Shown: positions 1 to 39,974 of the stretch, one piece after another
Layout of the letters: each line of letters begins with the position of its first letter
Numbering within the stretch: the first letter of the stretch is position 1
NCBI GenBank assembly: GCA_019314525.1
Contig: JAFCZD010000011.1
Coordinates: 1-39,974 of the forward strand
From: Deltaproteobacteria bacterium
GTDB lineage: Bacteria > Myxococcota_A > Polyangia > GCA-2747355
Length of the DNA: 39,974 nucleotides
Reading direction: 5' to 3'
Made by a program: the position numbers and the translations under genes
Notes under the pieces: generated by a model
What the model was told of the DNA's origin: nothing
Database searches by the model: none
What the model saw: the letters and a program-made list of their open reading frames with translations, nothing else

Positions 1-1262
1 CGCATATGGGTATCATTGCTGGCCCCACTCCCAAAGAACTCACAACTCAAACCCTGTACGCCAAAGACAGAGCAATCCATGCTGTCACCCCAATCACAGA
101 CGGGGCCATCGGAGAAAATGAAGCTTGCCGCGTTCAGGTTGTTGTAGGCACGGCACTCATAGTCACCGGCCAAGTCACCCTCAACGCCGCGACAGGAACT
201 AGCATCCGTAAGCGTGCAAGTCTTCTGGCAGAACCCAACACCAAACATGCGGTTACAGGTCGAGCCTTCGGGGCAAGCGTATTCGGTCAGCGAATCGAAC
301 GAACAATTGGTCTGATAGCAGTAACCATTACGGGAGTGGATGTTGCAAACGCCAGGCACACATTGTCCAGCGGTACATTGACCGCTGCAGCAATCCGTAG
401 GCTCCGTGCACGCGCCTTCGGCGAGGGCAAGCTCGGCCATATCGATCTCACGCTCACAGCCCATGGCTGCACCGCACTCGGTGTCATCAAGGCAAGGGTC
501 GCCAATTTTGGCTTCAGCGTTGAAGTTGTCCTCACGGGGCGCGCAGTTACCAGAAATGGTGTCGCAGTTGCCAGGAAGGACGCAGAGGCCCTCTAGGCCG
601 CCCTCTTCCATGGGCAAGCATGTGGCCGTCTCATCGGTGCACTTCACGCTGTCGTCCGTCTTGCACACCTCGGAGCCCACGATGGGACAATCCGCGTCCT
701 CTTTGCAGCCAGAGAAGAGGCACACCGCGCTGTCGAAGATCCCCACGGCGCTGCCCGCAGCTGGCCAGCAGGAAATGGGTGACGTGCAGGTATTCTCACC
801 GATCTTGGGGTCGCATTTCTTCAGGCAGAGCCCGAGGGACGTCCCATTCGTCAGTGGCACACTCCCACAAACATTATAGGCCTGGTCAGGACAGCTGTCC
901 TCGTTGACCAGCTGGGTGGCTGGGTCATCAGGGGTACAATCGCAGGTGCAAATGCCCTCAGTCTCACCAGTGCCCAGACATGAGGCTTCTTCGCCACAAC
1001 CGGTGTCGGTGCCTTCTGCGGCGTTAGGATTACAGGGCAGACCGATCTTCGTGGGGTCGCAAACAGCCGCGACGGGGCCGTCAGTGGTGGTACCGGCTTC
1101 ATTGCCCGTCCCAGCCTCTCTGAGTACGATGCCTTGTTCGTTACCCGTGGCACCACCATCGGCTCTCACGATAGGGCCATCAGAGGTGACGTCATCATCA
1201 CCACAAGCAGAAAAAGTGAACGCAGCTGCGATCGCGACCAACCCATAAGCAAAACGTCTCAT
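1..1262 (-). CDS. Cys-rich secreted lipoprotein, C-terminus truncated by the left window edge
   Basis: Open minus frame from ATG at 1262 to the edge: MRRFAYGLVAIAAAFTFSACGDDDVTSDG..., with a lipobox (FSAC) and many Cys residues. RBS-like gggaggt lies upstream. Absent from the ORF track because it has no stop inside the window. Confidence 0.85.
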   Translation of the reverse strand, partial: MRRFAYGLVAIAAAFTFSACGDDDVTSDGPIVRADGGATGNEQGIVLREAGTGNEAGTTTDGPVAAVCDPTKIGLPCNPNAAEGTDTGCGEEASCLGTGETEGICTCDCTPDDPATQLVNEDSCPDQAYNVCGSVPLTNGTSLGLCLKKCDPKIGENTCTSPISCWPAAGSAVGIFDSAVCLFSGCKEDADCPIVGSEVCKTDDSVKCTDETATCLPMEEGGLEGLCVLPGNCDTISGNCAPREDNFNAEAKIGDPCLDDTECGAAMGCEREIDMAELALAEGACTEPTDCCSGQCTAGQCVPGVCNIHSRNGYCYQTNCSFDSLTEYACPEGSTCNRMFGVGFCQKTCTLTDASSCRGVEGDLAGDYECRAYNNLNAASFIFSDGPVCDWGDSMDCSVFGVQGLSCEFFGSGASNDTHM

Positions 1263-1503
1263 GCTCAAAAAACCTCCCTAGTTGATAATACACTTAGAAA
1301 TCTTCAAGGCAGCTATCCTGAAAGACGCAATGTGTCAAGCTCAAAGCCGCCCTGCCGGAATGCTCAACTCGCCGAAATCATGACGAACCAGAGGACTAAG
1401 CAAGGACCACACCAGAAAAGGTGAAGCCGCCCTTCTTCACGATTTCGAGTGCTTAGCGAGTGTGCTTTTCTGCGTACTATGACGTAGCTGTCAGTGACCG
1501 CCA

Positions 1504-1519
1504 TGTGACGCAGGTCACG
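1504..1519. promoter_or_regulatory. CRP/FNR-family-like site TGTGA-N6-TCACG
   Basis: TGTGACGCAGGTCACG read directly in the divergent intergenic region; also overlaps GTGACC-N13-GGTCAC (1494-1518). Confidence 0.35.
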
Positions 1520-1620
1520 AATCAATCTGAGCCCTCTCTGTAAGCCGAAATGCCAGATGCGTTTCTTCTGGTTCGCGACTCACGGCACAAACATCTAGAT
1601 CTCCTCGGCGGAAATGATGA

Positions 1621-1669
1621 ACCGGTCAGAACCCACCCCAGAATCTGTGAGGGCGGGTTTCCGACCGGT
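1621..1669. repeat. Long imperfect inverted repeat (hairpin) in intergenic region
   Basis: ACCGGTCAGAACCCACCC (1621-1638) is nearly reverse-complementary to GGGCGGGTTTCCGACCGGT (1651-1669), with a 12-nt loop. Confidence 0.6.
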
Positions 1670-1745
1670 CCCTTGGCATTTCTCTGCCGTCATCTCTCGT
1701 TTCTTTTGCTTCGCGACTTACGCCGCGAAGGTCTAGGGTGTTCTC

Positions 1746-2279
1746 ATGCGACAAGGGATCCTCCTCACGGGCTTAATGCTTGCCTCCATGCTGACCCTGG
1801 GTTCTCAGGTCAGCGCGGCTCCTTCAACGCTGAAAATGCGCGCCAAGACCCCGCGCTCACCCACGCTGAGGCTCATCAGCGCCCACCTGCTGGTTCTCCA
1901 GATCGCTCGTGGACCCAAAGGGCTCGAGGTGCTGAAACAAGAGCGCATAGAACTGCGCAAGCCCACGGCCCTGCGCCGCTTTCGCGGGCGCTTCGAGGTC
2001 AGGCTCTACAGCGGCAAGCGGCTACGCGAGGTCGTGCCCTTCTCATTCCCCCTGACCCTCGCTGCTGGGGAGCCCAACATGCACAATCGCCGCCTCGCGC
2101 GGCAGATCGGCAAGGGAGTGAGCGCGCGCACCACTGTGCGTGTGCCCTGGACCGCCGACCTCACCCATCTCTTGTTGGTGGATCCCCGTGGCATGACGCT
2201 TCGCCATCAACTGCCCAAGCCTCCGCTCCTACACCAGAAGCTCCGTGGCCCCAAACGCACCGACGTGCTGGGGCGCTGA
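1746..2279 (+). CDS. Secreted hypothetical protein
   Basis: 177-aa ORF with signal peptide MRQGILLTGLMLASMLTLGSQVSAAP; no family recognised. Confidence 0.6.
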   Translation: MRQGILLTGLMLASMLTLGSQVSAAPSTLKMRAKTPRSPTLRLISAHLLVLQIARGPKGLEVLKQERIELRKPTALRRFRGRFEVRLYSGKRLREVVPFSFPLTLAAGEPNMHNRRLARQIGKGVSARTTVRVPWTADLTHLLLVDPRGMTLRHQLPKPPLLHQKLRGPKRTDVLGR

Positions 2280-2290
2280 GAGACTCTAGA

Positions 2291-3661
2291 TCAACAGGAC
2301 GTGTCGCCCTCGAGCACGGCTTGCACTTTCTTGTCAGCCACCAGATGAAGCTCACCGCGGACTTTGGCGCGCACGTAAATGAACGTCGCCTGCACCGCTG
2401 AGACGATGGGCACAGCAAGAAGCGCCCCCATAGCGCCATACGTGCGCTCGCCCGCCACCACCGCGAAGATCACGATCACGGGGTGGATCTTTGCCGCGGT
2501 GCCGATGATCTTCGGGTTGAGCAGATTGGCCTCGATAAGATGAATACCAATGATCCAAGCCAGGACCATGCCGCCACGCAGCAGATCCACGCCTTCAGTG
2601 CCCGAGACCAAGGCCACGATGACGATGGGGATTGAGGAGAGGATCGAGCCGAAAATTGGGATCAGACTCAATACGCCAGCGAGCAACGCCAGCAAGACCA
2701 CATATTTGACGCCAATGAGCATCAGGCCGAGGCCGGTCAAGGTGCCATTGACGAAACAGATCAAGAGCTGCCCACGGATCGCTCCCCCCATCGCTGAATC
2801 AATCAACAGCAAGAGGGTGTCGTAGTCTGGCGCGTATTTACGCGGCACGAGGGTGCCGAAAAAGCGCAGGATGCGATCGGTGTCCAGCAGCAAAAATGCG
2901 CTGATCATGAAGACCAGGATGAAGGTGGTGATGGCCCTTAGGAGGCCCCCAATGAAACGTTGGCCCGCCGTAAGCAGCGCCTTGACCTCCACACCTGACC
3001 CCGTCATCAGCGCCGAGAGGTAACGCGACACCTCCCCCTGGTCACCTTCCGCGCTTGGGGCATCTGGCAAGCTGACGAGATAGCGCCCATCTTGGGTGGG
3101 CTTGATCTGCAGCGCTAGATCCTTGGCCTCCACCTCGAAGCCTCCCCCAGGCAAGGGTCGCAAACGCAGGCGTGGTTTGGCCGCCACCGCTTGGGGCGAA
3201 GGTGTCGCGACCTTCTCGTGGAAATTCCGCTCGACCCACGCCTCGACGTTGGGCAACCAGCTCTTCTTAATCTTCTGCACCAAATGCGGCGCCTCGCCGG
3301 CGATGCGCTTGAAGTCGTTGGTAACCCGCGGCACGAAGAGCACGACAAAGAGCCCTATCAAACCCAAGAGCACCGCATACATCACGATGAGCCAAACGAA
3401 GCGCGGCAAGCACCGACCTGCGAGCGTCAAACGGCAGAGGCGATTGAGGATTGGAGCCAGCATATAGGTGACGAGGATCGCCAGCACGAAGGGCAGGATC
3501 ACCTGTCGAAAGCTGACGAGGATCACGAGGATAAACGCGAGAAATCCCCACAGCCGAGCTGTGTGGCGCAGCCATGAAAAAAAGGTCTCTCGGCTGCGTG
3601 AGCGACCTGAACCAGTCAGATCGGGGCTGGTCAAATCCCCCTTGGGTGGATCTTGCGTCAT
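2291..3661 (-). CDS. AI-2E family transporter (PerM/UPF0118-like membrane protein)
   Basis: 456 aa, multiple TM segments, characteristic ...VLSLIPIFGSILSSIPIVIVAL...GIHLIEANLLNPKIIG...HPVIVIFAVVAGERTYGAMGALLAVPIVS C-terminal region. Confidence 0.88.
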   Translation of the reverse strand: MTQDPPKGDLTSPDLTGSGRSRSRETFFSWLRHTARLWGFLAFILVILVSFRQVILPFVLAILVTYMLAPILNRLCRLTLAGRCLPRFVWLIVMYAVLLGLIGLFVVLFVPRVTNDFKRIAGEAPHLVQKIKKSWLPNVEAWVERNFHEKVATPSPQAVAAKPRLRLRPLPGGGFEVEAKDLALQIKPTQDGRYLVSLPDAPSAEGDQGEVSRYLSALMTGSGVEVKALLTAGQRFIGGLLRAITTFILVFMISAFLLLDTDRILRFFGTLVPRKYAPDYDTLLLLIDSAMGGAIRGQLLICFVNGTLTGLGLMLIGVKYVVLLALLAGVLSLIPIFGSILSSIPIVIVALVSGTEGVDLLRGGMVLAWIIGIHLIEANLLNPKIIGTAAKIHPVIVIFAVVAGERTYGAMGALLAVPIVSAVQATFIYVRAKVRGELHLVADKKVQAVLEGDTSC

Positions 3662-3706
3662 GGGCTCCCTCTATAGAGGCATGGACGGTAGCAGAAGATG
3701 GTTTGT

Positions 3707-4891
3707 TTACGAAGCGACGCGCTCACTCGCGCGACGGCCCCACGCCATGCGGGTCGCATCCCATGCGCCGCAAGAAGAACAGCGCCAGAAAAGGTCGAGG
3801 GTCGCATGCCCACACTGAGCGCAGCGGTAGCCGTGGTCAGCGCTCGAGAGCGCGCCCAAGAGCTCTTCCAGCGCGGCGCGTAAGGCGGAGGGTTCGTCCT
3901 GCTCCAACACCAGGAGAGCGGCCTCGCGGCGAGCGGGCAACAGATGCGGATACTCATCCGTGAGATCGCGAAGATCCACCAGCGCCCCTTGAGGGTCACG
4001 CTTGCCACGAAAACGCGCCACAGCGAGTCGCAAATACACATTGCTTGGATGAGCAGCGCTGGCCTCGTCGAGGATGCCCTGGAGGTCATCGAGCTTCTCC
4101 ATCTCGAAGAGCACTCGCTCGAGCCGCGCGAGGAAGAACGATGCAAGGTCAGGCGCAGCAAGCAACGCTTTGCGCCATGCGTTGACCGCACCAGCCAGCT
4201 TACCCTCGCGGCGGCGCAGCTCACCAAGCACGTGGAGCACGTGAACGCTCTCAGCGTTCGCCGAGATCGCACGTCGAAGGGCGCGCTGAGCTGCCTTCTT
4301 GTCACCTGCCTCAGCGCTCTCATACGCGTGCTGGGCCATGAGGTGCGCCACGTGGGACGAACTGTCACGCTTCTGCAGCTTGCCGAGACGAATTCGACTG
4401 GCGGCAGCGCGCTCCCAAGCACCAACGCGCTCATAGAGCTTGGCGAGGTCCGTCAGCGCTTGCACATGTTTCTTGTCGTGCCCCAATACATATTCCAGGG
4501 CCTTCACGGCGCGACGCGGGAACCCGGCAGCGCGGAAGTCCAAGGCCAACTGGTAGTGCACGCGCAGCTTTGTGCCCTTGTCGACGTCACGGCGCACGAG
4601 GATCGATTGATGCACACGAACCGCGCGCTCGTACTCACAGCGGTTACGAAAGAGCGCGCCAAGGGCAAAGTAGGCCTCAACGGTCTTCGTGTTCTGCTTG
4701 AGGGCTTTTTTTATTTGCTCGATGGCGGCGTCTTCGTGACCCTCGAGCAGCTCTACCAGTCCACGCACGTAGGAGCGACCTTCTCGAGCGGCGCGCTTGA
4801 GGGGGCGACGATCCGGCGCATAATAGCGCCCCAGCAGCGTCCCCACCGCCAATAGAAAGAGGGCAGCACCCACCACCAGCAGCAAATTCAT
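3707..4891 (-). CDS. lapB: LapB (YciM)-like TPR protein with C-terminal rubredoxin-like zinc ribbon
   Basis: N-terminal TM anchor, TPR-like repeats, C-terminal CAQCGHATLDLFWRCSSCGAW. Start overlaps the upstream LapA-like gene by 4 bp. Confidence 0.8.
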   Translation of the reverse strand: MNLLLVVGAALFLLAVGTLLGRYYAPDRRPLKRAAREGRSYVRGLVELLEGHEDAAIEQIKKALKQNTKTVEAYFALGALFRNRCEYERAVRVHQSILVRRDVDKGTKLRVHYQLALDFRAAGFPRRAVKALEYVLGHDKKHVQALTDLAKLYERVGAWERAAASRIRLGKLQKRDSSSHVAHLMAQHAYESAEAGDKKAAQRALRRAISANAESVHVLHVLGELRRREGKLAGAVNAWRKALLAAPDLASFFLARLERVLFEMEKLDDLQGILDEASAAHPSNVYLRLAVARFRGKRDPQGALVDLRDLTDEYPHLLPARREAALLVLEQDEPSALRAALEELLGALSSADHGYRCAQCGHATLDLFWRCSSCGAWDATRMAWGRRASERVAS

Positions 4892-5412
4892 GGACGGCCC
4901 CGTTGGACGCGTTTACCGGCGCGACCCTCGCTCTCGCCCTCCCCATCAGGCTCATCCCGCAGCGCCGCCATCAAGAGCGCCTCGTCGTCGTAGCCAGCCC
5001 AGCTATCGTCCTCACCGTCTTTGGCGCTGCTGCGTTCCCGCGGCAGCTCATCGATATCTTCATAGGGCGCCTCAGTGGCGGGGAGATTACGCAGGTCGGA
5101 GAGTTCATCCTCAAGGGCATCAATGAAGCGATGTTGACGACGCCGGTCGAAGCCATGCTTGAGCGCCGCCGGAAACACCACGAGGAAAGCCATCACCAGC
5201 GCGCCAGCGAAGAAGCTGCCCACCAACATCGCGCCCAGGTGGCCTTCATAGTCGACCCAGGCGATGGGCTCGCCCAGGTTTGGGCCAAGAACAGGGGCCT
5301 TGATCAGCGCCCACCCCCCGTTTTCAGCAACAAAGCCTGCCACCACCGCCACCGCGGCAGCGAGCAGCAGCACCAGAACGCTCCAGACAAAGATCTTCAG
5401 CCAGCGGCTCAT
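4888..5412 (-). CDS. lapA: LapA-domain (DUF1049-like) small membrane protein
   Basis: Two TM segments, MSRWLKIFVWSVLVLLLAAAVAVVAGFVAEN...; overlaps the lapB-like ORF (ATGA). Confidence 0.6.
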   Translation of the reverse strand: MSRWLKIFVWSVLVLLLAAAVAVVAGFVAENGGWALIKAPVLGPNLGEPIAWVDYEGHLGAMLVGSFFAGALVMAFLVVFPAALKHGFDRRRQHRFIDALEDELSDLRNLPATEAPYEDIDELPRERSSAKDGEDDSWAGYDDEALLMAALRDEPDGEGESEGRAGKRVQRGRP

Positions 5413-5482
5413 GGACGACCGTCACCGTTTGGGAACTTTTTCACATTATAGGGGGCGCGGCCCTTCGCGGGCGAGTTTTGCT

Positions 5483-6394
5483 CTAACGCAGACGCGTGTC
5501 GCGGGCCTCGATGCGTAGAGACGTCTCCAGTTCTTGTCGCACCTTCTGCATCGCCACGTCAGCGCTGTCTTCGAGCAGCTGTCGCAGCAACCCTTTGCGC
5601 GCCCGGTGATAGACAGGCACAGGATCGCCCTCAGCCTTGGCGAGCTTCACCGCCACATCCAACGCATCGCTGAAATTGCCCAGGGAATCCACGAGACCAT
5701 GCACCTTCGCCTGGGCACCTGTGAGTATCCGTCCATCGGCTACCGCTTTCACCTTGGCCAGCGACATCTTCCGTCCCTTGCTGATATCACTAACGAATTG
5801 CCCGTGGATCTCATCGACCATCTTCTGCAGGGCGATGCGATCAACCTCAGTCATGGGGCGTAGGGGCGACCCTGTATCCTTCAGCGCCCCCGACTTGAAG
5901 ACGTGCGCCTTGATCCTGGCGAGAGCCAGAAGCTCGTAGACCTCCGTGGTCTGCGAAATAACACCAATGCTTCCGGTCAAAGACCCCGCGTTGGCGACGA
6001 TCTGGGTGCAAGCCGCGGCGATATAGTAGCCACCCGAGGCGGCCACAGACCCCATGGAAGCCACCACGGGCTTTTTGGCCCTCAACCGCTCTATTTCCCG
6101 GTACACTTCTTGAGAGGGCCCCACAGAGCCGCCCGGCGTGTTCAGTCGCATTACCACGGCCTTGATGTCGTCGTCCTTGGCGAAGGCACGCAAGGCCTCG
6201 AGGGTGCGCCGCGACGCGGTGATCACGCCCTTGACCTCCACGACACCGATCTGTGGCCCCTCAGCCACACGAGAGCCAGATTGCCCTGCGGAGAGCAGCG
6301 TTAGAGCCGCCGCGAAGCAGAAGAGGAGGATCCCGAAGAAAATTAGCACGCCCCAGAGGGCTCCCTTATTGCTCATAGCTGGCGACAGTAGCAT
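5483..6394 (-). CDS. sppA: Signal peptide peptidase SppA, S49 family
   Basis: N-terminal TM, ...VVMRLNTPGGSVGPSQEVYREIERLRAKKPVVASMGSVAASGGYYIAAACTQIVANAGSLTGSIGVI... S49 signature. Confidence 0.93.
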   Translation of the reverse strand: MLLSPAMSNKGALWGVLIFFGILLFCFAAALTLLSAGQSGSRVAEGPQIGVVEVKGVITASRRTLEALRAFAKDDDIKAVVMRLNTPGGSVGPSQEVYREIERLRAKKPVVASMGSVAASGGYYIAAACTQIVANAGSLTGSIGVISQTTEVYELLALARIKAHVFKSGALKDTGSPLRPMTEVDRIALQKMVDEIHGQFVSDISKGRKMSLAKVKAVADGRILTGAQAKVHGLVDSLGNFSDALDVAVKLAKAEGDPVPVYHRARKGLLRQLLEDSADVAMQKVRQELETSLRIEARDTRLR

Positions 6395-6487
6395 GGGAGC
6401 ACGCTGAATTCTTTATCGCACTCCTGCCCCTGCAAATCGCGTGGGTGAAGGTCTTGCCATTTGCTTATGGTCGTCTCTGGCTTGGGC

Positions 6488-6522
6488 AAAAAAAGGGCCA
6501 CGCCCAAAACGGACGCGGCCCT
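6488..6522 (-). terminator. Rho-independent terminator downstream of rpsA
   Basis: Minus strand: AGGGCCGCGTCCGTTTTGGGCGTGGCCCT followed by TTTTTTT; GC stem plus U-tract about 25 bp after the rpsA stop. Confidence 0.85.
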
Positions 6523-6547
6523 GATAAGACGATTCAGAAAATGGAGT

Positions 6548-8278
<1,731 letters not shown>

Positions 8279-8411
8279 GCTCCTTCATTCCCTTCAAGAT
8301 CTGCTCACAGGATGGGCTAAAGGCCCTTTGTGTAAGTCGGCGCAACATATGTGGGGCCTTGAGCTTTGTCAATGGAAGCATAGAAGATTTCGCGGCTTCC
8401 GAGCCTAACGC

Positions 8412-9023
8412 CTAACGCGTGCCAACGAAGCGCGCTCGCCGTCCTTCCAAGACCAGCTCGGAGGAGGCAATCTTTTGCAACGTTTCCGTAAAGATACGGT
8501 GTTCGACCTCGAGGATACGAGCCTTCAAGGACTCCAGGTCATCATCGTCCCGTACCGTCACTGCTTCCTGCGCCAAAATCGGCCCTGTATCGGTCCCCTC
8601 GTCCACCAAATGCACAGTGCAGCCCGCCACCTTCACTCCGTGGGCAAAAGCCTGCCCCTGCCCATCCAACCCAGGAAAGGCTGGCAACAACGCAGGGTGA
8701 ATGTTCACCACCCGCTGCGGAAACGCGGAAAGGAACAAGGGGGTGAGCACGCGCATAAAACCAGCGAGCACGACCCAATCGACCTGGTGCTCAGCCAAAC
8801 GCTCGATCAAGGCCTGCTCGAACTCTTGCCGGTCAGGAAAGGAGTGGTGGGTGATCACCTTGGCTGGCACGCCGGCGGCGCGAGCTCGTTCGAGTGCTTG
8901 GGCCTTCTTGCGATTGCTGATCACCACCGCGATCTCCGCCTGGAGCCGGCCATCGCTGTGCGCATCGAGGATCGCTTGTAGGTTTGTGCCTCCCCCCGAC
9001 ACGAGCACGCCAAAACGGGTCAT
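8412..9023 (-). CDS. purN: Phosphoribosylglycinamide formyltransferase
   Basis: MTRFGVLVSGGGTNLQAILDA...VVLAGFMRVLTPLFLSAFPQRVVNIHPALLPAFPG...GCTVHLVDEGTDTGPILAQEAV; 4-bp overlap with purM. Confidence 0.96.
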   Translation of the reverse strand: MTRFGVLVSGGGTNLQAILDAHSDGRLQAEIAVVISNRKKAQALERARAAGVPAKVITHHSFPDRQEFEQALIERLAEHQVDWVVLAGFMRVLTPLFLSAFPQRVVNIHPALLPAFPGLDGQGQAFAHGVKVAGCTVHLVDEGTDTGPILAQEAVTVRDDDDLESLKARILEVEHRIFTETLQKIASSELVLEGRRARFVGTR

Positions 9024-10087
9024 CCTGCGTTGCTCGTGCTCAAGAGCATCTCTTTGTCGGTGAACTCGACGCCTTGCTCTTGCCGCGCCACGATCTCACC
9101 CACCGCCTTGGCATCCATTCCCTTGAGCGCGACCAAAGCCTCGTCCGCCGACGCCGCAGGAACCACCGCTAGCATGCCAAGGCCCATATTAAAGGTGCGC
9201 AGCATCTCGTCCACGGGGACTCTCCCGCGTTCGGCGATGAGCTGCATCACCGCGGGCACCTCCCAGCGCGACGGGTTGAACCTCCAGGCCATGCTCTCTG
9301 GTAGCACGCGTGGTGGGTTTTCGATCAAACCACCCCCTGTGACATGCACGAGAGCGCGCACATCCACTGCGGCCTTGAGCCGCGTCACATCATCGACATA
9401 AATGTGGGTGGGCTCCAGCAGCTCGTCGCCCAGAGAGCGCCCTAGCTCCGGCACAGGGGCCATGAGGTCGGTGTCGTCGTCGATCAACACTCGACGCGCC
9501 AAGGAGTAGCCGTTGGAGTGCAGCCCGCTGGCGGGTAAGCCAATCACGACATCACCCAATTGCACGCGGCTGCCATCGAGCACGGCCCCCTCGTCGGTGA
9601 GGCCCACAGCGAAGCCCGCCAGGTCGTACTCTCCTGCGGGATAGAAGCCTGGCATCTCCGCGGTCTCACCGCCCACCAACGCACAGCGCGCCTGCCGGCA
9701 GCCCTTGGCGATGCCAGCGATAACCTCCTCAGCCACAGCCACCTCGAGCTTCCCAGTGGCAAAGTAGTCGAGAAAGAAGAGTGGGCGCGCGCCAGTGCAG
9801 ATCAAGTCGTTGACGTTCATCGCGACCAAATCGATACCAACGGTGCCGTGTCGCCCTGTGAGAAAAGCGAGCTTGAGCTTCGTACCAACGCCATCGCAGC
9901 TGGCGACCAACAACGAACCTTCATCACCGGGTAAGCGGTAGAGACTGGCAAAGCCGCCAACCCCAGCGACGACTTCAGGCCCCTGAGTGGCGCGCACCAA
10001 CTTGCCAATACGCGAGACGAGCTGCGCTCCCGCTGCGATATCAACCCCAGCTTCCGCGTAACTCGCAGGAATATTCTTTTTGCTCAT
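9020..10087 (-). CDS. purM: Phosphoribosylformylglycinamidine cyclo-ligase
   Basis: SYAEAGVDIAAGAQLV...SCDGVGTKLKLAF...GIDLVAMNVNDLICTGARPLFFLDYFATGKL...LVGGETAEMPGFY signature. Confidence 0.97.
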   Translation of the reverse strand: MSKKNIPASYAEAGVDIAAGAQLVSRIGKLVRATQGPEVVAGVGGFASLYRLPGDEGSLLVASCDGVGTKLKLAFLTGRHGTVGIDLVAMNVNDLICTGARPLFFLDYFATGKLEVAVAEEVIAGIAKGCRQARCALVGGETAEMPGFYPAGEYDLAGFAVGLTDEGAVLDGSRVQLGDVVIGLPASGLHSNGYSLARRVLIDDDTDLMAPVPELGRSLGDELLEPTHIYVDDVTRLKAAVDVRALVHVTGGGLIENPPRVLPESMAWRFNPSRWEVPAVMQLIAERGRVPVDEMLRTFNMGLGMLAVVPAASADEALVALKGMDAKAVGEIVARQEQGVEFTDKEMLLSTSNAG

Positions 10088-10238
10088 GCCTCTTGGCTAC
10101 ACCGGAGCCATCCCCCAGCGCAAGGGAGAACGCTCCATTGCAGGGGCCTGGCCCCAAAGGGGGTGGGTGTCCAACTCCTGCAGACTTCTTCGACGAAAAA
10201 GCCGAATATCAACCCCTTGGACTTTCCCATCCCTGCGC

Positions 10239-10264
10239 TCTCGGTGTACATTGACGCACCGAGA
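10239..10264. promoter_or_regulatory. Inverted repeat, candidate operator
   Basis: TCTCGGTG-TACATTGACG-CACCGAGA, perfect 8-nt arms, 35 bp upstream of the start at 10300. Confidence 0.4.
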
Positions 10265-10299
10265 CGAACGGGCCAACACAAGCCCTATGAGGTACACAC

Positions 10300-12435
10300 A
10301 TGACCCTATCGCAAGGCATGATGATCTTCTTGCTCGCGGTTGCCTTTGGCATCTTTGGCTGGACACTCTCCCGCTTTATAAAGGTGCTCTCGTTGGGCCG
10401 CAGAGGGCAACGCGCCTTCACCGACTGGGGGGGACGCATCGGCGACGTGCTCCAGTTCTTCTTTGCGCAACGCTCCGTTGCCCGTGAGAAAGCCAGCTAC
10501 CATCACCTATTGATTTTCTGGGGCTTCCTCATCATTGCTGTGGGCACGCTGGAGATCCTCCTCAATGGTGTGATTCCTGCTTTTTCCTTCGAACTTCTTG
10601 GCAAACCCTTCAACGCCGCCTTCAAGTTTGTTCTGGACATCACCAACTTCGCCGTCATGGGGGTCATCCTCTACGCGGTCTACCGGAGGGTGGTGCTCAA
10701 ACCGAGCCTGATCCCCATGAATTGGGACGCAGCCCTCATCCTGGGCATGATCTTCACCCTCTGCTTCACCCACTTTCTCGCCCACGGCTTCCACTTTGTC
10801 GCTGCTGATGGCGTCGGAACACGCTTCATCCCCGATTCCGTGGGTCCTCCGGGATCTGCCAGCTATATGCCCATTGCAGGTGCTGTCTACACGGCATTCA
10901 ATGGCGTCTCCACCGAGACGGCCCACATCATCTCGACGATCAGCTACTGGATCCACGTGATGATTGTGCTCTTCTTCCTCAACTACATCCCCTACTCCAA
11001 GCACCTGCACTTGCTTGGCGCGATGCCCAACATCCTCTTGCGCAACAAGGAACAATCGGGCCTGATGCCCAAACTCGACCTTGAAGACGAGAACGATTGG
11101 GGCGTGGGGCGCTATGAGCAGTTTGGTTGGAAATCACTGCTCGACAGCTACGCTTGCACCGAATGCGCGCGCTGCAGCAACCACTGCCCTGCCTTCAACA
11201 CAGACAAGCCGCTCTCGCCAATGCACCTCGTACACGACATCAAATACGAGATGTTCGAGCGTGGTGAGATCTTGGCGCGGGTCTCGCCAGCGGGGCGCAA
11301 AGCCATCGACGCCTGCGATCCCACAGGTGAGGAGCACCCGGATGTCACCGACAGCGACAAGGAGTTGATGGCCGAGTTGGTGAAGATGCCTCCACTCATT
11401 GGGGGACGCATCAAAGAAGAGACCCTCTGGGCATGCACCACCTGTGGTCAATGCGAGGAGATCTGCCCCGTCTTCATCGAACACCCGCTGAAGATCATGC
11501 AGATGCGCACCAACCTGGTGCTCGAGCAAGAGAAGCAACCCGCCGAATGGGTGCGGATGTTTCGTGGGATGGAGAACAACCAGAATCCGTGGGGCCTTGG
11601 CTCCGACTCACGAATGGATTGGGCCAAACGCTATGACATCCCAATCATGGCCGAGAAGAAGTCCGCAGAGTATCTGCTCTGGATTGGCTGCGCGGGCTCC
11701 TTCGACGACCGTGGTCAGAAGATCTCCCGTGACTGGATCGCTCTTTTGCAACAGGCAGGTGTGGACTTCGCGGTACTTGGGGAAGAAGAAGGCTGCACAG
11801 GTGACGCAGCCCGCCGAGCTGGCAATGAGTTCCTCTTCCAGATGATGGCTGAAGCCAACATTGAGATGTTTGGGGAATATGGTGTCAAGAAGATCCTCGC
11901 CGCCTGCCCCCATTGCGTTCACAGCTTCAAGCACGAGTACCCAGCCTTTGGTGGCAATTACGAAGTGTGGCACCACTCTCAATTCCTTGAGAAACTCCTC
12001 GCTGAAGGCAAGCTGAAGGCTGACAACAAGCAGAAGGAAAAGGTGGTCTTCCACGATCCCTGCTATCTCGGCCGCTGGAACAAAGAATATGATAAGCCGC
12101 GAGCAGTGTTGCAACACGCCACAGGCGCGGCGCCCGTAGAGCTCGAACGCCACCACGATAAGAGCTTCTGCTGTGGTGCGGGCGGTGCCAAACTCTGGGC
12201 CGAAGAGGAAGAGCCCTATGTGAATGTGAACCGCGCGAGAGAGGCCGTGGAGAGCGGCGCGACGGTGATCGGCACGGCCTGCCCTTTTTGCAACAGCATG
12301 CTCATGGATGGGCTGAAGAACCTCGACAAAGACGAGGAGATGGACGTCCTGGACATTGCGCAGGTTTTGGCTCGCGCGTCCGGTGCCAAGATCCGCCTCA
12401 AGGAAGAAGCCGAGGACACCGAGGGATCAGCCTAG
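10300..12435 (+). CDS. Membrane-bound (Fe-S) oxidoreductase, NarI-like membrane domain + 4Fe-4S ferredoxin + HdrD/CCG domains
   Basis: N-terminal TM region; CTECARCSNHCPAF and CTTCGQCEEICPVF ferredoxin motifs; EGCTGDAARRAGNE...ACPHC and FCCGAGGAKLW...ACPFC CCG-type motifs. Confidence 0.9.
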   Translation: MTLSQGMMIFLLAVAFGIFGWTLSRFIKVLSLGRRGQRAFTDWGGRIGDVLQFFFAQRSVAREKASYHHLLIFWGFLIIAVGTLEILLNGVIPAFSFELLGKPFNAAFKFVLDITNFAVMGVILYAVYRRVVLKPSLIPMNWDAALILGMIFTLCFTHFLAHGFHFVAADGVGTRFIPDSVGPPGSASYMPIAGAVYTAFNGVSTETAHIISTISYWIHVMIVLFFLNYIPYSKHLHLLGAMPNILLRNKEQSGLMPKLDLEDENDWGVGRYEQFGWKSLLDSYACTECARCSNHCPAFNTDKPLSPMHLVHDIKYEMFERGEILARVSPAGRKAIDACDPTGEEHPDVTDSDKELMAELVKMPPLIGGRIKEETLWACTTCGQCEEICPVFIEHPLKIMQMRTNLVLEQEKQPAEWVRMFRGMENNQNPWGLGSDSRMDWAKRYDIPIMAEKKSAEYLLWIGCAGSFDDRGQKISRDWIALLQQAGVDFAVLGEEEGCTGDAARRAGNEFLFQMMAEANIEMFGEYGVKKILAACPHCVHSFKHEYPAFGGNYEVWHHSQFLEKLLAEGKLKADNKQKEKVVFHDPCYLGRWNKEYDKPRAVLQHATGAAPVELERHHDKSFCCGAGGAKLWAEEEEPYVNVNRAREAVESGATVIGTACPFCNSMLMDGLKNLDKDEEMDVLDIAQVLARASGAKIRLKEEAEDTEGSA

Positions 12436-12519
12436 AGCAGGCCCTAATAGCGGCGAATCACCCCTTATTTCAACTAGCTCGGCTTTGACTTCGACTCTTG
12501 GCCCAGCTATCGTCTTGCC

Positions 12520-13035
12520 ATGATTCGACTCCATCCCCTGGCCCTCGCCTCGCTCTTGTTGGTGAGCGCGTGTGGCGAAGACGACGCCAGCGTCCCAGGG
12601 TACACTTCCCCCTGCCTGAGCCCCATGGGCTCGGTTCTAGACTGCCCTGCCAGCGCAAGCGTGCCTGCCACCAAGAACGCCACGCCCGAGGATGCCTGTG
12701 AGCGTTTGGTGCAATGCGGGATCCTCGCTGGCGAGCGTATTGTTGGTGATCCACTGCATCATGAGTTCGACTATCGCTGGTGCCTCGGCCGACTACGGCT
12801 ACCGCCACAAGACCCCTGTGAGTCCCATCGACGCTACACCCCTGATCATGTGAACCCAGCCATCGAGTGCATGATGAGCACGCCTTGTGTCGCCCTCGGT
12901 GAGCCCTTCTCCGCGAAATTCGTCGGCGGCGATGATTCATCAACCATCGACAGTTACCTCTGCCCAGATGGAACAACCACCCGCTGTACCGCGACGATCT
13001 GCGATCACGGAATCCTCAACTACTCATGCCCCTGA
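12520..13035 (+). CDS. Putative lipoprotein, Cys-containing, unknown function
   Basis: 171 aa, signal/lipobox MIRLHPLALASLLLVSACGEDD; overlaps the next ORF by 10 bp. Confidence 0.65.
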   Translation: MIRLHPLALASLLLVSACGEDDASVPGYTSPCLSPMGSVLDCPASASVPATKNATPEDACERLVQCGILAGERIVGDPLHHEFDYRWCLGRLRLPPQDPCESHRRYTPDHVNPAIECMMSTPCVALGEPFSAKFVGGDDSSTIDSYLCPDGTTTRCTATICDHGILNYSCP

Positions 13036-14771
13036 ACGCGACGCCACTCATCCTTCGGCTACTCCTCGCCACTGTGACCACAGTGGTCATCGGCACGCCC
13101 ACACCTGCGCAAGCAAGGAACACTGTGGAGCAGCTCCTGCGTCTGCTCAAACGACGCCCCAGCGCTATGTCGCGCAATACCTGGCGCGCCCAACGACGTG
13201 AAGCAGCCCGTGAGTTGGGTCGTGCCAAAGAGCGCCGGGCTGTCCCCGAGCTGCTGCGCATTATCAAAAAAGAGCGCTTTGATGTGATCCTGGAGATCTC
13301 CATCGATGCCCTGGGCAATATCGGCGACAAGCGCGCCATTGGGCCTATTGAGCGCCTGCTCAACGACCCGTCCCTCGACGCCTACGTGCGAGACGCTGTC
13401 TCGGGAGCGTTGCACAAGCTCGGCAAGAAGGGGACCTCAGCGCTGCCCAAACGTCCCAGTTCCACTGGAAACACTGGCAAGGGTCGATCACCCAAACGGG
13501 GCAGCATAGATGGTCCCAAAGTGGAGAATCTGCCCCCAGAGCACAAAGCGCCCTTTGACAAGCTCCCTCCGCTTGAGCTCCCCAGCTGGCCCAAGGATTT
13601 GATCGCACGCTCCAGCCAATTCGACATCGCCGCAAGCAGCGGGCAACTTCGTTGGGAAGGAGCAGGCTGGGGCGAGCGCACCAGCATGAGCCTCGGCGCA
13701 GAGAGCCGTTACAAGCTGCAGGTGGAGCGGCTCAGCACAGGCTATTCCCTCGATGGCCTGACCACCCTTGGTTTCCACCTCTATGATCCAACAGGTGATG
13801 ACAACACCAGCTGGGACCTCGGGCACACACTCCAGGTCAACTCCGAGGTGCGCTTCTACCCCTTCACCAACGACCTGCCCCTGCTCTTTGGCCAATTCAG
13901 TGGTGGGGTGACTTGGGGCCTTGGGATCGCCAAGCCCCCAACCTCTTTTGACGAAAAACGTGTAACTCTGGGCAGCTCTCTCTCCGCGGCCTTCGCGCCT
14001 GGCTATGGGCGTGTGCTGGATATTGGCTCGCAGCTGCGCGTTATACGCATCGAGCGCGCCCTGCGCAGGGCGGGGGTCCTAGAAAAGGTGGTGGCCATCA
14101 ACAAGCAGACGGCTGCCAAGCTCTCAGCGATGTGGTACCGCTACCGCAACACCGTCGGCAGCTACGCACAACTAGGGTATACTATTGATATTTTGCGCAA
14201 AGCTGGACTCTTACGTGAAGAGGTAGACCCCGCCACAGCCTATCGCCTGATCCGTATCCTCGACGATCCCCAGCTGATGGATCGCCTGACGGGCTATCAC
14301 TTCAAGCTCGGTTATGGCTACACACGCACGTTGGTGAAAGACGCTGATGATGACAACCTCGGCTACCTCTTCTCCACAGCAAGCTACCACGACCAGATCG
14401 GTACGACGCGCCAGTTCAGTGCTATCACACGCTTTTTTTGGAGCCACATTGGGGAGCCTGACACCTACAACCTCAACCTCGAAAGTTCTTACGATTGGTT
14501 TCTCTACAACCGTGCTTTCGACCCCCTTGGCGCCATCGGCCTGACATTCACTGCCGGCATCAACAATCAGCCAGGCAGCGCCTTCGAGGATGGTGGCATC
14601 GCCTACCAGGCGCTCATAGGCGGGCACTACACGCGCTATTTCAATCGCGGGTCACGAATCATCGCCTCACTGCAAGGGGGAGCCGACCGCCGCGGCGGCA
14701 TCGTGCTTTTCAGCCTCGAGGCACGCTATGGCATCGCCTCGGGCTCTTATGCGGCTAGCTCAGGTCGATAA
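13026..14771 (+). CDS. Secreted HEAT-repeat protein with predicted C-terminal beta-barrel-like region
   Basis: Signal peptide, HEAT-like helices (RRAVPELLRIIKKERFDVILEISIDALGNIGDKRAIGPIERLLNDPSLDAYVRDAVSGALHKLG), then Tyr/Phe/Gly-rich amphipathic strands. Confidence 0.7.
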   Translation: MPLNATPLILRLLLATVTTVVIGTPTPAQARNTVEQLLRLLKRRPSAMSRNTWRAQRREAARELGRAKERRAVPELLRIIKKERFDVILEISIDALGNIGDKRAIGPIERLLNDPSLDAYVRDAVSGALHKLGKKGTSALPKRPSSTGNTGKGRSPKRGSIDGPKVENLPPEHKAPFDKLPPLELPSWPKDLIARSSQFDIAASSGQLRWEGAGWGERTSMSLGAESRYKLQVERLSTGYSLDGLTTLGFHLYDPTGDDNTSWDLGHTLQVNSEVRFYPFTNDLPLLFGQFSGGVTWGLGIAKPPTSFDEKRVTLGSSLSAAFAPGYGRVLDIGSQLRVIRIERALRRAGVLEKVVAINKQTAAKLSAMWYRYRNTVGSYAQLGYTIDILRKAGLLREEVDPATAYRLIRILDDPQLMDRLTGYHFKLGYGYTRTLVKDADDDNLGYLFSTASYHDQIGTTRQFSAITRFFWSHIGEPDTYNLNLESSYDWFLYNRAFDPLGAIGLTFTAGINNQPGSAFEDGGIAYQALIGGHYTRYFNRGSRIIASLQGGADRRGGIVLFSLEARYGIASGSYAASSGR

Positions 14772-14794
14772 CCGCTGGTTACGCAACCGACGCG

Positions 14795-15538
14795 TTACTT
14801 CGTTCCCTGATCGCAGAGCACACAGCGAAAGCGCCCCATCCTGAGCAAGCTCTCGACAAGCCCACTCACACGCACCACGTGGGCCGCACAGAAAACATTG
14901 TGGCAGACATCGCAGCGAAAACCGTTCTCACTGTTGATGGCCCCACGAAGGCGCCGCTGACGGGGCGTCAGCACGCTTCGGCTGCAAATACGACATGTAC
15001 ACGTAAGTTGGGCACGCTCAGGGCTGATTTCATCTGAACGACACTTTGCAAGGGAAGGCCCCGCAACAGGAACGTTGTCACCGTTCTTGGGTGGTCGACC
15101 TACGTCTGGGGCGGCTGAAGCACGATAGTCCTTCGCCGCCGCCCGGGCTGAGCGCATCGCGGCTTTCGCCTCCTCGGGGCTCATGCGAACGGTTTCAGGC
15201 ACGCTCGGAGGTTCTCTTGGTGGTGACTCATGGGAGGCCACGGGTTCAGGCGGGACCACGGGAGGTTCGGGCGGGGCCACGGGAGTTGTATCCAGACCTG
15301 GCAGCCGCACGTCGTGACCGTGGTTCACCAGCGCCTTCTCGGCAAAGAGCTCTTCTTCCGGGGGCTCGATATCATCCGCAGAAAAGAGATCAGACTTGGC
15401 CCAAAGTGTCGTCGCCTCGTCCTCAGGCTCTTCAGCCCTCTGCGGTGCAAGCTTCTCCGGCGCAAGCTTCTCTGGCGCAAGCTTCTCCGGCGCGAGCTCC
15501 GGATGCTCTTCAATCGTGTTGTTGTCGTCCACGCTCAC
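14795..15538 (-). CDS. Low-complexity protein with C-terminal cross-brace-like zinc finger
   Basis: 247 aa; N-terminal APEKLAPEKLAPEKLAPQ repeats; C-terminus CxxC-x23-CxxC-x4-CxxH-x18-CxxC. Confidence 0.7.
   Translation of the reverse strand: MSVDDNNTIEEHPELAPEKLAPEKLAPEKLAPQRAEEPEDEATTLWAKSDLFSADDIEPPEEELFAEKALVNHGHDVRLPGLDTTPVAPPEPPVVPPEPVASHESPPREPPSVPETVRMSPEEAKAAMRSARAAAKDYRASAAPDVGRPPKNGDNVPVAGPSLAKCRSDEISPERAQLTCTCRICSRSVLTPRQRRLRGAINSENGFRCDVCHNVFCAAHVVRVSGLVESLLRMGRFRCVLCDQGTK
15447..15503. repeat. 15-bp tandem repeat (about 3.8 copies) encoding EKLAP repeats
   Basis: gcaagcttctccggc / gcaagcttctctggc / gcaagcttctccggc / gcgagctccgg, in frame with the minus CDS. Confidence 0.85.
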
Positions 15539-15608
15539 GGGCTCTTCTCACAGTGGCAAGGCTGGCGGGCTGAACCATTGTCCAGATCTCGGCTTGAGGC
15601 AAGCACCG

Positions 15609-16517
15609 TCAGCGACGGAGCAACACATAGAGCGCACCGAGGCCGCCATCGGTTGGTCGCGCACTGCAAAAAGCAAGCACCGAGCGGCCGATGCGCCCCC
15701 GCATCAACCAAGTCCCCACCGCCTCTTTGAGCACCGGGATGCCGTCTTTTGAATGCAACCCTCGCCCGTGCACGATGAGCACGCAACGATGGTGGCGGCG
15801 TCGACTCTCTGCAAAAAAGGCCTCCACCTTTGGCCTGGCCTCAAGGCGCGTGAAGCCATGAAGATCCAGGTGTGCCCGGACCGAGAACACGCCTTTGCGC
15901 AGCTTCTTGAGCAAGCGACGGTCGATCCCCTCCCCGATGCCCTCGATGTGCTCATGGGAGAAGGTCGTGTCAAAGTCGGAACGTCCAGCCACGAGGTCGG
16001 CGAGCTCTGCCATGACCTCAGCCTCGTCATCACGGGGAGGTCGCACACGCAACGACTGACGCTCTGCTCCCACTACCGGGGCCTTGCACAAAGGGGTCGT
16101 GCCAGCCGCTGCTCCCTCGAAGAGGACACGATCATCGAGTGAAGCTGTCGCGGCCTCCCGCTTCAACCTCTCCTCTTTCTCGAACGCCTGCGCTGCCGCA
16201 GCAGCACGCTCAGCTGCCGCGTCTCCCTCGGCGGCTGCTGGCAGCTGGCGGCCCGATCGTGCCCAATCATCCTTCAGCCCTGCGAAGGGCGTGGCGAAAC
16301 GGTCATCGGGGCGCTTCTCCCGCGCCTTCTTCTTCCTCTCTGTTGAGGGTGCTTCATGTGCACCCTCCGTGTGCTCCCCGCCCTCTGCCTCGTCCTTCAG
16401 CTCCCCGCGGAGGGCTTGCTCGAAGAGCGCCTGGTCCTCAGAGCTCACACGCGCATCGAGCTGACCTCCCCCTGGAAGTAACCGCCTTCGCGCAGCTTTC
16501 GTCGTTCGTCGCGACAT
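15609..16517 (-). CDS. Smr (MutS2 C-terminal)-domain protein
   Basis: C-terminus LDLHGFTRLEARPKVEAFFAESRRRHHRCVLIVHGRGLHSKDGIPVLKEAVGTWL. Start set at the internal MSRRTTKAARRRL rather than the 16586 ATG. Confidence 0.87.
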   Translation of the reverse strand: MSRRTTKAARRRLLPGGGQLDARVSSEDQALFEQALRGELKDEAEGGEHTEGAHEAPSTERKKKAREKRPDDRFATPFAGLKDDWARSGRQLPAAAEGDAAAERAAAAAQAFEKEERLKREAATASLDDRVLFEGAAAGTTPLCKAPVVGAERQSLRVRPPRDDEAEVMAELADLVAGRSDFDTTFSHEHIEGIGEGIDRRLLKKLRKGVFSVRAHLDLHGFTRLEARPKVEAFFAESRRRHHRCVLIVHGRGLHSKDGIPVLKEAVGTWLMRGRIGRSVLAFCSARPTDGGLGALYVLLRR

Positions 16518-16580
16518 GCACGGGAGTATAGCTGCTGATCCAAGGTGACGCCCACCCCACTCGTCCGCTATGCTGCCTTC

Positions 16581-17105
16581 ATGCAACCTGCCGACATTTG
16601 CTTGAGTTATTTAGGCGGCGAACGTATCGCCCAGATATTGGAAGACTTCTCCTCTCCACGGGTCAAAGCCGTGCTGAAAGAGGGAGGGATCAAGGTCAAG
16701 CTGCCCAGTGGCGTCATCACCCAAAAGAAGAAACGTCAGATGTGGCAAAGCCGTATCCTCTCGGCGATCGAGAAGGGCAGCGACGAAGCCGCCAGCGAGT
16801 TTCTCCAGCAGTGGCTCCTCAACCATGAGCGGCCCTTGCTGATGGATTACCTCGACGCGCTTGGGGTGAAGCACCGCGCTGGCGAGACCGACGACAGCTT
16901 CCTCTTCTCCATTCCAGCTGAGACTCTGCGAGAAGCCGCGGGGGGGCTCTTCGAGCGCTTCCCCAACGATACAGTGGCAGCCTATTTGGTCTATATCGCC
17001 CATCAACAACAAGCCACTGTCTTTGATGATTGGACACCACTGCAGAGGGCCCTGCGAGTCCAGAGTGCTTCCGCAAAAAGCGACGATCCAGCACCTGGCG
17101 GCTGA
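16581..17105 (+). CDS. Hypothetical protein
   Basis: 174-aa ORF from internal Met (MQPADICLSYLGGERIAQILEDF...); no family recognised. Confidence 0.55.
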   Translation: MQPADICLSYLGGERIAQILEDFSSPRVKAVLKEGGIKVKLPSGVITQKKKRQMWQSRILSAIEKGSDEAASEFLQQWLLNHERPLLMDYLDALGVKHRAGETDDSFLFSIPAETLREAAGGLFERFPNDTVAAYLVYIAHQQQATVFDDWTPLQRALRVQSASAKSDDPAPGG

Positions 17106-17161
17106 GTCCAAGAGATAGTTGTGCGGTGAGCCGACCAACGGTAGGATCGATTCATTAGCCC

Positions 17162-18163
17162 ATGGACCACCCTCTCTCCCCATACACGCCGCCCCCGCGC
17201 AACACCTTGACGAGACCAACGGACCTACCTCCGCTGAGCCATTATTTCAGCGATGAGGAGTTTCGACGCGGGCATCCCGATCCGGGCACACCAATCTATC
17301 ACAGCGCTGAACACTCGCGACTGGTGCGGCTCTTGGCCTTCGAGTTGGCCAAAGCTGACGGCCTCGAAGCTCCTCAAACCCTCTTCGTCAGCGAGGTGGC
17401 CCTGCTCCACGATTGGGACCCAGAACGAGTCATGGGCTCGCCTGCTCGGGTACCCACCACTATTCGCCGCCTAGCACGTGATTTTGTCGGCAAGCGCCCC
17501 CTCCTCTCAAGTGTACCCACTGGAACGTCACTTCTAAAAACGCGTTTTCACTGGACAAAATCACAGCTAAACATGGCCATCGCCATGATTTACCGCACCG
17601 AGTTCCCCTTCGAAGGTGCACACTCCAATCCCTATTACTACCGGACATCCCCTGCAGAACGCTATCGACGCAGCTTGCGTATTCTGGATCCAAACTCACG
17701 TCGCTTTGTTCTGCGACAAGCGCCGCTCTTGGCCAAATATGCGGACCAAATGAGCTGGTATGCCACCCAACCATTCCTTATCACCCTTCGAGCTGTGGAG
17801 GGCTTGGTAGAGGAACTCAACCACCGCGCACCCACTGGCTCGTCCTCTTCACGGCGGCTTCGCCCCTCGCTGCCCAAAGTCACAACCCAGGAACTGAACA
17901 CCACAGGTTTCCTTTGTGGTATCAGCGATCCGCGATCCCTTGAGGTGGACCTTCGCATCGCGGACGAGCTTGGCGTGCACGACCTCAAGCTGCCTAGCCA
18001 GGACGAGATCCTCACCTCGCTACCCGAGGTCTACCGGCGCACCTTTCATGCCAACCACGCTGCCTTCAATGCCTACGACCATGCGTTGACCCTCGACCAA
18101 ACGGAGCTGGAAGCAAAGAGGGTTGGGTTGGCCACCTTCCACCGGGAGTTGGCTCAGAGCTGA
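17162..18163 (+). CDS. Probable HD-domain phosphohydrolase-like protein
   Basis: YHSAEHSRLVRLLAFELAKADGL...SEVALLHDWDPERVMG and LAKYADQMSWYAT fit an H...HD...D pattern. Confidence 0.6.
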   Translation: MDHPLSPYTPPPRNTLTRPTDLPPLSHYFSDEEFRRGHPDPGTPIYHSAEHSRLVRLLAFELAKADGLEAPQTLFVSEVALLHDWDPERVMGSPARVPTTIRRLARDFVGKRPLLSSVPTGTSLLKTRFHWTKSQLNMAIAMIYRTEFPFEGAHSNPYYYRTSPAERYRRSLRILDPNSRRFVLRQAPLLAKYADQMSWYATQPFLITLRAVEGLVEELNHRAPTGSSSSRRLRPSLPKVTTQELNTTGFLCGISDPRSLEVDLRIADELGVHDLKLPSQDEILTSLPEVYRRTFHANHAAFNAYDHALTLDQTELEAKRVGLATFHRELAQS

Positions 18164-18304
18164 CGCCATGTGCTCCCCATAATATCATCGTGTTGTGTTT
18201 CTAAACGCCCCCCTACACCATGCTCTCGCCCCGTTGTGATGCGCAACGACGCAGGGCGGCATCGCCGAAAACAACCCAACATTTCCATGCCTTGAGCGCA
18301 AAAC

Positions 18305-18350
18305 AACTTTTGGCAGGGATCTTGTAGTAGATAGCTGCCATAAAAGTTGC
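18305..18350 (+). promoter_or_regulatory. Strong inverted repeat/hairpin in the leader of the maltose-type cluster
   Basis: CAACTTTTGGCAG (18305-18317) and CTGCCATAAAAGTTG (18336-18350): 13-bp stem with a 2-nt bulge, 18-nt loop, just upstream of the aggagg RBS and the ATG at 18368. Confidence 0.6.
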
Positions 18351-18367
18351 TTCCCAGGAGGTTCTTA

Positions 18368-19195
18368 ATGAAACGCGTCATCACCCTGCTCGCGATAACT
18401 GGCACCTTTTGCGCCGCCGCCCAGGCGACTGCTGCCTTCAACCCAAAGAAGATCGTGCTTTCGGATCCCACGGGCGATGACAAAGGGCCAGGCAAATACA
18501 CCTATCCCACAAACTCCGCCTATAAGCGTGGCTCCTTCGACATGACGCGGCTGACCATCACGGATAAGGGCAAGCACCTCGAATTCAGCGTTGGCATCAA
18601 CGCCAAAATCGAGGACCCATGGAATAGCAAATCCTGGGGCGGCAATGGCTTCTCCTTGCAGATGGTTCAGGTCTATATCAACACCAAGAAGGGCGGCTTT
18701 CGCGGCGCGCTCAAAGGCATGAACGTCAAGTTCGAAAAGGGCCATGCTTGGGACAAAGTAGTGTTCATCAGCCCCCAGCCAAAATCGAAGATTGTGCAGG
18801 AGGTCAAGACCAAGGCGAAAAAGAAGCTCAAAGGCGTCGTCGTGCCAGACAAGGTCTTTGTGCGCGGCCGCGAGATCGTCGCCCTCGTCAGCAAGTCGGC
18901 CCTTGGCACCCCAAGAGCCAGCTGGGGCTTTCAGGTGCTCCTGCAGTCCAATGAGGGCTATGCAGACAAAGACTCCATCCTGGCGCGCAAAATCAACGAG
19001 TACAACGGCGCCCACCGCTTCGGTGGCGGTAACGACTACAACTGTGACCCCCATGTGTTGGACATCTTCGCTGGCAAGGCAAAGGGCGACGCCAGCGAAA
19101 AGTCTATCCAGTTCAAGCAGCTGGGCAGCTACACCTGCGACGCCTCAGGCCAGGGCAAAAAAGCCGTCATCAAAATGATCTATCCTGGAAAATAG
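18368..19195 (+). CDS. Secreted glucodextranase C-terminal-domain-like protein
   Basis: Signal peptide, then SDPTGDDKGPGKYTYPTNSAYKRGSFDMTRLTIT, typical of the Glucodextran_C-type module; precedes the sugar ABC transporter. Confidence 0.75.
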   Translation: MKRVITLLAITGTFCAAAQATAAFNPKKIVLSDPTGDDKGPGKYTYPTNSAYKRGSFDMTRLTITDKGKHLEFSVGINAKIEDPWNSKSWGGNGFSLQMVQVYINTKKGGFRGALKGMNVKFEKGHAWDKVVFISPQPKSKIVQEVKTKAKKKLKGVVVPDKVFVRGREIVALVSKSALGTPRASWGFQVLLQSNEGYADKDSILARKINEYNGAHRFGGGNDYNCDPHVLDIFAGKAKGDASEKSIQFKQLGSYTCDASGQGKKAVIKMIYPGK

Positions 19196-19239
19196 CCTCC
19201 TCACGCAGCTCGAAAGAGCCGCTCTCCTCAAGGTCTCCC

Positions 19240-20337
19240 ATGGCAAACGTCACCCTCGAAAAAGTAGTCAAACGTTACGGCGACAACGAGGTCGTCAAGT
19301 CCATCGATCTCGAAATCCCTGACCAAGAGTTGGTGGTGCTGGTGGGTCCTTCGGGCTGCGGCAAGTCCACCACCTTGCGAATGATCGCCGGTCTAGAGGA
19401 CATCACAGGGGGTGAAATTCGCATCGATGGCAAGCGTGTCAACGAGACGGCACCTAAGGACCGCGACATCGCCATGGTCTTTCAGAGCTATGCGCTCTAC
19501 CCCCACATGACGGTGCGCGAGAACCTTGAGTTCGGGCTGCGCATGCGCCGCGCTCCAGCCAAAGAGATCTCTGAGCGTGTGGAGGAGGCCGCTTCGATGC
19601 TCAGCATCGAGGAGTTGCTCTCACGTCGTCCCAAGCAGCTCTCCGGTGGACAAAGGCAGCGTGTGGCTATGGGTCGCGCCATCGTACGCCGCCCCAAAGT
19701 CTTCCTCTTCGATGAGCCCCTCTCCAACCTCGACGCCAAGCTACGGGCCCAGATGCGGCTTGAGTTGGCGCGGCTCCACGCTAGGCTTCGCACCACCATG
19801 GTCTACGTCACCCATGATCAAGTGGAGGCCATGACTCTCGCTGATCGAATCGTCGTGATGAATGAAGGCGTGATTCAGCAGGTGGGCTCCCCCTTGGAAC
19901 TCTACCAACACCCCACCAACCGCTTCGTGGCTGGCTTCCTTGGCACACCTGCAATGAACTTCGTTTCCGGTCAGCTCTCTAGCACCGCTGGAGAAGTGAG
20001 CTTCACCGCTGAGGGCCTACAGATCGCACTCGAAGACCACGGATCCAAGCTCGAGAGCCCTGAAGCCAAGGAAGTGGTGCTCGGCGTGCGTCCCCCCGAC
20101 ATCAAGCTCAGCCCCGACGATCCAAGCCCAACTCCGGGGATGGTACGCGCCAAAGTGGAGGTGCGTGAACCCATGGGTGCCGAGATCTTCCTCCACCTTG
20201 ATAGCACCTGTGGCGCCCTCGTCGCCCGTGTTGACAGCGACTGTGACTACCGCGCTGGCGATGCTGTGATGCTGTCCATCCCCAACCGCGCGGTGCACCT
20301 CTTCGACGCCGCATCACACCAAAACCTCTTGTTCTAG
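19240..20337 (+). CDS. malK: Sugar ABC transporter ATP-binding protein (MalK/UgpC/MsmX type)
   Basis: Walker A GPSGCGKSTTLRMIAG, ABC signature LSGGQRQRVAMGRAIVRRP, Walker B VFLFDEPLSNLDAKLR, C-terminal TOBE-like region. Confidence 0.93.
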   Translation: MANVTLEKVVKRYGDNEVVKSIDLEIPDQELVVLVGPSGCGKSTTLRMIAGLEDITGGEIRIDGKRVNETAPKDRDIAMVFQSYALYPHMTVRENLEFGLRMRRAPAKEISERVEEAASMLSIEELLSRRPKQLSGGQRQRVAMGRAIVRRPKVFLFDEPLSNLDAKLRAQMRLELARLHARLRTTMVYVTHDQVEAMTLADRIVVMNEGVIQQVGSPLELYQHPTNRFVAGFLGTPAMNFVSGQLSSTAGEVSFTAEGLQIALEDHGSKLESPEAKEVVLGVRPPDIKLSPDDPSPTPGMVRAKVEVREPMGAEIFLHLDSTCGALVARVDSDCDYRAGDAVMLSIPNRAVHLFDAASHQNLLF

Positions 20338-20350
20338 CGGAGCGCCGAAG

Positions 20351-21598
20351 ATGTTCAGTAGACGACTCATGACCTCCGCGCTGCGCTCCTTGGCGTTGGT
20401 GGTCTGTGCCACCCTATGGCCTGGCAACGCGCAAGCCGAGGACAAGCCGCTTGTGTTGTGGCACGCCTATCGCGTCCAAGAGCGCGCCGCGCTGGAGAAG
20501 ACCGTCGACGCCTGGAACACGGGGGGACGGGGAGCACACCCCAAGATCAAGCTACTTGCTGTGCCCTACGACGCCTTCGCCGACAAGATCACCGCAGCGA
20601 CTCCACGGGGGCACGGGCCTGACCTCTTCATCTTCGCCCATGACCGGGTCGGCGACTGGGCTGAGTCCAAGATCATCGAACCCATCGAGTTCTGGATGAC
20701 GGAGAAGCACGCTGACACGTTCATTTTGAAGACCATCGACGCCCTCTGCTATGGCGACTCGCTCTATGGCCTGCCCATGGCCTTCAAATCGACCTTGCTC
20801 TTCTACAACAAGAAGCTCGTGCCCGAACCCCCACACACCACCGACGACCTTTGGCGTGTGGGTCAGCAGCTGACCGACCGCAAGGCGGGTCGTTATGGCT
20901 TGGTCTATGACAACGCCAAGCTCTACTTCCATGCTCCCTGGCTCCACGGCTTTGGTGGCATGATCTTCGATGAGCGCGGTAAGTTGCACATCTCCAGCAA
21001 GGCTGCTGTCGCGGCGATGAACTTCGCGCGAAAGATCAGCGGCCCCACGGGAATCGTTCCTCCCGAGTCCACCTCCACCCTCACCACCACCCTCTTCGCC
21101 CATGGCAAGGTCGCCATGGCGATCTCAGGGCCATGGATGGTGGGTGAGCTGAAGAAAGACCTCGAAGTCGGCGCCATCCCGCTGCCCATCGTTAGCAGCA
21201 CGGGCAAGCGCGCCGCCCCCTTCATGGGCGCCGAGGGGATCATGATGTCTGCCAAGAGCAAACGTAAAGCAGATGGTTTTGCGGCCATGAAGTTTCTCAC
21301 CAGCGACAAGATGGCGCTCTTGCGTGCCAAGGCTGCTCGTCAGCCGGTGGCCAACAAGGCTGCCTGGCTCGATCCCACCGTCAAAGCAGACGCGCTGCTC
21401 TCCGCCTTCTATGCTCAGCTGAAATTCGCCAAGGTGATGCTAGGAACCCCCGAGATGCGCTTGGTTTGGTCGCCCTATGATATGGCCCTGCAGAAGGTCG
21501 TGGTGGGTGGCGGGCCCGCAGCACCCGCCCTCGCTGAAGCGCAGCATGAAGTGCAACGCTTCCTCGAGAGCAGTCGCAAAGGGAAGGTGCAGCCTTGA
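20351..21598 (+). CDS. malE: Sugar (maltose-type) ABC transporter substrate-binding protein
   Basis: Signal peptide, LVLWHAYRVQERAALEKTVDAWN...GPDLFIFAHDRVGDWAESKIIEPIEFW...GLPMAFKSTLLFYNKKLV...GKVAMAISGPWMVGEL. Confidence 0.9.
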   Translation: MFSRRLMTSALRSLALVVCATLWPGNAQAEDKPLVLWHAYRVQERAALEKTVDAWNTGGRGAHPKIKLLAVPYDAFADKITAATPRGHGPDLFIFAHDRVGDWAESKIIEPIEFWMTEKHADTFILKTIDALCYGDSLYGLPMAFKSTLLFYNKKLVPEPPHTTDDLWRVGQQLTDRKAGRYGLVYDNAKLYFHAPWLHGFGGMIFDERGKLHISSKAAVAAMNFARKISGPTGIVPPESTSTLTTTLFAHGKVAMAISGPWMVGELKKDLEVGAIPLPIVSSTGKRAAPFMGAEGIMMSAKSKRKADGFAAMKFLTSDKMALLRAKAARQPVANKAAWLDPTVKADALLSAFYAQLKFAKVMLGTPEMRLVWSPYDMALQKVVVGGGPAAPALAEAQHEVQRFLESSRKGKVQP

Positions 21599-23352
21599 AG
21601 CGGAAGCACATCACCGGCGCCCTGCTCACAGCGCTCTTCGCTGGCTCAGCTGTCGCTATCTCCGCCGCAGCGGTCTACCTCTCAGCGCTCAATAGTGGCG
21701 AGAAGGCGATCATCGAGTCTCCGGCTCGCGCTTACGCGGCGGCCCTCGCCCTGCGTGTAGCAAAGGACGCATCGCCTCCCACGGCTCAGACGGCCCTCGC
21801 AGCCGTGACCCAAAACGCTAAGGCGTTGGAGCACATCAGCGTCGTCGTCGAACCCCGCTCGACAAAGTATCGATTCTTACGCAAGCGCCGCTTCTTGGCG
21901 GCCAACGACGCCAAGCGTGTTGGCGCCGTGCTCAACAAGCAAAGCCCCCTCGACAAGAGGCTCTACGACGCAGCCAGCAGCGTACGATCTGCAGGCAAAC
22001 CGCTCTTAGAGCTGCGCTCGCCCCAGGACAGCAACCTCACGGTTCTCGCCGCGGCGCCAGTAATGCGAGAAGGCAAACACTACGCCACCGCCATCGTGAT
22101 CACAGCGCCCAAAGCCCCCCCGGTACCTGCGCCGGCTTGGCCGCTTTTTGCCTGTGGCCTCGCGCTCTTCGCCTTTGCCCTGCTCGCCGCCCTCTTCGCT
22201 CCACGCTTGCGCCATGTCCTGGTGCTTCTGGGTGTCATTGGCATGTCGGGCTTCTCTTGGTGGTGGACCTCGGGTGTCAGCGCCGCATACACCGCCAACC
22301 TCACGCACACCTTGGCAGGCCTGCAACGCACCCTCGGCACCAGCGGCTCCCTCGACGCCCTCTCAGCGTCCCCCTCGCCCTGGGCCCTCATCATCGGCAT
22401 CCCCCTCGCCCTGGTCATTAGCCTGCTCGCGCTCTTCGGCGTCGGACGCCGCATGGCCGCCAGCATGGCTGAACATCGTCTGGCCTACACGTTGCTCATT
22501 CCAGCTGGCCTCGGCATGGCTCTGTTGGTCTTGCTGCCCTTCGTCTACGGTCTAGCCTTGGGCTTCTTCAACCATCAACACGGTGAATACAACTTTGTTG
22601 GCTTGAAGAACTTCGTCGAGATCCTCAGCGGCGGTGACCGACCGCTCTCACACCCGTTGAACTTCTACTTCACGCTGGGCGTAACGGTGCTCTGGACAGC
22701 AGTGAACGTGTTCTTGCACGTGACCATCGGTCTCGCCCTCGCTTTGGTGCTCAAAGATCCCCTCTTGCGCTTCAAGGGGATCTATCGGGCGCTCCTGATC
22801 TTGCCCTGGGCCATGCCCAACTACATCACGGCGCTGATCTGGAAGGGCATGTTCCACTACCAATATGGGGCGGTGAACCATGTGCTAGAGATCGTTGGCC
22901 TGGAGAAGGTGAGCTGGTTTTCAAGCTTCTCCACGGCGTTCATCGCCAACGTCACCACCAACACCTGGCTTGGCTTCCCCTTCATGATGGTGGTGGCCCT
23001 TGGCGCCCTCCAATCCATCCCTGGAGACGTCTACGAGGCTGCCGCGGTAGACGGTGCTCCACGCCACAAGGTCTTCTTTCACATCACCTTGCCCCTCTTG
23101 CGTCCAGCCCTCTACCCAGCCATCGTGCTGGGTTCCATCTGGACCTTCAATATGTTCAACATCATCTACTTGGTGAGCGCTGGCGCACCCAACGGCTCCT
23201 CCGACATCCTGATCACCGAGGCCTACCGCTGGGCTTTTCAGCGTGGAGACCGCTACGGCCTGGCCGCGGCCTACGCGTTGATCATCTTTGTTGTGCTTTT
23301 CTTCTATTCCAAAATCGCCAACCGCCTCTCGCGCGTCAGTGAGGATGGCTAA
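21595..23352 (+). CDS. malF: Sugar ABC transporter permease (MalF type) with long N-terminal extracytoplasmic/TM extension
   Basis: C-terminal permease with EAA loop DVYEAAAVDGAPRHKVFFHITLPLLRPAL; about 285 extra N-terminal residues; 4-bp overlap with the malE-like gene. Confidence 0.88.
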   Translation: MKRKHITGALLTALFAGSAVAISAAAVYLSALNSGEKAIIESPARAYAAALALRVAKDASPPTAQTALAAVTQNAKALEHISVVVEPRSTKYRFLRKRRFLAANDAKRVGAVLNKQSPLDKRLYDAASSVRSAGKPLLELRSPQDSNLTVLAAAPVMREGKHYATAIVITAPKAPPVPAPAWPLFACGLALFAFALLAALFAPRLRHVLVLLGVIGMSGFSWWWTSGVSAAYTANLTHTLAGLQRTLGTSGSLDALSASPSPWALIIGIPLALVISLLALFGVGRRMAASMAEHRLAYTLLIPAGLGMALLVLLPFVYGLALGFFNHQHGEYNFVGLKNFVEILSGGDRPLSHPLNFYFTLGVTVLWTAVNVFLHVTIGLALALVLKDPLLRFKGIYRALLILPWAMPNYITALIWKGMFHYQYGAVNHVLEIVGLEKVSWFSSFSTAFIANVTTNTWLGFPFMMVVALGALQSIPGDVYEAAAVDGAPRHKVFFHITLPLLRPALYPAIVLGSIWTFNMFNIIYLVSAGAPNGSSDILITEAYRWAFQRGDRYGLAAAYALIIFVVLFFYSKIANRLSRVSEDG

Positions 23353-24204
23353 ATGCAGCAATCCACCAAGATGAACCGGGCCATCACCCACCTCTTTCTG
23401 ATCATCTTCACAGGGATGACTCTACTCCCTGTGGCGTTGGTGCTGCGCAAAGCCGTCTCTCCGGGCAAGGCCTTCGAGCTGACGATCAACCCCATCCCCT
23501 CCAAGGTGACCAGCGAGCATTTCCGAGAAGTCATCGGCAAGACGAGCTCAGACGGCAAGTGGCTCTTCGGACGACAGCTGCTCAACAGCACGCTCATCGC
23601 CTTAGGCACAACGCTCTTGGGCGTCTTCCTGGCAGCCACCGCCGCCTACGCCTTCTCGCGCTTCCGCTTTCCGGGCCGAAATGGGGGGATGATGGCCTTT
23701 TTGGTCGTCCAGATGTTCCCCGCCACGCTCTTGATGATCCCGATGTACGTGATCCTCTCCAAACTAGGCTTACTCAACAGCATACTGGGGCTGATCTTTG
23801 TCTACTCCACCACAGCGATCCCCTTTTGTGTTTGGATGCTCAAAGGCTACTTCGACACCATCCCCAAAGAACTCGAGGAGGCCGCCCTCATCGACGGAGC
23901 CTCGCGGATCCGCATCTTCTACACCATCGTCTTGCCCCTGGCGCGCCCTGCGCTGGCTGTCACAGCCCTCTTCTCTTTCATGACCGCATGGAATGAATAC
24001 ATCCTCGCCGCCACCTTCCTCAACCGAGAAGAATCCTACACCCTCCCTGTGCTGCTCAACTCCTATGTTGGAGAGCACGGCTCGGCGAACTGGGGCGCCT
24101 TCGCCGCTGGTGCGGTGTTGGTGTCCATCCCTATCGTGGCGCTCTTCTACGCGCTGCAGAAGCATTTGGTGAGCGGCTTGACGGCGGGTGGGGTGAAGGG
24201 CTGA
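23353..24204 (+). CDS. malG: Sugar ABC transporter permease (MalG type)
   Basis: EAA loop KELEEAALIDGASRIRIFYTIVLPLARPALAV; typical MalG TM pattern. Confidence 0.93.
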   Translation: MQQSTKMNRAITHLFLIIFTGMTLLPVALVLRKAVSPGKAFELTINPIPSKVTSEHFREVIGKTSSDGKWLFGRQLLNSTLIALGTTLLGVFLAATAAYAFSRFRFPGRNGGMMAFLVVQMFPATLLMIPMYVILSKLGLLNSILGLIFVYSTTAIPFCVWMLKGYFDTIPKELEEAALIDGASRIRIFYTIVLPLARPALAVTALFSFMTAWNEYILAATFLNREESYTLPVLLNSYVGEHGSANWGAFAAGAVLVSIPIVALFYALQKHLVSGLTAGGVKG

Positions 24205-24218
24205 GCTGGCCAAGCAAG

Positions 24219-25148
24219 CTAGCAATTATCGCAGCCATCAAAGACCCCACACCCATCGCTGCACGCTGACGGGCAGCTGACTGGACCCTCGAAGCCCGTC
24301 ACAAGGCAGGCACACGCCGAGGTACAATAGACACTCCCCGTGCACCCTGCTTCACCGACGTTCAAGCAAACCACCTGACAGCGGCCAGTGCCACACTGAA
24401 TGTCCCCTTGGTAGGCGCTAGAACCCAAGCCGCGGACGGTGCAGTCGCCCTTGCTCGGGCACGCGATGGTCCCGTCGCAACCACCCGAAGCAGAGGTACA
24501 CGTCACGTCGCAGCGCGTGGCGAGGGAGCAATCGATGGTGCCCGTGCACCCTGTGTCATTGCAGATTGTGCGGCAGGGGATCCCCGTGGGGCAGATGCAG
24601 CCCTTCTCGCAATCCATCTGACAATAGCCCCCAGAGCAATTATTCGTGCAAATCTTCGGGCACACGCCAATATCAGCCAGCACCCCGAGATCGGCGAGGA
24701 TGGCGTCAGGGAAGGGCAAGTCTGCACCCGCATCTGCAGGGCCCGAAAGATCGACGCCCATGTCCTGAGGAACATTATTCTCTTCCCAGACCTCAAAGGC
24801 CCGCTGGAGCCTCCCAATCCGCCCCCGGGGATCCTTCACTACCAGGTCATAGGCACCCTCGGGGAGACCCGCAGGCACGGTGGCTCTCATCTCTGTGGGC
24901 CCAATCCACCGGACCTCCTCGAGCCTATGCTCCCCCAACCACGCCTCGAAACGAGCGTCGACGAAAGACTCGCCCTCGTTGTCGTAGTTGGCCACGATGG
25001 TGGTGTTGAAGCGCTCCCCACGTAGAGTGATAGGGGTAGCAAGATTCGTCAGCCCAAAGCCTGGAAGTACCTCGAGAGGCAAGGGGCCGGCCTGCTGCTG
25101 CTCGCAGCCCAAGAACGTCAGTGCGAGCAAAAGGCCCCAAACCCTCAC
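24219..25148 (-). CDS. Lipoprotein with IPT/TIG-like N-terminal region and Cys-rich C-terminus
   Basis: GTG start at 25148 gives VRVWGLLLALTFLGCEQQQ (lipobox) and a 4-bp GTGA overlap with the upstream gene. The ORF-track ATG at 25211 is less likely. Very high Cys density downstream. Confidence 0.75.
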   Translation of the reverse strand: MRVWGLLLALTFLGCEQQQAGPLPLEVLPGFGLTNLATPITLRGERFNTTIVANYDNEGESFVDARFEAWLGEHRLEEVRWIGPTEMRATVPAGLPEGAYDLVVKDPRGRIGRLQRAFEVWEENNVPQDMGVDLSGPADAGADLPFPDAILADLGVLADIGVCPKICTNNCSGGYCQMDCEKGCICPTGIPCRTICNDTGCTGTIDCSLATRCDVTCTSASGGCDGTIACPSKGDCTVRGLGSSAYQGDIQCGTGRCQVVCLNVGEAGCTGSVYCTSACACLVTGFEGPVSCPSACSDGCGVFDGCDNC

Positions 25149-26905
25149 GTCTGCCCTTCTTTCGGCGCCGCTCTTGCCCCCTTGGTTGGGCGAGCGCCCC
25201 CATCTCCCCACTCCACCATCGCCTCCTCAGCGTCGTCTAAACCCACCTCGCGCGTCGCTGGGCCTTTCATTCCAATCAAGGGGTCAACCACAAAGACCTC
25301 CCCGCTGTGCTGCCTCTCCTCTGCTGGGAAGATCATACGGATCTGATTGCCTTCGGCTGTGGGCTCGAGCGACAAGCTCCCGCCCCCCTCCGTCACCGCC
25401 GCCGCGGCCACCGCGAGGGCCAGCGTGCCCCCCCGCTCCACAGCCTCCAACGGACTAAGCAAGGCCTCGCGCTCATCCTTGCTCATGGGATCGCCCACAT
25501 AGGTGAACGTGATAGCGACCCCTGGTCCACCGTCGTGAAGCTCGTGGTTGGCGATGGAGACAGTTACATTGGTGCGCTCTTTGGCTCCCTGTGCGACAAA
25601 ATGGCAGACATCGAGCAAGGCGTTCTGCAAGCTGCGTTCAGGCATATGCACAGGCCGCGGCTCGAACTCTGGGTCCAAGACTGCAGAGATCTTCCGCTGT
25701 TCGAGCATGGGACGCGCTGCCACCAGTGCATCGGCTACCGCGAGGTCCGCCTCGATCTCCTTTGCCTCAGCAGCAGACTCCCCAACGTCCAGACGTCGTA
25801 GTTTCTGCAGCATCATCGCCGCACGGCCCAGTTCCTCACCCAGCGAGTCTGAAAGAACTCGAAGTTTGGGCAAGCCGGAGACAGCAGAATGAACCTTCTC
25901 CGCCAAGGCTTGGCTCGTCTCGAGTGGCTCCGCCAACTCCTGGGCGATAGCGCCAATCACCCGGCCGGCGGCGTTGATGCGCTCTGATTGCAGCAACCGC
26001 TGCTGCACCTGTTTCAGCTCTTCCTCTCGCCGTTTGAGCGAGAGGCTCATCTTACGCAAGCTCTGAGCCAGCGTGGCGACCTCACCCGCTCCTTGGCTGC
26101 TCGGCTCAGCCTCGAGGGTCACATCGAACTCACCGCGCCCGATAGCTTCTGCTTGTCGGGCCATCTCACGCAGCGGCTGAACCAGCCGTCGGGAGAGCAA
26201 GAGCGCCAAGAACAACATCACGAGCACGGTGATCGCCGAGGTGATGGCAGCCGCGCGGATCAACGGCATGGCGGCATTCGTAACCTGTGTCTTGGGGATG
26301 GTCTGCACCACGGCCAGGCCACCTGGAATGCGGGCGAAGGCCGCGAGAGCTGCGCCGTCCTTCTGATGCACCTCTTTTGTGCCGAGTCGAACGGCCCCTT
26401 TTTGAAAAAGACGCAGTTGACCCAGGAGCCTCGAGGCGCCTTGATGCGCAACCACCACGCGGGGGTCTGGGTGGGCAATAATCTCCCCGCTACGATTGAC
26501 AACCATCGGCAACGCGGGGCCTTGGCGCACCAAACTAAGCAGCTGCTTTGGCCGCAACAACGCCCACTTAGCGACTCCACCCTTGCGAAAACGCAGCTTG
26601 AGGACCGCTTTGCCCGACTGGCTGGCGTTGCTCACGACGGGGGCGTTCACCTCCCCAGCTGAAACATCTTTGAAGCTGAGAAAAGGTCCCCCGGGCTCAT
26701 CCAGGGCGGCAGCCCGCCGTTGCAATTCGGCGACCTTCGCGCTGAGGTTGTTCGCCAAAAGCTCCACGCTCTGAGTCACCAGATCGTAGCTGTAGAGCTC
26801 CTTATCCTCGCGGATTTGGCGCGCCGAGGCGAAAACCAGGACGGCAGCCACCAACACCGGGGGCAGCACAATGGCCACCAGCAATCTAACTCTTAGTGAA
26901 CCCAC
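25145..26905 (-). CDS. HAMP-domain membrane sensor with degenerate histidine-kinase-like core
   Basis: Two TMs flanking an extracytoplasmic domain; HAMP RRLVQPLREMARQAEAIGRGEFDVTLE; DHp-like SERINAAGRVIGAIAQELAEPL with Gln at the His position; atypical ATPase boxes. Confidence 0.8.
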   Translation of the reverse strand: MGSLRVRLLVAIVLPPVLVAAVLVFASARQIREDKELYSYDLVTQSVELLANNLSAKVAELQRRAAALDEPGGPFLSFKDVSAGEVNAPVVSNASQSGKAVLKLRFRKGGVAKWALLRPKQLLSLVRQGPALPMVVNRSGEIIAHPDPRVVVAHQGASRLLGQLRLFQKGAVRLGTKEVHQKDGAALAAFARIPGGLAVVQTIPKTQVTNAAMPLIRAAAITSAITVLVMLFLALLLSRRLVQPLREMARQAEAIGRGEFDVTLEAEPSSQGAGEVATLAQSLRKMSLSLKRREEELKQVQQRLLQSERINAAGRVIGAIAQELAEPLETSQALAEKVHSAVSGLPKLRVLSDSLGEELGRAAMMLQKLRRLDVGESAAEAKEIEADLAVADALVAARPMLEQRKISAVLDPEFEPRPVHMPERSLQNALLDVCHFVAQGAKERTNVTVSIANHELHDGGPGVAITFTYVGDPMSKDEREALLSPLEAVERGGTLALAVAAAAVTEGGGSLSLEPTAEGNQIRMIFPAEERQHSGEVFVVDPLIGMKGPATREVGLDDAEEAMVEWGDGGARPTKGARAAPKEGQT

Positions 26906-27077
26906 AACAGATAGTGTCGACTCCTTGGTTAGTCTCCGTCAAGAACTCCCAGATAATTATGCTCTTTTCAGTGAGATAGGCCCCAATAGGGTTCCCCACA
27001 AAGCCTGCTGAAAACAAAAGAACAACGGCACCCATGAGAAGCTCCACTCTGGAGCAAGATCTCGGTACAATGGCGAC

Positions 27078-28322
27078 ATGCAAAATTGGGGTGTTGTGCT
27101 TGCCGCGCTGCTCTGCCTGAACGCAGCTTGCGACAAAAAAGCACCAGAACAAAAAGGCAACCTTCCGAAGAGCGTCGCTCTGCTCAAAAAAATGGTTGGC
27201 GAGGTGAGTCATCGCCCAGCCGGCACGTTGCGTTGGAACGACGCCCGGGCAGGGCTGCCCTTGCAAACGCGCGACGCGATCAAGACAGGTAAGGGGGCAT
27301 CCGCCACTGTGACCTTTGCAGGCGGAAGCAAGCTCGAGGTGGACGCGCAAACCTTGATCATTATCGAGTTGCCTCAGGGCGATCGGGCAAACGCCGTCGT
27401 AGCCGTCGCTCGAGTGGAAAAGGGCACGGTCCGTGGAGTCGTGCATCCTGGCGTCAAACCGCTGGAGATCGTCTCCAAGAGTGGTAAGCGCACGCGCATC
27501 AGCGCTACCACCCGTCCCGTGACCTTCCGCGTGCGCGCCGTTGAGGGCGAGAAACTGCAGGTGGCGGCGCTCAAGGGCGTGGCCAAGGTGCAGGTGGGAG
27601 ACGAGACCGTAGACCTCGAAGCCAACCAGGCGGTGGAGATCGGGACAAAGAACCTCGGCCACAGAGCCCCCCTTCCCCCCTTCCCAGTGTTGCAGAGCCC
27701 CGCTGTGGACGAAAACTTGAGCGGACAAGACGTCAAGCTCTCCTGGCAAGCCGCGCAGCGGACGCTACGCTACCGGGTGCAGCTGGCTCGGTCCCTCGAC
27801 TTTTCGGATCTGATCCTCGACAACCAAACCGAGGCGGCGAGCTGGACCATCGCCCGCCTGGCTGCGGGCCACTACATATGGCGCGTCAGCAGCTTCGACG
27901 CTCGTGGATGGGAAGGCGAGTTTGGCTTCGCTCGGCGCTTCGTCATCGCGAGACCGGATCCGAAACCAACAGCCAGTCAACCGAGCTCGCAGCTGATCGC
28001 GCCTGCCCCTAACGCGATGGTGGTCACCACCGCCAAGCGCATGTCCGTAAACTTTCGCTGGAAACCCGTGGAGGGGGCCACGTCGTATCTCTTGGTCGTG
28101 GCCCGTCGTAGCAACCTCCGCCGGCGTGTCGCCCGCATCAAGGTGAAGAAGGGTACGAGCTATCTCTTGCGGCTCAGGTGGGGCACATTCTATTGGGGTG
28201 TCTACGCGATAGATGACGCAGGCAAAAAGAGCCCTCTCTTCGTCGAGCCTAACAAGCTGAAAATCGGCCGCCGAAGGCCACCCCACGTCGGTGTCCCACG
28301 TACCATCAACCGCTGGAGGTAG
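27078..28322 (+). CDS. FecR-domain-like lipoprotein with FN3-like repeats
   Basis: Lipobox LNAACDKK; FecR-like ...LQTRDAIKTGKGASATVTFAGGSKLEVDAQTLIII...; two W/Y-containing repeats (VKLSWQAAQRTLRYRVQLA, VNFRWKPVEGATSYLLVVA). Confidence 0.78.
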   Translation: MQNWGVVLAALLCLNAACDKKAPEQKGNLPKSVALLKKMVGEVSHRPAGTLRWNDARAGLPLQTRDAIKTGKGASATVTFAGGSKLEVDAQTLIIIELPQGDRANAVVAVARVEKGTVRGVVHPGVKPLEIVSKSGKRTRISATTRPVTFRVRAVEGEKLQVAALKGVAKVQVGDETVDLEANQAVEIGTKNLGHRAPLPPFPVLQSPAVDENLSGQDVKLSWQAAQRTLRYRVQLARSLDFSDLILDNQTEAASWTIARLAAGHYIWRVSSFDARGWEGEFGFARRFVIARPDPKPTASQPSSQLIAPAPNAMVVTTAKRMSVNFRWKPVEGATSYLLVVARRSNLRRRVARIKVKKGTSYLLRLRWGTFYWGVYAIDDAGKKSPLFVEPNKLKIGRRRPPHVGVPRTINRWR

Positions 28323-28325
28323 CAG

Positions 28326-28712
28326 ATGCCCATCCGACAGCACAGAAAAACGCTCATTCTCTTTCTCTTCACCGCGCCGCTCATGGCCTGTACACCCAAA
28401 CCCAAGCCTGTGGTGCCACAGAAGCCGTTGCCAGTTCGCCCATCTGCGCCCATCAAGGTGACAACAGCGAAGATCCTTTTTGTCGATTGCAAGCCGGCTG
28501 ATGCCACAGTTGTCGTCGACGAAGTCCCCCGTGGAAGCATCGATGAGCTGTCCATGCATGGTGGCCTAGAACTCCCCTTCGGCGTCCATCGAATCCTCAT
28601 CCGGCGACGTGGCTACGAAAGCTATCGTGTGGAACTCTCTCTAGAACAGAAGGGTGAGCGAATCTCCATTGAGCTGAAGAAAAAGAAGAAGAGACAAAGG
28701 CGACGACGATGA
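28326..28712 (+). CDS. Small PEGA-like lipoprotein
   Basis: Lipobox LMACTPK; KILFVDCKPADATVVVDEVPRGSI...LPFGVHRILIRRRGYESYRVELSLEQKGERISIELK resembles PEGA. Confidence 0.7.
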   Translation: MPIRQHRKTLILFLFTAPLMACTPKPKPVVPQKPLPVRPSAPIKVTTAKILFVDCKPADATVVVDEVPRGSIDELSMHGGLELPFGVHRILIRRRGYESYRVELSLEQKGERISIELKKKKKRQRRRR

Positions 28713-28741
28713 AACAGCGGTGCGCCTGGCTGGCTTTCCTC

Positions 28742-28901
28742 CTGCTCCTCGCGGTGCCCGCGTCCGCCGAGAAACCGCAGTCCACCGCGACACCCGCCTC
28801 GCCCAATAAACCGCAGCTCATCTGCTCCTCGCGGTGCCCGCGTCCGCCGAGAAACCGCAGTCCACCGCGACACCCGCCTCGCCCAATAAACCGCAGCTCA
28901 T
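28742..28901 (+). repeat. Perfect 80-bp tandem duplication (2 copies)
   Basis: 28742-28821 is identical to 28822-28901 by reading. Confidence 0.95.
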
Positions 28902-29131
28902 TGCCCCCAAGCGCATCGTCCTGGGCTGGATGAAGAAAGTGAGCTTCTCGGTGCCCTCGCTGCCAGGCATTGGCGCAGCCCATGCTTCCACCAACGTCGG
29001 CCGCGTCGACTCCGTCAAGCCGCGGGGCAAGGGCATCCAAGTTCGGGTCAAGCTGCCACGCCGGCGCTCTCCACAAGAGCTGGTGCTGCTGCTCTACCGC
29101 GACCAAGGCCCAGTCTTCGTCTACCGCATTC

Positions 29132-29154
29132 CACTCCAGGGACACTCCAGGGAC
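29132..29154 (+). repeat. 11-bp tandem duplication (actccagggac x2)
   Basis: 29133-29143 is identical to 29144-29154; creates a frame change. Confidence 0.93.
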
Positions 29155-30238
29155 GCACCCAACTCCCCATCCGCACCCGCCCCTTCTCCACCCTCTATCT
29201 GCGCTATGGAAAGCTCGAAGTGGTCAAGAAGATGGGCGGGAAAAGCCGGCGTTATCTGCGCCTCGCCATCCCCCCCGGGGTCAAGCGCATCAATGTCGAG
29301 GTGGTGGACAAGATGGGGCTCAAGACACGACGCAAGATCCGTGTTCGTCGGCCAAGCTACCGACGCTTGGCCCTCGCCGTGCAGCCCACTGAAAACGCAG
29401 CCAGTCATCCCACCTTTCGCGTCACCATTGCCGTCGCCGAGCCGGGGGATGAGAGCATCGAGCTCGAGGTCCTCGGCCCCAATGAAGGCGACCGCCTGGC
29501 GTTGAAGCCCGTTTCCAAAGGCCCAGGCCGCTGGGAGGCCACCTTCGAACCCACCGCAACGGGTGAGCTGCGAATACGTGGCACCCTCAGCGCTGAAGGA
29601 GCGACCCGCGAAGCAAAGGTCTACGCACGATACGCGCCAACAGATGAAGCCCTCCCCTCCCCATCCCCTAGGCCTCGCCTCGCCACTTCTCGAAGGGTGA
29701 CTCCACCACCCAAACATGACCGTGGACCCCACTTCGAGATCGCGCTGGGTGTTGGCTTCTTGCACAACATAGGAGATTTTTTCTCACCGCAGTTCTCTCT
29801 CGCGTGTGGCGCCACTTATGGGCTTGGCTCCGCAGGGAGCCTCGGTTTGCGGCTCGGGGGCAGCGTCGCATGGAAGACGCAGTCCATCAGCACCAGCCTC
29901 GATGGACCAGCAGACCTCGAGGCGGCGAGCTCCCGCACCGTCCTGGCGCCGCTCTTCATCGGTCCGATCTACCGCGGACCACGCTGGCCTGTGATCCCCT
30001 ACGCCAGCGTCAATTTTGTGGTGCAATTCGTACACACTCGCAACACCGCCAGCTACACCCAGGAGCGCGCCACCCTCGACGTCGCGCCAGGTGTCTTGAC
30101 CCAGGTCGGCGCGGAATGGCCCCTGGGCAGAACCTCCCTCTTCTTCCAGGGAGGCTTCCTCTATAGTGAACTGGAGAATCTGGACGTCACCCTGCTCGCT
30201 GGCGGAATCTCCCTTGAGGCTGGTGTGCGCCTGGGGTT

Positions 30239-30859
30239 TTAGATGTACTTCTCGATCTGTTGCACTAGGTCGATACGATCGACGAGGTCGGTGGCGTAGT
30301 CCATGTTGTCCGTCTGGATCACCAACGTCGGCGAGAGCGAGTAGCGTTCGAACCACTCCTCATAATAGCCATTGAGGCGGCGAAGATAGCTGTCAGGCAT
30401 CCCCTTTTCTTCGGGTCGACCGCGGGCCCGGATGCGCCGCTTCAGGGTGCGCAAACTGCCACGCAGGTAGATCATCAGATCTGGCGGTTCGAGGGAACGA
30501 ACCATCGTCTGATAGAGCGATTGGTAGGTCTCGTAATCCCGCTTGCTCATCTTCCGCGAGCGAAAGAGATTGTAGGCGAAGATCTCAGCGTCCTCATAGA
30601 TTGAGCGGTCCTGAATCACCGTCGTCTTGATCCGCTCACGAGCCAAATCCTGGTGAATGCGAAACTTGCTCGAGAGGAAGCGCACCTGGCTGTGAAAGGC
30701 CCAACGGCGCATGTCGCGATAGAAGTCCTTGAGGTAAGGGTTCTGCTCGTTGGGCTCGAAGAACGGCTCGACCTTGAAGTGTTGGCAAAGGAAGCGCACT
30801 AACGAACTCTTGCCCACTCCCATATTCCCCGCGACCGCGATGTACTTGCGCTGGCCCAT
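30239..30859 (-). CDS. Deoxynucleoside kinase-like protein
   Basis: MGQRKYIAVAGNMGVGKSSLVRFL...EPNEQNPYLKDFYRDMRRWAFHSQVRFLSSKFR...VIQDRSIYEDAEIFA. Start set at 30859; the ORF-track start at 31009 overlaps the upstream gene. Confidence 0.88.
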   Translation of the reverse strand: MGQRKYIAVAGNMGVGKSSLVRFLCQHFKVEPFFEPNEQNPYLKDFYRDMRRWAFHSQVRFLSSKFRIHQDLARERIKTTVIQDRSIYEDAEIFAYNLFRSRKMSKRDYETYQSLYQTMVRSLEPPDLMIYLRGSLRTLKRRIRARGRPEEKGMPDSYLRRLNGYYEEWFERYSLSPTLVIQTDNMDYATDLVDRIDLVQQIEKYI

Positions 30860-30863
30860 GGGC

Positions 30864-31919
30864 TCATCCCTTCTTGGGCTCCTTGGCTTTGGGATCTTTC
30901 TCCTTGGGCTCCTTGCTGCGCCCAGAGGTGGTCTTATCGGCGCTGACCTTGCTCTGGTCTTTCCGTTCCGACTCCTGGCTCTCCACGATCTCCAGCGGTG
31001 GCTCGTCACGTTCGGCTTTGGCGCCGCGGCGTGTGCGCTGCTCTGGTTGAATCTCCAGCACGCAACGCCCCGACTGAAAGACGCGCGTCACCCCGCTCGT
31101 CTCCGAGACGACCACAGCGATAGCGTTGGTGCTCTTCGAAATAGCGCAAGCCGCCACGTGCCGCGACCCAAGGCCAAGGTGAACATCGAGGTCGGTGGGG
31201 TCGTCGACTTTGATGTAACGCCCCGCCGCGAGCACCACGCCGTCGTCGCGAATCACAAACCCGCCATCCAGCACCGCGAAATTTCTGATGGCGTCGCGCA
31301 CCGCTGGGTTGAGAATATTCTTCTCGTTCTCTGAGTAGCCCTGAAAAGGGTTGAGGGTGAGCTGCCGTGACTTCTCCATCACCGCCGCGCTATCACCCAC
31401 CACCAACAACGTGCCAAGAGGGTGGCCCTCCCAACCATCACGACCGATCTCGACCCCAAGATCGAAGACAGCCTCGAGGATGGTCGAGGGGATGCGATCG
31501 GTCCCCACGATGCCAAAGCCCGTGTTCACGGAGCCCTCATTATCGCCGCCGATGGTAACGATCATCATCGTATCGGGGTAGGAGGTCGGTCCTCGCCCGA
31601 TCACCCCCAACACAACCTCCCCGTCCTTCAAGAGTCCAGCGGCGATGCCTGCCACCAGGGCCATCTTGAAGCGCTCTTGGCGCTGAATGTCATACGTGGG
31701 CATGGGGATAGTCTCGACCCCCATGGCCTCGATGACCTGGCGCTGGACGTCGCTGGTGATGGCCTGCACGAGCTTGCGACGTGCGTTACTCTTGGCCTTG
31801 ATCAGATCATCGGGGAGCGGCAGATCTCCGATATAGAGCAGGTGATCAAACTCCTTCTTCACGACCATCGCGGCAGCCGCCCTCAAGAGTTCCGCCTGCA
31901 CGCTGCTCATCATGTCCAT
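30864..31919 (-). CDS. Diadenylate cyclase (DisA_N/DAC-domain) protein, DacZ-like architecture
   Basis: C-terminal FAVLDGGFVIRDDGVVLAAGRYI...LGLGSRHVAACAISKSTNAIAVVVSETSGVTRVF matches the DAC pattern; distinct N-terminal domain; Lys-rich tail. Start set at MDMMSSVQAELL. Confidence 0.78.
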   Translation of the reverse strand: MDMMSSVQAELLRAAAAMVVKKEFDHLLYIGDLPLPDDLIKAKSNARRKLVQAITSDVQRQVIEAMGVETIPMPTYDIQRQERFKMALVAGIAAGLLKDGEVVLGVIGRGPTSYPDTMMIVTIGGDNEGSVNTGFGIVGTDRIPSTILEAVFDLGVEIGRDGWEGHPLGTLLVVGDSAAVMEKSRQLTLNPFQGYSENEKNILNPAVRDAIRNFAVLDGGFVIRDDGVVLAAGRYIKVDDPTDLDVHLGLGSRHVAACAISKSTNAIAVVVSETSGVTRVFQSGRCVLEIQPEQRTRRGAKAERDEPPLEIVESQESERKDQSKVSADKTTSGRSKEPKEKDPKAKEPKKG

Positions 31920-31927
31920 TGCTGCTC

Positions 31928-34171
31928 CTAATCCGTATATCGTCGTCGCACGAGCATCATGATCGCCTCGCGCGCACACCCATCGCAGTAGCCATGCTCG
32001 TCCCGAAGCCGCCCCAGCATCTGTTGCGCCTGCTCTCGCTCCTCAGCATTGATGCCGGTTGCGTCGTCCGCCAGGATCTGTAGGGAGTGCTGCAACGTAT
32101 GCTCAACGCGCTGGCGCTGCTGCTCGAAGTACTGCGTCTTCAATTTAGTGTAGTGTTGGGGAAAGATCGACACGTAGTTGGGCATCTCGCCAGGATGATC
32201 GATGGACCACGCACCGATCTTGGTCATGATACTCTGGCGAAAAGTCTCCGCGTCCTCGCTGATGTCCAGGCGCTTTTCGACATCCTCCATCAAGCGCGCA
32301 TCAGCGTCTTCGAGATCACCTGTGACCTCATTGCGGAGCTTCTCCTTGCGCACAAAATGGGTCACGTGACTGACATAGCGTGAGAAGAGTTCGCCATAAC
32401 GAGACTCCTCCACAAGCCCCATGGACTCACGCACCTCCGCGTCCATGAGGTCGAGGTACCAGTCGCGGGCAACATTAATGAAGCCCTTGTGGTCATAGAA
32501 ACCGTCCTTGGCCTCCTGCCTGAGGAACTCATAGACGGATGTCTCCTTCACCAGCTCGGAGATCTGCTCCAGCACTGCTTCTGGCGTCAAGCATGCATGG
32601 GTATCCCGTTGGGCGGCGTTCATCAGAGCTGTGCGCACCTCACGTGACGAAGCTCCGGTGCGTCCCTCATAGATCACATCAGCATCGGATTCACCCCAGA
32701 TAACAGGCAACACGGCCGCCAAGGTCTTGGCGTCGTCACCCTTGATCTCCTCTGGGATCTTGCCCTCGGCGTAGAGCGCCGCCTTCTGCACAGGGGTGAG
32801 CTTCTTCACCAGCTTCACCACGCCTTCCCCATAGCGCTCATACTCAGGGCGGTGCATCCGGCTAAGCACGGCCCAGAGAGCTGCGACGCCAATGGCGTGG
32901 GGCGCGATGTGCTTGCCCGCCTCCACCTCACCGAGTTGCTGGTTGTAGATCCCCTGCTCCTCCTGATAGTCGAGCAGGTAGGGCACACGCACGAGCTCCA
33001 TGCGCGCCTTGTAGGACATCCACTCGGGGCCCTGCATGAAAGCGTTCAGGTGGGTCTCGTTAACGCTCCCGATGAAGATCAGATCCAAGAAGAGGTTCGC
33101 AGGATCGAGGGCGACGCGGCCCTCCTCGACGCAGGTGAGTAGATATTTGAACGCCTCAGGGGGGCGCTTGAAGAGGTCTGCAAAGTCGATCAAACCGCGG
33201 TTGCCAGCCACGAGCTGCCCGTCGGCCTCATAGAGCGCAACATTCTGCAGCGCTGTGGGCAGAGCACTAAGGCTGCGATCCGCCGTCACCTGCTGCATCC
33301 GCGCGTCCACCGCCAGTTGGGGCTCAACCCGAGCGGCGGCAACACGATAACGCCGGGAGACGTAGAAACGCTCCACTTGCACATGACGCAACACCCGCAG
33401 GTAGTCACCCTCGTAAGCACCAAGGAGCGCCTCGTAGATCTTCTTCGAGCGGTGGCAGAGGTTGCCCTCAAGCAGGTATCTCGAGGGGGTGAAACCGTCC
33501 ACCTTCTTTACCAGATCGGCGATGAGCTCCTGGCGGAGCTCTTTGGGGATCAAGAGCAAGGGGTGATCGCGCTGCTCTGAGGGCAAGCGCGCGTCGATCA
33601 CATCCTCGTCGAGGTGCGCGTAGGACTCATCGGCTTTGGTCTCGCGCCGCTCACTGGAAAAACCGATGCCACTGCGGTCGACGCTCTGACTGGGGAAAAC
33701 CCAATTGAAGCTATAGAGGGCGCCCTCGTCGCCTGTGCTGTAGTCTTCCATCGCACGGGCAATGCAATCAGTGACTGTGGATTTGGAGCTGCCATTGGGG
33801 CCATGAAGCAGAATGACGCGATCCACCGTCCCCTGACGAGTGAAGTTGCTGAGGATGCGATAAATCGCGTTCTGTACCCCCTCCTGCCCCACAAGGCGCC
33901 GGGGATGAGGTTGCCAGGGCGCGTCGAAGAGGTGGAAGCGGCGACGTGGGCCCGTCGGATGCGGGATCTCTTCGCTACCATAGAAGTCGAACATATCGAG
34001 GAGATACTGCGCCGAGTTGCGCAGATGGCAGCGAGGCTGCGCTTCAACGAGGGAGAGATACTCAGCAAAGGTGAGCACTCGCTTATTCTCAGAGAAGTGA
34101 TCTTGCACACGACCACCCATGGCCTGGAGACGACCGGTGGAGGTGACGTTCCCATCTTCTTGTTGTCTCAT
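31928..34171 (-). CDS. prkA: PrkA-family serine protein kinase
   Basis: 747 aa; FAEYLSLVEAQPRCHLRNSAQYLLDMFDFYG; AAA-like RVILLHGPNGSSKSTVTDCIARAMEDYS; long PrkA C-terminal region. Confidence 0.9.
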   Translation of the reverse strand: MRQQEDGNVTSTGRLQAMGGRVQDHFSENKRVLTFAEYLSLVEAQPRCHLRNSAQYLLDMFDFYGSEEIPHPTGPRRRFHLFDAPWQPHPRRLVGQEGVQNAIYRILSNFTRQGTVDRVILLHGPNGSSKSTVTDCIARAMEDYSTGDEGALYSFNWVFPSQSVDRSGIGFSSERRETKADESYAHLDEDVIDARLPSEQRDHPLLLIPKELRQELIADLVKKVDGFTPSRYLLEGNLCHRSKKIYEALLGAYEGDYLRVLRHVQVERFYVSRRYRVAAARVEPQLAVDARMQQVTADRSLSALPTALQNVALYEADGQLVAGNRGLIDFADLFKRPPEAFKYLLTCVEEGRVALDPANLFLDLIFIGSVNETHLNAFMQGPEWMSYKARMELVRVPYLLDYQEEQGIYNQQLGEVEAGKHIAPHAIGVAALWAVLSRMHRPEYERYGEGVVKLVKKLTPVQKAALYAEGKIPEEIKGDDAKTLAAVLPVIWGESDADVIYEGRTGASSREVRTALMNAAQRDTHACLTPEAVLEQISELVKETSVYEFLRQEAKDGFYDHKGFINVARDWYLDLMDAEVRESMGLVEESRYGELFSRYVSHVTHFVRKEKLRNEVTGDLEDADARLMEDVEKRLDISEDAETFRQSIMTKIGAWSIDHPGEMPNYVSIFPQHYTKLKTQYFEQQRQRVEHTLQHSLQILADDATGINAEEREQAQQMLGRLRDEHGYCDGCAREAIMMLVRRRYTD

Positions 34172-34211
34172 CTTCCCCTCACTTACGCGTCTAGCTCTTC
34201 ATGCTCGTTGC

Positions 34212-34655
34212 TCACTGGACCTTGACCTTCCAGGTGAGCTTCTCCGTCTTCAACTCGCAGTGCTTCTCCGTACAAACAGAAAAGCGAAACTCAGCCTCGA
34301 ACGCATGCTCACCGGCTACTGTGATCTTCGCCTTCGGCACAAGCAACACCTCGGCTTTGGTCATCTTTTTGGCGTCCTTGGCGCGCATCACCACCTCACG
34401 AGGTGTCACCGTCTTAGGCCCCTTCACCGTCAACCTCAGCGGGTATTCCATGTTGATCTTGTACTCACCGAGGGGTTTGAGAGCCACTGAGGCAGCGAAA
34501 CTCTGCCCGACTTTCCCTGCAGGAGGTGGCGTAATGGAGAGCGCGTAGGACTTGCCACTCTTGCTGGCCTTCTTCGCGTCCTCCCCTTGGGAGCAGGCGA
34601 CGAGAGAGAAGGCCGCGGAGAGAGTCAGGGAGAGAGTCAATAGGGTGGACCACAC
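34212..34655 (-). CDS. Putative lipoprotein
   Basis: Lipobox FSLVACSQGED; 147 aa, predicted beta-rich. Confidence 0.65.
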   Translation of the reverse strand: MWSTLLTLSLTLSAAFSLVACSQGEDAKKASKSGKSYALSITPPPAGKVGQSFAASVALKPLGEYKINMEYPLRLTVKGPKTVTPREVVMRAKDAKKMTKAEVLLVPKAKITVAGEHAFEAEFRFSVCTEKHCELKTEKLTWKVKVQ

Positions 34656-34806
34656 GGATGCTTACTCCTGATAAGGGCCAAAAATATTGGCTTCAAGTAT
34701 TCTAAAATAACATACCGGCCACCGCCCTCCAAGGGGCCTCGCGTTGGAAAAGCTAACGACCCCAACCATTTACAGCTCCCCATCGTCCAGGTACCATTCA
34801 AAGTGG

Positions 34807-36216
34807 ATGCGAGTGGCAAGACAGCTTGGGCGCTACCACCTCCTAGACCGTATCGCGGTGGGTGGAATGGCTGAAATTTACCGTGCGACGACCTTCGACT
34901 CGCACGGAATAAAGCATATGGTCGCCATCAAACGTGTGCTTCGTCACCTGGTGGAGGATGACGACTTTCTGCAGATGTTGGTGGATGAAGCCAAGATCAC
35001 GTCCCTGCTCGACCACCCCAATATCGCGAGGGTCTATGAGTTCGTGCGCATCGCTGATGAGTACTTCATGGCGATGGAGTACGTCGATGGGCGCGACCTG
35101 CGCGCGTTGATCGATCGGATCAAGGACCGTGAGCGTTCCCTCGCAGCCGAGGACGCAGCGTACGTGATGATGCGAGTGCTCGACGCGCTGCATATGGTGC
35201 ACAACAAAGCCGATGGGACTGGCACACCACTAAACATCGTGCATCGTGACATCAGCCCCTCCAACGTGATCGTCTCCTTCGATGGACAGGTGAAGGTCTG
35301 CGACTTTGGCATCGCCAAAGCGCGCCACTCGCGCGTACAGACACGTGTGGGCGTGCTCAAGGGTAAGGTCAAGTACATGAGCCCAGAGCAAGCGATGGGT
35401 CATAAGCTAGACGGGCGCAGTGACGTCTTCAGCTGCGGCAGCGTGCTCTATGAGCTGGTATGCAAGCATCCGCCCTTCACCGCCCAAGATGAGATGGCGC
35501 TGATCTTTCGTGTGCGAGACGCTAAATATGTGCGCCCCGCAAAACATGGAGCAGACATACCAAGCCCGTTGGACCGCATCCTGAGACGGATGATGACGCG
35601 TTCGCGCGATAGCCGCTACCAGACAGCCAAGGAGGCTGCGGATGCCCTACGGGAGTATTTGGCCATCGAGGCGCCAGATTATCGCCCGGCGCGTCTGGGA
35701 GAGCTGCTGCGAGAGCACTTCGCCGAGGACATAGAGAAGGACCAACAGAAGCTCAGAGAGTTCGTCATCGACACAGAGGCTGCAGGTCCTCTCGGTGACA
35801 ACCTGATCTCGGAGGTGCTGGGAGAAGGGGCGCCCTACACGCGCTTCACCCCCTCCCCCATCACGCCAGACCAAGAGGCCGCCCGCGAGGAGATGATGGA
35901 GACCCGGCTCATGCCCCGGGTGCCTGCGCCAGAGTCACGCCTGCCGCCTGATGTCGATCTGCACGAGATGCGCACGATGATCATCGACCCCGACGAACGC
36001 ATGGCGCGTGTGATGAAACGCAAACACCGCCCACGTCCCGGCGCACATTTTCACCAAAACCGCGCCCTGGGTACCCAGATGCGAACGGGACACTATGCGG
36101 ACCCAGACGAAAAAGGGGATGGGGATGCGGCCGAGAATGAAGAAGAGGCAGATCCCACCAACGAAATGGACGAGCCACTCCACGCCGCGAAGACTCGGAT
36201 CCTCAAGCCTGAGTAA
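34807..36216 (+). CDS. Ser/Thr protein kinase (PknB/Hanks type), C-terminal disordered tail
   Basis: GRYHLLDRIAVGGMAEIYRA, VAIKRVL, IVHRDISPSNVIV, VKVCDFGIAKA, MSPEQAMG. Internal Met start at 34807 chosen over 34744. Confidence 0.93.
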   Translation: MRVARQLGRYHLLDRIAVGGMAEIYRATTFDSHGIKHMVAIKRVLRHLVEDDDFLQMLVDEAKITSLLDHPNIARVYEFVRIADEYFMAMEYVDGRDLRALIDRIKDRERSLAAEDAAYVMMRVLDALHMVHNKADGTGTPLNIVHRDISPSNVIVSFDGQVKVCDFGIAKARHSRVQTRVGVLKGKVKYMSPEQAMGHKLDGRSDVFSCGSVLYELVCKHPPFTAQDEMALIFRVRDAKYVRPAKHGADIPSPLDRILRRMMTRSRDSRYQTAKEAADALREYLAIEAPDYRPARLGELLREHFAEDIEKDQQKLREFVIDTEAAGPLGDNLISEVLGEGAPYTRFTPSPITPDQEAAREEMMETRLMPRVPAPESRLPPDVDLHEMRTMIIDPDERMARVMKRKHRPRPGAHFHQNRALGTQMRTGHYADPDEKGDGDAAENEEEADPTNEMDEPLHAAKTRILKPE

Positions 36217-36236
36217 GTTGTGCGCCCCCACTCAGG
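36208..36236. repeat. Inverted repeat across convergent stop codons
   Basis: CCTGAGT (36208-36214) and ACTCAGG (36230-36236). Confidence 0.45.
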
Positions 36237-38340
36237 GGTAAGTCGCTCTTGTGAGGTGAAAACGGACAGGTCCGCTCCGCTGGCCAGCCCGTACAGAGAT
36301 GGGATCCGATTGGAGCGTCTCTCCCCCGAAACTCAAGTCGAGGTTGTAGGTCCCCTCGGGGACGTCCTTGATCGTGAACCGTCCCCCCTTGTCGCTCTGA
36401 ACTGAAAGTCCGCGGCCCCGTAGTCCCACAACCCGAACCTCTGCACCTACCACCACCTGACCCAAGGCGTCACGAACCGACCCTTGGATGCTCCCCGCGG
36501 CTCGGAGTTCAATGAGCAGCGGATCATGTGACCGATTGCCCTCCTGCACCACGACATCTGAGGGAGCGTAACCCTGGCCCCGCACCCGTAGGCGCTGGGC
36601 GCCAGGCGCGAGCATCAGAGAAAATTGGCCTCGCTTGTCTCGAAAAGCCCGAGCCGTGCCCCTGCCCACACCAATAGAAAAACGAGAGACGGGAGCTCCT
36701 GTGCGCCATTCACGAACAGAACCATGCACGCGCCGGAGACTCTTCACGTAGGCCAGGTGCCCCTGAGCGTCTCGTGGAGCCTCTGGCACCTGGCGGCCTG
36801 CCTGCAATCGTAGGGTGACTTGAGATTGGCGTTGAAGGTCAACAGCTCCAGCAACACGCTGGTACCCAGGATGCTCTATGGAATAGCGCACGATGGCAGA
36901 TGGGAGCCCCTCCACGAGAAACTCCCCGGCGATGTCCGTCGTGGCGCTCCACAAGCGCCCTGACACGGTGTTGGTGGGCAACATGGCGTCGACATCAGGG
37001 ATCGGCGGAACACGTCCTGGAATCACCCCCAGCTCCCCGATCCGTGGCCCCAACGCGGCACCTCCGGGGAAAACACGCACGAGGGCGCCCTTCAATGGCT
37101 TTCCATCGGCGTTCATCACCCTTCCCGAGAGACGTTGACCACGCCGCAGGCGCAAAGTGATCACCTCACCCGTGCCCGGCAGCGTCACCGTCTCTCCCAG
37201 GCACGGCAACCACCCGTCCGCCCAGGCCTCCACTCGGTATCGCCCCGCAGGCAGCGCTGGCGCGGTGAACCGCCCTCTCTTGTCTGCCCGCACCTCTGCG
37301 GCGAAGAGGACCGGCCGGAAGGGTCGCAGGACCACTCGCGCGGCGAGGGGATGGTTTGGTTTTTCTCTCTTCCCACCCACCACCCGTCCTTTCAAACGCG
37401 TCGCGGGCTCCAAGGTCAGCGCCACCACTCCGTGCCCCGCCCGGCTCACCACCAAGGCACTTGCGAGCCATGGTTTCTGCAGTGTCCTGGCAACGAGCTC
37501 GTAGCTGCCTGGCAGCAACTCTTGGAACTCAAACTGGCCGTTGGCCATGACACGTGTGCGCCGCCTCAACGCGGGGCCCACCAACGTCACTTCAACCTCT
37601 TGTTCGCTCACGCCCCGCACCACCCCCTCGACGACCTGCGAGCGCAGCGTCTGCAACACCACCTGCCCAGGCACCTGCACATCACGCTGGAGTACACGCC
37701 GCCCCAACGCCACCACCGTGAGGCGGTGATGCCCCATGGCGATCCCTTCAAAGACGAAACTCCCATCGTCTCCGCTCTGCGCAGATATGGAGGTGTGGCT
37801 CTGGCCATCACGCAGCTCGATATGCGCACCTTCGAGAGGTTTTCCTCTCCCGCCCATGACGCGTCCCCAAAAGGCACTCGCCCGCGGCGCGGTCATCCCG
37901 TCGAGCGCGTTATGACCACAGCCCAGGCTGACAGGCTGCTCTCGGCGTAAGTCGCCACGCTCTACCACCAAGCGCCAGCTGCCTGGTGTGAGGCCCCGTC
38001 CACACCACCGCCCCTGGGCGTCCAGAGCGAGTTCTTCACGCTGCACAATTTGCTGGCGAACGCTGACCGGAGAAGAAACCCTCCGCTCCAGCCAAACCTT
38101 GACTGTTGGGTTAACGCCCGAAAGCCCCACGCTCAGGCTCGCACACCGTGCCCATGTGAGCGCCAACGCCGCGCCGGTGTTGCGCTCCTGTTGAGCCTCG
38201 TGGACAATGCCCTCACGTGGCCCGTCAGCGCAGCTGACCACGAGTACCCACGCGATGGCGGCGACACCAACAAGAGAGGGCCGGATGGGGCACCGCGAAA
38301 AAAACCTGAAGCAAACAGTCAAGATGATCGAGTCCGTCAT
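36232..38340 (-). CDS. Carboxypeptidase regulatory-like (CarboxypepD_reg-type) repeat lipoprotein
   Basis: Repeated beta-sandwich units such as VMGGRGKPLEGAHIELRDGQSHTSISAQSGDDGSFVFEGIAMGHHRLTV and ALGQVVVGAEVRVVGLRGRGLSVQSDKGGRFTIKDVPEGTYNLDL; lipobox VLVVSCADG. Start at MTDSIILTV preferred to the 38517 ATG. Confidence 0.82.
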   Translation of the reverse strand: MTDSIILTVCFRFFSRCPIRPSLVGVAAIAWVLVVSCADGPREGIVHEAQQERNTGAALALTWARCASLSVGLSGVNPTVKVWLERRVSSPVSVRQQIVQREELALDAQGRWCGRGLTPGSWRLVVERGDLRREQPVSLGCGHNALDGMTAPRASAFWGRVMGGRGKPLEGAHIELRDGQSHTSISAQSGDDGSFVFEGIAMGHHRLTVVALGRRVLQRDVQVPGQVVLQTLRSQVVEGVVRGVSEQEVEVTLVGPALRRRTRVMANGQFEFQELLPGSYELVARTLQKPWLASALVVSRAGHGVVALTLEPATRLKGRVVGGKREKPNHPLAARVVLRPFRPVLFAAEVRADKRGRFTAPALPAGRYRVEAWADGWLPCLGETVTLPGTGEVITLRLRRGQRLSGRVMNADGKPLKGALVRVFPGGAALGPRIGELGVIPGRVPPIPDVDAMLPTNTVSGRLWSATTDIAGEFLVEGLPSAIVRYSIEHPGYQRVAGAVDLQRQSQVTLRLQAGRQVPEAPRDAQGHLAYVKSLRRVHGSVREWRTGAPVSRFSIGVGRGTARAFRDKRGQFSLMLAPGAQRLRVRGQGYAPSDVVVQEGNRSHDPLLIELRAAGSIQGSVRDALGQVVVGAEVRVVGLRGRGLSVQSDKGGRFTIKDVPEGTYNLDLSFGGETLQSDPISVRAGQRSGPVRFHLTRATYP

Positions 38341-38749
38341 TCGCGAGCTTGGCCTCGACCCCGAGCAGAACAGACTGAACACCGAGGGCCCTGCCTGGGG
38401 TCTAGCTAGAGGTTCGGCTGAAGTGTTCATCTTCGTCAACCCAGGCAACGAAGATGAGCGCGGAAACCACCTCCAATGTGTCTCGCCAGTGATGAAAGTG
38501 CCCGAGACCTCTGCCAATCAGCTCGCCCTCTTCCAACACATCCTACACCTCAACGCGAGCGAACTCACATGCGCCGCCTTTGCCCTCAAGGGGGACACGG
38601 TGGTGCTCACCGCAGATCGCAGCACCCTCGACCTCGATGCTTCCGAGGTGCGCGACCTCGTGCTCAATATCGGCTACTACGCCGACCTCTATGATGACTC
38701 CCTTGTCAACGAGTTCGGCGGCAAACGCCACACCGACGCGGGGAGTTAG
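38285..38749 (+). CDS. YbjN-like domain protein
   Basis: MIESVIRELGLDPEQN...FIFVNPGNEDERGNHLQCVSPVMKVP...LFQHILHLNASELTCAAFALKGDTVVLTADRSTLDLDASEVRDLVLNIGYYADLYDDSL. Start could be 38285 or 38324. Confidence 0.72.
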   Translation: MGHREKNLKQTVKMIESVIRELGLDPEQNRLNTEGPAWGLARGSAEVFIFVNPGNEDERGNHLQCVSPVMKVPETSANQLALFQHILHLNASELTCAAFALKGDTVVLTADRSTLDLDASEVRDLVLNIGYYADLYDDSLVNEFGGKRHTDAGS

Positions 38750-38758
38750 AAATAAGAG

Positions 38759-39151
38759 TCAAGAACAACGAGCCACAGCGTCGATCTCGACGTCGACCCC
38801 CTTGGGCAAACGTGACACCTGCACCGTGGCTCGCGCGGGGGGAGTTACAGGAAAGTAGTTGGCGTAAGCCTCGTTCACTTTGACAAAGTCATCGAGGTTG
38901 GTCAGGTAGATCGTCGTTTTCAACACCTCGTCGAAGCTACTGCCAGCAGCTTTGAGCACGGCTTCAAGGTTCTTCATCACTTGGTGTGTCTGCGCCACCA
39001 CGTCATCACCTCCCACCAAATCCCCACTCTTCGGATCGAGGGGGATCTGACCGGAACAGAAGACCAACTCGCCAGCCCGCACGGCTTGTGAATAGGGGCC
39101 GATGGCCGCGGGTGCACTCTCGGTTTGAATCACGCTACGCTCTTGGCTCAT
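38759..39151 (-). CDS. ridA: RidA family protein (reactive intermediate/imine deaminase)
   Basis: SAPAAIGPYSQAVRAGELVFCSGQIPLDPKSGDLV...QTHQVMKNLEAVLKAAGSSFDEVLKTTIYLTNLDDFVKVNEAYANYF...PARATVQVSRLPKGVDVEIDAVA. Confidence 0.95.
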   Translation of the reverse strand: MSQERSVIQTESAPAAIGPYSQAVRAGELVFCSGQIPLDPKSGDLVGGDDVVAQTHQVMKNLEAVLKAAGSSFDEVLKTTIYLTNLDDFVKVNEAYANYFPVTPPARATVQVSRLPKGVDVEIDAVARCS

Positions 39152-39168
39152 GTCTTTGTTCTCCTGAC

Positions 39169-39966
39169 CTATTTACAGCCATAACCAATCAACACCTGAG
39201 CCACCTCGTCGAAGAGGGGCTGGCAGGTCTTGCCTTCGGGGCATGCATCCCCGCTGGGCTCATCTGTATTGCACATCTGTCGGCAAATTTGAGCACCAAG
39301 GGTCGGATCGCAGAAGAGCCCTTGGTTGCAATAGTACTCATCGCCCAAGCAGCCCACATCCACCTCCGGGCCAAGGCTGCTGCCTCCCTGCATGCAAACC
39401 TTTGTGGCGGAGGTGGCGAGCTTGATACAGAGCATCTTGTATCCCGTGCAATCCTCGGGCTCGAGGCACGTCTTGCGACAATAGGAGGTTGCCTCGGTGT
39501 TGCCCACACAGACCAAAGAGGTGATGCACTGTTTGGGAGCGCAAGGCTCGCCCTGAAGCGAACCCTCATTGCGAATACACGCGCCGATGCCAGGCATGGG
39601 GTTGCCCCCAGGGTCGTTGAGCTGCACGCAGTTGTAGCCACATTGGTCATTGGCACAATAGAGGCTGGCGCTGGGATCGCAGGCCACACGACAGCGACAG
39701 ATCGTGCCCGACTCGATCATCGGCTGGAACCTGTCAGGGCAGGTCTGCCCACCCGAGCAATCTTGCCCCTCGAGGGTGAAGATATGACAGGGGTCGGGAA
39801 GGTCCTGGGGCTGGGCATCCCCAAGATCTGGAAGAGGCGGTGGTGTCCACACGTCACCCACGTAGGGGCTGTCCACGGTGGCATCTACCGGCGTTTCGGG
39901 GTGACTGGGGCTGCAGGCGACGCTCAACGCCAATCCTGCACACGACACCATTCTCAAAAGCTGCAT
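39169..39966 (-). CDS. Cys-rich lipoprotein
   Basis: Signal/lipobox LALSVACSPSHPETP, acidic/Pro linker, then a Cys-rich repeat-like body. Confidence 0.8.
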   Translation of the reverse strand: MQLLRMVSCAGLALSVACSPSHPETPVDATVDSPYVGDVWTPPPLPDLGDAQPQDLPDPCHIFTLEGQDCSGGQTCPDRFQPMIESGTICRCRVACDPSASLYCANDQCGYNCVQLNDPGGNPMPGIGACIRNEGSLQGEPCAPKQCITSLVCVGNTEATSYCRKTCLEPEDCTGYKMLCIKLATSATKVCMQGGSSLGPEVDVGCLGDEYYCNQGLFCDPTLGAQICRQMCNTDEPSGDACPEGKTCQPLFDEVAQVLIGYGCK

Positions 39967-39974
39967 GCTCTACC

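Follow-up and report, generated by a model that had tools for sequence, protein, structure and literature searches.

Does the organism from which this DNA came carry a broken surface-protein gene, or was the gene broken only when its sequence was put together? The window, that is, the whole stretch of 39,974 nucleotides that was analyzed, contains a perfect 80-bp tandem duplication close to the start of a gene that apparently encodes an outer-membrane protein. An earlier note on this sequence offered three explanations, namely mutation, a reversible switch and an assembly error. Our analysis favors the assembly error, and mutation and a switch are less supported. We estimate a probability of roughly 80% that the 80-bp duplication and a further, shorter duplication in the same gene are artefacts of overlaps that were left unmerged during assembly, and both are most likely absent from the organism.

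The two 80-bp copies agree at 80 of 80 bases in the deposited contig. When the sequence is compared with itself at period 80, the run of matches is exactly 80 bases, so there is no additional homology beyond the junction between the copies. The longest tandem repeat in a shuffled sample of 840 kb was at most 12 bp, which excludes a chance origin of the 80-base repeat. Replication slippage between pre-existing repeats was considered and rejected, because the junction lacks homology. A second exact tandem duplication, of 11 bp, lies in the same gene, with a run of 12 matching bases and hence 1 nucleotide of additional junction homology. The 39,974-base contig has no other exact tandem duplication with a period of at least 9, and both lie in this one gene.

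Each of the duplications shifts the reading frame by +2. The earlier note correctly described the perfect 80-bp copy, the resulting frame shift and the upstream ORF that stops at 28933 after 74 amino acids. It also stated that the productive frame resumes in copy 2. A frame does open there, from position 28834, but it fails again at the 11-bp duplication, which the note had missed, and the protein continues in a third frame up to the stop codon at 30240-30242 (Table 1).

Table 1 Features of the duplicated gene in the window
Feature	Position or letters	Strand	Basis
Gene start: ATG and first codons, apparent signal peptide MKQRCAWLAFL...	28709..28741	+	Signal peptide judged by eye
Copy 1 of exact 80-bp tandem duplication	28742..28821	+	Sequence identity
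Copy 2 of exact 80-bp tandem duplication; junction 28821/28822	28822..28901	+	Sequence identity
Truncated 74-aa ORF caused by the duplication	28709..28933	+	ORF reading
321-bp segment between both junctions; candidate for a gap-fill patch or a bridging contig with untrimmed ends	28822..29142	+	Inferred from junction spacing; compare 297 bp at L064 and 290 bp at L105
Copy 1 of exact 11-bp tandem duplication	29132..29142	+	Sequence identity
Copy 2 of exact 11-bp tandem duplication	29143..29153	+	Sequence identity
Rest of gene in third frame: beta strands (low confidence) and linker over ~190 residues, followed by 8-stranded outer-membrane barrel	29145..30242	+	Alignment and structure model
Letters at internal junction 28821/28822	...CAGCTCAT / CTGCTCCT...	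+	
Letters at internal junction 29142/29143	...CCAGGGA / CACTCCA...	+	

The gene has two paralogues in its own genome (L002 and L003), and four partial homologues are present in another genome of the same family (G001). L002 aligns to the translated window in three pieces, with residues 3-28 in frame one, 22-108 in frame two and 104-460 in frame three. Both changes of frame in this alignment coincide with the 80-bp and 11-bp duplications. According to the earlier note, relatives that share the two-copy structure would speak against a recent disruption; however, L002, L003 and the homologues in the same family have one unbroken frame across both places, and no repeat is found there. As judged from these alignments, the ancestral state was a single gene for a beta-barrel protein, which is now split over three frames. 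All three frame segments match the relatives, and their GC content by codon position is coding-like. We saw no older decay, and no further lesion in the remainder of the gene.

The earlier note also proposed a signal peptide and an outer-membrane location for the gene product. Inspection of the N-terminus by eye and a structure model of the C-terminus support this proposal. The C-terminal domain is modeled with high local confidence as an 8-stranded barrel, for which Foldseek ranks Ail, OmpX and OmpA as the top matches. The N-terminal part and the linker are poorly modeled, which lowers the overall mean pLDDT to 61. Although the product thus resembles OmpA/OmpX/Ail-type barrels in its predicted C-terminal domain, it differs from them in having an additional region N-terminal of the barrel. 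It also differs in that no family match was found in Pfam or NCBIfam and that homologues occur in only a few related genomes. A first contig scan of the named genomes found no homologue, and a scan with an alignment of the paralogues found two loci, both in one bin, Myxococcales bacterium HKST-UBA02.

The ATG of the gene (28709) overlaps the stop codon of an upstream PEGA-domain ORF (28326-28712, whose Pfam score is slightly under the cut-off), and there is a FecR-like ORF upstream as well. Reading of the translations by eye shows a similar ORF ahead of the barrel genes at L002 and L003. A neighborhood in which a FecR-like ORF, in some cases with a PEGA ORF, accompanies a member of this barrel family, which has no name in Pfam, recurs in the window (27078-30242) and at L002, L003, L009 and L010. 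These loci come from two genera within a single family that is related to the Myxococcales.

If the duplications were produced by the assembly, similar repeats should occur elsewhere in it irrespective of gene function and more often than in controls. The window is a complete contig (C700) of its genome (G000), an assembly of 7.57 Mb in 1038 contigs that is 83.7% complete and is probably a metagenome bin. We sampled 120 of these contigs, which gave 754 kb of readable sequence once masked short contigs were left out. A fixed filter was applied for exact two-copy tandem repeats that measure 16 bp or more and have a length not divisible by 3; the 16-bp threshold was picked after the list had been seen. 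The filter retained 15 repeats in the 754 kb, and about 11 remain when 4 that lie within or next to repeat arrays or low-complexity sequence are set aside. By contrast, none were found in 921 kb of controls. These comprise 171 kb from a same-family metagenome bin (G001 and HKST-UBA02 sequence), a sample so small that the cleaned rate predicts only ~2.5 repeats and its zero is by itself weak, and 750 kb from finished megaplasmids of other taxa (400 kb of pSymB and 350 kb of the CH34 megaplasmid). Given an equal rate everywhere, the probability that all 15 repeats would fall in the window's own genome is ~6e-6, and for 11 repeats it is ~1.5e-4.

An artefact of this kind should also show junction homology no greater than chance. 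In the window, homology is 0 nucleotides for the 80-bp repeat and 1 for the 11-bp repeat, and it is 0 for 8 of the 15 repeats in the set, where chance predicts 56%. Another three of the 15 have junction homology of 3, 4 and 6 nucleotides, which is slightly above chance, and part of the set may be real. In-frame tandem repeats with periods of 9, 12 and 15 are also numerous in the sample, far over the shuffled expectation, and are probably ordinary coding repeats. A 15-bp repeat array at L020 (G000:C704, 4040-4244) has an abrupt shift of register at position 4154, which is possibly another bad join within a repeat.

Several unrelated genes are affected. A urocanase gene at L106 (G000:C870) contains a 41-bp exact tandem duplication (10198-10281). 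Its first frame covers positions 1-100 of the Urocanase_N domain, the second frame restarts at position 91, and this urocanase is the only one detected in its genome, which is 84% complete. A single PAS-GGDEF gene at L064 (G000:C340) has a 47-bp duplication (2042-2135) followed by an 8-bp duplication (2378-2393), both of which shift the frame. Reducing the repeat in silico to a single copy yields a longer, spanning frame at L060 (position 2128), L128 (position 4471), L105 and L097. Other repeats of the set are intergenic.

The pairing of duplications gives a further indication. Their junctions are spaced 321 bp apart in the window, 297 bp at L064 and 290 bp at L105. About 0.08 partners are expected by chance at 280-330 bp, an interval that was set after the data had been seen, and the L105 pair is within a repeat array. 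A segment of ~300 bp with untrimmed overlap at either end is the expected product of a badly trimmed gap fill.

A direct example of an unmerged overlap is present in the same assembly. At L107 (G000:C880), positions 545-549 are NNNNN and separate two exact 114-bp copies of a sequence that is not a simple repeat. This is an unmerged overlap at a contig join. Chen et al. 2020 (PMC7111523) describe a class of local assembly errors in which overlapping flanks remain unmerged at scaffold joins, and exact duplicate flanks at a join in a draft scaffold are seen directly at L107. The window differs from these cases in that its copies abut without Ns and its contig has zero Ns, so any Ns must have been removed or never inserted. 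We infer that the same joining error, leaving no Ns, gave rise to the repeats in the window. Adjacent contigs would have been joined end to end, or a ~320-bp gap-fill patch placed between two contigs, with the 80-bp and 11-bp overlaps left uncollapsed. The organism would then have one intact gene, encoding an outer-membrane beta-barrel protein of roughly 480 residues. A search of the same genome for an alternative contig with a single copy returned the window as the sole match.

We favor an artefact because similar perfect repeats are numerous in the same draft genome, which also has at least one visible unmerged join, but the duplications could instead be real. They might be recent spontaneous mutations, fixed or common in the strain, that have made the gene a fresh pseudogene with a second hit following the first. 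The copies are identical, as expected of recent events, and another hit would be neutral once the gene was broken. Moreover, one study of pneumococci (PMC4022640) reports frame-disrupting tandem duplications in the capsule gene wchA. However, this scenario requires two independent events within ~320 bp of one gene, as well as a like pair at L064, while the remainder of the window gene has no other lesion, and the excess of repeats extends genome-wide. In addition, Ku-type end joining is one known route to homology-free duplications, and a search of the 84% complete genome found no Ku homologue, which weakens homology-free end joining as a source, with the reservation that the genome is incomplete. 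We consider recent mutation unlikely. Defective repair, or end joining or gap filling by an unusual pathway, could also cause the lineage to make many short tandem duplications independently of homology. Such a process would account for the excess of exact two-copy repeats relative to controls and for junction homology near chance. Yet unmerged overlaps predict the identical pattern, and at L107 such a join can be seen with its Ns. The lack of a detected Ku homologue argues against this process too, and the relative in the same family has no excess, although the sample is small. Of all the readings, we regard this one as the least probable.

A phase-variation switch is also very unlikely. The 80-bp duplication would arise and collapse reversibly, turning the surface protein off and on, and an exact two-copy, out-of-frame repeat in a surface-protein gene is indeed able to collapse precisely. 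There is also precedent, as pneumococcal capsule genes are switched by reversible sequence duplication (Waite et al. 2001 and 2003, cited by PMC4243769 and PMC4022640). The window resembles these cases in that a tandem duplication inside an ORF inactivates a surface-related gene. In pneumococci, reversibility and a switching phenotype are reported, whereas nothing in the window points to reversibility. In the window, loss of one 80-bp copy by itself would leave the protein broken, because the 11-bp duplication remains, and the paralogues do not retain the repeat at the corresponding place. Since equivalent duplications affect unrelated genes, including one for a metabolic enzyme, the urocanase, and a second one occurs in the same gene, a special switch at this gene is weakened. 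The spread of repeats through the genome would also be left unexplained.

It is therefore most likely that the assembly, rather than the organism, is the source of both duplications. It is highly improbable that the lineage truly accumulates short, exact, homology-independent tandem duplications that break or switch genes across its genome, of which the surface-protein gene in the window would carry two. The locus is thus mainly a warning that recent mutations, pseudogenes and phase-variable genes can be mimicked by perfect out-of-frame tandem duplications when a draft genome is derived from a metagenome. Suspect assemblies can be flagged by counting exact two-copy repeats whose length is not divisible by 3, together with N gaps that have overlapping flanks, and this is best done before broken genes are read as biology.
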